Source of the DNA: Natronorubrum thiooxidans
GTDB taxonomy: Archaea > Halobacteriota > Halobacteria > Halobacteriales > Natrialbaceae
Reading direction: 5' to 3'
Assembly: GCF_900156475.1 (NCBI RefSeq)
Contig: NZ_FTNR01000013.1
Location: 1 to 64,000, forward strand
Length of the DNA: 64,000 bases
The first letter of the stretch is position 1. Every line of letters begins with the position of its first letter. The notes under the pieces are model-generated. The model did no database searches. It was given only the letters and a program-made list of their open reading frames with translations, and had not been told where the DNA came from. Made by a program: the position numbers and the translations under genes. Below, piece after piece: positions 1 to 64,000 of the stretch.

Positions 1-1
1 C

Positions 2-124
2 CTCGGCTACTCTCCGCCACCGTTGCTGGAACGGTTGATCGACGACGCTCAGAAGATACACCAACAACGACCGATACTCCAAGAGAGGCTCGCTACCGCT
101 ACACAACCGAGGACTGGGGCCTAA
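2..124 (+). CDS. C-terminal fragment of an unrecognised protein (cut by window edge)
   Basis: An open frame enters from the left edge and ends at a TAA at 122-124, giving about 40 residues. The peptide starts LGYSPPPLLERLIDDA and continues as a charged, amphipathic helix rich in Q, R and L, which looks like a genuine protein tail rather than noise. No family could be recognised from this short piece. It lies upstream of, and converges on, the recombinase gene, with about 215 bp of unassigned sequence between them. Confidence 0.4.
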   Translation, partial: LGYSPPPLLERLIDDAQKIHQQRPILQERLATATQPRTGA

Positions 125-339
125 CTAAAGACCAATGTGGAAACCTTTGTCATGTGATTGAATTATACCACGCGCACTCCGATTCAGCTATGACGAACGT
201 ACGACAATACGGACGCCATCTCCGACGGTGATCTGGTGTGTCTCGCGGGATTTACTCATCTCGTTCATACGGACTCCTGTCAGTCAATGCTGACCCATTC
301 GCGACGTCTTGGGCCGGGACACCGTGACAGCAGCCCGTC

Positions 340-1488
340 TCACTCGTTTTCGAAAACATCTCCGACGTCTTCTGCTAACTCACTCGCTTCGATGTGGGCG
401 TACATCTGCGAGGTGGTTCGTGGATCGGCATGCCGAAGGGTTCGTTGAGCAGCTGCCGGGCCGCGTTCACGATAGACCGCTTCACCGACACCACGACGTG
501 CTCCGTGTGGTTTCAGGTAATCTCCGTCGACGTCCAGTTTCGCGTCTTCACAGAGTCGTTTCAGAACCGACCGCCCCCCATTTGTCGAGAGCGACGGCGG
601 CGTGACGCCGTAGTCACGACACAACTCGAGTGGGTCACCTGCAGACGGATCTCCTTCATCCGGCAACGCTCCGTACAGCGAAGGTGCATGACTCGTCACA
701 AAAACCGGCCACGCTGGAGTTGGCGGGTCGAGTGCTTTCTCGAGGCGTTCGAGCGGGCCGTGACACTGTACGGGAAGCTGCGCCTCCTCGAACTGCTGGT
801 TCTTTCCGAGGATCTTGAGCTGGTTGTTCTCGAGGTCGACATCCTGCCAGCGGAGCCCACTCCGGCGATCGTCGCGTGGATCTGCGAGAATCTCTCCGCC
901 TCGAACGCCGGAGTACGCGAGTACGTAGACGAGTGCCCGATCGCGAAGTTCCTCGAATGCGTCCGTTCCCCGTTCGTCGACGGCCTGGTGGGCCCGGTCG
1001 TCGACGTAGCGACACAGCGCCGTTCGATCGGCGGCCGACCAGAACTGCTGGTCGCCGCTCTTCTTTGTCGGCCGCGGCGGGAGTTCGTCCAGCGCGATGC
1101 CCTTCTGGGCGGGGTTTTCCTCGAGATAATCCCATCGAACGCAGTACGACAGGAACGCCGAAACGTAGTCGTAGTAGGTCCAGGCAGTGGCCGCAGCAAT
1201 CCCACCGTCGACGTTCCGACTCGTTCCTGCGTCGACGCGCCGAGAGAGATACTGTGCGTAGGTCGCCATCGTTCGCTTGTCGATCTCGTCGACCGTTTCG
1301 ATGCTTCGTTGCTCGAGTCGGTGTCGCCACTGGGTGAGCACGCGCTCGAGGGCGTCGCGGTAGTTGCCCGATTTGTTGCCCGACTCGAGGAAGTCCTCGA
1401 TGGTGGTCTCGAGGGAGTGTTCTCCGGGTGTACCCGCCGAATCGCTGTGATCCATTTGTTCGGATGTCTGTACAGTATCGGGGTACAT
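340..1488 (-). CDS. Tyrosine recombinase / phage-type integrase
   Basis: Site-specific recombinase of the XerC/D-integrase family, about 382 residues. The N-terminal half carries a SAM-like core-binding domain (ETIEDFLESGNKSGNYRDAL, then helices with YAQYLSRRVD). The C-terminal half has the catalytic set: Arg in SGVRGGEIL, the H-x-x-R box in HGARRG, then LRHADPRTTSQMYAHIE with the nucleophilic Tyr. The open frame reaches back to 1785, but residues before the MYPDTVQ start look non-coding in composition. I therefore chose the ATG at 1488; ATGs at 1503 and 1455 are alternatives. Such genes often mark integrated elements, but I found no tRNA or att repeat beside it. Family certain, target unknown. 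Confidence 0.85.
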   Translation of the reverse strand: MYPDTVQTSEQMDHSDSAGTPGEHSLETTIEDFLESGNKSGNYRDALERVLTQWRHRLEQRSIETVDEIDKRTMATYAQYLSRRVDAGTSRNVDGGIAAATAWTYYDYVSAFLSYCVRWDYLEENPAQKGIALDELPPRPTKKSGDQQFWSAADRTALCRYVDDRAHQAVDERGTDAFEELRDRALVYVLAYSGVRGGEILADPRDDRRSGLRWQDVDLENNQLKILGKNQQFEEAQLPVQCHGPLERLEKALDPPTPAWPVFVTSHAPSLYGALPDEGDPSAGDPLELCRDYGVTPPSLSTNGGRSVLKRLCEDAKLDVDGDYLKPHGARRGVGEAVYRERGPAAAQRTLRHADPRTTSQMYAHIEASELAEDVGDVFENE

Positions 1489-2024
1489 AAATTCACTGTG
1501 CATTACTGGACTAACGCACAGTGAAAGGAGAACGCACCAATTCGACTGATTTCGATGGTTTCGAGGGCTCGAGTGTGTGATATGGCTGTTTATAAATCTT
1601 ATAATGATATACCAAATCGGAAATCTGGAAGCTGAGACTGGAAGATGGGGAGCGGGGCTGAAATACATGCTTTCAGTTGATCTAGCAGTCTCATACGGCT
1701 CGATAGACCGCCCACAGTCGGAGAGTATGAGAACTAACATGGCTCCTCGAGCCATCACAAGGGACGATCGGTCGACAAGAGGCAATCTCTAAACTGGCGA
1801 CAGTATCGATCACTGTCCACCGCGAAGATGAATCGGAACAACTGCTCGAGTGATATCTCGTGGTTGGCGTGCAGTCAGACGACGACAGCGGTTGGTCGAG
1901 ACTGGACGTTTCGTCGGTAAAGCGCTGGCGAACGCTGATAGGACCTCGACCCCCCATTCGGTTCCAGTGAGTATCCTCGAGGCAGTCGAAGTTGTCGAGT
2001 AACGACCTCGAAAACGAGTTATCG

Positions 2025-2047
2025 TAGCCACTGACGGTCAGTAGCTA
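2025..2047. repeat. Imperfect hairpin, REP-like
   Basis: Arms TAGCCACTGAC and GTCAGTAGCTA are separated by one base and pair except at one position. The core CAGTGGCTA/TAGCCACTG recurs in other intergenic regions of the window (near 31635 and 63448), so this appears to be one copy of a dispersed intergenic repeat rather than a gene-specific terminator. Confidence 0.5.
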
Positions 2048-2098
2048 TGAGAGACGATTAGCACCGAACACAAGTGCTCTATAGCGCTATGAAATGAT

Positions 2099-2118
2099 TT
2101 ACACACATATGTCTGTAA
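2099..2118. repeat. 20-bp palindrome, copy 1
   Basis: TTACACACATATGTCTGTAA reads almost the same on both strands (one mismatched pair). A close copy lies at 22943-22962. Neither is close enough to a start codon to be an obvious operator, so it may be a protein-binding palindrome or a mobile-element end. Confidence 0.5.
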
Positions 2119-2321
2119 CAGAATGTAGAATGATGACAATCGATACTGATCGCGGACGCGGCGAGACCGACGGCGTTCAAATCGGGCTTCTGATCGATTC
2201 TTGGTACAGTATAGTGACAACCGAAACGAGGTACAGTGACGGTCAGTGGCCTCCGTCTCCGTGAGCTGTCTCAGCGTTTGACCTCGAGGCAGTTGTCTCG
2301 CATGGCTGTCGACACCCCGGA

Positions 2322-3692
2322 TTACCACTTCGTGAGTGCAGCGGTTCCGTGGAACTGGACCAGAATCACGAGGAATGATCCGACACCGGTCAGTGCGAAC
2401 GCACCCCCGACGTAGAACACCGATGCCATACTTACTTCATACATGAGCCAGCCACCGAGCAGCGGTGCGATGACGCTTCCCGGACGCCAGATGAGTTCTC
2501 GAATGCCAAAGCTCGAGGCGACACCCCCGTCGTCGGTTCCTTCGTCCGCAAACAGCGCCATACTCGCCGGTTCACGGAAGCTATCTGCGATGCCGAGCAG
2601 TCCCGAAAGCACGATGAGGGGCAGAAACGCCGGTGACACCTCGCCGAACAGCGTGACCTGTTCGGGGACCGTTCCGAGCGGAAGCGACCCGAGCGGAAGC
2701 GCCGTCGGTAGCGAGACACCTGTAAGGACCGCCGGAATCGCGATGACGAGCTCGGATGGCAGCGAGAGGGCCGTTCCGATCGCCGGCGAAAGCGGAACGA
2801 GCAATGCGATGAGCCCGTATGCGCCGCCACCGGCGAAGACGAACATCGCTCGGCCGTAGCTATCGGAGAGCCGGCCGGTAAACGGCTGACAGCACATGTT
2901 GGTGAACTTCTCGGCAACGACGGTAAGTGCAACCGCGAGCCCACCGTACGCCAGGCCGCCTTCGGCTGCGGCGACGCCGGCGAAGATCGGGATCCACGTC
3001 CGAACGAGGGTGACCGAAAACGCGTACTGAAACCGAAAACTCGAGAGCGTAAGGATTCGACGGTTGAGCGCGAGATCGGTGAACGGAAACCCGTAGACGC
3101 GCGTCTCGTCGGGCTCGAGATACAAGACCGTCCCGAGCCAGGCGATGAGGACGATAGAGACGATGATCGTAAAGATCGAACCGAACCCGAACGCCTCGTA
3201 GAGCGTTCCCGCACTGAGGCTGCCAACGATCGACGCGGCAAAGCTGGCTGCGTTCGCCTTTCCAATATAGTTCGCTCGTGTGTCGCCGCTGGCGAACTGC
3301 CCGACGAGCGACAACGTCATCAGTCCGGTTCCAGTGATAACGAGCCCCTGAAGCGCACGAATCGCAATAAACGACGCGCTCGAGTCGACAAGCGGAAAGA
3401 GCGCGTAGACGCCGACGCCGAGCCCGAGCACGACGAGCAACACCGTTCGCTTGTCGAACCGGTCGCCGGCCCACGCGATTGGGACGACGGCGAGCGTTTG
3501 TGCGAACGTAAAGCCCGTCGTATACAGTCCGACGATTAATCCAGCGCTGATCGTCAGTCCGAGAATCGTCGTGTTGGTTGGTTCGAGGGTATTGATATAG
3601 TAGGGGAGTAGTGTTATTAACGTGACAAACCCGAACCCCTCGGCGAATCGAGCGAAATAGAGGGTCCAAAACTGTAAACGGTCCTGATTCAC
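2322..3692 (-). CDS. MFS transporter
   Basis: Integral membrane carrier of the major facilitator superfamily, 456 residues with about 12 hydrophobic segments in two halves. Visible family signs are the loop after helix 2, WAGDRFDKRTVLL (the G-x-x-x-D-R-x-x-R/K motif), and its second-half counterpart FTGRLSDSYGRAMF. Substrate cannot be read from sequence; drug, sugar or organic-acid export or import are all possible. The first ATG (MNQDRLQFW) is used because the first helix begins immediately after it. It is divergent from the thioredoxin-like gene, with a shared AT-rich promoter region at 3693-3963, and is not in an operon. Confidence 0.85.
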   Translation of the reverse strand: MNQDRLQFWTLYFARFAEGFGFVTLITLLPYYINTLEPTNTTILGLTISAGLIVGLYTTGFTFAQTLAVVPIAWAGDRFDKRTVLLVVLGLGVGVYALFPLVDSSASFIAIRALQGLVITGTGLMTLSLVGQFASGDTRANYIGKANAASFAASIVGSLSAGTLYEAFGFGSIFTIIVSIVLIAWLGTVLYLEPDETRVYGFPFTDLALNRRILTLSSFRFQYAFSVTLVRTWIPIFAGVAAAEGGLAYGGLAVALTVVAEKFTNMCCQPFTGRLSDSYGRAMFVFAGGGAYGLIALLVPLSPAIGTALSLPSELVIAIPAVLTGVSLPTALPLGSLPLGTVPEQVTLFGEVSPAFLPLIVLSGLLGIADSFREPASMALFADEGTDDGGVASSFGIRELIWRPGSVIAPLLGGWLMYEVSMASVFYVGGAFALTGVGSFLVILVQFHGTAALTKW

Positions 3693-3963
3693 AGCGCGTA
3701 TTTCGGTGAGGATGAAAAAACAGTTTCGAAACGACCTCGTACGGTCTGTACATACGCAGTCGAACGGGTTGCTCCCCGAAACATTATGTCGATACGTATC
3801 GGTAGATAGCGTTATTTACACGAACATCGGAAAGAAATATGTGTACAGTATTTCTATTTCTATACAAGATAGCAATGGGCCAAAATGAGCCGATTTGTGT
3901 CACGAACGATCCTCGACCGAACAGTATCGTCTGCCAACCGTCTCGTCTGAGGGGGAGTCGGTG

Positions 3964-4500
3964 ATGCGCCGTCGAGATGCGCTCGTCGGGATCGGTTCTC
4001 TCGGCGTCCTCGGCGGGTCTGCAGTCGCGCTGAGGCGACTGGACCGCTTTTTTCGGGATGAGACCGTCCCAGAGACGATGCTCGAGACGATCGATGCCCG
4101 TGGGAGCGAGGCGGGCGAGACGGCAATTCCCGCGCGAGGGGCCGTTACGGTCCTCGATTTCTTCGCCACGTGGTGTAACGACTGCAAGCAGTATCTGGAC
4201 ACGCTCGCCGAATTTCAGGCAACCGTTCCCGAGACGGTACAGTTCGTGTCGGTGACGACCGAGCAGGTCGGCACGACGAAATCACGGGACGACATCGCAG
4301 CCTGGTGGAACTGGCACGGCGGAAACTGGACAGTCGCGCTCGACCCCTCGTTGGCGGTCGCGGAACCGATCGGCGCGACGTACGTTCCGCACACGTTCGT
4401 CCTCGACGAATCGAACGCGATTACCTGGTCGGAGTCCGGGCTCCACACCGTCTCCGAACTGGACGCTGCCCTCGAGACTGCAGGGGTCGTCCCTCGATGA
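3964..4500 (+). CDS. TlpA/thioredoxin-like membrane-anchored protein
   Basis: Extracytoplasmic thiol-disulfide protein of about 178 residues. An arginine-rich start (MRRRDALVGIGSLGVLGG) followed by a hydrophobic segment looks like a Tat-type signal or membrane anchor. The thioredoxin fold follows, with LDFFATWCNDCKQ giving the redox pair Cys71-x-x-Cys74 and a cis-proline region at TYVPHTFVLD. The start was placed at the ATG before the Arg cluster; an upstream in-frame ATG at 3895 would put the signal internally. The stop overlaps the next gene's start (ATGA), so it is translationally coupled to the CcdA-like partner. A role in reducing exported protein or cytochrome thiols is inferred. Confidence 0.85.
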   Translation: MRRRDALVGIGSLGVLGGSAVALRRLDRFFRDETVPETMLETIDARGSEAGETAIPARGAVTVLDFFATWCNDCKQYLDTLAEFQATVPETVQFVSVTTEQVGTTKSRDDIAAWWNWHGGNWTVALDPSLAVAEPIGATYVPHTFVLDESNAITWSESGLHTVSELDAALETAGVVPR

Positions 4501-5150
4501 CTGAACTCCTCTCGATCGTGTTGTTCGCGCTTGGGGCAGGGGTTGCGACGTTTTTCTCACCGTGTGCGTACGCGTTGCTCCCGGGATACGTCGGCTACTA
4601 CGTCGCCGCGACGGAGGATGACCGGCCACCACTGTCAGGCATCGTCGCTCGTGGAACAGCAGCCACTGTGGGCGTGCTTGCCGTCTTTGCCGTCGGGATC
4701 GGCCTCGTTCTCTCGCTTGGCCAGTCGATCGAACCAATCGTTCCGATGCTCGAGGCGGGTATCGGCGTGTTACTCGTCGGGACCGGACTATTCGTGCTCG
4801 TCCGCGGCTCGATCTCTATCCATACGGCGCTTCCACACCGTCGGTCGAGCGTCCTCGGGTTCGCACTCTTTGGCGGCGCATACGCGATCGCCGGAACTGC
4901 GTGTGTCTTTCCCGTGTTCTTCGCGCTCGTCGTTCGCTCGCTGTCCTTTTCACCGGCCGAGACCGCACTCGTCCTCGGCAGTTACGCGTCCGCGTTCGGG
5001 ATCCTCATGCTCGGTGTGACGACCGCTACCGCGATGGGACACCGCCTCGCAACGGGACAGGTTGCGGCCCACGTCAACACGTTCGTCCGTCTCGCCGGTG
5101 TTGCGATCGTCGCCGCGGGTGCAGGACAGTTGTACGTCGCCTTCGGATAG
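4497..5150 (+). CDS. ccdA: CcdA/DsbD-type thiol electron-transfer membrane protein
   Basis: About 217 residues with six predicted membrane segments, the usual size for CcdA. The two conserved membrane cysteines are visible in TFFSPCAYALLPGYVGYY (first helix) and AGTACVFPVFFAL (fourth). CcdA moves reducing equivalents from cytoplasmic thioredoxin across the membrane to extracytoplasmic thiol proteins, as in cytochrome c maturation. Its partner is the preceding TlpA-like gene, with a 4-bp ATGA overlap, so the two form one unit. No cytochrome-maturation genes are seen nearby. The longer frame reaching back to 4305 runs inside the tlpA gene and is rejected. Confidence 0.87.
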   Translation: MTELLSIVLFALGAGVATFFSPCAYALLPGYVGYYVAATEDDRPPLSGIVARGTAATVGVLAVFAVGIGLVLSLGQSIEPIVPMLEAGIGVLLVGTGLFVLVRGSISIHTALPHRRSSVLGFALFGGAYAIAGTACVFPVFFALVVRSLSFSPAETALVLGSYASAFGILMLGVTTATAMGHRLATGQVAAHVNTFVRLAGVAIVAAGAGQLYVAFG

Positions 5151-5225
5151 GGCGGCGACACTCTCGTTTTGGATCTAGCGTCGGAAAAACGGTTATCTCT
5201 GGCCACGTCAGCCGTGACGAGCGGC

Positions 5226-5924
5226 CTAGACGAGGTCCGTCAGTTCGGACAGCGACTGAACCTCGGTATACGCCTCGAGGTCGGGCTCGACGGTCGCGTT
5301 GTGGGCGCGACGGACGAACACCGGCCTGAGACCGGCTCGCTCCGCGGCGACGAGATCCGTCTCTCTGTCGCCGACGTACCACCCGTCGGAGACGTCGAGC
5401 GTCTCGAGTGCTTCCTGCAGGTAATAGGGCTCGGGCTTTCGACGGCGAAAGCCTTCAACGCCGAGATCGCGCCCGCGGACGAACGAGAACGTATCGAGTT
5501 CGAAGTGGTTGACGACGAACGAAACTGCCGGATCGTAGTTGTTGCTTACGAGCCCGGTGAGACATCGCTCCTGGAGCGACTCGATCGCATCGACGTCTGG
5601 GTACAACTCCCGTTTTCCGGCCCGAATCCGATCGATGATATGCGTCGCACTGTACTCCTCACGACGCTTGTAAAACGAGACCGGATCGATACCGATCGTT
5701 TCACAGGCCGCTTCGAACGCAGCTGTATACTCGTATCGCTCGAGTGTGTCCAGGTGCTCCTGATCGAGGTCGAGGTCGAGGTCGTCGATCACGTCCTCGA
5801 GTGCGTGTGAGTGGACGATCGGATCGGAACCCCGTCCTTCTAAGATGACACCGTCCATGTCGAACAGGATGGCGTGGTCTGTCTGTCGGTCTGTTCCGCG
5901 GTCGAACTGTGGTGGTGTTGTCAT
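5226..5924 (-). CDS. HAD-superfamily hydrolase (phosphatase-like)
   Basis: About 232 residues. Motif I is ILFDMDGVILEG (nucleophile Asp in DMDGV), motif II is near TGLVSNNYDP, and motif IV is GWYVGDRETDLVAAERAG. This is a subfamily IA haloacid-dehalogenase-like phosphatase, similar in layout to phosphoglycolate phosphatases. It lies on the same strand just downstream of a phosphonate-type ABC importer, separated by about 246 bp. Use of an imported organophosphorus compound is an attractive inference, but the phosphonatase (PhnX) motif I is absent. Substrate unknown; HAD assignment firm. Confidence 0.8.
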   Translation of the reverse strand: MTTPPQFDRGTDRQTDHAILFDMDGVILEGRGSDPIVHSHALEDVIDDLDLDLDQEHLDTLERYEYTAAFEAACETIGIDPVSFYKRREEYSATHIIDRIRAGKRELYPDVDAIESLQERCLTGLVSNNYDPAVSFVVNHFELDTFSFVRGRDLGVEGFRRRKPEPYYLQEALETLDVSDGWYVGDRETDLVAAERAGLRPVFVRRAHNATVEPDLEAYTEVQSLSELTDLV

Positions 5925-6170
5925 TGTATTCGTGTGGTTTCGGTCGAGCCGCTGCAGTCATCGGGTCTCCGCGAGTAGCGAGCGGATTCGGTCAGTTCGA
6001 CGACTCGCGCTCGCCCGTTTCGGTGGCGTCGGAAGGTGCACCGCTGGCTTGTTTTTCATCGCGATTGGATCGAGCGATGATTGGCTACCCGAGCATAACT
6101 GCCTTTGGGCTCGGACTATCGGTCCCTTCGATCAGCTCCGATCCCCGATTCGAGACGCTCTCACGGTCGA

Positions 6171-6968
6171 TTATCTGGTCATCGCTCGAGCACGCGCTGA
6201 GACGATTTCGCTGAGCAGGACGATTCCCAGAATCGCGATGAGTATCATCGCTACGTTAGACCACTGGAAGGCATCGACGGCGTCGAACAGCTCTACACCG
6301 ATTCCACCGGCCCCGACGACGCCCAGAATGGTTGCGCCGCGAACGTTGATGTCCCATCGATAGATGCTGATCCCGACCAGTGCGGGCTTGATCTGTGGGA
6401 TAACGCCATAGAGCAGGACCTGGAACGTCGACCCACCCGTTGCTTTGATCGCCTCGACTTGATCGAACGAGATCTCTTCGATTTCCTCGCCGAGGAGTTT
6501 CCCGACGAAGCCGATAGAACGGACGGCAATTGCGACCATTCCGGCGAACGCCCCGGGACCGAACATAACCGTGAATAGCATCGCCCAGATGATGGTGTGC
6601 ACTGATCGTGAGGTCGTCACAATCAGTTTGCCAAGAGCGTACGTTAGGTCATTCGGTGTCGTGTTTCTTGCCGCGAGAAACGCGACTGGAACGGACATCA
6701 TGACGGCGAGAATCGTCCCGACGACTGCGATGTGGATCGTCTCGATCAGCGGCATCACGATGTCGGGTGCGTAGGCCCACGCCGGCGGATACATTCGAAC
6801 GGCCAAGTCCAACAACTCCGGTGGTGAGCTCGTGATGTACTGTAAATCGAGCTCGAGCCAGAGCCACGAGCCGACGACCGTCGCTGTCGCAACCAAAGCG
6901 GCCAGCAGACGTTTGATCCGACGCTGCGTACCGTGTCGCTGCCAACTCCGTCCAGTTTCGACTGCCAT
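6171..6968 (-). CDS. phnE: Phosphonate-type ABC transporter permease (second PhnE)
   Basis: Membrane permease of about 265 residues with five to six hydrophobic segments. It has the binding-protein-dependent transport loop GGSTFQVLLYGVIPQIKP (EAA region, docking to the ATPase) and the PhnE signature YRWDINVRGATILGVVGAGG. It is the last gene of a four-gene importer: its ATG overlaps the stop of the preceding permease by one base (TAATG). Carrying two PhnE-type permeases is a common layout for phosphonate/phosphite importers, which then form a heterodimeric channel. Phosphate ester, phosphite or phosphonate are all possible substrates. Confidence 0.87.
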   Translation of the reverse strand: MAVETGRSWQRHGTQRRIKRLLAALVATATVVGSWLWLELDLQYITSSPPELLDLAVRMYPPAWAYAPDIVMPLIETIHIAVVGTILAVMMSVPVAFLAARNTTPNDLTYALGKLIVTTSRSVHTIIWAMLFTVMFGPGAFAGMVAIAVRSIGFVGKLLGEEIEEISFDQVEAIKATGGSTFQVLLYGVIPQIKPALVGISIYRWDINVRGATILGVVGAGGIGVELFDAVDAFQWSNVAMILIAILGIVLLSEIVSARARAMTR

Positions 6969-7801
6969 TATTGTACCCTCCGTCGTACGTACGCGCTGAA
7001 CAACTCGCCAGCCAGCACGACGACAATAATCGCAATGAGGATCGTCCCAGCGAAGTCGTACTCGTACCGATTGAACGAGCGCATTAGTAGCGTCCCGATA
7101 CCTCCGGCACCGACGATGCCGATGATCGTCGACGCTCGAATATTGATATCCCAGCGGTAGACGGTCAAGCCAACGAACCGCGGCGCGACCTGCGGGATAA
7201 CCGCGTACACGAACGTCTGGAAGCGGGATGCACCAGTCGCTTCAACCGCCTCCTTTGCGCCCATATCGATATCCTCGATGTCTTCTGCGAACAGCTTCGA
7301 GAAGAATCCGATCGTCAGATAGCTAATGGCGATGATCCCAGCAAGTGGACCGACGCCAACTGCCTTTACTGCGATAATCGCGATGATGAGTTCATCAATC
7401 GCGCGAGTGATGCTAATAATTCCGCGGTTAAGATAGTACAGCGGCCACGGTGCGAGATTCTCGGCCGCACCGACCGCGATCGGAAGTGAGATCAGTACGC
7501 CCGTAAACGTCGCAACAAACGCCATCGCAATCGTTTCTGCCATATAGACGCCCACTCGCTCGAGGTTCACAGTCGACGTCTCCGGCGGAAACATACTCTC
7601 GACGAGCAGGAAGCCGTTTCCGAGCCCGTATACGACTCGTGAAATCGTTACTCCCGAAAGAAGTGAGACGATCGACCACAGCACGAACAACGCGGCTCCG
7701 ATATACGCTGCCCACTTCACCTTACGGTTTCGGAAGGCAGTTGGTCGCTGCCACCGTGACCCGTCGTAGGGTATCTCGGCGGCACCATCCTCTGTCGCCA
7801 C
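6968..7801 (-). CDS. phnE: Phosphonate-type ABC transporter permease (first PhnE)
   Basis: About 277 residues starting at GTG (MATEDGAAEIPYDGSRWQ), one base after the stop of the ATPase gene. The frame is open further upstream but overlaps the ATPase out of frame, so the GTG is preferred. A hydrophobic segment (WAAYIGAALFVLWSIVSLLS) is followed by further membrane helices. The EAA-like loop is ATGASRFQTFVYAVIPQVAP and the PhnE signature YRWDINIRASTIIGIVGAGG. It pairs with the downstream permease; the two are homologous but clearly diverged, so the duplication is old. Confidence 0.88.
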   Translation of the reverse strand: MATEDGAAEIPYDGSRWQRPTAFRNRKVKWAAYIGAALFVLWSIVSLLSGVTISRVVYGLGNGFLLVESMFPPETSTVNLERVGVYMAETIAMAFVATFTGVLISLPIAVGAAENLAPWPLYYLNRGIISITRAIDELIIAIIAVKAVGVGPLAGIIAISYLTIGFFSKLFAEDIEDIDMGAKEAVEATGASRFQTFVYAVIPQVAPRFVGLTVYRWDINIRASTIIGIVGAGGIGTLLMRSFNRYEYDFAGTILIAIIVVVLAGELFSAYVRRRVQ

Positions 7802-7802
7802 G

Positions 7803-8639
7803 TTAATCCCCCGCCGCCGTCGGTTTGTCTGCGGCCTGCTCACTGATGGCGTTGTTATCCGTCCGCGTCTTGGCGACAGCTTCGTTTGTCGTCTCGCTGG
7901 CATCGGCACCGCGGTAGATGACGTCTTTCGCGTTCTCATCGAGGCCGTCCGTCGGCCCATCGAACACCAGTTCGCCGTCGTGTAATCCGAGGATCCGGTC
8001 CGCGTATTCGACGGCGAGTGGCACTTCGTGAATGTTGATAATGATCGGAATGTCTTCCTCCGCGGCGATATCGGCGAGCAGTTCCATAACCGCATGTGAC
8101 GACTCGGGATCCAGACTACTTGTCGGCTCGTCAGCCAACAGGATTTTTGGCTCCTGTACGACGGCTCGAGCGATGCCGACACGCTGGCGCTGCCCGCCAG
8201 AGAGTTCGTCCGCCCGTTTGTTCTCCATACCGTCGAGCCCGACCGTCTCGAGCACGTCGTACGCACGTTCGACGTCCTCGGGCGGGAACTTGCGGCGGAG
8301 CGCGGCCCAGTTCGAGACGTAGCCGAGTCGACCGGAGAGGACGTTCTCCATAACCGTGAGTCGTTCGACCAAATTATACTCCTGAAACACCATCCCGATG
8401 TTCCGTCTGGCTGCTTTCATTTCGGATTCGCCGAGCGCGGTAAGCTCCGATCCGTCCAACCGGATCTCGCCGTCAGTCGGTTCGGTGAGTCGATTAATAC
8501 ACCGAATGAACGTCGATTTCCCGGCCCCGCTGGGGCCGATCATCGCGACGATCTCGTTCCCATCGACAGTCGTGGAAACGCCTGTGAGCGCCTCGTCCCC
8601 CGTTGGATACACCTTTCGAAGATCGATTGTCTCGAGCAT
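7803..8639 (-). CDS. phnC: Phosphonate-type ABC transporter ATP-binding protein
   Basis: 278-residue ATPase that powers the importer. The Walker A is [11 protein letters not shown], the ABC signature [14 protein letters not shown] and the Walker [12 protein letters not shown], followed by an H-loop around NIHEV. The PhnC-like N-terminus is [20 protein letters not shown]. About 30 C-terminal residues (after [10 protein letters not shown]) form an acidic, low-complexity tail typical of haloarchaea. The gene sits between the binding protein (32 bp upstream) and the first permease (1 bp downstream), in the order D-C-E-E. Confidence 0.92.
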
Positions 8640-8671
8640 AAGTGAAACGTGAATTCGGTACTGGTCAATCG

Positions 8672-9847
8672 TTACAGGTTGTCCGCGTCGTACTCGACGC
8701 CGTTGAATTTCTGATTGACCATGACGTCGTGCCAGTGGTTTACGTAGTCGACTTCAACATACTGTGGATAGCCGGCCTGCTCACCGTACACCGTCCCGCT
8801 CCAGTCGGTGTTGAGCCAGGTCTCGCGTGCACCGTCGATAATCTCCGGATGGAGGTTCGCTCGATAGCCGATCGGACCCGGCGGGAACGGAGCAGCCGCC
8901 CAGACGACTTTGAAATCGTCGAAGTCGATATCGTCGACCGCTTCGACGGTTTCCTCCCAACAGGTACTACAGATCGGTCCGCAGTCGTAGTCCCCGTAGG
9001 CGATCCCGCGAGCAGACTGTTCGTGACCGCCGGACATCTCGGGATTGTAGTTCTCGCCGACAGTGAGACCGAAGTGTTCATCGAACAACGCCGACGGTGC
9101 CTGGTTTCCGGAATTCGAGGACGCTTCGGTGTGAGCCGCATTGAAATCATTGAAGTCCTCGACGCTCTGAATGTCGTTCATGTCGGCGCGGGTAATCGCC
9201 AGGAGTCGGTAGCCGAACTGCCCGTCACCTGCGACACCCATCGCCAGCGGAACCATGCTGGCCATGTTTACGCCAAAGGGTGTGTTCCCGGTCGAGTAGT
9301 TCGCGATGTGGATCCGTTCGGACCGCATCCCCTCAACGACCGCTGCATAGCTGTCGATCGTCTGGAACTCGACAGTCCGTCCCGTCTCTGCCTCGAGCTT
9401 CTCGATCATCGGCTCGAGTTGATCTGCGTACGCTTGTTGACTGTCCTCGCGAGGCAAGTCCGCGAACACGATCGGGTCGGGATCGATCCAGTCCGATGAG
9501 TTATCCGGATTCTCGGCCGGCTCTTGGCCGTAAATTGCCTCGGTCCGACCACGATTCCCCATCTCCTCGAGGTCGAACTCCGAGCCGCGAATATAGTTGT
9601 GCTCGGCCATCTTGCTCCCGAGATAGTTATTGTTCTCCCAATCAGGGTTCTGCGGATCGAAGTCGTCCGACACCATCGGATCGGTTACTTCGCCGCTACC
9701 GCCACTTCCACCGCCTAATCCTGCTCCCCCCGGACCATCGCCGTCGCCGAGACAGCCCGCCAGTGCAGCCGTTCCAATGGCACCGCCAGCGAGAATGAAT
9801 GTTCGTCGTGAGTGATTCCGGGTTGACTCGGATGGATTATCCGTCAT
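8672..9847 (-). CDS. phnD: Phosphonate-type substrate-binding lipoprotein
   Basis: About 391 residues from the ATG at 9847; an in-frame ATG seven codons upstream is less likely. The N-terminus has a twin-arginine signal and lipobox, [10 protein letters not shown] then AALAGC, followed by a Gly/Asp/Ser-rich linker, as usual for haloarchaeal lipoproteins anchored outside the cell. The body is a PhnD-family periplasmic-binding fold: [20 protein letters not shown] near residue 125 and the C-terminal [16 protein letters not shown]. First gene of the importer operon. The ligand is probably phosphonate, phosphite or an organophosphate; exact choice not readable. Confidence 0.88.
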
Positions 9848-10072
9848 CGAGCATTCCTCGAGCAGCATTACGTAATAACGCTTATAATAGTAGTATCTTG
9901 AACGATTTATTTCTGGGAACGAGACCTACTTCGAATCCAAGTGAACACCACTCACAGTAGCTCGAGTGCAGAGCTGTACGTATATATAGCTCACAGCGTC
10001 GTAGTGTTCTGATTCGTAGCCGTTAGCGGCTGAAAACCACGAAATTTAAATCAATGAGACGTAATTCACTGT

Positions 10073-10762
10073 ATGATCCATCGGCGACTACTCAGGCAGG
10101 GACCGTCCGATCCACCAGGGTTCTCCCCGAAGAACGTTCCCGACGACCCGACCAATCAATACCTCTCATATGACGAATCCACGTTTCACTGTCGGACAGT
10201 TACGTCACCCGACAACGACTGGACGCTCGCGTTCGGTCGGCGTGCTGACGGCGAAGAATCGCGCACGTTCCGATTCCAAAGCGAGGAGTTGATTGAGACA
10301 CGCCCAGCGTCACAGCCGGTCGATGGCGCAATCGCGAACGATGGCACTGCTGTCGTCGTCTCCGGCAGTGATTCGAATACCGTCGGCGGCGAACTCAACG
10401 TACTCGGTGACGATACCGTGGCACTCTCACATCGGTTCGAGACGACGCTCGGAAAACCAGCGATCCAATCCGACGGAGACTGGTGTGCTGTCGTGACCCG
10501 ACCACCGGAGCCGACGGCTCACCTGTTTTACCTTCGCTCCCGAACACATCGCGAGCACTCGTTTCAGGAACGAGGCGTTCACATGCTCGGCGTCCACGAC
10601 GACGAGTGTGAGGAGTATCTTTACCTCGGTGTTCGATCGACTACCGAGCCGTTTCTGGCACTAGATGACAGCGGCGAGATCGTCTGGGAGAGCGATCGAA
10701 GCCGAGCCATGCGTCCGTTTACTGACCGAATCAGCTCGTTCGTAAACTCGCTACGCCCCTGA
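10073..10762 (+). CDS. Conserved-looking hypothetical, possibly beta-propeller-like
   Basis: 229-residue protein I do not recognise. Repeating short beta-strand blocks separated by Asp/Gly turns are visible (DWTLAFGRRADGE, GAIANDGTAVVVSG, GELNVLGDDTVALS, DWCAVVTRPPEP, LYLGVRSTTEPFLALDDSGE), as in WD/PQQ-type propeller blades. No signal peptide or membrane helix is seen, so it is probably cytoplasmic. It stands alone, divergent from the phn operon, with a 225-bp shared upstream region. Amino-acid composition and codon use fit a real gene. Confidence 0.65.
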   Translation: MIHRRLLRQGPSDPPGFSPKNVPDDPTNQYLSYDESTFHCRTVTSPDNDWTLAFGRRADGEESRTFRFQSEELIETRPASQPVDGAIANDGTAVVVSGSDSNTVGGELNVLGDDTVALSHRFETTLGKPAIQSDGDWCAVVTRPPEPTAHLFYLRSRTHREHSFQERGVHMLGVHDDECEEYLYLGVRSTTEPFLALDDSGEIVWESDRSRAMRPFTDRISSFVNSLRP

Positions 10763-10992
10763 ATACTGATCGTGTTCAACCGGATTCGCCACTCCACTGG
10801 CAGGAACTGTCGTATTCACCGCCGCCCGTAGAGCAACGCTGTGCTCTCGAGCGTTACCTCGAGCAACGAGTGATTTTGATGTGGACGCAGTAGCCGCTCG
10901 AAATGCGATTCAATCGCTCATTTGCACTCCCGTACGAACTATCGGTGCCACTGCGACACCGATTCGTGAGGCATCTAAATCGATAATGGATA

Positions 10993-11987
10993 TCAGAAGT
11001 ACCCACTCACTTTTGGTACAGAGAATTGATCAAACGCTGTATCGGTCCCTCGCCAAGTGGGCTGAAAATCGATTGCTGAGAGCCGTTTGCAACTGTCGCC
11101 AGCACTTTTTGACCGGATTTGATGCCAGCGAATACGCCGGGAACGTGACGAAGGCGACGAAAGCGAGGTCGTCATGGACCGCCAGAGCTGTGACTGCCGA
11201 CGCCTGAACGGACGGCGCTCCATCTAATACAATGATCAAATCATCTTTGAATGCAGTACATAATAGATAATCGATGTTTTTGCGTGATTGGCGGTAACGT
11301 GCGCTTCGAATCGAAATAGAGAGCGATCACCGTCCTCTGTGGTTACGCCCAAGAGACACGTCCAGCCTCGTTATCCAGATAATTCGACGGATGACCGCGT
11401 GTCGAGCGGAAACCACGCGGTACACGGCTCAATCTGGACTGATTTCTTGATTTGATCGAGACAGACTACTGTGGCATCCCTCTCCCGCCGCTTTGTTTGA
11501 GTTCCTCGCGGAACGTTTCTTGCTCCTCAACAGCTGATTCGGCGGTTGTAGGACGTGGTTTTGATAGCTCAAGCCCGCTTCTTTGAGCAACCGCCGACAG
11601 CTCGAGCGTGAGTATTCGACAGTGTACGTCTGGGCAAGATACCGCTGGACGAGCATCGGCGTCCATGCCGGCGCGTCGAACCCGACTTTCGCAGATGATT
11701 CGTGGACAGTTTCTTCGAATTATTTTTACTGTTTTTCTGAGATTTTTCGTTTTCTTCTATATCAGCGAGTATTAGTTATGGCCTACGCAAGCGGTTCGTC
11801 AGTATCGAGTCGTTTGAGCCAGCTATAGATGGTTCGACGCTGAATGTCGTCCCAGTCGGCTAGTTCAGTCTGTGTGACGCCGTTTTTGTACGCTATCGCC
11901 GCTAAAAGCCGGTATCGGCTTCTTTCCGTCCACGTCGTCGAGAGCTTCTTGCAATTCCTCGACAGAGGTTCGCTCGAGATGGACGTC
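10993..11987 (-). pseudogene. IS630-family transposase, multiply frameshifted remnant
   Basis: Read leftward, pieces of one transposase appear in different frames. The start region is SVEELQEALDDVDGKK near 11970, then the HTH LLAAIAYKNGVTQTELADW and RRTIYSWLKRLDTDEPL ending near 11783. Next come FDAPAWTP and VEYSRSSCRRLLKEAGLSY near 11580-11680, a frame change to KPRPTTAESAVEEQETF, the DDE core IVLDGAPSVQASAVTALAVH near 11200, then NPVKKCWRQLQTALSNRF. A last frameshift leads to FSVPKVSGYF at 10993. At least four frame breaks and internal stops mean it is dead. No terminal inverted repeats were identified. The IS630 family call rests on the motif order and C-terminus typical of haloarchaeal copies. 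Confidence 0.85.
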
Positions 11988-12251
11988 TGTCGGCCAGTAT
12001 AGGCGAGTTTGGCGGCGAGATTGTCGTGTTGTTCGTAGAACAACTTGACACGAGACTAGTTATTACATATCGTGAGATACGTCTTGGACGCTTGGAGTGC
12101 GCGCAGTTGTGGGGATATCCAGTGATTTCCGGGTTGCTGTTGAGTATTGGTTGTACCGTTGCATAGTGTGGTCGTCCGACCAGGACCATTTATTATCAAT
12201 CAGTTAACTAGAAAGATATATGAATACATATAAATATTTACTGTATGAAAA

Positions 12252-13059
12252 CTATTCTCCGGTGAACTCTGGCTCTCGACCCTCAAGGAAGGCCGCAATG
12301 CCCTCGTTTTTGTCCGCAGTTGCAAACAGTTGGACAAACAGTTCAGACTCGTACTCGAGCCCGTCCTCAATCCCCATCCGAGAACTCGCCTTGATCGCTT
12401 TCTTGGCAAGTTCAATTGCAATCGGACTCTTTTCGGCCATCGAGTTTGCAAGACTATAGACGGCGTCGTCAATGCCATCCGTGTCGTATACCTCGTCAAC
12501 CAGTCCGAGCTGCTTGGCTTCCTCAGCACTAATCAGTTCTCCGGAAAGAATCAGTCGCATAGCCTGCCCTTCACCGACGAGACGAGTGAGTCGCTGCGTG
12601 CCACCACCACCGGGGATCAACCCGAGGTTGATTTCCGGCTGTCCGAGTTTCACTCCGGCTTCAGCGATTCGGATATCACAGGCTTGTGCAAGTTCGCAGC
12701 CGCCACCGAGCGCATGACCGTTGATCCGGGCGATGACAGGGATTGTTACATTGGCGACGGTTTCGTAGATCCGCGGCCGCTCGCTGGCCGTCCGCTGTTC
12801 GACGAGGTCTCGATCCTTGAATTCAGTGACGTCAGCTCCTGCGACGAATGCACCGGTCCCCCTCACCACCAGTGAGGACGAGTACCCGAACGTCGTCATC
12901 CGTCTCCGCCGCTTTCACGGCATCTTTCAGTTCCGTTCGAACCTGACTATTGAGTGCGTTTCGAGCATCCGGACGTTCAATTGCCACTGTCGCGACCCGA
13001 TCAGCGTGCTCGCCACTCTCGACAGAGAGCGTATCGTACTGGTCTTCGAGTTCACTCAT
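12252..13059 (-). pseudogene. Enoyl-CoA hydratase, frameshifted
   Basis: Crotonase-family enzyme that hydrates trans-2-enoyl-CoA in beta-oxidation. The N-terminal part (MSELEDQYDTLSVESG to VLVLTGGEG) is in one frame, and the rest, from GTGAFVAGADVTEF on, continues in another. The break lies in a run of five C at 12858-12862; removing one base restores EGTGAFVAGAD and a normal length of about 268 residues. Oxyanion-hole glycines (AGAD; GHALGGGCELA) and the catalytic Glu region (GLIPGGGGTQRL) are intact, so decay is either very recent or an artefact. The start overlaps the end of the upstream 3-hydroxyacyl-CoA dehydrogenase by 8 bp, so the two are coupled. Confidence 0.88.
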
Positions 13060-13942
13060 CAGGACCACCCCAGTTGCCACTCGTGTCGACACGTTCGCCG
13101 TCCTCCCAAATGTAGTACCCCTCACCGGTCTTCTTCCCGAGATTACCAGCCCGGACCTTTCGTCGCAGCGACTGCGGTGGGGTAAATCGTTCGCCGAGTT
13201 CTTTCCGAAGGTGTTCTGCAATGTGGAGGCGGACATCGAGTCCGACGTGATCTCCGAGTTCGATTGGCCCCATCGGATACCCATACCCGAGTTTCATCGC
13301 TTTATCAATGTCTGCTGGGCTTGCAACTCCCGACTCCACCATTCGGATCGCTTCGAGTCCAGTCACGAGGCCGAGACGCGAGGTCGCAAAGCCGGCCGTG
13401 TCGCGGACGACGACGTCCTCCTTATCGATGCCCTGAACGTAGTCGACAGCAATTTGTTCAGTGCGCTCGTCAGTCTGTTCAGCGACGATGATCTCGACGA
13501 GGTCCATAATGTGGGGTGGATTGAAGAAATGGAGTCCAATAACGCGCTCAGGATGTGCAAGGACGCTCGCCATTTCGGTCACAGACAGCGACGACGTATT
13601 CGAGGCGATGAGCGTGTCGGTATCAGTAGCCTCCTCTACATCTACAAAGACGTCCTTCTTGAGATCCATATCCTCCGGGACGGCCTCCACGACGAGGTCA
13701 GCATCCTCGACAGCCGCCTCGAGGTCCGTCGTCCCTTCTATGCGCTCGAGCGTCGCATCCATCGCTTCTTCGGTGAGTTTGTCCCGATCGACACCGCCTT
13801 GAAGATTGTCGCGGATCCCCTCGAGGCCATCCTCGACGAACTCGGCTTCGATGTCTCGCAACACGACGTCGTGGCCAGCCATTGCGGACACCTGTGCAAT
13901 CCCGTGACCCATACTGCCGGCTCCAAGCACTGCAATGTGCAT
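13052..13942 (-). CDS. hbd: 3-hydroxyacyl-CoA dehydrogenase
   Basis: 296 residues, NAD-dependent, converting 3-hydroxyacyl-CoA to 3-oxoacyl-CoA in beta-oxidation. The Rossmann start is MHIAVLGAGSMGHGIAQVSA, the substrate loop IASNTSSLSVTEMA and the catalytic His region GLHFFNPPHIMDLVEII. The C-terminal dimer domain has DKAMKLGYGYPMGPIEL. Length matches the short HBD type without a fused hydratase. It is followed by the hydratase gene with an 8-bp overlap and is divergent from the thiolase, sharing the 177-bp promoter region 13943-14119. Confidence 0.93.
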   Translation of the reverse strand: MHIAVLGAGSMGHGIAQVSAMAGHDVVLRDIEAEFVEDGLEGIRDNLQGGVDRDKLTEEAMDATLERIEGTTDLEAAVEDADLVVEAVPEDMDLKKDVFVDVEEATDTDTLIASNTSSLSVTEMASVLAHPERVIGLHFFNPPHIMDLVEIIVAEQTDERTEQIAVDYVQGIDKEDVVVRDTAGFATSRLGLVTGLEAIRMVESGVASPADIDKAMKLGYGYPMGPIELGDHVGLDVRLHIAEHLRKELGERFTPPQSLRRKVRAGNLGKKTGEGYYIWEDGERVDTSGNWGGPDE

Positions 13943-14088
13943 GTATACCCGAACTCAAGTCGCGATCAAAAGCGTTCCCCTTCGGTCAGTGGTGTCTCCC
14001 CGTCCGTCGATCGAACACACCCATTGAGAGCTGGTGAATGCTGTGGAAGCGATGGTATTCGCCTTCACTACCACATAGAGGCGGAACG

Positions 14089-14098
14089 ACTATATCCT
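14089..14098 (+). promoter_or_regulatory. TATA-like box of the thiolase gene
   Basis: GACTATATCC lies about 27 bp before the thiolase ATG at 14120, the spacing expected of a leaderless haloarchaeal transcript. No Shine-Dalgarno-like sequence is seen between them. Confidence 0.45.
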
Positions 14099-14119
14099 CG
14101 AGTGAGAGAAAAACACTCA

Positions 14120-15262
14120 ATGAGCGATCGACAGCCAGTCATCGTTTCGGCAGTCAGGACTCCACAGGGTAAACACGGCGGTAGCTTCGCTGAGACAGGG
14201 AGTGAAGAACTCTCAGTACCGCTGGTAAACGAGATGCTCGCGGAGACGGGGCTCACAGGTGACGACGTCGATGATATCCGTTGGGGTTGTGCAAAGCAAG
14301 TGAACGAACAGAGCAACAACATCGCCCGCGTCATCGCGTTGCTCTCTGATCTGGGTGAACAGGTCCCGGGAACAACGATCGACCGACTCTGTGCATCCTC
14401 TGCGGAGGCGATTATGAGTGCCAGCGACGCGATACGCGCAGGGCAGCGTGAGGTCATCGTCGCTGGGGGCGTCGAGAACATGTCTCGAAACGAACGTCGG
14501 AACGGGATCGACTCCTACGCTGGCATCCGCGAACAGTACGACACAGCCGGCCTCGCCATGGGCCAGACCGCTGAGAAGGTTGCCCGCAAGTACGACATCT
14601 CTCGCGAGCGTCAGGACGCATACGCTGCTCGAAGTCAACAGCGCGCGGTCGAAGCAGCGGAAGACGGAACGTTCGACGACGAGCTCGTCCCTATCGAGAC
14701 CGAAGCCGGTCTCGTTGCGGAAGACGAGGGCCTTCGTCCCGGCACCACAAAAGAAAAAATTGCGGGCCTTCTGCCAGCGTTTGCGGAGAACGGCACCGTC
14801 ACTGCCGCTAACGCCTCACAAATATCTGATGGGGCTTCTGGTGTTCTGATCACGAGCAAGGAATTCGCCGAGGGTGAGGGCCTCGAGATCATGGCTGAAA
14901 TCAACGATCACAACGTCGCAGGTGTCGATCCAACGATCATGGGAGTTGGACCAGTGCCCGCCGTGAGAGGGATCTGGGAACAGAACGGTCGGAGCGCCGA
15001 GGAGTACGATCTGGTCGAACTCAACGAAGCGTTCGCCAGCCAGACGCTGTACTGTCAGGACGAACTCGGTTTCGATGACGACGTGTTCAACGTCAACGGC
15101 GGCGCGATCGCCATCGGACACCCCCTTGGTGCGTCAGGAGCTCGCCTGCCAGTCACATTGATTCACGAACTCAGACGGCAGGGTGGTGGACTCGGACTCT
15201 CGACGATGTGTGTCGGCTACGGCCAAGGTGCAGCCGTCGAGTTCCGAGTGCCTGAACAGTAA
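14120..15262 (+). CDS. Acetyl-CoA C-acyltransferase (thiolase)
   Basis: 380 residues, cleaving 3-oxoacyl-CoA to acetyl-CoA. The nucleophilic Cys is in TTIDRLCASSAEAIMSA, the conserved His in NGGAIAIGHPLGASGARL and the second catalytic Cys in STMCVGYGQGAAVEF. The frame is open for another 1.1 kb upstream, but that is the shadow of the opposite-strand hbd; MSDRQPVIVSAVRTP is the family's usual start. It is divergent from hbd and convergent with the acyl-CoA dehydrogenase (6-bp gap). It completes the beta-oxidation set together with those genes. Confidence 0.94.
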   Translation: MSDRQPVIVSAVRTPQGKHGGSFAETGSEELSVPLVNEMLAETGLTGDDVDDIRWGCAKQVNEQSNNIARVIALLSDLGEQVPGTTIDRLCASSAEAIMSASDAIRAGQREVIVAGGVENMSRNERRNGIDSYAGIREQYDTAGLAMGQTAEKVARKYDISRERQDAYAARSQQRAVEAAEDGTFDDELVPIETEAGLVAEDEGLRPGTTKEKIAGLLPAFAENGTVTAANASQISDGASGVLITSKEFAEGEGLEIMAEINDHNVAGVDPTIMGVGPVPAVRGIWEQNGRSAEEYDLVELNEAFASQTLYCQDELGFDDDVFNVNGGAIAIGHPLGASGARLPVTLIHELRRQGGGLGLSTMCVGYGQGAAVEFRVPEQ

Positions 15263-15268
15263 CCTGCG

Positions 15269-16408
15269 CTAGAGAATCTGATCAGCGATAATGTTCTTCT
15301 GAATCTCGCTGGTGCCTTCGTATATTTTCGTGATACGAGCGTCTCGGTAGTAGCGCTCGGCAGGGTAGTCCGTGACGTAGCCCGCACCACCGTGGACCTG
15401 GACACCTTCGTCGGCGACTTCGACCGAAATCTCGGAGGCGAACAGTTTCGCCATACTCGAGTACTGTGCGGCGACATCCTGATTGTTCTTTTCGACCTGG
15501 GATGCTGCACGGTAGGTGAGCGAGCGGGCAGCCTCGACCTTGGTCGCCATCTCGGCAAGTTTGTGCTCGATCGCTTGGAACTCCTTGATTTTCTGGTCGA
15601 ACTGCTCGCGCTCGTTGGCGTACTCGATAGCAGCGTCAAGTGCACCCTGAGCAGCGCCAACGGCCTGGGACGCAACGCTGGTACGGCCGGAGGCGAAGAA
15701 CTCCATGAGCTGGTAGAACCCGTGGTCGATTTCACCGATGACGTTCTCCTTCGGAACGCGGACGTCGTCGATGATGACTTCGGCAAGGTCGGACGCACGG
15801 ATACCGAGTTTGTTGTCAATCTTCTCGGTCGAGACGCCGTCACGATCCATCTCGACGAGGAAGGCGGTGATGCCCTTGTGACCCGCGTCGGGACTGGTAT
15901 TGGCCATCAGGACGCCGACGTCGGCGACGGTCCCGTTGGTGATCCACATCTTGTTGCCGTTGAGGACGTAGCCGTCGCCGTCCTCCTCGGCCACCGTCTC
16001 GATGCCGGCGACATTCGACCCGTGTGCGGGTTCAGAGATCATGGAGCACGAGGCAGTCTCCCCGTTGGCGATTTTTGGGAGCCACTCTTCTTTCATCCAC
16101 TCGTCACCGAACTCGATGATCATGTTCGTCCCGAAGCCGGCACTGCCGACGGCGGACCCGATACCGGGATCCGCTCGCCAGAGTTCTTCGGTGACGATGG
16201 TGCTCGAGATCTTGTCCATCCCGGCCCCACCGTACTCGAGCGGGATAGCCGGCGCGACGAAGTCGTATTCGGCAGCCTTCTTCCGGATCGCTTCGGGATA
16301 TTTGTGCGCTCGATCGTGCTCTTCTGCAACCGGAGACATCTCGTTTTCGCCGAATTCACGCACGGCTTCGCGAATTGCTTGATGCTCCTCAGACAGCATG
16401 AATGCCAT
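15269..16408 (-). CDS. Acyl-CoA dehydrogenase
   Basis: 379 residues, FAD enzyme for the first beta-oxidation step; electrons would pass to an electron-transfer flavoprotein not found here. Family regions are visible: LSEEHQAIREAVREFGENEM at the N-terminus, SCSMISEPAHGSN and KMWITNGTVADVGVLMA in the beta domain, and the C-terminal QVHGGAGYVTDYPAERYYRD with IYEGTSEIQKNIIA. The catalytic Glu position lies in the EGTSEI region, as in short/medium-chain members. Either Met1 or Met4 could be the start. The gene stands between thiolase and acyl-CoA synthetase. Confidence 0.93.
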   Translation of the reverse strand: MAFMLSEEHQAIREAVREFGENEMSPVAEEHDRAHKYPEAIRKKAAEYDFVAPAIPLEYGGAGMDKISSTIVTEELWRADPGIGSAVGSAGFGTNMIIEFGDEWMKEEWLPKIANGETASCSMISEPAHGSNVAGIETVAEEDGDGYVLNGNKMWITNGTVADVGVLMANTSPDAGHKGITAFLVEMDRDGVSTEKIDNKLGIRASDLAEVIIDDVRVPKENVIGEIDHGFYQLMEFFASGRTSVASQAVGAAQGALDAAIEYANEREQFDQKIKEFQAIEHKLAEMATKVEAARSLTYRAASQVEKNNQDVAAQYSSMAKLFASEISVEVADEGVQVHGGAGYVTDYPAERYYRDARITKIYEGTSEIQKNIIADQIL

Positions 16409-16546
16409 ATGTACTGATTGTGACCCGGTATCAAAATAGCTTCGGTGCGCTCAACAGTTGCAAACTATCGGTTTGCGTTCCGGTGTCGGTAAAAAATCCG
16501 CCCTCACAGCATCTACATCTGGGACTGGTCTAATCCGAAAGAATGA

Positions 16547-18106
16547 CTACTCCGCTTCATCGCGGAGTTCGAACTTCTGGACCTTCCCAGTGGTCGTCCG
16601 CGGTAGTTCTTGGACGAACTCAACCTGACGAGGGTGCTTGTATTCTGCGAGGTTAGTGAGACAGTACTGCTTGATGTCCTCGGGCGTCGCGTCGGCGTCA
16701 GGCGTAGGAACAATAAACGCCTTGACAGTCTCACCGCGGCGCTCGTCTGGAACACCAACGACAGCAGCGTCCATAACGTCTTCATGTTCGAAGAGCAGTT
16801 CTTCGACTTCGTGTGGATAGACGTTGTACCCGCCGGTGATGATCATATGCTTTTCGCGGTCGACGATATAAAAGAAAGTATCCTCATCCCAGTAACCGAT
16901 GTCGCCGGTGTGGAACCAGCGTTTGCCATCTGATTCGGTGAACGCCTCCTCATTAGCGTCAGGTAGACCGTAGTAGCCTTTCATCACGTTGGGACCACAG
17001 ATGACGAGTTCTCCTGTAATATCCTGCAGCTCCGCTTCCGCTTCGACGACTGGCCCTCGCTCGACTCGAGGGACTTCCTCGAAATTATCGTCGACAATCT
17101 TCGCGTCGACGCCCTCGAGCGGTTGGCCAATACTCCCCTTTCGACGAGCATCTTTCGTGTTCGCGTGTGTGACTGGACTCGTTTCGGTCAGCCCATAACC
17201 CTCGTTGAGCTGGACGTCCCAGAGACCCTCGAACCGTTCGAGGACCTCAAAGGGCAGACTCGAGCCCCCGGAGTTGGCAAAGCGCAACGCCTCGAACATA
17301 TATTCGGCGGCGTCAGGGTGGTTGATTATGTCGTTGAACATGGCGGGGACGGCGAACATAATCGTGATCTCGTCGTCGCGGAGCTGGTCCATTACAGCCG
17401 ATGAGTCCCACTCGCGAACGGGGTAATAGGTGCCGCCGCTGTACATGGCACCGTTCATCACCACGGACATGCCGTAGATATGAAACAGTGGCAGGGTGCC
17501 GATGAGTCGGTCCGAGGACTGGAACCCACCCGGTGGCACGCTCGCGTTGGCTCGCGTGGTAAAGGCGAGGTTATGATGAGTTAGCAGGACGCCTTTCGGC
17601 GTGCCGGTCGTTCCGGACGTGTAGGGCTGGACGGCGATGTCGTCGTCTGCCCGCTCGACGATGTCTTTGGTACCAGCGGCAAGGAAGTCATCGAACTCGG
17701 TCGCACCGTCAATATCGGAACCCACGCTGACGATCTGTTCGACATCCGTGTCGTCTTGGACCTCGAGGACGTTCGGGACGAGGTTGGCCAACGAGACGAC
17801 CGCTTTCGCTCCGCTGTCACCCAGCATGTGTCTGATCTCCCGAGCCTTGTACTGGGGATTCATGGGGACGATGATCCCGCCAGCACGCAGGGTTCCATAG
17901 AAGGCGGTCACGAACTGTGGCAGGTTCGGTAGGTAGATCCCGACGCGGTCTCCCTCGCCGATTCCGCAGTCTGCAAGCGTTTGTGCAAACTGGCCAGTTC
18001 GCTCCCAGAATTCCGCGTAGGTCTGTTCGTTCCCATCATAGGCGATCGCAGCCGAATCCGGATTCGATTCCACAGTCTCGGCGACAGCTGACACAAGATT
18101 CGTCAT
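16547..18106 (-). CDS. Long-chain-type acyl-CoA synthetase (AMP-forming)
   Basis: About 519 residues from the ATG at 18106 (MTNLVSAVAETVESNP); an upstream ATG at 18229 would add unlikely sequence. It activates fatty acids with ATP and CoA. The P-loop-like motif is QPYTSGTTGTPKGVLLTHHN, the adenylate-binding stretch LNEGYGLTETSPV and the hinge region FHTGDIGYWDEDTFFYIVDR. The C-terminal lysine motif is PRTTTGKVQKFELR. It is the activating enzyme of the beta-oxidation cluster and is divergent from the IclR regulator at 18441. Chain-length preference cannot be read. Confidence 0.92.
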   Translation of the reverse strand: MTNLVSAVAETVESNPDSAAIAYDGNEQTYAEFWERTGQFAQTLADCGIGEGDRVGIYLPNLPQFVTAFYGTLRAGGIIVPMNPQYKAREIRHMLGDSGAKAVVSLANLVPNVLEVQDDTDVEQIVSVGSDIDGATEFDDFLAAGTKDIVERADDDIAVQPYTSGTTGTPKGVLLTHHNLAFTTRANASVPPGGFQSSDRLIGTLPLFHIYGMSVVMNGAMYSGGTYYPVREWDSSAVMDQLRDDEITIMFAVPAMFNDIINHPDAAEYMFEALRFANSGGSSLPFEVLERFEGLWDVQLNEGYGLTETSPVTHANTKDARRKGSIGQPLEGVDAKIVDDNFEEVPRVERGPVVEAEAELQDITGELVICGPNVMKGYYGLPDANEEAFTESDGKRWFHTGDIGYWDEDTFFYIVDREKHMIITGGYNVYPHEVEELLFEHEDVMDAAVVGVPDERRGETVKAFIVPTPDADATPEDIKQYCLTNLAEYKHPRQVEFVQELPRTTTGKVQKFELRDEAE

Positions 18107-18440
18107 ACCTTGTCCATTGGTCGGCTGACCAGCACAAAAGGGTTGGTATACGATATGTTCTTTTGACAGATGTTCGAAGATGATTTTCACCACTGTCTCC
18201 ACAATGCCGTCGGATAGCGGCCTCCGCATGGGGCTCGAGTCGTCGAAACAGAACTGAAATCAGTCTGTTGCCAGAGACTCCATCTTGAACTCATCGATGT
18301 TGTAACTAAGGCCCTAACATGAAATACCGCATAGTGAAACAATTCTGTTCCCAGCTCTTTTACTCACTCTGTGTCCCGCATAGTAACATGAGGTTTTCAT
18401 TATCCAAAACGTTAATGAAGGATCTGTTCGATACTCCACT
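18107..18440. promoter_or_regulatory. Divergent control region with a repeated CCGCATAGT box
   Basis: 334 bp between acyl-CoA synthetase and the IclR gene. CCGCATAGTGAAAC at 18327-18340 and CCGCATAGTAACAT at 18376-18389 form a direct repeat with 49-bp spacing, and TGAAAT/GAAAC half-sites flank the first box. This position fits an IclR operator controlling itself and the synthetase; binding is inferred, not shown. Confidence 0.4.
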
Positions 18441-19193
18441 ATGAACACAGACCAAAATATAGGGGTTGCAACGACCCGGAAGACGTTCGCAATTCTCGAA
18501 GTCCTCAAGGAAGAGGAAGGACTCACGATCACCGAGATTACACAGCGAACAGACCTGACTAAGAGCACCATCTATCGACACCTAAAGACGCTCTCCGAGA
18601 TGGGGTACGTGATCGAACGGGACGATGGCTTCTACATCGGTCTACGGTTGCTTGAGATCGGTGAAAAAACTCGAAACCGCGAGGCGGGATACACGATTGC
18701 AAAACGCAAAGTGTTCGAGCTCGGGCAGGAAACCGACGAGCGGGCGCTATTTTTTGTTGAGGAAGACCTCGATGGAGTCTATCTCCATCGCTACGGCAGT
18801 CTGTCGGAGACGATGATTGGTAAACGCCGACCGCTTCACTCATTGGCGTCAGGCAAAGTCATTCTCGCAGCGTGGGACGACGACAAGGTCGATCAGTACA
18901 TCGCGGAGAAGGGCCTCACTGAATACACATCCAACACGACTACAGATCCCGATTCGCTATATGAAGAACTCAACCACATTCGCGAGCAGGGATACGCTGT
19001 TAACAACGAGGAGTACATGGACGGCCTCTGTGGAGTCTCCGTCCCAGTTTACACGCCCGAGAATGAACTACTCGGTGCACTCGGCGTATTCGGACCCACG
19101 AGTCGGTTCAAAGACAAGTATATGCGAAACGAGCTGGTTGATCGGCTGTGGGACAAGGCCGGAGAAGTCAAAGTCACCATCGCATACGGATAG
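18441..19193 (+). CDS. IclR-family transcriptional regulator
   Basis: 250 residues. The N-terminal winged helix-turn-helix (TRKTFAILEVLKEEEGLTIT, then TKSTIYRHLKTLSEMGYV) occupies about residues 10-75, followed by the IclR effector domain (LFFVEEDLDGVYLHRYGS, RRPLHSLASGKVILA, GLCGVSVPVY). The effector domain binds small organic acids or CoA-related ligands in characterised members. Its place beside the acyl-CoA synthetase and beta-oxidation genes suggests control of that cluster. Direct repeats in its upstream region are candidate binding sites. Confidence 0.92.
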   Translation: MNTDQNIGVATTRKTFAILEVLKEEEGLTITEITQRTDLTKSTIYRHLKTLSEMGYVIERDDGFYIGLRLLEIGEKTRNREAGYTIAKRKVFELGQETDERALFFVEEDLDGVYLHRYGSLSETMIGKRRPLHSLASGKVILAAWDDDKVDQYIAEKGLTEYTSNTTTDPDSLYEELNHIREQGYAVNNEEYMDGLCGVSVPVYTPENELLGALGVFGPTSRFKDKYMRNELVDRLWDKAGEVKVTIAYG

Positions 19194-20337
19194 TGAAAAG
19201 AGACACTTGAGAATCTGCACTACTCAGAGGACTTGTGCGACGTCTTTTGCTATATGAAACAGAGCTGGTCGCTAACAGTGGTCGTTCTCCTCGAGGAAGC
19301 GTAACCGGTTTGCACCGTATTCGATAGTTTTACACCCATACTATTGTATAGGACAGTGCCGAATCACATGCTGAGAATTCACAATGTGAAATGTCGTCAT
19401 TCACCAGTACGGGACCTCGGATCATAATCGGAAATGATCAAGGGTGGTGAACCCACCAACGGTACAGTACTGAACAAAGCGGCAGAGATCACGATCAGGT
19501 AAGTCACATCGTCTATCCAGGGTTCTCATTGAATCGAGGAGACCGATCATAAGCGTAGAGTTTCCCGTGTAGCACATCAGGAATCGAAGATTCCGGCGGC
19601 CGGCAAAGCCCTGGTGGGGCCCCTATTAATCAGATTACTGTTATAATAGCTGGCAACTGACCTTGGGAATATAACACAATAGACATGGGCTCAAACCAAT
19701 ACGTGAGACCGCAGTCCTCGGACGGCAAGGTACCGATCCAGCCACCACGTTCTTGCATCGATCAATGGAGAAGTACGACCGCTTCGACACGATATTTCTT
19801 GTTGACAGCTACGGATATCCGAGTTCAGCCTCTCGATGAGGATCGTGCAGTTCGCTCGATTATATCGACTAAACTTTGATCGAAAAATGCTTTCATAGCC
19901 TTTAGCTACGGATTGGATGCTTCAACAACTCCTGAGGTGGGTAGTCGGATGAGCGTCAGAGAATAGTTTGAACAGTTTACCCACTACTATAACAGACAAT
20001 AATCGTACCAGTCACTCAGCAGATAGACAGTAGTAGAGGTGCTAAACTGGACCGTGTTTTTTCGTCTATGGTACCGCCTGACTGAAAACAACACTCTATC
20101 GGTACGACCTCTGATTTCGACGCGAACCCCGCGGAAATCGAAACGCCGTTGAATCCGCCCTCGAGAGACAAAATTCGAATCGATCTGTTTGGAAATCGTG
20201 TTCGGTTCGAACCCGACGAGCAAGCGAAAAAGCCGGTTTCGGAACCACTCTCGGTCGTGACTTCGAGGGCGTATCCGTCCCGCTTTCGTCGTCTCGTGAC
20301 TGCCTTTCCACCGCTCCAGACGGATATGAATGTTCGC
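19194..20337. other. Long intergenic region with an IS remnant
   Basis: About 1.1 kb without an intact gene. The only recognisable content is the IS6-type transposase fragment at 19717-19995. The parts on either side, including a GC-rich patch near 19600, show nothing I can assign. The malate synthase gene ends at the right border. Confidence 0.55.
19717..19995 (+). pseudogene. IS6-family transposase remnant
   Basis: The stretch GTDPATTFLHRSMEKYDRFD followed by TIFLVDSYGYPSSASR matches the middle of haloarchaeal IS6-type DDE transposases. A TGA follows, then in the next frame SLDYID-stop-TLIEKCFHSL-stop-LRIG, and after another shift FEQFTHYYN, which is the family's usual C-terminal block. 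Multiple stops and frame changes show an old, inactive fragment. The 5' third of the gene and the terminal repeats were not found. Confidence 0.75.
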
Positions 20338-21648
20338 TTATCCGACAACTATTGCGCGTTCCACAATGTCCTCGCCGTACAGTTCCTCGAGATCCTCGTG
20401 TTGATCCGGACGGTTCTCGTACACGTCCTGAAACAGCGTAATGGGTGTCTGGGCTGCCTGATAGGTCGCCTCGTCCCACATTCGGTCGTTGCTGATCTCG
20501 ACTTCGATCCCATCGATAACCAGCGTTGCCGATCGTTCCATAGCGATTGCGCCCCTTCCAGCTTCCTTGGCTGCTTCGAACTCTTCCATCGAGTCAACGA
20601 TGTCGTTCAGACTCGGGATATACGACGTCAGGTCCAGCAACGCTTCGGACAGTTCGTCTCCGTCGAGGTCGCGCTCGTTGCTGCCGATGTGGAGTCGATA
20701 CTGGTCGTCATCTGTCTCTTCGAGTTCGACCCTATCGCCTTCGTACACGTAGCGACCGTCTTCCTCGTTGAGTTCGACCTCACGGCCGTTGGCCTCGAGA
20801 AGCCAGCTGCCGGTCTTCGGGGGCAACGGCGACTTGTTCGCTTCCACGACCTGCCCGGGGGTCAGCGACCAGATGCCGAGCATGCCTTTCGCCTGATTGT
20901 CGGTCATACGCTCGTGGTAGCCCTCGACGTCACGGATATCGTCGTACGGCCCGTCGACGGCGATCAGGCCGGCCGCACTCGCACCGCGGGAGGTATTGTG
21001 TCGTAGCTCCGGCCACGGCGGGAGTTCGCCAGTGGGCGTGATCGCTCGCATATCCTTGGTGTAGTCGACCTCGCCATCCACGAGGAGGAACAGCCGCTCG
21101 AGGTTGTTTGCGGGCTTGCCCATCTCCTCGCGGAGGTCGCCAAGTGCCAGTTCGGCCTCGCCGCTTTCGACGATAACCGACATGGCCAGACTGCCTTCTT
21201 CCAGTCCGTGCTCGGTTTCCACGATGGTAATGAACTCGTCGGCTTTCTTCCAGTCATCGATGTCGCCGACTTCCGGGATCACGACGCCGTCGATGTGCTC
21301 GATGGCTCCGTTTTCGGGGTCGGCGAGTTCCATGATGTGCTGGAAGCCCTGATATCTGGTGGCGGGGCTGTCCCTGTGCCAGACCATACGGGGGTGGATC
21401 TCGCCCGGGTAGTCGGCACCGTGCTCCGAAATCACGTCGATGATGTTCTCGATTCCCTCATCGCGCATCGAGGGAGCCGTTGCATCTTCGTTGTCCGGGA
21501 CCCAGACGTCCGGAGCTTCCATTCCGCGAAGTTGGGCGGCGCCGCGAAGCATCTTGGCAGAATCGTCTTCTCCTTCGACTGCCGTTGGAGTGGTAAAGAA
21601 CGTCCGCACGAACTCCCGGTCGTGAAGATAGTCGGTGTGCGTACTCAT
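20338..21648 (-). CDS. aceB: Malate synthase (haloarchaeal type)
   Basis: 436 residues from MSTHTDYLHDREFV. It condenses glyoxylate with acetyl-CoA to malate. The N-terminus FVRTFFTTPTAVEGEDDSAK and the block APDVWVPDNEDATAPSMRDE match the short haloarchaeal malate synthase family, which is distantly related to citrate-lyase beta/HpcH proteins. No isocitrate lyase or methylaspartate-cycle gene is seen in the window. Placed after the beta-oxidation cluster, it would help cells live on acetyl-CoA. The IclR regulator upstream on the same strand is a plausible controller. An ATG four codons earlier is possible but less likely. Confidence 0.9.
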   Translation of the reverse strand: MSTHTDYLHDREFVRTFFTTPTAVEGEDDSAKMLRGAAQLRGMEAPDVWVPDNEDATAPSMRDEGIENIIDVISEHGADYPGEIHPRMVWHRDSPATRYQGFQHIMELADPENGAIEHIDGVVIPEVGDIDDWKKADEFITIVETEHGLEEGSLAMSVIVESGEAELALGDLREEMGKPANNLERLFLLVDGEVDYTKDMRAITPTGELPPWPELRHNTSRGASAAGLIAVDGPYDDIRDVEGYHERMTDNQAKGMLGIWSLTPGQVVEANKSPLPPKTGSWLLEANGREVELNEEDGRYVYEGDRVELEETDDDQYRLHIGSNERDLDGDELSEALLDLTSYIPSLNDIVDSMEEFEAAKEAGRGAIAMERSATLVIDGIEVEISNDRMWDEATYQAAQTPITLFQDVYENRPDQHEDLEELYGEDIVERAIVVG

Positions 21649-21810
21649 GAATGCAACCAACAGTATTACGTTCTAATATTAAAGTTGTTCGGTGACCCCG
21701 TCGGTAAATCGTTACAGCAGACCGTTTCAGTGGGACTTGCTGGTAACGTCCCCGATTGATGAGTTCTCACTGTCGACCGCTTCGACCGTCACGCCCTATG
21801 ATAGACGGGA

Positions 21811-22605
21811 CTAGACGTTGTATTTATTCAACTCGATAACGTTCACTGCTCGACGCAGCTGGCTGACGAACTCGTTTGACTCCCAGTCGTCATCGATTCG
21901 CGCCGTCGGGCCCGAAACGCTGATCGCGCCGATGATGTCCGAGTCGAATCTGATCGGCGCGGCGATACAGCGGAGTCCCTCCAGTCGTTCCTCGTCGTCG
22001 ACCGCGAAGCCGCGTTCCTGGGTCTGCTCGAGTTCCTCGAGGAGTGTCTCGCGAGACGTTATCGTCCGGGGTGTCACCTGGGGAAGGCCGTGCTGATCGA
22101 TGATTTCGCCAACCCGTTCCGTCGGGAGATGAGAGAGAATCGCTTTCCCGAACGCCGTACTGTGCATATGGTGGCGACAGCCGACGTACGTATCCAGATC
22201 GACCGCGTGCTCGCCTTTCGAACGACATAGATAGACACCCTTTCCATCTTCTTCGACGACGAGGTGGACCAACTCCCCCGACTTCTCGGCAATCTCCTTG
22301 ATCTTCGGTTCAGCAACTTTGTAGACGTCTTTTTCACCCCGGATCTGGCCACCGAGATCGAGGAATTTGAGACTGAGACGGTAGGTTTTGGTGTCGGCGT
22401 CTTTGATGACGTATCCGTGTTTTTCGAGTGTACTGAGATGATTGTGAACTGCACTTTTCCCCATCTCGAGTTCGTTCGACAGCGTTGTCAACCGCGCCTC
22501 CCCGAGTCGGTTAAGTTCCGCAATGAGTTGTAACGATTTCTCGGTCGTTCGGACAGGGTGTTTCGCCTGTTCTTCCATACGAGACGTAAATTCGTCGAAC
22601 GGCAT
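21811..22605 (-). CDS. IclR-family transcriptional regulator
   Basis: 264 residues (or 255 if the ATG at 22578, MEEQAKHPVRTTEKS, is used). The winged HTH is TTEKSLQLIAELNRLGEARL, then GKSAVHNHLSTLEKHGYV; the effector domain includes LVVEEDGKGVYLCRSKG, MHSTAFGKAILSHLP and GLRCIAAPIRFDSDIIGAIS. It lies 162 bp upstream of malate synthase on the same strand, so control of acetyl-CoA/glyoxylate metabolism is a reasonable inference. It is only moderately similar to the IclR protein at 18441. Confidence 0.9.
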   Translation of the reverse strand: MPFDEFTSRMEEQAKHPVRTTEKSLQLIAELNRLGEARLTTLSNELEMGKSAVHNHLSTLEKHGYVIKDADTKTYRLSLKFLDLGGQIRGEKDVYKVAEPKIKEIAEKSGELVHLVVEEDGKGVYLCRSKGEHAVDLDTYVGCRHHMHSTAFGKAILSHLPTERVGEIIDQHGLPQVTPRTITSRETLLEELEQTQERGFAVDDEERLEGLRCIAAPIRFDSDIIGAISVSGPTARIDDDWESNEFVSQLRRAVNVIELNKYNV

Positions 22606-23078
22606 AAGTATTGTTCTGATATAGAAAATCTCAGATACGTACCGACTCGAGCCACTATGGTGGTTTCACCGGCAAAACATCGGACGAGCACGGCGAACGG
22701 GTTCGTATTCGGTGTCAAATCGGTCTCGAACCGACTGTCCGTGGCAGCGGAATCAAAGACTGATCGAAACAACGTCACCCGCTTTTCAGGTAGCAGTCGT
22801 ATTCATATCTGTATGTCAATGTGAGCCGTGTTGACCAGTTATGCAGTCCGCCGCTTTCGATATCCGCCCGTTCTGGAATAGAGAACAACCAGTGGCTATC
22901 GCCCTTATACCGACCCTGTACGCGCAGATATTATTTAATGTTTTACAGACATACTTCTGTAATACATTTTTATCACCTGCCGTTACCCGACCACAGTTCT
23001 GAAATAGAGAACAGATGGTCACTGGCCGTCGGTGGACATTGGAGAACGCGACACTCCAGCATCGGTGTGAAATCCGTT
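22606..23078. other. Gap with paired repeats and a palindrome
   Basis: 473 bp without a gene. TTCTGGAATAGAGAACA at 22871-22887 and TTCTGAAATAGAGAACA at 22997-23013 form a direct repeat (one mismatch), followed by related GTGGCTATCG and GTCACTGGCC words. Between them lies the palindrome at 22943-22962. The arrangement suggests a small non-coding repeat element rather than a promoter. Confidence 0.5.
22943..22962. repeat. 20-bp palindrome, copy 2
   Basis: TTACAGACATACTTCTGTAA has perfect 7-bp outer arms (TTACAGA/TCTGTAA). It differs from the copy at 2099-2118 at only three positions, all in the inner region or one arm base. Confidence 0.5.
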
Positions 23079-23459
23079 TCAGTTGGGACTCTCGTCCAGG
23101 GACTCGACGAGTTCGACTTTCCGTCCGTCGGGATCGTAGACGAACGCTGTTCGAGCGCCAGCTTCAGGCTGATCGCCCGGCTCCTTCTCGATACCGTAGT
23201 GATCGATATCTTCGAAAACGGCGTCGACGTCGTCGACTCCGATCGCAAGGTGATCCCACGCCGTTCCCTGATCGAATTCCGCATCGTCAGTCGTGTCGGA
23301 AAGCTGGAGTTCGATCCCGTTGTTGTCCGCAATGTACCGATGGTTCGTTTCGCCATCCGGCGTTTCGAACCCCCAGCTCTCTTCGAAGCCGAACTGTTCG
23401 TAAAATTCGATCGTTTCGTCGGCGTCAGCGACATTGATATTGATATGGATGAGTTCCAT
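23079..23459 (-). CDS. VOC-superfamily (glyoxalase-like) protein
   Basis: 126 residues from the ATG at 23459 (MELIHININVADADETIEFY). One full glyoxalase/bleomycin-resistance unit is seen as two beta-alpha-beta-beta-beta halves: FYEQFGFEESWGFETPDGE and WDHLAIGVDDVDAVFEDIDH, ending FVYDPDGRKVELVE. Likely metal ligands are His5, Glu53 (GIELQL) and His72, with Glu near the C-terminus. This length and pattern resemble lactoylglutathione-lyase-type proteins; the substrate is unknown. The frame's upstream extension to 23645 is non-coding in character. It faces away from the dehydrogenase at 23727. Confidence 0.85.
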   Translation of the reverse strand: MELIHININVADADETIEFYEQFGFEESWGFETPDGETNHRYIADNNGIELQLSDTTDDAEFDQGTAWDHLAIGVDDVDAVFEDIDHYGIEKEPGDQPEAGARTAFVYDPDGRKVELVESLDESPN

Positions 23460-23513
23460 ACCCAGTCTGGGTACGACCATCTTCTTAAATTCATCGGCGG
23501 TCGAGGCGGATAC

Positions 23514-23532
23514 CCCGACCCTTGAGGTCGGG
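23514..23532. repeat. GC-rich hairpin CCCGACC-CTTGA-GGTCGGG
   Basis: Perfect 7-bp arms around a 5-base loop, just upstream of the VOC gene and about 195 bp before the dehydrogenase. It is not followed by a T-run in either direction, so a simple terminator is doubtful. It resembles the stem-loops at ends of IS200/IS605-type elements, and may be a leftover end. Confidence 0.45.
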
Positions 23533-23726
23533 ATTATTGACTGATCAGTAGGGATTGTGGACTGCTGTGTCAAATAACGTGGTTGCGCCGTTGATTGAAG
23601 TTGCATACAGCGCCAACGGACATGGTGTTCGAACTCCTGAATCATACGTTATCAGTTTGTACATCAACTGTCAGATATGGAAATAACGACAGTATTTATA
23701 ATAATTGATGTGGAAAGAAGAACTCA

Positions 23727-26717
23727 ATGGCGGTTGAAAACACACGAGACGATCCACACAGCTACGAAGCGTTTCGGGAGACACTCGAGTATGACGATAG
23801 CGACGTGAGTGAGTACGCCGACCTCGCGAACGATCTACGAGCAGTCATCAAGGGCGACGTTCGCTTCGACGAATACGCCCAGGTGTTGTACGCGACCGAC
23901 GGCAGTATCTATCAAGCACGACCTGCGGGGGCCGTACTCCCTCGCGATACTGAAGATGTGCGAAATGCCGTTCGTGTCGCAGCCAAACACGACGTACCGG
24001 TCATCGCACGCGGGGCCGGTTCGTCGCTTGGCGGACAGACAGTCGGCCCAGGCTGTGTCGTGCTCGATCTTTCGACCTATATGGACGATATTCTCGAGGT
24101 CGACGTCGACCGACGGCGGGCACGGGTCCAGCCGGGAGTCGTCCAGGACCACTTCGACGAACACGCTGCACAGTACGGGCTCAAGTTCGCCCCGGACCCC
24201 GCCTCGTCGAACCGCGCGACGATCGGCGGTGGAATCGGCAACAATTCGACCGGTGCACACTCGGTCCGGTACGGAATCACCGACGCCTACACCGAGGAGC
24301 TGAACGTCGTTCTCGCCGACGGCTCACTTATTCACACACGCGAGATCGTCCTCGACTCCGAGGAGTGGGACGACGTCGTGTCGAAAGACGACCGCGAAGC
24401 GGCTATCTATCGGACCGTTCGCACGCTCGTCGAGGAGAACGCCGACGAGATCGAGGCGCGGTACTCGGATCTCAAGCGAAACGTTTCTGGATACAACCTC
24501 GACAGAGTGATCTACGAAAACGAGAACAGGCAGACGGTCATCAACCTCTCGAAGCTGTTCGTCGGTGCCGAGTCCACCCTCGGCGTGATCGTCGAGGCCG
24601 AGATCAGTCTCGTGTCGCTTCCCGAGGAGACGGCGCTCGTCCTCTACTGTTTCGAGGATCTGATCGAGGCGCTCGAGGCGGTTCCCGAAGCCCTCGAGTT
24701 CGATCCCAGCGCGGTCGAGCTGATGGACAGCGAGGTGTTCAGGCTCGCACGGGGATCGGAACAGTTCGCCCGGTATGAGGAGCCGATCCCCAACGGGACA
24801 GAGGCGGCGCTGATGCTTGAGTTCGACTCGGAATGCTTCGACGACCTCGAGGAGCCAATCGGCCGGACGAACGCCCACTTCGTCGACGAGGGCGACGCCT
24901 TTGAGGCCCTCGAGGCCTACACCGAGGAGGCGCAGGCAAAGCTCTGGAAGCTTCGCAAAGCGGCGATTCCGCTGTTGATGAGCCTGGACGGCGATCCGAA
25001 GCCGTATCCGTTTATCGAGGACGCGACGGTCCCGCCGGAAGAACTCGCCGAGTACGTCCAGCAGTTCATGGACGTCCTCGAGGCCCACGACACGTCCGCT
25101 GCCTACTTCGCTCACGCGGGCAGTGGGACGCTCCACATCCGCCCCATTCTCAACCTGAAAGCGGACGAAGGGATCCAGGCGATGCAGTCGATCACCGAGG
25201 ACGTGACCGACCTCGTCCTTGAGCACAACGGCTCGTTCTCCGGGGAACACGGCGACGGACTCGCGCGAACGGCGTTCAATCCGAAGATGTACGGCGACGA
25301 GCTCTGGGACGCGTTCAAGAAGGTCAAGACGGTCTTCGACCCCGACTGGCGAATGAATCCCGGAAAGGTCGTCTACACCGATGAGGATCCGACGGACATG
25401 CGCGAGCACCTGCGGTACGGGGATGGGTACACCTCGATCGAGCCCCAGACGAAACTGGATTTCTCCGCGGAAGGCGGATTCTCGCAGTTGGTAGAGCTGT
25501 GCAACGGCTGTGGGACCTGTCGGCAGACCGACGACGTGATGTGTCCAACCTATCGCGGGATGAACGACGAGATCGCGACGACCCGCGGCCGGGCGAACAT
25601 GCTTCGGGCGGCGATCTCCGGCGAGATCCCCGAAGAGGAGATGTACTCTAAACGCTTCCAGGAGGAAGTCCTTGATCTCTGTGTCGGCTGCAAGGGCTGT
25701 AAGAGCGACTGCCCGACCGGCGTCGACCTGGCGAAGCTCAAAGCCGAAACCAAGTACCAGTACTACGAGCGCGACGGGATCGGGCTCCGAGAGCGACTGT
25801 TCGGCAACATCGATACGCTCTCGAGGCTCGGAAGCGCGCTGGCACCGCTCTCGAACGTCGGGCAGAAGCTGCCGGGAAGCCGCCTCATAATGGAGAACAT
25901 CGCCGGGATCGCTCCCGAGCGAACCCTCCCCTCGTTCAAGCGAGAGTCCCTCCAGCAGTGGTATGCAACGCGTGGGTCGCGAGTGAGTCCAGCGGCAGCC
26001 GACCGGAAGGTGGTGTTGTTCCCCGACACGTACACGAACTACTGCCATCCTCGAGCCGGGAAAGCCGCGATCCGTGTGCTCGAGTCCGCTGGTGTCCACG
26101 TCGAAATCCCCGATGACCTCGCCCCGAGCGGTCGGGCGGCGTACTCGGTGGGGATGCTCGATGCGGCCGAGGAGCGTGCCCGGACGAACATCGACGTGTT
26201 CACCGAGTATATCGAAGCCGGGTACGAAATCGTCGCCATCGAGCCGTCCGACGCGGTGGTGTTCCAAGACGAGTACCTCGATCTGGTGACCACGGCAGAT
26301 GCGGAAACGGTCGCGACACACACGTACGGCATCAGTGAATACCTGGACACGTATCGACTCATCGAGCGGCTCCCGTTCGATGAGACGGACGAGACCCTCT
26401 CGTATCACGGCCACTGTCATCAAAAGGCGACTGGGAAGGACCACCACGCTGTCGGCGTGTTACGGCGCGCCGGCTATGCAGTCGATCCGATCGACTCCAG
26501 TTGCTGTGGCATGGCCGGCTCGTTCGGCTACGAAACCGAACACTACGCCCTCTCGAAGACACTCGGCGAGCAACTCGACGAGAAACTTGAGGACAGCGGT
26601 GGCTCACCGGTTGCACCGGGCGCATCCTGCCGGAGTCAGATCCGCGACGGAGACACACGGGAGGAGAAGCCACCCCACCCGATCGAGAAGGTGAACGAAC
26701 TGCTCACATCTCCCTAG
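23727..26717 (+). CDS. FAD-linked oxidase / Fe-S protein, D-lactate dehydrogenase-type fusion
   Basis: 996 residues combining GlcD-like and GlcF-like parts. The FAD_binding_4 domain is at about 55-270 (IARGAGSSLGGQTVGPG; NRATIGGGIGNNSTGAHS), and the FAD-oxidase C-terminal domain at about 300-545 (AHAGSGTLHIRP; FSGEHGDGLART). Two [4Fe-4S] motifs follow: CNGCGTC at 592 with a later CP, and CVGCKGCKSDCP at 652. CCG domains include HGHCHQKATG near 895 and SSCCGMAGSFGYE near 925. This is the haloarchaeal D-lactate (or other 2-hydroxyacid) dehydrogenase architecture, feeding electrons to the respiratory chain. The lactate permease remnant right behind it supports lactate. A single gene, with an AT-rich promoter at 23640-23715. 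Confidence 0.9.
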   Translation: MAVENTRDDPHSYEAFRETLEYDDSDVSEYADLANDLRAVIKGDVRFDEYAQVLYATDGSIYQARPAGAVLPRDTEDVRNAVRVAAKHDVPVIARGAGSSLGGQTVGPGCVVLDLSTYMDDILEVDVDRRRARVQPGVVQDHFDEHAAQYGLKFAPDPASSNRATIGGGIGNNSTGAHSVRYGITDAYTEELNVVLADGSLIHTREIVLDSEEWDDVVSKDDREAAIYRTVRTLVEENADEIEARYSDLKRNVSGYNLDRVIYENENRQTVINLSKLFVGAESTLGVIVEAEISLVSLPEETALVLYCFEDLIEALEAVPEALEFDPSAVELMDSEVFRLARGSEQFARYEEPIPNGTEAALMLEFDSECFDDLEEPIGRTNAHFVDEGDAFEALEAYTEEAQAKLWKLRKAAIPLLMSLDGDPKPYPFIEDATVPPEELAEYVQQFMDVLEAHDTSAAYFAHAGSGTLHIRPILNLKADEGIQAMQSITEDVTDLVLEHNGSFSGEHGDGLARTAFNPKMYGDELWDAFKKVKTVFDPDWRMNPGKVVYTDEDPTDMREHLRYGDGYTSIEPQTKLDFSAEGGFSQLVELCNGCGTCRQTDDVMCPTYRGMNDEIATTRGRANMLRAAISGEIPEEEMYSKRFQEEVLDLCVGCKGCKSDCPTGVDLAKLKAETKYQYYERDGIGLRERLFGNIDTLSRLGSALAPLSNVGQKLPGSRLIMENIAGIAPERTLPSFKRESLQQWYATRGSRVSPAAADRKVVLFPDTYTNYCHPRAGKAAIRVLESAGVHVEIPDDLAPSGRAAYSVGMLDAAEERARTNIDVFTEYIEAGYEIVAIEPSDAVVFQDEYLDLVTTADAETVATHTYGISEYLDTYRLIERLPFDETDETLSYHGHCHQKATGKDHHAVGVLRRAGYAVDPIDSSCCGMAGSFGYETEHYALSKTLGEQLDEKLEDSGGSPVAPGASCRSQIRDGDTREEKPPHPIEKVNELLTSP

Positions 26718-27010
26718 TCGACGTGCCGGAGACGCTGATTCGAGCCGGCGCGTTCGATCGGATCAACGAAGGGCCGAAACGATCAGCGACAACTACCGGG
26801 TACAGATCGTCCTGGTCGGCTTCTTCCTTGTGACGTTCATCGAGGTGCAGCAGGGTTTGGAATTACCCACAGCGGTTGTCGCGCCGCTCTACTGGCGCTC
26901 GAATTCCCGGCACTTGCCGCCGTGGTCGCAGTGCTGATCGGTCACATTATTGCCGTCACGTACGGTGCGGTCGGAACGCCGATTATCATTGGAATAAACA
27001 TATCGAGATG
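26718..27010 (+). pseudogene. lctP: L-lactate permease (LctP) remnant
   Basis: Directly after the dehydrogenase stop, pieces of a lactate permease appear in successive frames: AGAFDRINEGPKR, then ISDNYRVQIVLVGFFLVTFI, then LALEFPALAAVVAVLIGH and IIAVTYGAVGTPIIIGINI. These follow the order of the middle of LctP, including its characteristic small-residue membrane helix and GAxGTP block. The GAAGFGTP-like segment is damaged, both ends are missing and there are at least two frameshifts. The rest of the gene has been deleted or replaced by the AT-rich sequence that follows. Confidence 0.75.
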
Positions 27011-27392
27011 TTTTAATCACGCTCCACTTTCGTCATAATAGTGTACGAACTAAACAAGACGTCTACTAACGATCGATCCCATGAGCTAGGGACACGACCA
27101 ACTCTTGTGTGAATGTTAAAACTATTTTTTCGATTCAATATCATCCAATATAGTCGATATAACCGCTTAATTTCGAGAGAAAAAATAGCTGTCCAGACCT
27201 ATCGACGTGAGATTCAGGTTCTCGATGGGTCGATACAGAGAATTCTGTGTCAAGTTCTCTTGTACTATTTATACAAAATTGATGGTGACTGTATTCTTAC
27301 CAATAGTGACCGACAACAGCTGTGGCAGCATCAAGACTGGCAGTTCTGGTTGGCTCACGAAATATCTCTTTAGAAAAGCGTCAATGGCGGAG
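27011..27392. other. AT-rich gap, no gene
   Basis: About 380 bp markedly richer in A and T than the flanks, with no frame of coding character and no repeat that I could identify. It lies at the broken 3' end of the permease remnant and the end of the oxidoreductase gene, so it may be inserted or decayed DNA. Confidence 0.45.
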
Positions 27393-29336
27393 CTAGTCGT
27401 CGGACGGGACTGCCGTTCCACTTCTGGAGTTGCTGACACCGGTTCCGGGGCCGATCTCAATGCCGAGTTTCGAGAGTTTCTCATCGGGAACGATACCGTC
27501 AACCCAGCCACGGTGCTCGTAGTACTCGTCTTTCATTTCCTCGAGTTCGCAGAATTCGCCCTCCGAAGCGCCCTGTCCCGGCGTCTCACCCGCCTCGAGG
27601 AATACCTCGGGCAGAGTGTCGTCGTCGCCATCGAAACCAACGACGTTGTTGTAGTAGCGCTCGAGGTTGTAGATACGCTCGCCGCATTCGAGTAGCTCCG
27701 CTTCACTGTACTCCAACCCGGTCATCCCGTTGAACTGGAGAACGTACTCCTCGATACCTTCGGCGAAGGCGTTGAATTTGCAGATGTCGAAGCTGTCGGA
27801 GATAGCATGAAGGTCCTGAAACTCCGCAGTGAGTTCACCTTTCCCCTCGTACTCGTAGGGGTCGACCTTCTCGGGAATGCCCAGAATTTCTGCCGCTGGC
27901 GTGTATCCACGCAGGTGACAGCCGCCGCGGTTCGAGGTCGCGTACCCGATTCCCATCCCCTTCATACAGCGTGGATCGTACGCAGCGATCGACTGGCCTT
28001 TCACGTCGAGTCGGCAGTCGTGGGCATCGATCGCGTCGGCCATCCGCGCTTGGCCTCGCGCGAGGAGATCGGCGAGTTCGTCGTCTCGATGAGCGATACG
28101 ATCGATCAGGTCAATCATCGTCTCCGCATCACCCCACTCGAGCCCATCGTCTAGCTCATCAAGATATCCGTTCTCCGTCGCATCCATTGCCATTGCCATG
28201 AGGTTGCCGACCTCGATCGTATCGATGCCAAGGTCGTTACAGCGATCGATCATCACGGCAATTCGATCCCGGTCGTCGGTAGCCGAGTTCGTCCCCAGTG
28301 CCCAGGCAGATTCGTATTCGAAGCTCTCCATCCGGACGTTCATCTCTTCGCCTTTGTGCATCACGTCGACTTCGACTTCCTTCTTGCAGGCGACTGGACA
28401 GGAGTGACACGTTGGCTCATCGACGAGAATGTTTTCTCGGACGTTCTCCCCGCTGATGTTTTCGGCATCGAGGTCTTTCGGTCGATCATCCTCGTTTTCG
28501 TTGTACGAGATTGCGGAGGTGTATCGGCCGTTTTTCGTCGGATGGCCATCCATCTCCTCGGTGATGTTCATCAAGACGTTCGTCCCGTACATCGAGAGGC
28601 CACCTTCATTGGGTGCGGTGACATCCGACTCAGTGATCGCTTTCATCGCTTGCTGATGGCCCTCTTTGAACGTCTCCGGATCGGCTGGCTGGGGCATTTC
28701 CGTCCCGGATTTGATAACGATTGCTTTCAGCTGTTTGTTCCCCATTACACATCCGGTCCCGCCGCGGCCGGACGCACGGTCGTCCTCGTTGATGATACAG
28801 GCGTATCGAACCTCGTTCTCACCGCCGGGACCGATCGCCATGATCGAGAGATTCTTGCCGTACTCACCGTCGAGTTCCTCTTCGATGATGTCGCAGGTCT
28901 CGTGGACACCTTTCCCCCAGAGGTGGGAAGCATCCCGAAGTTCAACCGAGCCGTCTTCGACATATGCGTACACGGGATCGTCAGCCTGCCCTTCGAACAG
29001 CAAGCCGTCGAAGCCGGCCCACTTCAGCCGGGCACCGGACCAGCCGCCGTGGTGGCTGTCGGTGACGGTGCCGGTCAACGGCGACTTCGTGCAGACGGCG
29101 ATCCGACCGCTCATCGTCACCTGGGTCCCCGACAACGGGCCGTTCATGAACGCGAGTAAGTTATCGGGGCCGAGTGGATCGACGTCGGGACCCTGCTCGA
29201 AAACGTACTTGACACCTAAGCCACGGGCTCCGATGTATTTTTTCGCGTCGTCGTCACTGATGCCCTCGTATTCGACGCCAGCATCTCCGAGGTCGACTCG
29301 TGCGACATGATCTTGAAAGCCACCAATATCAGTCAT
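27393..29336 (-). CDS. Aldehyde:ferredoxin oxidoreductase-family tungsto/molybdoenzyme
   Basis: 647 residues. The AOR N-domain opens with VARVDLGDAGVEYEGISD and contains RGLGVKYVFE and FMNGPLSGTQVTMSGRIAVC, with GWSGARLKWAGFDGLLFEG. The [4Fe-4S] ligands are in TCHSCPVACKKE near residue 310, with a fourth Cys expected in the C-terminal domain. The C-terminal pterin-binding blocks include KFNAFAEG and the Asp-rich linker. It would oxidise an aldehyde or acid and reduce ferredoxin in the cytoplasm; metal and substrate are not readable. A HalOD1 gene ends 24 bp upstream on the same strand, suggesting an operon. Confidence 0.9.
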   Translation of the reverse strand: MTDIGGFQDHVARVDLGDAGVEYEGISDDDAKKYIGARGLGVKYVFEQGPDVDPLGPDNLLAFMNGPLSGTQVTMSGRIAVCTKSPLTGTVTDSHHGGWSGARLKWAGFDGLLFEGQADDPVYAYVEDGSVELRDASHLWGKGVHETCDIIEEELDGEYGKNLSIMAIGPGGENEVRYACIINEDDRASGRGGTGCVMGNKQLKAIVIKSGTEMPQPADPETFKEGHQQAMKAITESDVTAPNEGGLSMYGTNVLMNITEEMDGHPTKNGRYTSAISYNENEDDRPKDLDAENISGENVRENILVDEPTCHSCPVACKKEVEVDVMHKGEEMNVRMESFEYESAWALGTNSATDDRDRIAVMIDRCNDLGIDTIEVGNLMAMAMDATENGYLDELDDGLEWGDAETMIDLIDRIAHRDDELADLLARGQARMADAIDAHDCRLDVKGQSIAAYDPRCMKGMGIGYATSNRGGCHLRGYTPAAEILGIPEKVDPYEYEGKGELTAEFQDLHAISDSFDICKFNAFAEGIEEYVLQFNGMTGLEYSEAELLECGERIYNLERYYNNVVGFDGDDDTLPEVFLEAGETPGQGASEGEFCELEEMKDEYYEHRGWVDGIVPDEKLSKLGIEIGPGTGVSNSRSGTAVPSDD

Positions 29337-29360
29337 TGTTGTGATAGCAAATATTATTTG

Positions 29361-29651
29361 TCAGTTCTTTTTGATGAGGATCTGTCCGGTACTCTGGACG
29401 AGTACAGTATATCCATAGTACGAAAAGGTGATACACCCTGCCTTGCTTACAGGTCTGCCGTCGGATTCAAACGCCGTATCGAGCGCTTTGGGGTTGATAC
29501 TGTCACGCAGCGGGGGCAGGTTTTGAGACTCCTCGTTCTCGTACTCTGCGATCGCTTGAACGATTTGATTACTCGCCAACTCTTTCTCGGCCCAATCGTG
29601 GTGTAAGTGGTGAGTCGTTTGATCAGCCGTCGAGTCTGTGGCACTACTCAT
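29361..29651 (-). CDS. HalOD1 output-domain protein
   Basis: 96 residues from MSSATDSTADQTTHH. The small haloarchaeal output domain is recognisable: IVQAIAEYENEESQNLPPL, then INPKALDTAF and ITFSYYGYTVLVQSTGQILI. These proteins are found free-standing or fused to sensory modules and are thought to act in signalling; the molecular role is unknown. It lies just upstream of the AOR-type gene on the same strand with a 24-bp gap, so the two are probably co-transcribed. An ATG seven codons upstream is an alternative start. Confidence 0.8.
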   Translation of the reverse strand: MSSATDSTADQTTHHLHHDWAEKELASNQIVQAIAEYENEESQNLPPLRDSINPKALDTAFESDGRPVSKAGCITFSYYGYTVLVQSTGQILIKKN

Positions 29652-29964
29652 ACGCCAACCGTTGACACGCATTCAGATGTCGTTTGATGAGTAATATTCC
29701 TTGTTTTTAAATACCGTTATATGAGGGGAGTTTGCGAGTCGACCCACTATCACCAGACTATCAGAACTGGAGACATTGCTCTAGTTTGTTATTCTCGATT
29801 TCTGTCCGTTCCTCGTCGATAGTTAACAAATCACACTGACTACGCAGAGGGATTGAGCAGACTACTCAGTAGTGAACCGAGCAACTATTTTAATTGCATA
29901 TCGTAAGGCAGTTTAAACCTCCAACCGATCGACTAACACAATTTTCGGTCGGATATAAACACAA
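29652..29964. other. 313-bp gap, promoter region only
   Basis: No gene or clear repeat. TTTTTAAATACCGTTATATG near 29703 is AT-rich and could hold the leftward promoter of the HalOD1/AOR unit. Confidence 0.4.
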
Positions 29965-30636
29965 TCAGTTGTTTATTTTTTCGAGGGTTTCGTCGTCCAC
30001 TACCGTTCCAGAGATCAGGTTCTGCATTCCACGTCGAAGTCGTCCACTCATCGCGGTCGATGAGATTCCTACCTCAGCGGCAACGTCATCCAGAGACATT
30101 TCTCGAGGCTCACAGAAATACCCACACCTGTACGCGGTTGTGAGTGCCTCGAGCTGTTCGTCAGTCAATCCAAACGAGGGATTCATTTCTGACCCCGTGT
30201 TTCCATACACCTCAATTATATTGAAATCCATGTCGTGCTTTTTTGTATACTCCCAGACCCCGTTGAGCGCTTCTCGGTCGGGAAGTTGCAACTGGACGAA
30301 CCAGCCACGGCACTTGCTTTCTGCACACGACATAAACCCGTTGACACTCGTGACTATCGGACTCAGTAATATCGTTTCTTCCGAATGCTCGATATAATAA
30401 ATCCGCATTTCAGCGCTCGCATCAACGAGTTCGTACCGGTGTACAGTCGGGTCCTGTTCGAGAAACCCTTCTAATTCATCGAAGTCGTCGTATTCGATTC
30501 GAAACGGGAAGCGGTCGGAATCCGGGTCAGTATTTGCCTGCGTCGTTACTTCGATACGAATCTCCTCTGCACTTCGTAGCGTCGGCACTAGGGCAAGCTC
30601 GTCGTGTTCGATGTAGGCTTTTACTGTTATCGACAT
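29965..30636 (-). CDS. Bat-like HTH_10 transcriptional regulator
   Basis: 223 residues. The N-terminal part (about 1-150) is the bacterio-opsin-activator-type ligand domain seen in many haloarchaeal regulators (VKAYIEHDELALVPTLRS, then TVHRYELVDASAEMRIYYI). The C-terminal HTH_10 lies at about 157-210: LTDEQLEALTTAYRCGYF, then MSLDDVAAEVGISSTAMSGR and LRRGMQNLI. Such proteins control diverse metabolic genes. The nearest leftward targets are the HalOD1/AOR genes downstream; this link is inferred. Divergent from rdfA with 211 bp between starts. Confidence 0.9.
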   Translation of the reverse strand: MSITVKAYIEHDELALVPTLRSAEEIRIEVTTQANTDPDSDRFPFRIEYDDFDELEGFLEQDPTVHRYELVDASAEMRIYYIEHSEETILLSPIVTSVNGFMSCAESKCRGWFVQLQLPDREALNGVWEYTKKHDMDFNIIEVYGNTGSEMNPSFGLTDEQLEALTTAYRCGYFCEPREMSLDDVAAEVGISSTAMSGRLRRGMQNLISGTVVDDETLEKINN

Positions 30637-30847
30637 ACCTCCCCCAGTGACCAGCCATCACTTCCCCCAGATCGTTCGTCCTCGGTAGCGGAGTGACCTG
30701 CTACCGAACTCGTATCGTTTGAATGCGTGAGCATATCTCACACTCACTTGGGAAGCATTATAATAGTATGGTCGAAACAATGGGTTACCAGCGAGCGTAT
30801 CGTCGCTGTGAAAATAGCAATTGCGGACCGATCTCGCTACAGACACA

Positions 30848-31483
30848 ATGTCGAACGAAACCGGAAACTGTAAGATTGACCGCATCTCCCAGAAATGGGA
30901 TCTCGAGAGTCTCGACGAGCGGCTTCTCGAACGCCGAGAGGCAGGTGACAGCCTCCGGGATCTTGAAACATACTACAACCAACAGGTTCTCGAGGCAGCA
31001 ATGACGGCGGCAGGGATGGAACCTCTGGAGGGGGAAGTCGAGAACCTGTATCAGCTTCTGACTGGTGATAATGTCGGTGCCGGAACGAAAGTCGAAGCGC
31101 AGTCTCGGCTCAAGCGAAACGATGTCGACCCAGAGACGATCACAAGTGATTTTGTAAGCTACCAGACTGTTCGAACACATCTAAACGACTGCTTGAACGT
31201 CGAGACGAAACGAGACACGGGAATCGACGAAACCGGCGCAAAAAATATTGTTTTCAAATTACTGTCTCGAACCGAGTCGATCACCAAGCGAACGATCGAA
31301 CGACTCCGCTCCAGCGACCGGTTGGCGATCGGTGAACCGGAGGTGACACTGAGTCTCCGCGTCGCGTGCAAAGACTGTGGTGAAGAATACACTTTTACTC
31401 GACTCGTCGAGCGTGGCCGGTGTTCGTGTTCTCACGAGGACGTCTCGACCGATCAAACCAGCGACGAGTATAGCAACGACTGA
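30848..31483 (+). CDS. rdfA: Rod-determining factor RdfA-family protein
   Basis: 211 residues from the ATG at 30848 (MSNETGNCKIDRISQKWDL). The body follows the haloarchaeal RdfA pattern: DERLLERREAGDSLRDLETY, NQQVLEAAMTAAG, EVENLYQLLTGDNVGAG and DFVSYQTVRTHL. A C-terminal zinc-ribbon-like part has CKDCGEEYTFTRLVERGRCSC. RdfA takes part in rod/disk shape control in Haloferax; the mechanism is unclear. In many haloarchaeal genomes it neighbours an archaea-specific SMC-related gene, as here. No signal or membrane segment, so cytoplasmic. Family confidence is high; whether this paralogue controls shape is not known. Confidence 0.85.
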   Translation: MSNETGNCKIDRISQKWDLESLDERLLERREAGDSLRDLETYYNQQVLEAAMTAAGMEPLEGEVENLYQLLTGDNVGAGTKVEAQSRLKRNDVDPETITSDFVSYQTVRTHLNDCLNVETKRDTGIDETGAKNIVFKLLSRTESITKRTIERLRSSDRLAIGEPEVTLSLRVACKDCGEEYTFTRLVERGRCSCSHEDVSTDQTSDEYSND

Positions 31484-31872
31484 TAGGGATTCTCGTCGAC
31501 GGTCATAGATTTGCGGCACGGAAACCGAGCCACAGCCACTGCACAGCTGGGCAGAGACACCCGGCTGGCGACGAGAGTCCCCCTGAAACGATGGACACAC
31601 TGCTCGTAGAGCTGTCGTGAGATACGGTGTGTAGTGACTGCCAGTGGCTACGACAGTGCCACAACCACATAGCGGCTATCGATCCGAACTCGAGAGCGAG
31701 AGCATGCTCCCGATTCGCTCAGTCACAAGATCGGAAATTTTCGAACGATCCCGAGACACTCACTCTGAGCGTATCGATCGTGCAGGCAAACCAAATTGGG
31801 TACAACACAAGGTTGAAGACGCTAGACCGGTGAATAACGTACCAACAACCAGCGCTAGTCGCTCAGCTACTC
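31484..31872. other. 389-bp gap between rdfA and the SMC-related gene
   Basis: No coding frame is convincing. It contains a copy of the dispersed repeat described at 31584-31660. The distance argues for a separate promoter for the downstream gene. Confidence 0.45.
31584..31660 (+). repeat. Dispersed intergenic repeat, copy
   Basis: It starts TGAAACGATGGACACAC (identical at 43751-43767), continues through GAGCTGTCGTGAGATACGG and ends TGACTGCCAGTGGCTACGAC. The whole stretch aligns collinearly with 63384-63455 at roughly three matches in four, judged by eye. Confidence 0.55.
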
Positions 31873-33810
31873 ATGTCGATAAACAGTCCAGATCCCAAGC
31901 CGAGAAACGAGTTCGAGGAGTTGCACATCAGCGTCCAGAACATCGGTGGAATTTCAGCGGGCGAGATGGCGATTTCACCAGGAGTGACGCTGTTGTCGGG
32001 AGAAAATGCGTCCAACAAGTCGTCGTTCCTTCGCGGACTGGCCGCCGTTCTCGGCGGTCCTGTTCCGCCAATTAAAAGCGACGCCAACAACGGAACGGTA
32101 TCGCTTCAAACGGCCGACGAAGAGTACGTTCTCAACGTCTCGAATAGAGACGGTGATCCTGTTGTCACCGACGCGAATCAAGCGTCCGATCAGAGAGACC
32201 TCTGTGAACTGTTCGTCGCACTCGGTGAACGGAATCCGATCCGACGGCGTATCCTCACAGACGGGGATCTATACGAACTGTTGATGCGACCCGTCGACAC
32301 CGCAGAGATCGAAGCCGAAATCGAACGGCTCAGCACACGGAAAGACGAACTCGATGATCGGCTCGCAGAGCTCGATCGAATGGAAGACCGTCTCCCGACG
32401 CTTCGAACGCGGGCAAACACTGTCCAAGACAAAATCGATGGGATCGAGACACAGCTCCGTGAGAAACGCGATGAGATCGACAGGCGTGAAACGGAGACAG
32501 AAGAACACGACGTGTTCGACGATCTCAAAGAGAAACGGTCGGAGCATGAGACCGTACGTAATCGAATCCAGACGCAGCGAGATGCCGTCCGCTCGCTCGA
32601 GAACGAACGAGAGGACGTCCTCGAGCAGCGTAAACAGCTCGGGCCGGCCGATTCGTCGGCAGATGTCGACTCGATCGAAACCGAGATCGAGCAACTACAC
32701 CACCAGAAACAGCAGGTGACGACAACAATCAACGCACTGAGTCCGATCGTCGAAATGAACAACCAGCTGTTAGACGATCAGCAGGAGATTCCAGCGGAAA
32801 TGAAAGCGGACGAGGTCGTTGCTGAACTCGATCCAACGTCGCGGTCGATTACGTGCTGGACATGTGGCAACACCGTCGAACGGGAAGAGATTGCCGAACA
32901 GGTCCGTGTCGTCCAGGAGATTCTACAGGAAAAACGACACCAACGAGAGACGATCACCGATCGCATCGAGTCGCTCGAGGAGGACAAACGTCAACTCGAG
33001 CGCCAACGTGACGAGCGCGAACGGCTCGAACAAAAGGAGCACTCGATCGAAGCCGAAATCGAACGTCGCGAGGTGCAACTGTCCGACCTTCGGGAACAGC
33101 AGTCGTCGCTCGACGACGAGATCCAATCGCTTCAGGCGGACGCCGAGGCGATCGACGGTCGAGACGACGAGTTGATCGACTGTTACAACGAAGTGAGCAG
33201 CCTCGAGTACGAACGCGGGCAGCTCGAAAGCGAACTGAACGAGCTCGAGCAGGAACTCGAGCGACTCGAAGCCGAACTCGCGAAACGCGACGAGCTCGAA
33301 GCGGAGCGTGACTCGGTCGCGACCAACCTCCAAGAGCAGCGAGATCGAATCGAGACGCTCGAACGCGACCTCGTCACGACGTTCAACGAATCGATGCAGC
33401 AAGTCCTCGACAGGTTAGCGTACGAGAACATCGAGCGCGTCTGGATCGAACGGCTCACAGGAAGCGACGGCTCCCCGACTGAGACTGACTTCGAACTCCA
33501 CGTCGTTCGCTCGAGTGAGAGTGGAACCGCGTACGAAGATACCATCGAGAGCCTGAGCAAGAGCGAACGCGAGGTGATCGGACTTGTGGTCGCCTTTGCG
33601 GGCTATCTTGTCCACGACGTCGAAAGCGAGTTGCCAGTCATCGTCATCGACGCCATCGAGATGCTCGATGCGGATCGAATTCGCGGACTGCTTGACTACT
33701 TCAATCGACATGCAGCGCACGTCGTCGCCGCAGTCCTGCCAGAAGAGGCGGCAGAGCTCGACGAGACGTATCCGACGGTTTCGACGTCCTCGTTCACCGT
33801 TGTATCATAG
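31873..33810 (+). CDS. Archaea-specific SMC-related protein
   Basis: 645 residues with SMC/Rad50 layout. The N-terminal ATPase lobe has LLSGENASNKSSFLRGL at about 41-56. A coiled coil runs from about 140 to 310 and again from about 345 to 510. The hinge region carries a zinc-hook CWTC at 328-331, and the C-terminal lobe LSKSEREVIGLV near 561 and ELPVIVIDAIEMLDADRI near 586. The P-loop lacks the usual Gly before Lys (NKS instead of GKS), the signature is LSKSE rather than LSGGE, and Walker B has D-A where D-E is usual. Such changes occur in this family. It probably works with RdfA upstream; DNA or envelope role unknown. Confidence 0.88.
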   Translation: MSINSPDPKPRNEFEELHISVQNIGGISAGEMAISPGVTLLSGENASNKSSFLRGLAAVLGGPVPPIKSDANNGTVSLQTADEEYVLNVSNRDGDPVVTDANQASDQRDLCELFVALGERNPIRRRILTDGDLYELLMRPVDTAEIEAEIERLSTRKDELDDRLAELDRMEDRLPTLRTRANTVQDKIDGIETQLREKRDEIDRRETETEEHDVFDDLKEKRSEHETVRNRIQTQRDAVRSLENEREDVLEQRKQLGPADSSADVDSIETEIEQLHHQKQQVTTTINALSPIVEMNNQLLDDQQEIPAEMKADEVVAELDPTSRSITCWTCGNTVEREEIAEQVRVVQEILQEKRHQRETITDRIESLEEDKRQLERQRDERERLEQKEHSIEAEIERREVQLSDLREQQSSLDDEIQSLQADAEAIDGRDDELIDCYNEVSSLEYERGQLESELNELEQELERLEAELAKRDELEAERDSVATNLQEQRDRIETLERDLVTTFNESMQQVLDRLAYENIERVWIERLTGSDGSPTETDFELHVVRSSESGTAYEDTIESLSKSEREVIGLVVAFAGYLVHDVESELPVIVIDAIEMLDADRIRGLLDYFNRHAAHVVAAVLPEEAAELDETYPTVSTSSFTVVS

Positions 33811-33832
33811 CGTCGTTATGTGAGCGTGGATA

Positions 33833-36265
33833 TCAATGGCGATCCGTTGCTCGAGCGGCCCGTATCGCGGCGGCATTTTCGGGAACATCGTGAACCCGAA
33901 TGATATCTGCGCCCCGGTCGGCTGCCAGCGTCGTTACCGCAAGCGTTGGGGGCAATCGTTCACCAGACTGACAGCCAATGTGTCCGAACATCGATTTCCG
34001 GGAGTGACCGACCATGACCGGACACGCCAGCGCCTGTAACTCCTTGAGTCTCGCGACGAGTTCGAACGACTCGGCCGGCTCCGTCCCGAATCCGAGTCCG
34101 GGATCGATGATAATCTGCTCGCGGTCGAGTCCAGCACGTTCCGCGAGCAAGACCGTTTCCGAGAGGTCCTGAATCGTATCTTCGACGACGTCGTCGTAGA
34201 CGACAGTTCGGTCGGGATCGACCGGTGTCTCGAGGCTGTGCATGATGACGAGCGATGCGTCGTGGTCGGCGACAACGAACCGCATCTCGGGATCCTCGAG
34301 CCCGGAGACGTCGTTGACGATGTCGGCGCCTGCCTCGAGTGCTGCGTCGGCGACAGCTGCCTTTCGGGTGTCGATCGAAATCGGAACATCCAGATCTGCA
34401 ATCCGTTCGACGACTGGGACGACACGATCGATCTCCTCCGCGACCGAGACCGGGTCGGCGCCAGGACGGGTACTCTCTCCACCAACGTCGATGATATCCG
34501 CACCGGAAGCGACCATGTCACGAGCATGCTGGACTGCTGTCGGGACCCGATCGTACTCGCCGCCATCGGAGAAGCTGTCCGGCGTCACGTTCAGGACACC
34601 CATCAGTGCGGGCGTTTGATCCCACGGATGTCGGTCCGGCTCGTCGTCAGCGTCGATGGCACGGCGGAGCTGACTCGAAACGTGGGCGAGACCGAGTTCG
34701 TCGTCAGCCAGTGTGGCGATCAGCGTTTGCAACTGCGATAACGGTCCGGAAAGCACTGCTGTGACGCGTCGACCGGCAGTCTCGGTCTCCGAGAGGACAC
34801 ATGTTCCACCGATCGACTCGAACGTCTGCTTGATCTGGTCGGCCTGTGCATCACGCAAATACGTCTTGATCGTCCGATGAACCGTCTCTTTGGCGGTGTT
34901 CTCGAGCGGTGTCCGTTCTACGTCTGCGTTCGTAAGCACAGCCTGTGACCGGTCTGTCGTAATCGTCTGCTTTGGGATCTGGAGTCGCGTCCACCGGTCG
35001 CGTGCTTCGGCGACTACGTACAACGAACCGGTGACGAGGACGCAATCGTTTTCGTCGGCCGCCGAGAGCGCTCGCTCGGTCGCTTCGAGGACCGAGCCGG
35101 CGTGATCGATCGTTTCTGCATGGTCCCCGAACGCCGTGGCGAGCGTCTTGGTGTCTTCAGCGCGTGAAACGGTCGGCTCACAGAGATGAAGGACATCGAT
35201 TGACGGCAGCGTCGTCGCCATTTGCCGGTGGGCTTTCTCTTGCATCGCACCGAAAACGAGGTGGAGATCATCGAACGCGTATCGATCGACGAGTGCAGCG
35301 AGAGTCGCACAGGCACCCGGGTTGTGCGCCCCGTCGAGGATCGTCAGTGGCTGCGTCGACATGATTTCGAATCGCCCCGGCCAGTGAGCATTGCGGAGCC
35401 CCCGTTCGATCGTCTCCGGGGCGACATCGGCGACCTGTCTGGCCAGCGTTGCCGCGACGCCGGCGTTCATCGCCTGATGGTGTCCCAGAAGCGGGAGCGT
35501 CGTCTCGAGAGACCAGCCTGAGGCCGTAATCGAGACGGCGCTTTCGACCTGTGAGGCCAGTCCGTTCTCGCTAACGACCACGTCTTTGTCGTCGCCACCA
35601 ACGCTGATTACGTCCGTCTCCGATCGAATTGCCTCGAGCGCTGCACCGTCCGAACCGGTCACCAGCGGTGTGTCGGTCGGGGCGACCTGGGCCTTGTCGC
35701 GGGCGATTTCCTCAATGGTGTCGCCAAGGATATCAGTGTGCTCGAGTGTGACGCTCGTTACCGCACTGGCGACCGGGTCGACGACGCTCGTCGCGTCGTA
35801 TCGGCCACCGATGCCAACCTCAAGGATGGCAACGTCAACGTTTTCAGCGGCGAAGTGGTGGAACGCAAGCGTCGTGAGAACTTCGAAGTACGTCGGCGTG
35901 TCGTCTTCCTTTCGGAGCCTGTCGATACAGCCGTCGATTTCCTCTACAAACGCCCGAAGCCGACGTTTCGGGATCTTCCGACCGTTGACTTGGATTCGTT
36001 CCCGCAGGCTGTTCAGATCGGGCGACGTATAGAGGCCGACGTCGAGTCCCGCATCGCGAAGGATTCGCTCGAGCATACACGCAGTGCTTCCCTTACCGTT
36101 CGATCCCGCGATCTGGATACAGTCGAGATCCTCGTGGGGTCGGTCGATCTGTGAGAGTAACGTGGCCGTCGTTTCCGTGCCGAGTTTCGGGCGACACCGC
36201 CGTAACGACTCGAGGTAGTCGACCGAATCGTGATACTCCATACCAAACGTGCCTTCGGGCGTCAT
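33833..36265 (-). CDS. folP: Bifunctional folylpolyglutamate/dihydrofolate synthase - dihydropteroate synthase (FolC-FolP)
   Basis: About 810 residues joining two folate enzymes. The N-terminal FolC/Mur-ligase part has IQIAGSNGKGSTACMLER near residue 55, GIGGRYDATSVVDP, LEHTDILGD and ILDGAHNPGACATLAAL. The C-terminal dihydropteroate synthase from about 555 has MGVLNVTPDSFSDGGEYD, IIDVGGESTRPGADPVS, IVNDVSGLEDPEM and IIDPGLGFG, all substrate-binding blocks. It makes and glutamylates folate in the cytoplasm. The start is uncertain: ATG at 36265, or 36241 (MEYHDSVDYLESL). Divergent from alaX with under 70 bp between starts. It supplies the THF cofactor needed by the C1 genes to the right. Confidence 0.92.
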   Translation of the reverse strand: MTPEGTFGMEYHDSVDYLESLRRCRPKLGTETTATLLSQIDRPHEDLDCIQIAGSNGKGSTACMLERILRDAGLDVGLYTSPDLNSLRERIQVNGRKIPKRRLRAFVEEIDGCIDRLRKEDDTPTYFEVLTTLAFHHFAAENVDVAILEVGIGGRYDATSVVDPVASAVTSVTLEHTDILGDTIEEIARDKAQVAPTDTPLVTGSDGAALEAIRSETDVISVGGDDKDVVVSENGLASQVESAVSITASGWSLETTLPLLGHHQAMNAGVAATLARQVADVAPETIERGLRNAHWPGRFEIMSTQPLTILDGAHNPGACATLAALVDRYAFDDLHLVFGAMQEKAHRQMATTLPSIDVLHLCEPTVSRAEDTKTLATAFGDHAETIDHAGSVLEATERALSAADENDCVLVTGSLYVVAEARDRWTRLQIPKQTITTDRSQAVLTNADVERTPLENTAKETVHRTIKTYLRDAQADQIKQTFESIGGTCVLSETETAGRRVTAVLSGPLSQLQTLIATLADDELGLAHVSSQLRRAIDADDEPDRHPWDQTPALMGVLNVTPDSFSDGGEYDRVPTAVQHARDMVASGADIIDVGGESTRPGADPVSVAEEIDRVVPVVERIADLDVPISIDTRKAAVADAALEAGADIVNDVSGLEDPEMRFVVADHDASLVIMHSLETPVDPDRTVVYDDVVEDTIQDLSETVLLAERAGLDREQIIIDPGLGFGTEPAESFELVARLKELQALACPVMVGHSRKSMFGHIGCQSGERLPPTLAVTTLAADRGADIIRVHDVPENAAAIRAARATDRH

Positions 36266-36301
36266 TATTAATGTGTCGCCGCCGGCGGGAGTCCCAGACG
36301 G

Positions 36302-36309
36302 TTTATATT
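36302..36309 (+). promoter_or_regulatory. TATA box of alaX
   Basis: TTTATATT centred about 28 bp before the ATG at 36333, the usual spacing for a leaderless haloarchaeal mRNA. No ribosome-binding sequence lies in between, and this supports the start chosen for the gene. Confidence 0.6.
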
Positions 36310-36332
36310 GGTGTGTGTCGACACGTGTGACA

Positions 36333-37544
36333 ATGGTGTCCGAACTGAGAGACAACCGTGCGACAGTGGAACCGTACGTGACGGATTTCGAAACAGCGGT
36401 GCGATCGATCGACGGCCGCGATGTCCGGCTCGAGGAGACGTATTTCTACGCCGAGGGAGGCGGGCAACCGGCCGATCGTGGGACACTGGGCGGCATCGGT
36501 GTCGTCGACGTCCAGCCCCAGAATGGCGAGACCGTTCACACGCTGGCGACGACGCCGGAGTTCGAGGTGGGGGAGTCCGTCGTCGGATCAATCGACGACG
36601 AGTTCCGGACGTACTGTATGCGAGCACACACTGCCAGTCACGCTCTGTACGGGGCAGTTCGAGAGCTATTCGACGATCACGGCTACGGCGGCTTCGATAT
36701 CGGCCCGGAGACGGTTCGTCTCGATCTCGAGATCGAGCACGGTCCGGACGAGGTGAACGCATTCACCCTCGAGCGACTGGTCAACGAAATCGTCTGGGAG
36801 TCCAGAGACGTCTCTTGGCGGGAGATGGACGCGACAGCGGCGCGAGAGCATGACGAGATTGTTTTCAATCGCACTGGTGGGAACGACGCGTCCGGGGCAG
36901 TTCGGATCGTCGAGATCGAGGACTGGGACAGCGCCGCCTGTGGCGGAACCCACGTACGGAACACGTGTGAGATCGGCCCCGTCAGAGTACTCGAGGTATC
37001 GAATCCGGGTGCGGGTCTCGTTCGCGTCGAGTACGCAGTCGGCCCCACTGCGATTCGGGCACGGGTCGACGAGACGAGAGCCGCAACCCGCGCGGCGCAA
37101 ACACTGGATACGAACGTCGAAGGGCTTCCCGAACGGGCGACTGATATGGTCGAAACCAACGCTTCGCTCGAAGCGGCGGTCGACTCCCTGCGCGACCAAC
37201 TGCTCTCCGAACGCCTCGAGTCGCTGGCCGACGACGCCGTCTCGAAGAGCGGTAACGAGTGGGTTGTCGGCGAACTCGATATCGACGGGGTCGGGCCCAA
37301 CGACGTGTCCGAACGCGTCCGATCGCTCGCTGGTGATGTCGGCGACGTGGTCGCGCTGACCGGCAGAAACGGACGGTTGTTCGTGGTCGTCGGCACGACG
37401 GGCGAACCGGACGCGAGCGAGGTCATCGACGACATCACGGCAACGTTCGGTGGCGGTGGCGGCGGCGGGCCGACGTTCGCACAGGCTGGGGGCCTCGAGG
37501 ACGAGCCGTCTGCCATCGTCGACTACCTTCGAACGGAACTGTAG
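36333..37544 (+). CDS. alaX: AlaX-type alanyl-tRNA editing protein with DHHA1 domain
   Basis: 403 residues. The AlaRS-like editing domain has FYAEGGGQPADRGTLGG (41-53), metal ligands His99 and His103 in AHTASHALYG, and Cys203/His207 in AACGGTHVRNTCEIGPV. The DHHA1-like C-terminal domain ends with ATFGGGGGGGPTFAQAGG. AlaX proteins hydrolyse Ser- or Gly-tRNA(Ala) in trans. The length, with a coiled linker (ERATDMVETNASLEAAVDSL) and DHHA1 domain, is the long AlaX type; there is no aminoacylation domain. Divergent from folCP. In a segment full of serine/glycine metabolism, proofreading against serine or glycine misuse is a fitting but inferred role. Confidence 0.9.
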   Translation: MVSELRDNRATVEPYVTDFETAVRSIDGRDVRLEETYFYAEGGGQPADRGTLGGIGVVDVQPQNGETVHTLATTPEFEVGESVVGSIDDEFRTYCMRAHTASHALYGAVRELFDDHGYGGFDIGPETVRLDLEIEHGPDEVNAFTLERLVNEIVWESRDVSWREMDATAAREHDEIVFNRTGGNDASGAVRIVEIEDWDSAACGGTHVRNTCEIGPVRVLEVSNPGAGLVRVEYAVGPTAIRARVDETRAATRAAQTLDTNVEGLPERATDMVETNASLEAAVDSLRDQLLSERLESLADDAVSKSGNEWVVGELDIDGVGPNDVSERVRSLAGDVGDVVALTGRNGRLFVVVGTTGEPDASEVIDDITATFGGGGGGGPTFAQAGGLEDEPSAIVDYLRTEL

Positions 37545-37827
37545 CCATTCCTCGATCAGCACGTCACGTCAATTTCCCGAAATAGCAAAAAATCGGCCGG
37601 CCACTTTGCATTCCATCAAGTTGGAGAGAGATGTTGTGAGTGGCAAACACATCCTCTCTTCTTGATTTCAGGAGAACCAAGCTTCATTAACGGAGAACTG
37701 GAACGGAGGTGTGGATGGCAGTAACACATCGAAGACCGTCCGGCGAGACGGACGACCAACCGGTATGCGTGTCGGGAGCCAGCCGATCGCGGACGACAAA
37801 CGCACTCGAGCTTCGGGGGTGGGAGTG

Positions 37828-38805
37828 ATGACCCGCGAACGAACCGAGATCACGGTTGTCGGTGACGACGATTCTGGGATCATCGCCGATATGACGTCGG
37901 TTCTGTTCGAGCACGACATCGACATCGTCGACCTCGATCAGGCCGTCCGTGATGGGACGTTCCGAATGACCATGCGGGTCGACACATCTGAGATGGCAAT
38001 CAGGCAGGACACGCTCCGTACAGAACTTCAGAAACTCGGTGACGAGTTCGGCGTCGACGTGCAGGTGCTGTTCCCCTCCAACTGTGAGAATCAGTCCCTC
38101 GCCGTGCTCGTCACCAAAGAGAGCCACTGTCTGGAAGCGCTCCTCGAGGCCCATGAGTCCGGTGAGCTTGGTGCCAATATCGGTGTCGTCATCGGAAATC
38201 ACGACGTTCTCCGACCGCTGGCGGCTGAGTACGACGTTCCCTTCTACGATATCGGAAACGAGAACGGAGTTCCTGACGAGGACGAGATGCTCGATCTCCT
38301 TGCCGAGTACGAGATCGATCTCATCGCACTGGCTCGCTACATCCGAATCCTCTCCCCGGAGGTCGTCTTCCGCTACGAGGACCGCATCATCAACGTCCAC
38401 CCGAGCCTGTTGCCGGCGTTTCCCGGTGGCGCAGCGTACAGACAGGCACTGGAGGAAGGCGTCCGAATCGCCGGCGTCACCGCCCACTACGTGACGACCG
38501 ATCTCGATCAGGGGCCGATCATCGCTCAGCGAGCGTTCAACGTCCCCGACGACGCCACCGAATCAGATCTCAAAGAACGCGGCCAGCCGCTCGAAGCAGA
38601 AGCGCTCGTCGAAGCTGTCAAGCTCCACCTCGACGACGCACTCGATGTCCGACAGGGCCGCACGGAGCTACGTGGTTCGGACCGAGCCGAAACACAACTC
38701 GGCGCAGCCGAGGCACTCGCCCAGGCAAATCCCAGCCGTCCGATCGACAGCCGCGGCGAACTCGTCGTCGACGACGAAGACAGAACAGCCGTTGCAGACG
38801 ACTGA
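37828..38805 (+). CDS. purU: Formyltetrahydrofolate deformylase
   Basis: 325 residues from MTRERTEITVVGDDD. The ACT domain is at about 5-80 (DDDSGIIADMTSVLFEHDID), then the formyltransferase fold NIGVVIGNHDVLRPLAAEYD with catalytic residues Asn in GNH, His in IINVHPSLLPAFPGG and Asp in TTDLDQGPIIAQR. PurU hydrolyses 10-formyl-THF to formate and free THF. About 45 extra C-terminal acidic residues are present. The adjacent formate dehydrogenase converges on it and would oxidise the formate, so the pair can drain C1 units to CO2. In-frame ATGs at 37711 and 37765 are less likely starts. Confidence 0.92.
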   Translation: MTRERTEITVVGDDDSGIIADMTSVLFEHDIDIVDLDQAVRDGTFRMTMRVDTSEMAIRQDTLRTELQKLGDEFGVDVQVLFPSNCENQSLAVLVTKESHCLEALLEAHESGELGANIGVVIGNHDVLRPLAAEYDVPFYDIGNENGVPDEDEMLDLLAEYEIDLIALARYIRILSPEVVFRYEDRIINVHPSLLPAFPGGAAYRQALEEGVRIAGVTAHYVTTDLDQGPIIAQRAFNVPDDATESDLKERGQPLEAEALVEAVKLHLDDALDVRQGRTELRGSDRAETQLGAAEALAQANPSRPIDSRGELVVDDEDRTAVADD

Positions 38806-38891
38806 ATCGGCCTCTCGTTTCGCGTTCAGTTTACCGTCGAACCAGTCGGCCGAGACAACGCTGACGGCACACGCTCGAGTTACTGTTATTA

Positions 38892-38907
38892 ACACTGATA
38901 TCAGTGT
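38892..38907. terminator. Perfect palindrome between convergent purU and fdh genes
   Basis: ACACTGATATCAGTGT is a perfect 16-bp inverted repeat in the 155-bp gap between convergent genes, which suits a transcription stop or boundary. A near-copy lies upstream of the second dimethylglycine dehydrogenase (55397-55412), so a regulatory-protein site is an alternative. Confidence 0.4.
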
Positions 38908-38960
38908 CAAGAAGAGCGGTCATAATGTGATCGGCTCCTGCTCTCACCACGCTGGGGATA

Positions 38961-41900
38961 TTACGCGTTGTCAGGACTAATTCGCACACTGGAAATTTTG
39001 TACTCCGGAATCCCACTAATCGGATCGAAGCGCTCTTGTGTGAGTTCGTTGACTGCGCCCGTCGCGAAGTGCATCGGCATGAAAACGACGCCTCTATCAG
39101 CGTGGTCGGTTACGCGCGCCGCGGCGACGATCGATCCACGACGGGACTCGACCCGCACATTCTGTCCATCACTCACACCGAGCTGGTCGGCCGTGTCAGG
39201 GTGAATCTCGACGAAACTCTCGCCAACGTGTGACATGATTCCGTTCACACGTCGCGTGAGTGTGCCGGTATGGAAGTGATAGAGTACCCGTCCGGTCGTC
39301 AGTGTCAGTGGATACTCCTCGCCAGGAAGTTCACCCGGCTCGCCCATATCGGCAGGGACGAAGCGGGCCTTGCCATCCTCGAAATTGAATCCGTCCTCGT
39401 AGAGATACGGCGTCCCGGGATCGTCGGCGTCACGACACGGCCACTGGAGTCCGCCCTCTCGAGCCACTCTGTCGTGTGTGATCCCGCCATAGATCGGAAC
39501 GAGATCGCTAATTTCGTCCATAATCTCGGCGGGCGACTCGTAGCTCCACTCGTATCCGAGGCGATTCGCCAGCGACTGGAGGATCGACCAGTCCTGTCGG
39601 GCAGCATCCGGTGGCGAGACGGCCTGACCGACGAGTTGCACGCGCCGTTCGGTGTTCGTAAACGTCCCCGACTTCTCGGCGAAACTCGCAGCGGGGAGGA
39701 CGACATCGGCGTGTTCGGCCGTCTCTGTGAGGAACAGATCCTGCACGACGAGGAACTCGAGTGCCTCGAGCGCGTCTTTTGCGTGGCCGATATCCGGCTC
39801 CGAGAGGGCAGGGTTCTCCCCCATAATGTACATGCCACGAACGTTCCCCTCGTGGACCTCGGTAAACACTTCGGGAACCGTGAGGCCAACTTCTGCCGGC
39901 GGTCGCTCATCCCACACGTCTTCGAACGCATCGAGGACCGCAGGGTCGTCGAGCGGCTGGTAGCCCGGCAGAGTGCTGGGAAGGGTCCCCATATCGCCAC
40001 CGCCGCCCTGAACGTTGTTGTGACCGCGGAACGGCGAGAGACCGGCGTTTGGCTTCCCGAGGTGGCCGGTCACCAGCGCCAGGTTCGCCAGTGCGAGCAC
40101 GTTCTGGGTGCCATGAGCGTGTTGGGTCATTCCCATCGCCCACCCGAACACGCAGGTGTCGGCGGTCGCGATCGTCTCGGCCGCACTTGCGAGGTCGGCC
40201 GGATCAACGCCACAGAGGCGCTCTACCTCGTCAGGAGTGAACGGCTCGACTTTCCGTTTCAGCTCGTCGAAGTCGTGGGTGTTGTCCGCGATGAACGCCT
40301 CGTCGTGGAGATCGTGTTGGATAACATATCGGATCAGACCGTTGATCCAGGCGACGTCGTGACCTGGCTCGACACGGGTGTACTGATCTGCGTGCTCGGC
40401 GATACCGATCTTCCGAGGGTCGAAGACTATCAGGTCCGCGCCGTCGCGGACGTTCTGTTTGATGCGCGTTGCGAGCACGGGGTGGCTTTCAGTCGTGTTC
40501 GATCCGGTGATGAGATAGCAGTCAGTGTTGGCGACGTCTTCGATCCGGTTCGTCATCGCGCCGTAGCCGACAGTCTGTTTGAGCGCCGCGACCGTCGAGG
40601 AGTGACAGAGCCGAGCGCAGTTGTCGATGTTTTTCGTGCCCAGAACCTGTCGAGCAAACTTCTGCATCAGGTAGTTCTCCTCGTTGGTGCACTTCGAGGA
40701 GGCAAAACAGGCGATCGAATCAGTGCCGTACTCATCAGTGAGCTCCGAAAGCTCGGTGGCAACCCGCTCAAGTGCCGCGTCCCATGTAGCCTCACGAAGG
40801 ACCCCGTTCTCGCGGATCAGTGGCTGCTCGAGACGATCGTCGCTGTTGACGAAGTCGTAGCCGAACTTCCCTTTCACACACGTCGAGAACCCGTCGTTGG
40901 CGGGTGCGTGCTCGGCGTCAGTCGGACGAACACCCAGCACCTCGTCGTCTTTCGAGTAGACATCGAACCGGCAGCCGACGCTACAGTAGCCACAGGTCGT
41001 CTCGGTGACGTCGACAGCATCGAGGCGGTGTTTCGAGACGAACTCGGCGATATCGAACATCTGGCCCTCCGAGAGGACGCTCGAGGCAACGCGCTCGGCC
41101 GCGTGCTCGCCCTCGAGAAATGCCCGTTCGGCGACGTCTCGAACCGTCGTCTCGGCCTGGCGTCTGGCCCGGTCCATCACGCCAGCAACGCCTGAGAGAG
41201 ACGTCGATGCTGTTGGTTCGGCTGGAGCGTCAGGATCGGTGGATTCGCCCGGCTCGTACTCGATCGCCTCCCCGATGGAGTTCTGCTGGTTAAATCCAGG
41301 GATTGGCAGCGTCGCGGTGTCAGCGAGTCCGTTCTCCGTGATCGAGCCCGTCGGACAGACCGTCGCACAGTGGCCACAGGAGACACAGCTCGAGCCGGCC
41401 ATCGCCTCGCTTTCGTTCTGAAAGGCGATCCGAGTCTCCTCACCGGAGCCTTCGATTCGGAGGACGCCCTCGACCTGCACGTCGTTGCAGGCCTCGACAC
41501 AGCGGTTACAGAGAATACATTTGTTCCGATCGATCTGGATGAACGGCGATGTGTCGTCGATGGGTTCGTAGGCATCTCGATCGTCGAAGACGCCGTATCG
41601 AGGCTCTTCGATCTCCTGTTGGATGGCAGTGTCCTGCAGTTCACAGCGTCCGTTCTGTCCGCAGGTCGTACACCGAAGGTTGTGGTTTGACAACACCAGA
41701 TCCAGATTGACGTCCCGTACCTCCGTCGCGTTCGCGGAGTCAGTGTGGACCGTCATCCCCTCTTCGACCGGGAAGCTACAGGCCGGAACCAGCCCGTGTG
41801 CCGCCGTCTCGACGACGCAGGTCCGACACTCACTTCGAGGCGCAATCTCGTCGCTATGATCGTCGTGACACAGTGCCGAAACGTCGGCACCGGCCGCCTC

Positions 41901-42092
41901 GATCGCGTCGAGAAGTGTCTCGCCTGGATCGACGGTGACCGATCGGCCGTCGACCGTGAGCTGTACCCGTCCGTCGGCGCCGGAACAGGCCGGGTCGTTC
42001 GCCGTTCCCGTCGTGAAGTCCTCGGTCAGCGGCGTACTTGGTTGTGGATCTGTAACGTCAGGAACGCGTGGAATCGGGTTCTCGGAACTCAT
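38961..42092 (-). CDS. fdhA: Formate dehydrogenase catalytic subunit with NuoG-like N-terminus
   Basis: 1043 residues, cytoplasmic, probably NAD-linked. The N-terminal [2Fe-2S] ligands are Cys75, 89, 92 and 105. A His-Cys [4Fe-4S] site is NLRCTTCGQNGRC (141-150), then two ferredoxin clusters are CILCNRCVEAC (192-202) and CVSCGHCATVCP (236-246). The molybdopterin part starts at TTCGYCSVGC (366-373), and Cys495 in CARLCHSSTV sits where selenocysteine-type enzymes have Sec. It oxidises formate to CO2, passing electrons through the Fe-S chain to the NuoF-like partner, whose stop overlaps this ATG by 4 bp. The long frame upstream of the ATG is a shadow. Cofactor Mo or W not readable. Confidence 0.92.
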   Translation of the reverse strand: MSSENPIPRVPDVTDPQPSTPLTEDFTTGTANDPACSGADGRVQLTVDGRSVTVDPGETLLDAIEAAGADVSALCHDDHSDEIAPRSECRTCVVETAAHGLVPACSFPVEEGMTVHTDSANATEVRDVNLDLVLSNHNLRCTTCGQNGRCELQDTAIQQEIEEPRYGVFDDRDAYEPIDDTSPFIQIDRNKCILCNRCVEACNDVQVEGVLRIEGSGEETRIAFQNESEAMAGSSCVSCGHCATVCPTGSITENGLADTATLPIPGFNQQNSIGEAIEYEPGESTDPDAPAEPTASTSLSGVAGVMDRARRQAETTVRDVAERAFLEGEHAAERVASSVLSEGQMFDIAEFVSKHRLDAVDVTETTCGYCSVGCRFDVYSKDDEVLGVRPTDAEHAPANDGFSTCVKGKFGYDFVNSDDRLEQPLIRENGVLREATWDAALERVATELSELTDEYGTDSIACFASSKCTNEENYLMQKFARQVLGTKNIDNCARLCHSSTVAALKQTVGYGAMTNRIEDVANTDCYLITGSNTTESHPVLATRIKQNVRDGADLIVFDPRKIGIAEHADQYTRVEPGHDVAWINGLIRYVIQHDLHDEAFIADNTHDFDELKRKVEPFTPDEVERLCGVDPADLASAAETIATADTCVFGWAMGMTQHAHGTQNVLALANLALVTGHLGKPNAGLSPFRGHNNVQGGGGDMGTLPSTLPGYQPLDDPAVLDAFEDVWDERPPAEVGLTVPEVFTEVHEGNVRGMYIMGENPALSEPDIGHAKDALEALEFLVVQDLFLTETAEHADVVLPAASFAEKSGTFTNTERRVQLVGQAVSPPDAARQDWSILQSLANRLGYEWSYESPAEIMDEISDLVPIYGGITHDRVAREGGLQWPCRDADDPGTPYLYEDGFNFEDGKARFVPADMGEPGELPGEEYPLTLTTGRVLYHFHTGTLTRRVNGIMSHVGESFVEIHPDTADQLGVSDGQNVRVESRRGSIVAAARVTDHADRGVVFMPMHFATGAVNELTQERFDPISGIPEYKISSVRISPDNA

Positions 42093-43630
42093 GAGTGGGT
42101 GCATTCTCCGTCGGGACAGCGCCCGTCTGCATGGGCGCGAAACTCGGCTTCGAACTCGTTCAGTGCCGTCGTCACCGGCCGTGCAGCCGAACGACCGAAC
42201 GAACAGATACTCGACCGCTCCATTACCCGGGCTAGTTCCCGGATGTCGTCGATCAAACTGTCGCCATCGTACACCGACCGCAGCAACTCGGTGAGCTGTT
42301 TTGAGCCTTCGCGGCACGGCACACAGCGACCGCAGTTCTCTTTGCGGGCAAAGGCCGCTCGACGGCCCGCAAACGCAACCGGACAGCGGCCCCGATTCAG
42401 CAGTTCGACTGGTCCGTCGGTTCCAAGCTCCGCCGCGGCCAGTCCATCGGCGTTTGCTGGCACGTCGAGCGTCTCCGTTAGCCCGCCGAAGACGCCGCCG
42501 ACACAGGCAGCGTTCATCGATCCGTCCATCTCGACGCACTCCCGAAGCGTCGCCAAGGTGTCGTCGGTCTCGAGTTCGGTTGTCGCCACAGCTGTCACGT
42601 CACCATAGATATCGAACACCCTCGAGCCCGGATCGCTGTCGACGCCGGGGACGTCGCCGTCTTCGAGTGCGAGCCGTCGAAGCTGTGCCAGCGTTCGTGG
42701 CGTGTGTAACACGGTCGGGCGCCCGAAAAGCCCGTGTTCCTCCGGCCCCGGTGGTCGAACGCGCGCCTCGAGCCGATCGCTTCCCTCTAGGGACTCGAGA
42801 GCCATCGTCGGTTCCCCGGCCATGTACTCGTCTGGCCCCACGACAACGTCGATCGACACAGATGTGATGGATTCGACGAGATTGGCAACGGTGGTTGCGT
42901 TTCGATACGCTCGCTCGTCCGTTTCGGTAACGTAGACGACGACCGCTGGTGCGCCAATAGCGTTGGCGACCGCCGCTGCAGAGTCAATCACTGCAAATGG
43001 ATCGGCCGCCAGCAACAGACCGTCGGCCATTGCTCGCGGATCGGCCTCGTTTGCGTTGACGACGACGGCTGGTTCGCCGGTGGCTTCTCGAGCGGTTTGC
43101 CAGCAGTCGGCGACCGGTTCGTCGGTGGCGACGTCACCACGGCCGCGGCCTCGGAGCCCGGTTTCCGCCGCACGTTTTAGCACCTCGTCACCGTGTCACT
43201 CGCGAACGAGCATGTCGCCACGTGCGACGTAGTCCTCTTCGCTGGTGGGTACGACCCAGCCACAGGCCGCAAGTACTCGTCGATCACCGACCGCAAGCGG
43301 CCCCGCATCTGGCACTGGAAGCGTCGCCCTGCCCTCGGCATGGGTTACGATCCTCGAGGCTGCCGTCGGCTGCTCGCCGTTGTGTACCGATTCGACCACG
43401 TCTCTGACAGTGTCGGGAGTGGACTGTGGGACGAACGCCGTCCAGTCGTCGACAGTCGCCATCACGAGGGGTGCCAGCGCGTCGATCCCTGTCGGACCGA
43501 CCTCGACAACCTGGATCGTCTCAGTCATCTCCTGCGCTGCCTCGAGCACTGCCTCCGAACCGTCGGCCTGGCGTCCTGGAGCTACCCTGACGGCTGGTGT
43601 AGTGCCGACAACGCTGCATGCAGTCGTCAT
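42089..43630 (-). pseudogene. fdhB: NuoF-like formate dehydrogenase beta subunit interrupted by in-frame TGA
   Basis: Diaphorase subunit passing electrons to NAD. Residues 1-144 (MTTACSVVGTTPAVRV to GDMLVRE) are followed by TGA at 43196-43198, then the same frame continues HGDEVLKRAAETGLRGRGRG to the end. The FMN/NAD region is LRGRGRG and VVVNANEADPRAMADG; the [4Fe-4S] site is ENCGRCVPCREGS plus Cys in RSSICSFGR. The two halves together have a normal length of about 513 residues. A GTG 15 bases past the stop could restart translation with a GGTGACGAG stretch before it, giving a two-piece protein. Either nonsense mutation, sequencing error or restart; I favour a lesion. It overlaps fdhA by 4 bp. 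Confidence 0.85.
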
Positions 43631-43713
43631 GGTGGAACCCATGAGAAGCGATAGTGTAAATGTTATCACTGACCAAGATATATTATCTGAAAGTAATAAA
43701 CAAACTGCCAGCT

Positions 43714-43767
43714 ATGGATAGCAACAGTCACTGACTGGCAAAGTGTCAACTGAAACGATGGACACAC
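43714..43767. repeat. Dispersed intergenic repeat, rearranged copy
   Basis: ATGGATAGCAACAGTCA (43714-43730) recurs with one change at 52563-52579, and TGAAACGATGGACACAC (43751-43767) is identical to 31584-31600. Here the two modules are joined in a different order and orientation from the copy near 31.6 kb. Confidence 0.5.
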
Positions 43768-43812
43768 CCATCGCAGGGTCGTTGTTCGACTGGGTGTGCA
43801 GTGAGGAGGACG

Positions 43813-44193
43813 CTACTCGGTGGCCGCGATCGCCTCGATCTCGACTGCTGCCCCTTTTGGCACCGATCCGACTTCGACGGCGCTTCGAGCAGGAGGATCC
43901 TCGTCGAAAAACTCGCTGTAGGCCTCGTTGAACGCATCGAAATCGTCGATGTCAGCAAGGAAGACGGATGTTTTGAGAACGTCGGCCATCGTCAATCCTT
44001 CCGACTCGAGGATGGCTTCGAGGTTGTGCAGACACTGTTTCGTTTGCTCATCGACGGGCTCGTCGTCACGAAGCTCCCCGTCCGCCGTGAGCGGAAGCTG
44101 CCCTGCAGTAATGAGGAGATCTCCGTTTGTTGTCGCCTGACTATATGCGCCAACGGCTGCCGGTGCGTCGTCGGAACTAATAGCACGCTTCAT
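43813..44193 (-). CDS. ridA: RidA-family enamine/imine deaminase
   Basis: 126 residues from MKRAISSDDAPAAVGAYSQA. RidA/YjgF signatures are visible: AVGAYSQATTNGDLLITAGQ, CLHNLEAILESEGLTMADVL, and the catalytic Arg in PPARSAVEVGSVPKGAAVEI. It hydrolyses 2-aminoacrylate and related enamines released by pyridoxal-dependent serine/threonine dehydratases. Such a dehydratase lies at 48359-49603 and serine hydroxymethyltransferase is divergent from this gene, so protection against 2-aminoacrylate fits well. Stand-alone gene; the frame upstream of the chosen ATG is non-coding. Confidence 0.92.
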   Translation of the reverse strand: MKRAISSDDAPAAVGAYSQATTNGDLLITAGQLPLTADGELRDDEPVDEQTKQCLHNLEAILESEGLTMADVLKTSVFLADIDDFDAFNEAYSEFFDEDPPARSAVEVGSVPKGAAVEIEAIAATE

Positions 44194-44330
44194 GCCCACA
44201 CGTACTAGTTCGGATGTCTTAAACCTCGGCTCCAGTTGCCACCCACGACACATCTCATAAGCGAGGCGACTGGTCGTGGTTCGGAGCCTTCCCACATAAG
44301 ATACTTACTCACAACCGTTACAGGTGAACT

Positions 44331-45581
44331 ATGGCGTTCGAACAGCCACTCGACCGGACAGCGCCGAGCATTTCCGAGGCGATCGATCACGAACGCGGTC
44401 GCCAGGAGTCAACGCTTGGGATGATCGCATCGGAGAACCACGTCTCAGAATCCGTTCTCGAGGCACAAGGCAGCGTATTGACGAACAAGTACGCAGAAGG
44501 GTATCCTGGCGGGCGATACTACGGCGGCTGCCAGCACGTCGATACCGTAGAGGAACTCGCCATCGAGCACGCAAAAGACCTCTTCGGGATGGACCACGCC
44601 AACGTGCAGCCACATAGCGGAACGCAGGCAAACATGGGCGTCTACTTTTCGGTACTCGAGCCCGGTGACAGGATCCTCTCGCTTTCGCTCTCACACGGGG
44701 GGCATCTCTCACACGGGCACGACGTCAACTTCTCGGGCCAGCTCTACGACGTCGAGCAGTACGAGGTCGATCCCGAAACAGGATACATCGATTACGACGC
44801 GGTGGCGAGCCATGCCCTCGAGGTCGATCCCGATATCGTCGTCAGCGGCTCGTCAGCGTACCCACGCGAGTTCGACTATGAACGGATCAACGAGATCGCC
44901 GACGACGTCGACGCCTACCATCTCGCGGATATCGCCCACGTGACCGGACTCATCGCGGCTGGCGTCCATGCATCGCCGGCCGAGCACGCGGACTTCGTCA
45001 CCGGAAGCACGCACAAGACGATCCGTGCGGGTCGTGGCGGCTTCATCATGTGCGACACAGAGCACGCCGACGATATCGATTCGGCGATCTTCCCCGGTGC
45101 ACAGGGCGGACCGTTGATGCACAACGTTGCCGGGAAAGCCGTCGGATTCGCAGAGGCCCAGACCAGCGAGTTCGAGAGCTATGCAGAACAGGTCGTCGCG
45201 AACGCAACGCGACTCGCTGAGCGGTTCACCGAGCGAGGACTCGCGCTGGTCAGCGGCGGGACGGACAAACACCTGCTCCTCGTTGACCTTCGTGACTCAC
45301 ATCCCGGCCTCACTGGCAAACAGGCCGAAGCGGCGCTGAATGACGTCGGCATCATCGTCAACAAGAACACCGTCCCTGGCGAAACGAGGTCGCCGATGGT
45401 GACAAGCGGAATCCGGGTCGGGACGCCCGCATTGACGACCCGTAGCTTCGAGGAAGCGGAGATGGGGATCGTTGCTGATCTTATCGTCGACGTACTCGAC
45501 ACCCCCGACGACGATGCCGTCCATGATCGTGTGACGTCGACGGTCGACGATCTCTGCGAGGAGTTCCCGATCTACGAGTGA
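44331..45581 (+). CDS. glyA: Serine hydroxymethyltransferase
   Basis: 416 residues, PLP-dependent, interconverting glycine plus 5,10-methylene-THF with serine. Key parts are LGMIASENHVSESVLEAQGS, GYPGGRYYGGCQHVDTVEEL, DIAHVTGLIAAG and the PLP lysine Lys229 in VTGSTHKTIRAGRGG. The archaeal C-terminus is short, as usual. ACATAAGATACTTAC is about 28 bp before the ATG, so a leaderless start is likely. In this neighbourhood it would take glycine and methylene-THF from sarcosine and dimethylglycine oxidation and make serine, which the dehydratase at 48.4 kb could turn into pyruvate. Confidence 0.95.
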   Translation: MAFEQPLDRTAPSISEAIDHERGRQESTLGMIASENHVSESVLEAQGSVLTNKYAEGYPGGRYYGGCQHVDTVEELAIEHAKDLFGMDHANVQPHSGTQANMGVYFSVLEPGDRILSLSLSHGGHLSHGHDVNFSGQLYDVEQYEVDPETGYIDYDAVASHALEVDPDIVVSGSSAYPREFDYERINEIADDVDAYHLADIAHVTGLIAAGVHASPAEHADFVTGSTHKTIRAGRGGFIMCDTEHADDIDSAIFPGAQGGPLMHNVAGKAVGFAEAQTSEFESYAEQVVANATRLAERFTERGLALVSGGTDKHLLLVDLRDSHPGLTGKQAEAALNDVGIIVNKNTVPGETRSPMVTSGIRVGTPALTTRSFEEAEMGIVADLIVDVLDTPDDDAVHDRVTSTVDDLCEEFPIYE

Positions 45582-45870
45582 TCGGCCACCGGATCGAGTA
45601 CCTCGTGGAACTCGAGCCGTTTTCTTTCTGTTGTGTTGCTGTCGCACCAAATCGGTACTCAGAGGGAGTATCGTAGACGTGCATCGTGTCTCCAGCGTGA
45701 GATCAAGCGGCAGGATCGGCTGACGGGCGGCCGAACCGGCTGAGTAGCTCCAAGAGTCCCGGTCAGCTCTCGAGCACGGAAAAACAGTCGACATCTCCGG
45801 TGGTTCACTGTGAGTCGAGCCAACAGTCGGCACGAAGAGTTATTAGATAGGGGACATAACCAGACAACCA

Positions 45871-46296
45871 ATGGATCCGCCTAAAATGAGCTCAGCTGTT
45901 CTTTTCGGCCTGGTTACAATGATCGCGTGGTCGTTGTGGATGGCCTTTGGTAATGCTGCATCGGAGTCGATTGATCCGCGGACTGCTGCCGCGATTTCGT
46001 ATCTCGTCGCAACACCGATTGCGATCGGATTCGTCCTCGTCTCGGATGCATCGCTCGTCGTTACTGCAAGAGGCGGGCTGCTCGCTGCCGTAGCTGGGTT
46101 GTTCACTGCAATCGGCTTCATTGCGACATACGCCGGGCTCTCTACGGGATCGACGACAGTCGTCTCCGCTCTCGGTGCGATGTATTTCGTCATGGCAGCC
46201 ATCATCGGAATGGTCGTTTTTGGAGACGAGGTGACGATGACGAGACTCGCCGGAATTGTGTTTGCAGCTATCGGTGTCACCTTGATCATCCGATGA
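45871..46296 (+). CDS. EamA/DMT-type small membrane transporter
   Basis: 141 residues, a single EamA repeat with about five membrane helices (AVLFGLVTMIAWSLWMAFGN at the start, GVTLIIR at the end), half the size of typical ten-helix DMT carriers; it probably works as a dimer. Substrate unknown; exported or imported amino acids or amines are common in this superfamily. Either ATG at 45871 or the one at 45886 (MSSAVLFG) may be used. It sits between glyA and the BCCT carrier and converges with the latter. Confidence 0.8.
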   Translation: MDPPKMSSAVLFGLVTMIAWSLWMAFGNAASESIDPRTAAAISYLVATPIAIGFVLVSDASLVVTARGGLLAAVAGLFTAIGFIATYAGLSTGSTTVVSALGAMYFVMAAIIGMVVFGDEVTMTRLAGIVFAAIGVTLIIR

Positions 46297-46436
46297 ACAA
46301 CCCATGGGTCAGGCTATTCAGAGGTCTGCTGTACCGAGTTACCGCCAACCTCCAGGGACGGGGTTGGTGATCGGCGGTCAGTGACGACAGCAATCCGTAT
46401 CAGGGGACGTAGCCTCAAAAACACGATCCAGGGAGA

Positions 46437-48071
46437 TTAGTCGTCAGATGAATCGACAGTATCTCGTTCGGACGAATCGATCTCGAGAGAGGGGAGTGAA
46501 GCGTCGTCTTCGTCACGGAGGAACAACGGCTGAAGATCGCCGAAGGAAACGACCATCGCCGCAACAGCAAGCAAGACGATTACAGCGAACGGACCGCCGG
46601 TGATGATCGCAGCCTGTTGGAGGGCATCGACACCGCCGGTCACCATCAGCAGCGATGCGAGTGCGCCAATAAGGAATCCCCAGATGACACGGTTGATCGT
46701 CGAAGGCTCTTCGGAGCCACCAGTTGTAAGCATTCCGAGTGCCAGCGTTGAGGAGTCAGCCGACGTGACGAGGAAGGTCGTCACGAGCACGAGAAACAGG
46801 ACTGTCAGGAAGATGCCGAGCGGCAACGCCTCGAACAGCGGGTATCCGGAGCCGGCCTCGCCAAGCTCTCCGATAACGGACAGGATATCAGCCTGGCCGG
46901 TGTTCTGCAGGAAGATTGCCGATCCACCCATGGTGGCGAACCAGGGGATTGTGACGCCAGTTGACGCAAGCACGCCCGTGGCAGCGACCTGTCTAACCGT
47001 TCGACCGCGCGAAATACGAGCGATGAAGAGCCCGACGAACGGCGTCCAAGAAAACCACCAGGCCCAGTAGAAGACCGTCCAGCCACCGACCCACTCAGAG
47101 ACATCGCCACCGGCAGTCTCCGCAGATCCGGTGTAGAAGCTCATCGTGACGAACTGGTTGACGTACGCGCCGAACGCCTCTGTTCCGACGGACATGATGT
47201 ACGTCGTCGGACCCAGTACGAACGTCACGACAGTCAACAGGGCAAACAGGACCATGTTGAAATACGAGATTCGACGAATACCCTTTTTGATGCCGAGCGC
47301 AACCGAGAGCGTGAATGCGACGGTCAGACCGGTAATCACGAATATGGTCCCGAAATCACCGACGCTCGCGCCGGTCGTCCACTCGACACCGACGAGGAAT
47401 TGACTGCCGACCAGCCCCACCGTGGTCGCGACACCGCCGATAGTCCCAAAGACAGCGAGACTGTCAATAAGCTTCGCAAGCGGACTGTCGAGGTTATCTA
47501 ATCCGACCCAGGGAGCGATAATGGTCGAAATTCGTAATGGTGCGTCGTACCGGTGCGCATAGTACGCGATCGGCAACGCCATCACCACGAAGGCTGTCCA
47601 CGCGGAGATCCCCCAGTGGAAGAACGTGTACTGGATCGCACCGGCGGCTGCTGCCGCCGACTGCGACTCCGCGCCAATCAATGGAGGAGTCGTATCGTAG
47701 TGGAAGACAGCCTCAGCAGGCCCCCAAAAGACGATCCCAGCCGCGATACCCGCCGAGTACAGCATCGAGAAGTACGCGGGAAACGAAAACTCGGGTGTCT
47801 CATCCTCGGCACCGAGCTTGATGTTCCCCCACGGGCCGAAAATCAAGAACGCAACGAACACCACAGCCAAGAACATCACGAGCAGATACCACCATCCTGC
47901 TGCAGTCCACAGGAAGTCGTTCACACCGCTCATATATCCCGAAGCGGTTTCGGGTCTCAGGATGAACGCGAGCACTGCTGCTGTAGCGACGACGACGCCG
48001 ATCACGAACACCGGGGTATCGAGTTCGTCAGTAAATCGTCCGATCGGACCGTTGTGTTCTGATTTGGACAT
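46437..48071 (-). CDS. BCCT-family (betaine/carnitine/choline) transporter
   Basis: 544 residues with 12 membrane helices. The BCCT hallmark is VFYWAWWFSWTPFVGLFIAR, with the tryptophan-rich substrate site, and the glycine-rich unwound helix is near AGIAAGIVFWGPAEAVFHYD. The acidic C-terminal tail (EDDASLPSLEIDSSERDTVD) is cytoplasmic. Members take up glycine betaine, choline or carnitine with Na+ or H+. In haloarchaea these serve osmotic protection, but here the neighbours are betaine-degrading genes, so import of a quaternary amine as food is likely too. Own promoter; the 287-bp upstream gap 48072-48358 holds no gene. Confidence 0.93.
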   Translation of the reverse strand: MSKSEHNGPIGRFTDELDTPVFVIGVVVATAAVLAFILRPETASGYMSGVNDFLWTAAGWWYLLVMFLAVVFVAFLIFGPWGNIKLGAEDETPEFSFPAYFSMLYSAGIAAGIVFWGPAEAVFHYDTTPPLIGAESQSAAAAAGAIQYTFFHWGISAWTAFVVMALPIAYYAHRYDAPLRISTIIAPWVGLDNLDSPLAKLIDSLAVFGTIGGVATTVGLVGSQFLVGVEWTTGASVGDFGTIFVITGLTVAFTLSVALGIKKGIRRISYFNMVLFALLTVVTFVLGPTTYIMSVGTEAFGAYVNQFVTMSFYTGSAETAGGDVSEWVGGWTVFYWAWWFSWTPFVGLFIARISRGRTVRQVAATGVLASTGVTIPWFATMGGSAIFLQNTGQADILSVIGELGEAGSGYPLFEALPLGIFLTVLFLVLVTTFLVTSADSSTLALGMLTTGGSEEPSTINRVIWGFLIGALASLLMVTGGVDALQQAAIITGGPFAVIVLLAVAAMVVSFGDLQPLFLRDEDDASLPSLEIDSSERDTVDSSDD

Positions 48072-48358
48072 CCGTGATCACCGTTCTCCCGCAACTCGTA
48101 TTACTCGCTGCTGATGGGCAGTACTGTGTGCCCACCAGTCAAATAGTTCATTTGACGAGCATTCGTCCATGTTTTCGACTCTTTGTCTCGCTGTTCGCTC
48201 TTTCACACCAGACATTGTTAGTTACTGCCTCTCATGGTCCATTTCCGTTATCGATTATAAATCTACTCCTTATTCTATTATCCAACACGTTTGAGAGACT
48301 AGAGAACCCATCGGTCGACCGACAGGGGAGCAATTTCCACTACACATAATGTAGCTGA

Positions 48359-49603
48359 TTACTTGCGATTGACGTCCTCGACCGAGTACCCCTCAGATTC
48401 GATCGCTTGAATGATCGATGCAGCGTGTTCGGCACCACTCGTCTCGATCTGGAATACCAGATACGCTTCACCGACAGTGAGATCTTCGACTGCGCGATCG
48501 TGGCGGACAGTCTGAATGTTGGCGCCGTGGTCGGCGATGATTCCCGAGATTTCATCCATTTTCCCCGGCATATCATCGATTTTCACGCGGAGACGGAGGA
48601 TCTGCCCTCGTTCCGTCAGTGCGTGAATGAGAACTGTCTGTAGCATTGTCATATCGAGGTTCCCCCCGCAAAGAAGCGGCATGACTACCTCGCCGCGTAC
48701 GTCTAGATCGTCGCTCAGGATCGCCGCGACCGACGATGCGGCCGCACCTTCGACGACCTGCTTTGCCCGCTCGAGCAACAGCAATATCGCATTCGCAATC
48801 TGAGCGTCGCTAACAGTGACGACCTCGTCGACGTGTCGCTCGATGAGATTCAGTGTCAGATCGGAGATCCCGCCAGTCGCGATCCCGTCCGCGATGGTGT
48901 CGACGGTCTCGAGCGTGACCGGAATCCCCTTGGCGAGACTCTCGTGGACGGTTGCGGCGCCCTCGGCCTGAACTCCGACAACGCGTGTCTCCGGGGAGAG
49001 ATGATCGAGCGCGGTCGCAATGCCGCTGATCAGCCCTCCACCACCGATCGGAACGACGACGGTATCGACGTCGGAACAGTCCTCGTGCATCTCGATACCG
49101 AGTGTTCCCTGCCCGGCAACGATGTGTGGATCGTCGTACGCGTGAACGAATTCGACGTCCTGCTCAGCCGCGTAGGACTGTGCATACTCCATCGCTTCTT
49201 GGAAATCCTGCCCAACCAGTTCGACCGTCGCGCCGTAGCTCCGCGTCGCGTCGATCTTCGCCTGCGGGGCGTGTTTCGGCATAACGATCGTCGAGTCCGC
49301 ACCACAGTTCGTCGCCGCGAGTGCGACACCCTGTGCGTGGTTGCCCGCACTGGCGGCGACGAACTCGTCTGCGCCGTTATCGACCGCCTGACAGATCTTG
49401 TTGTACGCCCCTCTCGTCTTGAACGAGCCAGTCCACTGGAGGTGTTCCATCTTCAGGTACACCTCCGCGTCGACCATCTCGCCAAGCGACGTACTCTGCT
49501 CGATCGGCGTTCGCTTGACGACCGTCTCGTCAGTGAGTCGTTCTCGTGCCTGTGCGATATCGTCGTACTGTATCAACGGATCTCGTTCCTGTGATTCGCT
49601 CAT
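48359..49603 (-). CDS. ilvA: Threonine/serine ammonia-lyase with ACT domain
   Basis: 414 residues from MSESQERDPLIQYDDI. The PLP lysine is Lys62 in WTGSFKTRGAYNK, the substrate loop ASAGNHAQGVAL and the phosphate loop VVVPIGGGGLISGIATAL. A C-terminal ACT domain starts near 330 (LRLRVKIDDMPGKMDEISGI) and would bind a regulatory amino acid. Biosynthetic threonine deaminase and catabolic serine/threonine dehydratase look alike. It starts 31 bp after the dimethylglycine-dehydrogenase-like gene on the same strand, so the operon suggests a catabolic role, serine to pyruvate and ammonia. Confidence 0.9.
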   Translation of the reverse strand: MSESQERDPLIQYDDIAQARERLTDETVVKRTPIEQSTSLGEMVDAEVYLKMEHLQWTGSFKTRGAYNKICQAVDNGADEFVAASAGNHAQGVALAATNCGADSTIVMPKHAPQAKIDATRSYGATVELVGQDFQEAMEYAQSYAAEQDVEFVHAYDDPHIVAGQGTLGIEMHEDCSDVDTVVVPIGGGGLISGIATALDHLSPETRVVGVQAEGAATVHESLAKGIPVTLETVDTIADGIATGGISDLTLNLIERHVDEVVTVSDAQIANAILLLLERAKQVVEGAAASSVAAILSDDLDVRGEVVMPLLCGGNLDMTMLQTVLIHALTERGQILRLRVKIDDMPGKMDEISGIIADHGANIQTVRHDRAVEDLTVGEAYLVFQIETSGAEHAASIIQAIESEGYSVEDVNRK

Positions 49604-49634
49604 AGCCGGAATTGTGTTCGCGAAGCGCCACTCG

Positions 49635-52187
49635 TTACCGAATGATCTTGTCTCGACCGGGGTCGAACAGCGGTTCGTCACGAACTGTTGCGTCGTAGGT
49701 CGTCCCTTCACACTCGATCTGAACCGACGTTCCGGCGTCGGCGTACTCACTCGGCAGGTACGTGTAGGCGATCGACTTCTCGATACTGTAGCCGTAGTCG
49801 CCAGCCTGCACGTATCCCACAGCCTTGCCGTCCTTGTGGACCGGCCGTCCACCCAACATGACGTCAGTCGACTCATCGAGAGTCAGACAGGCAACCCGGG
49901 TATCGACTCCCGACTCTTTGGCTTCAACCAGCGCGTCTTTTCCGATGAAATCGGTGTCTAAATCGACTGCAAACGGCACTCCAGCGGCGAGCGGAGTGAC
50001 ATCGGTATCGATATCCGTCCCCCACAGCCGGAACCCTTTCTCGAGGCGCATCGACTCGAGGGCGCCGCTGCCCATCGGTCTGACGTCGAGATCCTGTCCG
50101 GCTTCCCACAGCGTGGTCCAGAGTTTCTGGCCGTACTCCGAGGGTGCCCACAGCTCCCAGCCGAGTTCGCCAACGTACGATACTTGAAGCGCGATCACGG
50201 GGACATCGCCAACGTAGAGGCGCTTACAGCTGAAATACGGGAAGTCATCGTTGGAGACAGCAGCGTCAGTGACACGCTGAAGCAGCAGTCGCGACTTCGG
50301 GCCCCACAGGCCGACAGTACACTTTGCTGATTCCTCGACCGTGATGGAAACGGTTTCGGGTGCGTGATTCTCGATCCAGGAGCCGTGAATGCCCGGTGAG
50401 TTACCGCCACCGGTCGTCACCATGTACTCGGTCTCGTCGAGTCGAGCAACGGTGAGGTCGGCAAGGACGGTTCCACCCTCGTTCAGCAATGTAGTGTAAC
50501 GCACCTGGCCGACGTCGATGTCCATGTCGTTGCTACAGATTCGCTGGAGGAACTGGCCGGCATCGTCGCCCTCAACCATAATTGAACTGAACGTCGTCAT
50601 ATCGAACATAGAGACGTTCTCGCGAGTGTGGAGATGTTCGGCTCCCTCAATCGGGGATCGGTTGACTGACTGCCAGCCGTCTTGCTCGGGGATCCGGTCC
50701 TCGTATCTCGAGACAAGGTCGGCGTTGTGTTCGTACCACTGCGGAACCTCCCAGCCGCCGCGCTGATAGAACTCCGCGCCGAGTTCTTGCTGGTGCTGGT
50801 AGAACGGACTGACACGGAGGCCACGATGGTCATCCGGTTGCCACCGCGGTTCGACAATGCTGTAGACCTGCTGGTATCGCAGGCCGCCACGATCGGTAAA
50901 GTACTCGGGACTGCCGGCGTGTGGCTCGAACCGGTTGACGTGGATCCCGCTCGTGTCGACTGGCCCGGACGGAAGCCGTGGGACGCCATTTTCTATCCAC
51001 TCCGCGAGGATTTTCCCGTAGCCGCCGGAGTGTGTCCACCAGATTGCGAGTCCGGTCCAGAGCCCATCGATTGCCGCTGTCTCGCCGATAACCGGCATCC
51101 CGTCAGGAGTGTAGACGAAGATACCGTTCTCGGTGACGCGGAACGCTTTCCCTTCGGTCGCAGGAAGCAGTTCGTCGAACGCCTGCTGTGGCGACTTGTC
51201 GCGGTTCGGGTGTGTCGCCTGTGTCCAGTGTTTTTTGGTAAAGCTGTGGACCGACGCCTGACTCTCGTCGCTGTTCGTCCCCATCTCGTTCGGATCGACG
51301 ACCAGCGGCTCGTGATTGTACGAACCCAGTCCGTAGCCGTCGCCGTGGGTCCGGAAGTACAGCGAGTTGTCCTGGTCGCGACCAACTGGCCGATCAGGGG
51401 ACTGGGCCATGAACTCGGTTATCTGTCGGTCACCAGGCACCTCGAGGCCGGCAGTAGCATCACCGATCGTGTGCTCGTTACCCTGGAGTTCCTCGAGCGG
51501 TTCGGTGACGGTGTACTGGTGCTCAACCGGTGTGATCGGCAGGTCGATCCCGGCCATCTGGCCGGTCTGGTACGCCCAGTTGTTCGTCGCGAGCACGCAC
51601 CGCTCACACTCGATACGCCCGTTGTCGGTGACGACCGCCTGTACCTCACCGCCGTTTGACTCGATATCAGTGACTTCCGTGTGCCCGAAAAACCGAGCTG
51701 GTGACGTCTGCATATACCACTGGAGCGCGTCTGTACCAGCCACTTGACCGTCGGTCGGGGAGTAGTAGCCGCCTAAAATTTCGTCTTCGTTGACCAGCGG
51801 GAGGCGGTCGACGACTTCCGCTGGATCGAGAAGTTGGGGCTCCGGAAGGCCGTACGAGGTGGCCCACTCGACGCGACGCTGGAGGAAGTCCATTCGTGCG
51901 TCCGATCGGGCGAGTTCGATTCCGCCGACTTCAGTATAGACGCCCGCATCTTTCAATAGCCGACTCGTGTAATGGGCTGTCTTCGTTTGAATCTTCGATG
52001 GCGACGTCTGGAACATGATCCCTGGCGCGTGCGTCGACGATCCGCCCGTCACTGGAATCGGTCCCTGATCGACGACGACGACGTCTTCGGCACCGAGTTC
52101 CGTCAGATGATAGGCAACGCTACACCCGACGGCCCCGGCACCGATAATCACTGTCTCGGCTCGAGAGGGGAGACTCTCTGTGGACAT
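49635..52187 (-). CDS. Dimethylglycine/sarcosine dehydrogenase-like FAD-folate enzyme (paralogue 1)
   Basis: 850 residues from MSTESLPSRAETVI. The FAD domain (about 10-370) starts TVIIGAGAVGCSVAYHL and has VTGGSSTHAPGIMFQT, where the His matches the covalent FAD attachment His of the family. A middle FAO-type linker is followed by a GcvT-like folate domain (about 430-840) with NVSMFDMTTFSSIMVEGDDA and ELGWELWAPSEYGQKLW. It would demethylate dimethylglycine or sarcosine, transferring the methyl as methylene-THF. Same operon as the dehydratase 31 bp downstream. It is about as long as the second copy at 52665 but only moderately similar to it, suggesting different substrates. Confidence 0.88.
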   Translation of the reverse strand: MSTESLPSRAETVIIGAGAVGCSVAYHLTELGAEDVVVVDQGPIPVTGGSSTHAPGIMFQTSPSKIQTKTAHYTSRLLKDAGVYTEVGGIELARSDARMDFLQRRVEWATSYGLPEPQLLDPAEVVDRLPLVNEDEILGGYYSPTDGQVAGTDALQWYMQTSPARFFGHTEVTDIESNGGEVQAVVTDNGRIECERCVLATNNWAYQTGQMAGIDLPITPVEHQYTVTEPLEELQGNEHTIGDATAGLEVPGDRQITEFMAQSPDRPVGRDQDNSLYFRTHGDGYGLGSYNHEPLVVDPNEMGTNSDESQASVHSFTKKHWTQATHPNRDKSPQQAFDELLPATEGKAFRVTENGIFVYTPDGMPVIGETAAIDGLWTGLAIWWTHSGGYGKILAEWIENGVPRLPSGPVDTSGIHVNRFEPHAGSPEYFTDRGGLRYQQVYSIVEPRWQPDDHRGLRVSPFYQHQQELGAEFYQRGGWEVPQWYEHNADLVSRYEDRIPEQDGWQSVNRSPIEGAEHLHTRENVSMFDMTTFSSIMVEGDDAGQFLQRICSNDMDIDVGQVRYTTLLNEGGTVLADLTVARLDETEYMVTTGGGNSPGIHGSWIENHAPETVSITVEESAKCTVGLWGPKSRLLLQRVTDAAVSNDDFPYFSCKRLYVGDVPVIALQVSYVGELGWELWAPSEYGQKLWTTLWEAGQDLDVRPMGSGALESMRLEKGFRLWGTDIDTDVTPLAAGVPFAVDLDTDFIGKDALVEAKESGVDTRVACLTLDESTDVMLGGRPVHKDGKAVGYVQAGDYGYSIEKSIAYTYLPSEYADAGTSVQIECEGTTYDATVRDEPLFDPGRDKIIR

Positions 52188-52664
52188 GTAACACACACCA
52201 GTGGCACGGTCGGTCTGATAAGTGCACCGGTCATTTAATATAGACGCCGTGAACGGCTCGCAGATCGGGCGATCGACGGCACATACCGAAACTGTGTCGT
52301 GTCCACAAAATGTATGTATTGTTATGGGTTTTGCGAGTCGTGTCGACGACGATCTTTCCCGAGCGTGGTTACCTCGCTCTCACCGGTTAAGAGAGCGAGA
52401 CTGTGACGTCTTCCTGTAGGCTCGCAGCTTTGATTGTGTTGTAGAGAACATCGTGAGTGAGCGGAGATAGCGCCCGGAACCGGCGTGATCACGTCGGCGT
52501 TTCGTTTGGCGCTGCCTCACAGCGGTCACGAGTAGACGCTTTCGGGGGCACTGACGAGAGTAATGGACAGCAACAGTCAACGAATAGCCTCGGCTCGACT
52601 AGTCACTGAACGTAAACGACGTGGACGTGTAATGAAAAGATCGTGCTACGGTTGCCGGAGGTGA
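52188..52664. other. 477-bp gap between the two dehydrogenase paralogues
   Basis: No intact gene. A leftward peptide ending in DVLYNTIKAASLQEDVTVSL (stop at 52387) looks protein-like but is isolated, with stops close upstream; it may be the tail of a decayed gene. A repeat word shared with 43714 lies at 52563-52579. TATA-like TATATTAAAT is about 50 bp from the first paralogue's start. Confidence 0.4.
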
Positions 52665-55262
52665 CTACGACAGGACGCGTTCGCGCTCGGGATCGTACAG
52701 CGGTTCGTCACGGGCCGTCGCCGTGTATCGCTCACCCTCGTGGAGGATCTCGAGTTTAGTCCCCGGCTCGGCGTACTCGGGTGGGAGGTATGCGTAGGCG
52801 ACACAGGAGCCGACGGCGTAGCCGTACTCGGCGCTGTGGACGTAGCCAAGCGTCTCGTCACCGTCGAGAACGGGTCGATCTTTGAAGACGACCGCCTCCT
52901 CGTCGTCGAGCGTCAGGCAGGCGACGTTGTGGCTGATCCGGTCGCCGTCAGCAGCCGCAACGACTGCTTCCTTGCCGATGAAGTCGGTCTCGAGGTCGAC
53001 GGCGAAGCTCAAGCCGGCTTCGTATGGGTTGTGTTCGGTATGGAGGTCCTCACCCCACAGTCGGAAGCCCTTCTCGAGGCGCAGGGAGTCAAGCGCCCCG
53101 TTGCCGTACGGTCTGAGGTCGTACTCCTGTCCGGCCTCCCAGAGGTGTTCCCAAAGCCGTTCGCCGTACTCGCTTGGCGTGTACAGTTCCCAGCCGAGTT
53201 CACCCGCATAGGAGACACGAAGTGCGGTAACCGGAACGTTCTCGATGAAGATCTCCTGTGCGGAGAAGTATGGAAACGCGTCGTTCGAGAGGTCGGCTCG
53301 AGTGACCTTCTCTAAGACCTTCCGGGCCTTTGGCCCCGTGAGGACGAACGACGAGAGGTTCGATGTGACGTCCCGGACCACGACGTCGTCGGGTGCATGC
53401 TGGCTGATCCACGCAAGGTGGTTCTGTCCGACGTCACGCCCAGTTGTCAACACCAGGTATCTGTCGTCGTCAACGCGCGTGACAGTGATGTCGGCGCGAA
53501 CGCCACCGTTCTCGTTGCACATGAGCGTGTAGCGAACCTGACCGACGTCGATGTCCATGTCGTTCGTACACAGGTACTGGATGAACTCATCAGCGCCCTG
53601 GCCACTGATTTCCATCTTGTTGAACGAGGTCATGTCGTGAAGGCCGACGGCGTTGCGCACGTGCATGGCCTCAGCGCCTTCGATCGGCGACCAGTACTTC
53701 GCCTCCCAGCCATCGCGATCAGGGATCTGCTCGCCGTATTTCGCCAGAAGATCCGCGTTCGAATCGAACCAGTGGGCTTCCTCCCAGCCGGCTTCCGCCC
53801 ACAGTTCGGCGTCGAGCTCTTTTAATGTGTGATAGATCGAGCTCCGGCGGATGTCGCGCTGGTGGTCCGTCCAGGTCCACTTGGGATGGACGATGTTGTA
53901 GACGATCCGGTACTCTTCACCCCCAATATCGCGAGCGAAGTCCCAGCTCCCCTCGTGGGGCTGAAAGCGGTTGACGTTACAGTGTGAGAGGTCGATCGGT
54001 CCGTCTGGGAGCCGTGGCGCATCGTTTTCCATCCATTCGGCGAGGGCTTTCCCTGCGCCGCCAGCGTGGGTCACCCAGATCGCTGCCGCCGACCAGAGCC
54101 CGTCGTACTCCGCGACGGGCCCCATTATAGGCAGCCCGTTCGGGGACTCCGAGAACATCCCGTTGAACTTGTGCTCGAGTTCTTTCTCCGCCGTCGCAGG
54201 TAGCAGTTCGTCGCTGGCCTGTCGCGGTGCTTTCTCCGGGCGGTCGGGGTGGGTCGGGTTGTCCATATGGTAGTCGGAGAACTCGTGGACCGACCCCTGT
54301 TCACCATCCTCGTCGTTGCCGCCAAGCTCCTGTGGATCCGGAACGATCGACTCGTGGTTATACGAGCCGATTCCGTACGCGTCACCGTGGGTCCGGAAGT
54401 ACATCGCATGATCCTGATCGCGGAGAATCGGTCGATCTGGGTCCGAAAGAAGCCGATCGGCTTTTTCTCCGGAGACATCCCGATAGTTCTCGTAGACCGG
54501 ATCATCGGTGACGTCCGTGTGACTCTCGGCGAGTTCCTCGAGCGGTTCGGTGATCGTGTACTGATGTTCAACCGGGGTGACCGGCAGATGGACACCGAGC
54601 TGTTCACCGAGTTGACGCGCCCAGATGTTGGTCGCGATCACGACTTCGTTACACTCGATATCGCCGTTTTTGGTGACGACCGACTGGACCTCATCGCCGT
54701 CGACTGCGACATCATCGATCCTCGTGTGTGGAACGAACCGTGCTCCCTGCTCCATCGCGGCCTCGGCCAACGCAGCACACGCCTTTACGCCCGAGACCTG
54801 GCCATCGCTTGGCGAGTAGTAGCCACCCTGGATAACATCGCTGTCGACGAGTGGCAGTTTCTCTTCGACCTCCTCCGGCGAGAGGATTTGTGGGTCCGGG
54901 ATACCCCAGGCCGTCCCTCGCTCGACGCGACGCTGGAGGTAGTCCATTCGCTCGGCAGTTCGTGCGACTTCGATGCCGCCAGTCTTGCTGTACAGTGGTT
55001 CGCCGTCATCGTCCTCGAGTTCCGAGTACAGCTTACGACTGTACATTGCGAACTTCGTGAGGACCTTGTCATCTGCCGTCTGAAACATAATCCCCGGTGC
55101 GTGGCTGGACGAGCCGCCAGTCGTGGGAAGCGGACCCTGGTCGACGACAACCACGTCGTCGCGCCCAAGTTGGGTCAGGTGGTACGCCGTGCTGCACCCG
55201 ACGATCCCAGCGCCGACGATAACCGTATCTGCTTCGGCTGGCAGACTATCGTGTGTGTTCAT
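52665..55262 (-). CDS. Dimethylglycine/sarcosine dehydrogenase-like FAD-folate enzyme (paralogue 2)
   Basis: 865 residues from MNTHDSLPAEADTV. Same domain order as the neighbour: the FAD domain begins TVIVGAGIVGCSTAYHLTQL and keeps the His in TTGGSSSHAPGIMFQT; the folate-binding C-terminal half has AVGLHDMTSFNKMEISGQGA and ELGWELYTPSEYGERLWEHL. One copy probably acts on dimethylglycine and the other on sarcosine, but which is which cannot be read. It stands alone, with an AACTATATTT box about 30 bp before its ATG. No electron-transfer flavoprotein genes are seen nearby, so electrons must go elsewhere. Confidence 0.88.
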   Translation of the reverse strand: MNTHDSLPAEADTVIVGAGIVGCSTAYHLTQLGRDDVVVVDQGPLPTTGGSSSHAPGIMFQTADDKVLTKFAMYSRKLYSELEDDDGEPLYSKTGGIEVARTAERMDYLQRRVERGTAWGIPDPQILSPEEVEEKLPLVDSDVIQGGYYSPSDGQVSGVKACAALAEAAMEQGARFVPHTRIDDVAVDGDEVQSVVTKNGDIECNEVVIATNIWARQLGEQLGVHLPVTPVEHQYTITEPLEELAESHTDVTDDPVYENYRDVSGEKADRLLSDPDRPILRDQDHAMYFRTHGDAYGIGSYNHESIVPDPQELGGNDEDGEQGSVHEFSDYHMDNPTHPDRPEKAPRQASDELLPATAEKELEHKFNGMFSESPNGLPIMGPVAEYDGLWSAAAIWVTHAGGAGKALAEWMENDAPRLPDGPIDLSHCNVNRFQPHEGSWDFARDIGGEEYRIVYNIVHPKWTWTDHQRDIRRSSIYHTLKELDAELWAEAGWEEAHWFDSNADLLAKYGEQIPDRDGWEAKYWSPIEGAEAMHVRNAVGLHDMTSFNKMEISGQGADEFIQYLCTNDMDIDVGQVRYTLMCNENGGVRADITVTRVDDDRYLVLTTGRDVGQNHLAWISQHAPDDVVVRDVTSNLSSFVLTGPKARKVLEKVTRADLSNDAFPYFSAQEIFIENVPVTALRVSYAGELGWELYTPSEYGERLWEHLWEAGQEYDLRPYGNGALDSLRLEKGFRLWGEDLHTEHNPYEAGLSFAVDLETDFIGKEAVVAAADGDRISHNVACLTLDDEEAVVFKDRPVLDGDETLGYVHSAEYGYAVGSCVAYAYLPPEYAEPGTKLEILHEGERYTATARDEPLYDPERERVLS

Positions 55263-55292
55263 AACTGACAATCCGATATCCCTGAGGCGGAC

Positions 55293-55302
55293 AAATATAG
55301 TT
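55293..55302 (-). promoter_or_regulatory. TATA-like box of paralogue 2
   Basis: Read leftward, AACTATATTT lies about 31-40 bp before the ATG at 55262, fitting a leaderless or near-leaderless transcript. Confidence 0.45.
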
Positions 55303-55396
55303 ATCGCTCACATGCATCGTTCGCAACAACATGACGGTTCTATTACTAGTAGAGTTTCGGCGGCCGAGACCGAAGATAACAGCGGAGATAAAAATA

Positions 55397-55412
55397 ACAC
55401 TGATATCATTGT
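55397..55412. promoter_or_regulatory. Palindromic site ACACTGATATCATTGT
   Basis: A 16-bp near-palindrome about 135 bp upstream of dehydrogenase paralogue 2. It differs by one base from the perfect palindrome at 38892-38907 beside the purU/fdh genes, so it may be a binding site shared by two C1-related loci. Confidence 0.35.
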
Positions 55413-55542
55413 GAAGTAGCTCGCCGATTGGGACTGAGACGCCGCTGGTGTTCGGTGGTCAATCGGTACCGCAGACCGTCTGAAGCCATCAGTCCGGCGC
55501 GAAACACGGCCCCCTACCGTAAGCGGCCCGAATCGAACCCCA

Positions 55543-56136
55543 TCAGCGGTGGTCGGGTATCTCGTGGTCGCGGTCGGCGACGGTTTGCAACAGTTCGACC
55601 AGCGTCTCGGCGACCTCCTCGAGGCGTTCGTCACGGACGGTGTCGGGATTCGCATGCCGAAGCAACACGGTCTCGAGTGGCCCGCCATATCCTATACGGG
55701 AACTGTGTTCGCCGACCTCGTCGAACCACGTGACCGACACGGCGTACGCGTCATCATGCCTGCTGCTCTGGCCGGCAACCTCCTAGAGGGCAACCGTATT
55801 CCCGCCATGACCGTTAACGAGGACGAGTCGATCGAATCCGTGGTGGGCAAGGCTTCTGGCGATATCACGAACGTACGCTTTGAACGTCGACAGCGACGTC
55901 CACAGGATTCCAGTGAACTGGCTGTGTTCTTCGGCGACACCGACTGGGACCGCGGGTGTGACGACGACCGTCCCGTCGTATCGCTCGGCCGCCGCGTCCG
56001 CGATCGTCTCGGCGTTGAGCGTGTCCGTACCCAGCGGTGCGTGTGGACCGTGCTGTTCAGTGCTTCCGACAGGAAACAGCACCAGAGTCGTGTCGATCGC
56101 ATCGATCTCCGTCCACGTTGCTTGCTCGAGATGCAT
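55543..56136 (-). pseudogene. Creatininase-family amidohydrolase with in-frame TAG
   Basis: The family start is seen as MHLEQATWTEIDAIDTTLVL, FPVGSTEQHGPHAPLGTDT (metal-binding Glu/His/Asp) and LVLVNGHGGNTVAL. Then TAG at 55783-55785 interrupts the frame, which continues EVAG, DDAYAVSVTWFDEVGEHS and GGPLETVLLRHANPDTV. About 40 residues usually found before the C-terminal helix seem to be missing, so the read-through protein of about 197 residues is also short. The stop plus the internal loss indicate a dead gene. Creatininases act on creatinine and related amides; creatine breakdown yields sarcosine, which fits the neighbours. Confidence 0.8.
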
Positions 56137-56225
56137 ACGACTGACTGCTGTACGGCGGTCACGTAAAACGTCACCTCCTCGAGATACGTCCAAACTTACA
56201 AGCCCTACCGAGCGGTTGAACCAAT

Positions 56226-57190
56226 ATGGAGTACGAGGACGTTACTCATACGAAGCGCGAGCGCCGCCTCGGTCGTCTGCCGTCCGGGACGGACATCACC
56301 GTGACCGTCACCGATACGAGGGCGGGATCGGGCCGACTGCGTACCTGCAGGCCGCACAGCACGGAATTGAACTCAACGGGACGGCTGCGTTGCGCCGACT
56401 TCATCATCGTCTGCTGGCCACGGATCTCGCCGGGACGGTGATCGTCGTTCCAATCGTCAACACGCTCGCGTTCGATCATGCGTCGTATGTCACGCCACAG
56501 GCGATCGATGCAGTCAATCCGAACTGCAACCGCGTCTGGCCGGGTGACGACGATGGGACCGTGCAAGAACGAATGGTCGCCACACTGTGGCAACTGATCG
56601 AGACGGCAGACCTTGTGATCGACCTGCACACTGGTACCGCAGACATGCTCGAGCACGTGCGGTTCCAGAGCGGTGACCAGGAATCGCGACGTCTTGCATC
56701 GACGTTCGGCACGGACTATCTACTGACGGGTACGGCGATCGACCACGGGGGAGAGGGGGACGAGACATTTCAGGGAAAACTTCGGACGGCTGCTGCGCGG
56801 GCCGGTATTCCGGCGATCGTCCCGGAACTCTCGAACAGTCGCCAGATCGACCACGACGCGGCACGGAGAGGTGTACGAGGGCTTCGGAACGTCCTCGGTA
56901 AACTGGGAATCATCCGTGAAGAGCCAGCAGCGACACCGCCACAGACGCTTCTCCGTCACAACGGAGGTCGTATCGGAACGGACCGGTCCGGTATCTTCGA
57001 GTCAAATCCGGATATCGAGGTTGGTGATCACGTGTCCCAGGAAGCTGAGCTGGGAACGGTGTACTGTCCGACCACATTCAAAAAACGCCAGTCCGTGACG
57101 ACAACCGACGCCGGCGTCGTCTACTCGCTCACGAGAGAATCCGTCGTTACGGCCGGCGAAAAAGTCGCCTGTATCGCAGTGCAAGTGTGA
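56226..57190 (+). pseudogene. Succinylglutamate desuccinylase/aspartoacylase-family gene, frameshifted
   Basis: The zinc-dependent acylase starts MEYEDVTHTKRERRLGRLPS, then GTDITVTV. One base is missing near 56307-56309, and the correct frame resumes at HRYEGGIGPTAYLQAAQHG. The His of AQHGIELNG with the N-x-L-x-x loop, IDLHTG and the Glu of AIVPELSN would form the zinc and catalytic site. The C-terminal beta domain is intact to GEKVACIAVQV. With one base added, about 321 residues result, a normal length. Substrates in this family are N-acylated amino acids. It diverges from the broken creatininase gene with an 89-bp gap. Confidence 0.82.
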
Positions 57191-57208
57191 CAGCCAAACG
57201 CACGCGAC

Positions 57209-57781
57209 TCAGCCGTGGACGATTGATGAACAGAAGTTCTGAACGATTCGCTTGCCTGCGTCAGTGAGAATACTCTCCGGATGAAACTGGACCCCAACGT
57301 GGGGCCGTTGAGCGTGTCGGACCCCCATGACTATCCCCCTGTCGTCGTCAGTGTGTGCCGTCTCGAAGAGTTGCGACGGCAGGTCGTTCCTGTCAATCGA
57401 AAGTGAATGGTACCGACCGACCTCAACGGGGTTCGGAACGCCGTCGTAGAGGGCAGTCCCATCGTGGCTCACCACAGACGGTTTACCGTGGACGACGTCG
57501 GGTGCGTGCCCAACTGGAACGCCGTGGGCGGTACAGAGCGCCTGGTGGCCGAGACAGACGCCGAGTGCTGGATACGCGGTTTCGGAGAAGACGTCGACGG
57601 AAACGCCGGCTTCTGCGGGGGTTCCCGGGCCAGGAGACACGACAATGCCGTCAGGATCGAGCGTTCGTATTCCGTCGACGTCGATTTCGTCATTGCGTCG
57701 TACCGTTACGTCTTCGAACTCCCCGACGTACTGGACGAGGTTGTACGCGAACGAGTCGTAGTTGTCGATAATCAGAATCAT
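57209..57781 (-). CDS. pabA: Aminodeoxychorismate/anthranilate synthase glutamine amidotransferase
   Basis: 190 residues, class I glutamine amidotransferase. The start is [20 protein letters not shown], the oxyanion loop VVSPGPGTP, the nucleophilic Cys in [15 protein letters not shown], and the His-Glu pair in [16 protein letters not shown]. It makes ammonia for the chorismate-using partner, whose stop overlaps this ATG by 4 bp. TrpG and PabA cannot be told apart by sequence. The folate theme nearby and the absence of other trp genes favour p-aminobenzoate synthesis. Confidence 0.88.
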
Positions 57782-59289
57782 TCCACACCACCAGCTACAT
57801 CAGGAACAGTTTCGACGGCGAACGACGCCTGTTCGCCGAGTGCCTCATCGACAGCCGTAACGAGTGCCCGCGCCTTGTCGAGGGTCTCATCGTACTCGCG
57901 TTCTGGGATCGAATCGTGGACGACACCGGCACCGACGCGAAGGTGATACTCGTCGGCGTGCCGGACCAGCGTCCTGATACTGATGTTCAACGTCACCCGA
58001 TCGTCGAAACCGAAGATCCCAATACTCCCGGTGTACGGACCGCGACGCGTCGCCTCGAGTTCGTCGATGATCTCCATTGTTCGCGGCTTGGGTGCGCCGG
58101 TGATCGTTCCACCGGGGAACACTGCTGCAACAGCGTCAGCGAGGTTTACGTCGTCCCGAAGGCTCCCTTCGACGAGCGAGACAAGGTGCATAACCTCCGA
58201 GTACCGGTCCACACGGCGATACTCCGTCACGTCAACAGAGCCGAACTCGCTTACCTTACCGAGATCGTTACGCTCGAGATCGACGAGCATTGCGTGTTCT
58301 GCCCGTTCTTTCTCGTCGCTACGGAGATCTCTCTCCAGTTCCGTATCCGCCGTTGGGGTCTCGCCTCGAGGTCTGGTTCCAGCAATCGGTTCCGTGACAA
58401 GTTCTGATCCGGCCCCCTCGAGCAACAGCTCGGGGCTCGCGCTAATGAGATCAAGTCCCGGAAACTCGAGCAGGCCCGAGTAGGGGGCCGGGTTCACCCG
58501 TCGGGCCGCGTCGAACACGTCGACCGGGTGGGCAGCTGCTGGCGCGACCAGTCGATGAGAAATATTCGCTTGGAACGTCTCACCGTCGCGAATGTACTGT
58601 TTGACCCGCTGGACACGGTCAGCGAATGCCGCCCGTCCGCAGTCGCTCTCGAACGTCGCCCGCGCTGCAGAAGCCGGAGCCGTGTGTGTTGGCTCGCTAC
58701 CGTCGATCACGGCCTGTGCCAGCGAAAGCGCCTGTTCCCGTCCAGTCTCGTAGGCAGTGGTCGGTTCATCGTCGACGATGGGACACGCCGTGATCCGGAG
58801 TTCCACGCCACCGTCTCGCGGCTCTTGCCACGCTGCGACGCGGTCAAAGATGCCCAGTTGGAGGCGCGGAAGGCCTCGTTCGTCTCTCGTCGTCGATGGC
58901 AACTCCTCGAGTTCCCGGGCGACGTCGTAGGAGAGCCATCCAAATGCACCGCATGGATATGGAACTGTGCAGGATCCGCGAACCAGCCGTTCGCGTTCCA
59001 AGAGCGCGTCAATCGCCTGAATCGATGGACTCATTGCGTCTCGATTGACCACGTTCGCACTCACCTGAATTCGTTCAACGGGGTCGACACCGAAGTATCC
59101 CCATCCCGACTGACCGCCTGTGGTTTCGAGATAGAATCCATCATGCTTCGTATCACGGACCGTTCGATAGGCATCGAAGGGGTCAGAGACCGGCAGACGT
59201 ACTTCGACGGGAATTCGAACGCCAGCTGGTGCTTCCTTTGCAATCTCGACAAATGATTCTTTTTCGGTACTGATTGTTATCGTGTTCAT
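57778..59289 (-). CDS. pabB: Aminodeoxychorismate synthase component I (or anthranilate synthase I)
   Basis: 503 residues from [16 protein letters not shown]. The N-terminal domain has [18 protein letters not shown], the catalytic domain [42 protein letters not shown] and [20 protein letters not shown]. It turns chorismate to aminodeoxychorismate using ammonia from PabA. The substrate loop reads [11 protein letters not shown]; many PabB proteins have a Lys where this has Ala, which is also the TrpE residue, so the reaction is not settled. Coupled to pabA by ATGA overlap; no lyase (pabC) or other trp gene follows. Context of folCP, purU and glyA leads me to prefer PabB. Confidence 0.83.
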
Positions 59290-59568
59290 AGCTGCCATGG
59301 CGTGGAAATCGTGGACTTCAGGCCGTGATAGCTTCCTTGCGGATCTGCCTCCACCGGAATCGATCACCGTCCCGGAAACGTTCGTCTAGGCTGAACAGGA
59401 AGAGTGAATAAAAAGATTGTGTGGTCTATGGACAGTGAACAAGAAAAATACCGCCCGAATAACTGGAATTTGACGACAACTGTAACTTAGATTCATCGCC
59501 GACTATTTAATAGTGTGAACTATTCCCCACTCAGTCTTAACCCGAACAACTGGATGATTGTAGATACC

Positions 59569-60684
59569 ATGGTAGTAAGTGACTCGGTTGGGATGCTATC
59601 TCAAACGATCGAGGAATACGAGTCCGACGGTGGGGTGGTCCATCAGGTCGACGCAACTATTGGGGGGAACGGTGGCGAACTCAACGTCTCGGTCGATGTT
59701 GCCGTGCCGCTCTGTGGAGCGACGACGGCTCATCCGGGAACCGAACCAACACCGCAAACAGCGACACTCGAAGAGAACGGTGGATTACAGATCGAGTTTT
59801 CGCCAGCAGCCGTGCCGCCGATCGACGAGTACACGCCTTCGGGCGTGTCGAGTGTCAGAGAGTCAGTCAGCGTTATCTCGGATGGAACCATCGTCGTAAC
59901 GTTCGCTCTCGAGTTCACAGATACGGAGCCGGATTCGGCTGGAATGACGGCCGACGTCGCCCCTGCACCTGACGGCAATACGGACGAAACGGTCGTGTAC
60001 TCCGAACGGCCAAAGACGGATGAGAACAGAGCAGCGGCCGACATCGAAACGGCAGTATCCAGTGACGAATCGAAATCGAGGTCGCCAACCGAAGGCATGA
60101 ACGCGTCCGCTCACGAACCCACACAGGACGCTAAAACGCAGACTGAAAATGAAACGGAGCACAATCACACACTGGACAGTGGAACCGAGCGCAAGCTCGC
60201 ATCCGCACGTAACGACGATCTGCCACCCTACGATGACGTCGAGTATTTGCAGTGTCTGTACGACACGTTCGATACGTTCACCGCGATGGCAGACATCCTC
60301 GAGATGGATGTCGCATCCGAAACCGTTCGTCGATACATGATCGACGCTGGCGTCCACGAACCCGCATCGTACGACACGAACACCGTCGTCGAGGACGGTG
60401 CCGACGAGTCGGCTGTCGAGAACCAACTCGTCGCTGATGGGATCGGACTCCCAGAAGACATCGCAATCGACGAACTGATAGATGCGATCGAATCGTCGAT
60501 GACATTGTACGACGTCCACCGAGAACTTGATCTCGAGCGGAAGCAGGCTCGTGAGCTACTGGAACAGTTGAACCTGATAGACCTCGTCACGAAGCGCCTC
60601 TACGATACAGACGAACCGGAGCGACGCCCCTCTCGGAACGAAATCGCCGAGCGGATTCGCAATAGTATCACCCCAGGACAGTAG
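59569..60684 (+). CDS. Unrecognised protein with two HTH-like segments, possible regulator
   Basis: About 371 residues if the ATG at 59569 (MVVSDSVGMLSQTIEEYESD) is used; GTG at 59515 and ATG at 59554 are in frame too. Residues 1-130 are beta-rich (VVHQVDATIGGNGGELNVSV, then TIVVTFALEFTDTE). About 130-210 is an acidic, Thr/Glu-rich linker. Two helical blocks follow: VEYLQCLYDTFDTFTAMADI with ETVRRYMIDAGVH (about 225-264), and DELIDAIESSMTLYDVHREL with LEQLNLIDLVTKRLYD (about 302-344). Both read like helix-turn-helix units. It lies 222 bp upstream of the Rieske oxygenase on the same strand and could control it. Function unknown. Confidence 0.7.
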   Translation: MVVSDSVGMLSQTIEEYESDGGVVHQVDATIGGNGGELNVSVDVAVPLCGATTAHPGTEPTPQTATLEENGGLQIEFSPAAVPPIDEYTPSGVSSVRESVSVISDGTIVVTFALEFTDTEPDSAGMTADVAPAPDGNTDETVVYSERPKTDENRAAADIETAVSSDESKSRSPTEGMNASAHEPTQDAKTQTENETEHNHTLDSGTERKLASARNDDLPPYDDVEYLQCLYDTFDTFTAMADILEMDVASETVRRYMIDAGVHEPASYDTNTVVEDGADESAVENQLVADGIGLPEDIAIDELIDAIESSMTLYDVHRELDLERKQARELLEQLNLIDLVTKRLYDTDEPERRPSRNEIAERIRNSITPGQ

Positions 60685-60857
60685 TACTCGTTCGAACGGG
60701 CATCGATACGTCGTCCCAACAGCGACAGCGACGTAACCTGTTCACGTTCGTTCTTCGGATGCGCCGGGACATCGGTACAGCAAACCGTCCGAGTCATCAC
60801 CGTCATCAAATACCAGCCTTCGGAGCTGGAAGTCTTGGTCGCTTATATTCATGTTCA

Positions 60858-60879
60858 ATATCACTGGTGAACCATTTTT
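60858..60879 (+). promoter_or_regulatory. Promoter element shared by both Rieske-type genes, copy 1
   Basis: ATATCACTGG, two variable bases, then AACC, one variable base and TTTTT. It begins 48 bp before the ATG at 60906. A copy with 19 of 22 bases the same lies exactly 48 bp before the second paralogue at 63583. GGTACCGTATGAC is also shared at the start codons. It probably includes the TATA/BRE region and a regulator site. Confidence 0.55.
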
Positions 60880-60905
60880 AGTAGTTGTTGTATTGTTGGT
60901 ACCGT

Positions 60906-62039
60906 ATGACACAGTGGAGCGATTCACAAACGAAAGACGTGAGCGACGATATCACGGAGCAATCGAACGCATTACCAGCGAAGTATTTTATCGAAGACGA
61001 TGTCTTTGAGATGGAGAAAGAGAAGGTATTCGGCCAGTACTGGATGTACGCAGGCCACGCCAACAGCATCAAAGACCCCGGTCAGTTCTTCACTCGAACC
61101 ATCGGTGACCGCCAACTGATAATCGTCCGCGACCACGATGGCAACGTCACAGCGTTCGATAACGTCTGTGCCCACCGTGGGTCGAAAATGGTCGAAGATA
61201 CACCGATGACCGATCCCGCCGAAACGAGTCGGATCCGGTGTCCGTACCACCTCTGGACGTATGATCTGGAGGGAAAACTCCAGAGTACACCCAAGAGTTT
61301 CGAGGAAGCGAGTCTGAACCCCGACCTCGAGGACGAGGACGTACAGGAGTTCGATTGCGAAACGAACGGTCTCAACGACGTTCACGTCGACACCATCGGC
61401 CCATTCATCTTCGTGAACTTGAGCGACGATCCGATGCCGCTGGCCGAGCAGGCCGGCGTCATGAAAGACCGTCTCGAAGCACTCCCGCTCGAAGAGTACG
61501 AACACGCCACTCGAATCGTCTCGGAGGTCGAGTGCAACTGGAAGGTGTTCGCCAGCAACTACTCCGAGTGTGACCACTGCCAGGCCAACCACCAAGACTG
61601 GATCAAGGGCATCTCGCTCAACGAATCCGAACTCGAGGTCAACGACTACCACTGGGTACTCCACTACACCCACGAAGCGGATGTCGATGACGAGGTGCGC
61701 ATCCACGACGAACGTGAGGCTCAGTTCCACTACCTCTGGCCGAACTTTACGGTCAATATGTACGGCACTGCCGACGGCTACGGCACCTACATTATCGACC
61801 CGATCGACACCGATCGGTTCCAGTTGATCGCAGACTACTATTTCCGAGACAGTGAACTCACCGAGGACGAGCGGGAGTTCGTCCGCACGAGTCGCCAGCT
61901 CCAAGAGGAGGATTTCGAACTGGTCGAACGTCAGTGGGACGGCCTCAAGACAGGAGCGCTTGCTCAGGCCCAACTCGGCCCCAACGAACACACCGTCCAC
62001 CGGTTCCACCAGCTCGCTCAGGAAGCCTACAACTCGTGA
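60906..62039 (+). CDS. Rieske non-haem iron oxygenase, alpha-subunit type (candidate glycine betaine monooxygenase)
   Basis: 377 residues. The Rieske [2Fe-2S] ligands are Cys88/His90 in NVCAHRGSKM and Cys112/His115 in RCPYHLWTYD. The mononuclear iron ligands are probably His224 and His229 in NYSECDHCQANHQDW with Asp336 in LQEEDFELVERQ. This is the ring-hydroxylating-oxygenase alpha family, which also contains GbcA, carnitine and choline monooxygenases. Dimethylglycine dehydrogenase-like, BCCT, glyA and folate genes nearby make N-demethylation of glycine betaine the best guess; aromatic substrates cannot be excluded. No reductase gene is found in the window. Own promoter, followed after 52 bp by a small gene. 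Confidence 0.88.
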   Translation: MTQWSDSQTKDVSDDITEQSNALPAKYFIEDDVFEMEKEKVFGQYWMYAGHANSIKDPGQFFTRTIGDRQLIIVRDHDGNVTAFDNVCAHRGSKMVEDTPMTDPAETSRIRCPYHLWTYDLEGKLQSTPKSFEEASLNPDLEDEDVQEFDCETNGLNDVHVDTIGPFIFVNLSDDPMPLAEQAGVMKDRLEALPLEEYEHATRIVSEVECNWKVFASNYSECDHCQANHQDWIKGISLNESELEVNDYHWVLHYTHEADVDDEVRIHDEREAQFHYLWPNFTVNMYGTADGYGTYIIDPIDTDRFQLIADYYFRDSELTEDEREFVRTSRQLQEEDFELVERQWDGLKTGALAQAQLGPNEHTVHRFHQLAQEAYNS

Positions 62040-62091
62040 TCACAACAAAAGCCACCGACCGACCGAAACCAGTACACGATCGCAAAAACCT

Positions 62092-62469
62092 ATGAGTACA
62101 CAAGACCAATCACCAACACACGATCAGGCAGCATACGTCGCAACCTGTCCGGAGTGCGACGTCGAGTTCCAGACGGACATTGCGAACGAAATTATCGAGT
62201 TTTACCGCCGTCACTACCGCGTGACGGGCCACCACGTAGTGTTCGACCGTACGCAGCTGGATCTAGACGAGGAAGTCACAGGCACGGATCTCAAGGACGT
62301 CGTCTGGCAACTTCAAAACCAGTACGAAAACGGTGTTCCGATCGGCATCATCTCGGCGGTGATGAGCGAGCGAGGCACTTCGATCGGCGAGACGCTGGAC
62401 GAGATTCACAAAGTGCGGATGACCGGTGGACTGTACGAACCACGGGACGACCATCTTGGTGCGTTCTAG
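62092..62469 (+). CDS. Small C2H2-finger-like protein with winged-helix-like C-terminus
   Basis: 125 residues, start ATG at 62092. CPECDVEF gives Cys19 and Cys22; His41 and His47/48 in FYRRHYRVTGHH could complete a C2H2-type zinc site. The rest, DLKDVVWQLQNQYENGVPIG, then ERGTSIGETLDEIHKVRMTG and GLYEPRDDHLGAF, looks like a winged-helix end (the LYEPRDDHL wing resembles that of MCM C-terminal domains). It may be a DNA-binding regulator. It lies 52 bp after the Rieske oxygenase on the same strand and is probably co-transcribed with it. Family not recognised. Confidence 0.7.
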   Translation: MSTQDQSPTHDQAAYVATCPECDVEFQTDIANEIIEFYRRHYRVTGHHVVFDRTQLDLDEEVTGTDLKDVVWQLQNQYENGVPIGIISAVMSERGTSIGETLDEIHKVRMTGGLYEPRDDHLGAF

Positions 62470-62529
62470 CAGGTTTGGCTGGTAGGTTGATGCTGGGTAG
62501 CACCCGATCGGAGGGGTGTCTCGTGACGA

Positions 62530-63321
62530 TTAATCCTCCCGTCGGGGTTCGTCGTCCTGAGACCACTTGTCCGCCGGATCAACTGGCCTGACAGCGCGGG
62601 CCAGTTCCTCCTCGGTGTACTCGCGGTCCTCGAGTTGCATACTCTGGAGGCGCCACTGGCGACTCAGTTCCGGCTCACCGTCAGGACCGACTCGTGCCCC
62701 GTGGGTTCTGAAGAAGGCCCCATCTCGGCCAAGTCGCGTTCCCTCGTAGGTATGTTGGTCGAACGCAACATCGTACTTTCCATCAGGCTCGAGTTCGTCG
62801 GCGGGGTGCTTATACCGCGGCTCACGGCCTTCCTCACGTGCGCTCGCGCGTTCTTCGGAAAGTTCGCCGAAGTAGTCGTCCGCGTGTGCAGACTCTCGAG
62901 ATGACGGTGCTCGAGCAGCCGCAAGCGCAGCGTGAACTGCACAGAGACGTCCGCGCCAAGAATCTTCCGACCAGCGCTCGCGAGCCAGTTCCTCGTAGTG
63001 ACTCACTACGAGCGCAACGTCGTGACCGGCACGCAGGTCTTCGACGACGTAGAGGTTGATGCGATCCCAGAAGTTCCACGCATATCCCGATCGAACCAGT
63101 TCCCACGCAGCCCACGCCGCAGTCTCCTCATCCGACCGGCGAACCGCCTTCTGGAGCAGGCTAGAAACGGTATATCGGTTCACCCCCGATTTCGTCTCGT
63201 TTTCCGCAAGTTCGTCGCCGAAGTCGGTACGAGCGGCCTCTGAACTGTCGTCCGTGTCGTCGGACTCGTCTGTCTGGAGTTCGCCGCCGGAGCCGAACCG
63301 TGCCTGTTTTCGGTCGTCCAT
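62530..63321 (-). CDS. Protein resembling the C-terminal domain of MgsA/RarA ATPases, without the AAA+ part
   Basis: 263 residues (or 265 from ATG at 63327). After an acidic N-terminus come helices YTVSSLLQKAVRRSDEETAA, LVRSGYAWNFWDRINLYVVE and ARERWSEDSWRGRLCAVHAA. A tail has YKHPADELEPDGKYDVAFDQ and FRTHGARVG. The order resembles the tetramerisation domain of RarA/MgsA clamp-loader-like ATPases, where KYPHDY-type sequence precedes the end. No Walker motif exists here. It is oriented against both Rieske genes that flank it. Role unknown; a link to replication is only a possibility. Confidence 0.6.
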   Translation of the reverse strand: MDDRKQARFGSGGELQTDESDDTDDSSEAARTDFGDELAENETKSGVNRYTVSSLLQKAVRRSDEETAAWAAWELVRSGYAWNFWDRINLYVVEDLRAGHDVALVVSHYEELARERWSEDSWRGRLCAVHAALAAARAPSSRESAHADDYFGELSEERASAREEGREPRYKHPADELEPDGKYDVAFDQHTYEGTRLGRDGAFFRTHGARVGPDGEPELSRQWRLQSMQLEDREYTEEELARAVRPVDPADKWSQDDEPRRED

Positions 63322-63381
63322 ACACATACTGTCGACCGAGCCAATTTACAGTTTGGTGGTCTACGGCGGCTATATGTAACA

Positions 63382-63462
63382 ACTGAAACGGATTCCACAC
63401 TACTCGCACAGCTGTCGTACGATCGGTATGCAGGGACTGTCAGTGGCTGCTATACTGATCGC
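63382..63462 (+). repeat. Dispersed intergenic repeat, copy
   Basis: It starts ACTGAAACGGATTCCACAC and runs through ACAGCTGTCGTACGATCGG to GGACTGTCAGTGGCTGC. It aligns in the same orientation with the copy at 31584-31660. It lies upstream of the second Rieske-type gene, beyond its promoter. Confidence 0.55.
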
Positions 63463-63534
63463 CAACGGATCGATCACATCGCCCGACGACTTCTATCAGC
63501 CTGCTTAGGAACTGAGATTATATAACAGTATGCT

Positions 63535-63556
63535 ATATCACTGGCCAACCCTTTTT
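63535..63556 (+). promoter_or_regulatory. Promoter element shared by both Rieske-type genes, copy 2
   Basis: Reads ATATCACTGGCCAACC then CTTTTT, beginning 48 bp before the ATG at 63583; see the copy at 60858-60879. Conservation at identical spacing, while sequence further upstream differs, points to selection or recent duplication of the promoter. Confidence 0.55.
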
Positions 63557-63582
63557 GCGAATTTACTCAATTGTGGTACCGT

Positions 63583-64000
63583 ATGACCCAATGGGATAGC
63601 GCTCAGACGAAGCCAGTAAGCCCAGACATCACGGCGAAATCGAACGCATTACCAGCGAGGTACTTTACCGAAGACGACGTCTTCGAGATGGAAAACGAGA
63701 AGATATTCGGCCAGTACTGGATGTACGCAGGCCACGCCAACAGCATCAAAGACCCCGGTGAGTTCTTCACTCGGACTATCGGCAACCGAGAGTTGCTCGT
63801 TGTTCGAGCCAATGATGGCACCGTTCGTGCCGTCAAAAACGTCTCAGCCCGCGACGGTTCAGCGATCGTGACTGACGTCCCGATGACTGATCCCGAACAC
63901 ATCGATCTCGATGAACTCGACAGCGCAGACGACGTCCACGTCGATAGTATCGGACCGTTACTGTTCGTGAACCCTCGTGACGATCCGATGCTGCTGGCCG
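63583..64000 (+). CDS. Rieske-oxygenase paralogue lacking Rieske ligands (5' part, cut by window edge)
   Basis: 139 residues are visible, starting MTQWDSAQTKPVSPDITAKS. The first 66 residues nearly match the gene at 60906, including 56 identical bases at 63704-63759. In the cluster domain, NVCAHRGSKM is replaced by NVSARDGSAI, and the CPYH stretch with about 40 following residues is gone: PMTDPEHIDLDELDSADD leads straight to VHVDSIGPLLFVNPRDD. Thus both Cys and both His ligands of the [2Fe-2S] cluster are missing, yet the frame stays open. It may be a non-redox partner subunit or a degenerating copy. The catalytic iron part lies beyond the window. Confidence 0.78.
   Translation, partial: MTQWDSAQTKPVSPDITAKSNALPARYFTEDDVFEMENEKIFGQYWMYAGHANSIKDPGEFFTRTIGNRELLVVRANDGTVRAVKNVSARDGSAIVTDVPMTDPEHIDLDELDSADDVHVDSIGPLLFVNPRDDPMLLA

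Follow-up and report, generated by a model that had tools for sequence, protein, structure and literature searches.

An RdfA-paired, SMC-related protein of Natronorubrum thiooxidans with altered nucleotide motifs: a candidate clamp with little or no ATP hydrolysis

The window (the whole stretch of DNA analysed, 64,000 nucleotides from Natronorubrum thiooxidans) carries a gene for RdfA beside a gene for an archaea-specific SMC-related protein (ASRP, or Sph), and the two genes represent an already known haloarchaeal pair associated with cell shape, both the pairing and the shape role being described for Haloferax volcanii in passages of PMC10869688. In our preferred reading, to which we give about an even chance, the pair specifies an SMC-like clamp in which the ASRP, with RdfA as its partner, would bind nucleotide and hydrolyse it poorly or not at all. 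The relevant features of the window are as follows.

29361..29672, minus strand: small HalOD1-domain protein (PF18545, E 2.6e-18)
29965..30636, minus strand: HTH_10 (Bat-type) regulator, divergent from rdfA (PF04967, E 2.1e-15)
30848..31483, plus strand: rdfA, rod-determining factor A family protein, 211 aa (PF21811, 206.3 bits)
31367..31429, plus strand: C-terminal cysteine cluster of RdfA (C174, C177, C192, C194), zinc-ribbon-like (alignments A2 and A5)
31873..33810, plus strand: ASRP / Sph, archaea-specific SMC-related protein, 645 aa (NF045487, 574.6 bits)
31999..32025, plus strand: Walker A, GENASNKSS, with Asn as the second Gly of GxxxxGK[ST] and Lys kept (sequence, census)
32302..32775, plus strand: first coiled-coil arm, residues 144-301 (AlphaFold2 helices, mostly high pLDDT)
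32854..32865, plus strand: zinc hook CWTC, residues 328-331 (both Cys invariant in alignment A1)
32881..33417, plus strand: second coiled-coil arm, residues 337-515 (AlphaFold2 helices, mostly high pLDDT)
33553..33567, plus strand: ABC signature LSKSE, residues 561-565 (sequence, census)
33637..33669, plus strand: Walker B and D-loop, VIVIDAIEMLD (sequence, census)

Both proteins match their family profiles over the full profile length: PF21811 aligns with RdfA over positions 1-195 of 195 (E 5.3e-61, against a cut-off of 27 bits), and NF045487 aligns with the ASRP over positions 1-593 of 593 (E 2.5e-172, cut-off 300 bits). When the window ASRP sequence alone was compared with PDB sequences, nothing matched at 0.001; the ASRP profile matched solved Rad50 heads in the PDB, with a best E of 6.6e-7. 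The zinc-ribbon-like cysteine cluster of RdfA may bind metal. The AlphaFold2 model of RdfA has helices between residues 9 and 115, the remainder being mostly of low confidence (mean pLDDT 65.6), and a search of the PDB with this low-confidence model gave nothing matching at E<=0.001.

The two genes are adjacent and on the same strand, and their association extends well beyond the window. Among 145 genomes, 123 carry both genes, 2 carry RdfA only, none carries ASRP only and 20 carry neither (Fisher 1.3e-22). RdfA lies within the flank examined of 165 of 186 haloarchaeal ASRPs, and the two proteins co-diverge, with a rho of 0.80 over 159 pairs that was equalled by none of 500 permutations. In Haloferax volcanii, rdfA adjoins sph3 and deletion of either gene leads to loss of rods, as described in passages of PMC10869688. 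The partnership with RdfA proposed in the sequence-only reading thus holds, and is already on record for H. volcanii. Viral contigs were also scanned once with alignment A1, giving 56 pattern matches among which no relative was confirmed.

The pair of H. volcanii (RdfA-Sph3, HVO_2174-HVO_2175) resembles that of the window, in that an rdfA gene and an SMC-like gene are neighbours and a gene for a HalOD1 protein (DdfA, HVO_2176, in H. volcanii) lies close by, Sph3 and DdfA being compared here by their description in passages of PMC10869688. The window differs in having one gene, that for the HTH_10 regulator, between the HalOD1 gene and rdfA; a comparison of neighbours found both of these genes kept across the window's subclade. 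Three plasmid ASRPs of other Haloferax species fall into other motif classes, at 25-37% identity to the window protein. Much closer is the orthologue on plasmid pHTUR02 of Haloterrigena turkmenica (HTUR_RS22890), which is 74% identical, reads GENASNKSS, LSKSE and DAVEMLD, and stands in the same gene order (AOR-HalOD1-HTH-RdfA-ASRP-folP-DHHA1); the gap between rdfA and the ASRP gene is 204 bases there and about 390 in the window, the unit being otherwise the same.

Walker A, signature and Walker B are all recognisable in the window ASRP, with the Gly-to-Asn change in the first and without the Glu that should follow the Asp in the last (in VIVIDAIEMLD the Walker B Asp is kept, the next Glu is replaced by Ala, a Glu stands at +3 and the D-loop Asp is kept). 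The earlier reading had listed GENASNKS, LSKSE and a Walker B ending in D-A, and each was read as listed; its zinc hook and long coiled coils were likewise recovered, CWTC being flanked by long helices on either side in the AlphaFold2 model. That model (4 sequences) is confident in the coiled-coil arms, most head residues having a pLDDT below 50. Like SMC proteins and Rad50, the ASRP combines an ABC head with a coiled coil, and it shares the zinc hook with Rad50, in the CWTC form in 134 of 152 ASRPs. In canonical SMC/Rad50 ATPases the P-loop is GxxxxGK[ST] and a Glu follows the Walker B Asp; the window protein has GENASNKS and D-A and is therefore not filed among them, whereas its place in the ASRP family stands because other members show the same alterations. 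Nor are these motifs a matter of chance, since 13 distinct orthologues (L084-L094, L113 and L114; 49-76% identity) retain NKSS, CWTC, LSKSE and D-A while the Rad50 of the same genome, an 894-aa frame taken as a control, is canonical (GVNGSGKST, LSGGE, LILDEPTVFLD).

For a census of the motifs, we took hits spanning both ends of a purpose-built ASRP HMM (200 sequences, 192 of them unique and full-length), comprising 186 haloarchaeal and 6 outgroup ASRPs; by this end-coverage rule the outgroup regions L117, L122-L124 and L126-L129 fell outside the census. The Glu after the Walker B Asp is present in all 6 outgroup ASRPs and in none of the 186 haloarchaeal ones, and the idea that the altered motifs are peculiar to the window gene was rejected on that count. 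Three haloarchaeal classes were distinguished. In class NR (n=152), Arg replaces the P-loop Lys and Ser occupies +1 in every sequence, and the +3 Glu, the signature Ser and the D-loop Asp are each present in 152/152. In class NK (n=23), to which the window protein belongs, the Lys is kept, with Ala at +1 and Glu at +3 in all 23; the window P-loop is thus less altered than that of NR, the most frequent class. NK and NR alike retain Asp in Walker B, Ser in the signature and Asp in the D-loop. Class WQGK (n=11) keeps GK, has Gly, Arg or Ser at +1, lacks Glu at both +1 and +3, and in 10 of its 11 members has lost the D-loop Asp as well, so that properties of the window's class need not apply to all ASRPs. 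The Halobacterium salinarum proteins Sph1 and Sph2 (pNRC200), which like the window protein have rdfA upstream and lack the Glu next to the Walker B Asp, differ along these lines: Sph1 keeps GK, has D-G and no D-loop Asp, and is 24% identical to the window protein, and Sph2 has GRNATGRTS and D-S and is 36% identical.

The invariance of class NR indicates strong purifying selection and not drift. As the replacing residues are themselves invariant, the active site in this class appears to have been rebuilt rather than to have decayed, and random decay of the motifs was rejected on the invariance of the replaced positions. Four ASRPs of genome family f13 (two named Methanosarcinaceae), which are the nearest relatives with RdfA alongside, have GKT, D-E and Thr at +3. 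The Glu is also missing from some non-haloarchaeal ASRPs that have no RdfA (L117 with D-D, L123 and L124 with D-N), so its loss extends beyond haloarchaea and does not depend on RdfA. No remark on these substitutions was found in the passages of the searchable literature.

A tree of 62 rows (30 NR, 15 NK, 7 WQGK and 10 others) was built with the motif columns removed. The 52 haloarchaeal rows lie on one side of a branch with support 98/94, and these together with the four f13 rows on one side of another with support 100/98; the root and the placement of the methanogens are less certain than such values imply, because the tree program warned of long branches meeting in the outgroup and of unlike composition in the outgroup rows and some others. 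The window's subclade has support 95/100 and spans several families. The P-loop and +1 residues changed jointly both times on the tree, Lys going with Ala and Arg with Ser, but two events are too few for significance (sign test p 0.5). A single Lys clade was rejected (AU p 0.008) for a group defined after an earlier tree had been inspected. The window clade forms an open fork in the final tree and was sister to NR with support 67 in an earlier 62-row tree, so its Lys may have been either kept or regained.

In our preferred explanation the ASRP is an SMC/Rad50-like half, made up of an ABC-type head and an antiparallel coiled coil that ends in a zinc-hook tip; two such subunits could be joined through the hook and, probably, through the heads too. 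The heads most likely still bind nucleotide, as the window copy retains Lys and Ser in the P-loop, Asp in Walker B, Ser in the signature and Asp in the D-loop. Ala at the position of the catalytic Glu would make hydrolysis slow or absent and leave a clamp stabilised by ATP. RdfA would be a dedicated partner which, presumably by contacting the ASRP, governs how the clamp is loaded or released, or where it is located. In H. volcanii the outputs are cell shape and, in the case of the Sph paralogues, also gene conversion among the copies of the chromosome; both phenotypes are published for the H. volcanii paralogues and are linked to the window pair here by description.

The main rival to this explanation, which we consider possible and rather doubtful, is that the ASRP is an active ATPase with a rebuilt site, hydrolysing ATP through the invariant +3 Glu or a DndD-like arrangement, with Arg replacing the P-loop Lys in most paralogues, and that ASRP-RdfA is a conventional SMC-like motor or gate. 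The +3 Glu could be a relocated base, as its invariance in NR and NK and the Thr at this position in the four f13 copies with D-E might suggest, and the other nucleotide-contact motifs retained in these classes would suit a working enzyme. In ABC ATPases in general, however, the residue at +3 falls short of the gamma phosphate, and the 11 WQGK copies, the type to which H. salinarum Sph1 belongs, have Glu at neither position. DndD, an SMC-like ATPase from a DNA phosphorothioation system, resembles the window ASRP in that its Walker B Asp is followed by a residue other than Glu (D-T in three haloarchaea), but its P-loop is canonical (GGxNGAGKT). Since its homologue SpfD, known to us by description, is reported in passages of PMC4611135 to have ATPase activity, absence of the +1 Glu is no proof that an enzyme is inactive.

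An improbable alternative is that the ASRP binds no nucleotide, its conserved residues serving only to hold the head fold or dimer, and that it is a coiled-coil cytoskeletal element. The change of the P-loop Lys to Arg in 152 of 186 haloarchaeal ASRPs would fit this, as would the very long rods on Sph overproduction (described in passages of PMC11276520) and the filaments formed by Anabaena coiled-coil proteins with an SMC domain (as told in PMC10869688). Yet the invariant residues are those that usually contact Mg and phosphate, the window class keeps its Lys, the joint switching of Lys/Arg with Ala/Ser (in only two events) fits a maintained pocket, and each of the four Sph proteins of H. volcanii matters for gene conversion according to the passages of PMC11276520. 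The family comparison thus lends support to impaired hydrolysis as the sequence-only reading had suggested it, a property still predicted from motif states, whereas its structural scaffold goes too far: the residues kept in both NK and NR (Asp of Walker B, Ser of the signature and Asp of the D-loop) make it probable that nucleotide binding still matters, and DndD also lacks the Glu. That the window copy is merely a degenerate paralogue being lost is very unlikely, for even though the genome has a second, typical pair (contig C30) and the window-type pair is located on plasmids in several named relatives, its frames are open with no internal stops, its motifs are near-identical throughout a well-supported subclade and its gene neighbourhood is conserved.

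SMC-family proteins are understood at present as ATP-driven machines. If haloarchaeal Sph does bind ATP without turning it over, it would offer a natural separation of SMC architecture from hydrolysis, in proteins of a tractable model archaeon whose phenotypes concern shape, motility and recombination. Tentatively, haloarchaea may have turned an ancestral ATP-hydrolysing ASRP-RdfA machine (in Methanosarcinaceae, ASRP-RdfA-winged helix) into SMC-like clamps without ATP hydrolysis, the site having been rebuilt in three ways (GK with D-G/R/S, NK with D-A, and NR with D-S), each paralogue with its own RdfA, and the outputs being cell shape and equalisation of chromosome copies. Since the methanogens have D-E and the haloarchaea have the three altered forms, RdfA relatives accompanying all of them, the question is open to direct test by residue swaps in H. 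volcanii. Another member of the ASRP family, by published description, is ClsN (coalescin) of Sulfolobus, which has a role in chromosome compartments in an organism without SMC (PMC9389158); its likeness to the window ASRP is that family assignment.

In Methanohalobium evestigatum (pMETEV01) and Methanomethylovorans hollandica (pMETHO01), the ASRP adjoins an RdfA relative as in the window, but has GKT and D-E, and RdfA lies downstream, followed by a winged-helix gene; the RdfA of M. hollandica scores 26.5 bits, just below the Pfam cut-off of 27. An analogy with SMC-kleisin-KITE complexes, in which RdfA would be kleisin-like and this third gene a KITE-type tandem winged helix, was considered and is not supported. 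A profile of the third gene found no haloarchaeal ORF among the loci collected at that stage, and its best PDB match is a MarR-type regulator.

Two neighbouring genes of the window encode an RdfA (rod-determining factor A) family protein and an archaea-specific SMC-related protein (ASRP):
30848-31483, + strand, RdfA family protein (PF21811, 206.3 bits, cut-off 27)
31873-33810, + strand, ASRP of 645 aa (NF045487, 574.6 bits, cut-off 300)
Family NF045487 counts Sph and coalescin among its members, and the window genes are a further member of the already published RdfA-SMC-like pair. When the ORF sequence was re-read, the nucleotide motifs given for this ASRP in the sequence-only reading (P-loop GENASNKS, signature LSKSE, Walker B ending in D-A) proved exact, the full stretches being Walker A GENASNKSS and Walker B with D-loop VIVIDAIEMLD, and its CWTC zinc hook lies between coiled-coil arms predicted by AlphaFold2. 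Another contig of the same genome (C30) carries a second RdfA-ASRP pair, whose motifs are of the commoner kind (GRNATNRTS, LSESE and DSLEAID).

An alignment of 192 unique full-length ASRPs showed that loss of the Glu following the Walker B Asp (position +1; D-E in canonical SMC and Rad50 proteins) is complete among the aligned haloarchaeal ASRPs. The NR class (n = 152) has a P-loop Arg in 152/152, preceded by Asn (145), Gly (6) or His (1), and a Walker B of the form D-S-x-E, with Ser and Glu each present in 152/152. The NK class, which includes the window copy, has N-K and D-A-x-E in all 23 members. The WQGK class (n = 11) retains G-K, with Gly (8), Arg (2) or Ser (1) at +1 and Gly or Ser at +3, and the D-loop Asp is absent in 10 of the 11. 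Sph1 of H. salinarum is of the WQGK type and Sph2 of the NR type, while an orthologue of the window ASRP is present on H. turkmenica pHTUR02. All six outgroup ASRPs in the census have G-K and D-E. Motifs of outgroup rows outside the census (L117, L122-L124 and L126-L129) were read separately: D-E occurs in L122 and L126, D-D in L117 and D-N in L123 and L124, and L127-L129 have Rad50-like motifs. Loss of the Glu is therefore not unique to haloarchaea, the D-N copies, both with GK in the P-loop, coming from two genomes of family f15:
L123, 1947-3923, ASRP with Walker B D-N
L124, 1980-3968, ASRP with Walker B D-N

In a tree of 62 rows, from which the motif columns had been removed, the 52 haloarchaeal rows fall on one side of a branch (support 98/94), as do these 52 together with four copies from genome family f13 (100/98); the window clade has support of 95/100, and finer placing is less sure due to long outgroup branches. 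Two further Lys copies, also with Ala at +1, are nested in the Arg class:
L194, 1953-3914, Lys ASRP with Walker B DALEPID
L205, 1941-3914, Lys ASRP with Walker B DALEPID
A single common Lys clade was rejected (AU p 0.008), this hypothesis having been framed after sight of an earlier tree. In both of the changes on the tree, the P-loop and +1 residues switch as pairs (Lys/Ala, Arg/Ser), but two events carry no statistical weight.

The window class retains the P-loop Lys and Ser, the Walker B Asp, the signature Ser and the D-loop Asp, which argues for nucleotide binding; the absence of the Walker B Glu suggests that hydrolysis is slow or does not occur, and the strict conservation of the replacement residues points to a site in use. 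Replacement of the second P-loop Gly by Asn is a mild change, as Asn tolerates the same backbone turn. In the simplest model, nucleotide would close the ASRP clamp and RdfA would help to open it, a role for RdfA that only the pairing of the two genes suggests. We put the chance that ASRP is a clamp with impaired hydrolysis at about even, the missing Glu and the conserved site being set against the DndD precedent and an AlphaFold2 head model too poor for placing the +3 Glu. DndD of three haloarchaea has a canonical P-loop together with D-T, and ATPase activity has been reported for a DndD homologue (PMC4611135; also PMC8569181); on the same balance, a rebuilt but active ATPase seems possible, if rather unlikely.

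With thresholds of E<=1e-50 for ASRP and E<=1e-8 for RdfA, ASRP was found in 123 and RdfA in 125 of 145 haloarchaeal genomes (both 123, RdfA alone 2, ASRP alone 0, neither 20; Fisher exact p = 1.3e-22). The survey of adjacency proposed in the sequence-only reading covered flanks of about 1.5-6 kb, in which RdfA was found for 165 of the 186 haloarchaeal ASRPs (NR 132/152, NK 22/23, WQGK 11/11); a published count in 24 genomes gave 42/54 RdfA and 42/50 SMC-like genes as adjacent (PMC10869688). Across 159 pairs of neighbouring RdfA and ASRP proteins, the two identity matrices are correlated (rho 0.80; NR 0.75, NK 0.95), a value reached in 0/500 permutations, and the nearest RdfA belongs to the same ASRP class in 158/159. 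Together, co-occurrence, flank counts, matrix correlation and class match argue that the pair moves as one unit; vertical descent alone would also be able to raise the matrix correlation. Two of the ASRP-negative genomes were classed as such by their absence among the positive rows of the table. The two genomes with RdfA alone at these thresholds (G072 and G111) possibly hold an orphan RdfA.

Beside the window pair lie two genes conserved in part of its subclade:
29361-30636, HalOD1 and HTH_10 genes
The order AOR-HalOD1-HTH_10-RdfA-ASRP-folC/folP-AlaX is shared with Natronolimnohabitans (L113), Haloterrigena salina (L115) and H. turkmenica pHTUR02 (L227). Five of the seven genes were found in Halogranum (L114), with HalOD1 inverted and with AOR and AlaX not found within the stretch examined. 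Relatives of HalOD1 and HTH_10 are still near the pair in the rearranged loci L092 and L093, with HTH_10 truncated where the locus ends; the short flanks of seven loci (L095-L101) showed neither. A HalOD1 gene is placed regularly near the pair in part of the subclade, and that of the window echoes DdfA, a HalOD1 protein encoded next to rdfA-sph3 in H. volcanii and seldom clustered elsewhere (PMC10869688), a likeness of family and position that does not imply orthology. At 33833-36355 of the window, a single 840-aa frame matches both FolC and dihydropteroate synthase, i.e., a fused folate enzyme.

Judging from sequence matches, the ASRP-RdfA neighbourhood extends past haloarchaea. A search of 30 non-haloarchaeal genomes gave RdfA matches at E<=0.1 in 10, the best four lying on both sides of the Pfam cut-off of 27 bits (52.7 and 35.2 above it, 25.3 and 21.9 below) and the remaining six being weak (E 0.008-0.08). 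These best four adjoin ASRP positions, namely the four f13 copies; two of the loci are on M. evestigatum pMETEV01 and M. hollandica pMETHO01, and the other two have the same family code. NCBI annotates the RdfA relative as RdfA in pMETEV01 and as hypothetical in pMETHO01. A winged-helix gene, with a MarR-type regulator as best PDB match to its profile, follows RdfA in 4/4 loci (the annotated proteins have 161 and 165 aa, the frames at the remaining two loci 175 and 184 aa):
L116, 4620-5138, + strand, winged-helix gene downstream of RdfA
L118, 922-1443, - strand, the same
L119, 765-1316, - strand, the same
L121, 623-1147, - strand, the same

ASRP was defined in PMC9389158, which, in the portions available to us, notes the presence of Walker A and B motifs and leaves the altered residues without comment. 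No comment on the substituted residues was found in the literature searched, of which the older Sph papers (Ruepp 1998, Herrmann 2002), known to us as references only, may say more; neither PMC10869688 nor PMC11276520 uses the word "Walker" in its main text. As far as our searches show, three things are new. One is that the ATPase site has been rebuilt in a class-specific manner throughout the haloarchaeal ASRPs; another is the subclade of the window copy, together with the HTH_10 and HalOD1 genes near it; the third is the ASRP of Methanosarcinaceae that has D-E and lies beside RdfA. Together, they make the old assumption that Sph is a P-loop ATPase directly testable.

RdfA was named, and Sph3 of H. 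volcanii described, in PMC10869688, where deletion of rdfA or sph3 gave disks only and loss of motility. According to PMC11276520, the four Sph proteins of H. volcanii are all important for gene conversion, double deletion of sph2 and sph4 was impossible, and deletions of sph2 and sph3 had opposite effects on shape. The reports on sph3 conflict, as a 2026 paper (PMC13286277) describes rods for the deletion, in contrast to the original account.
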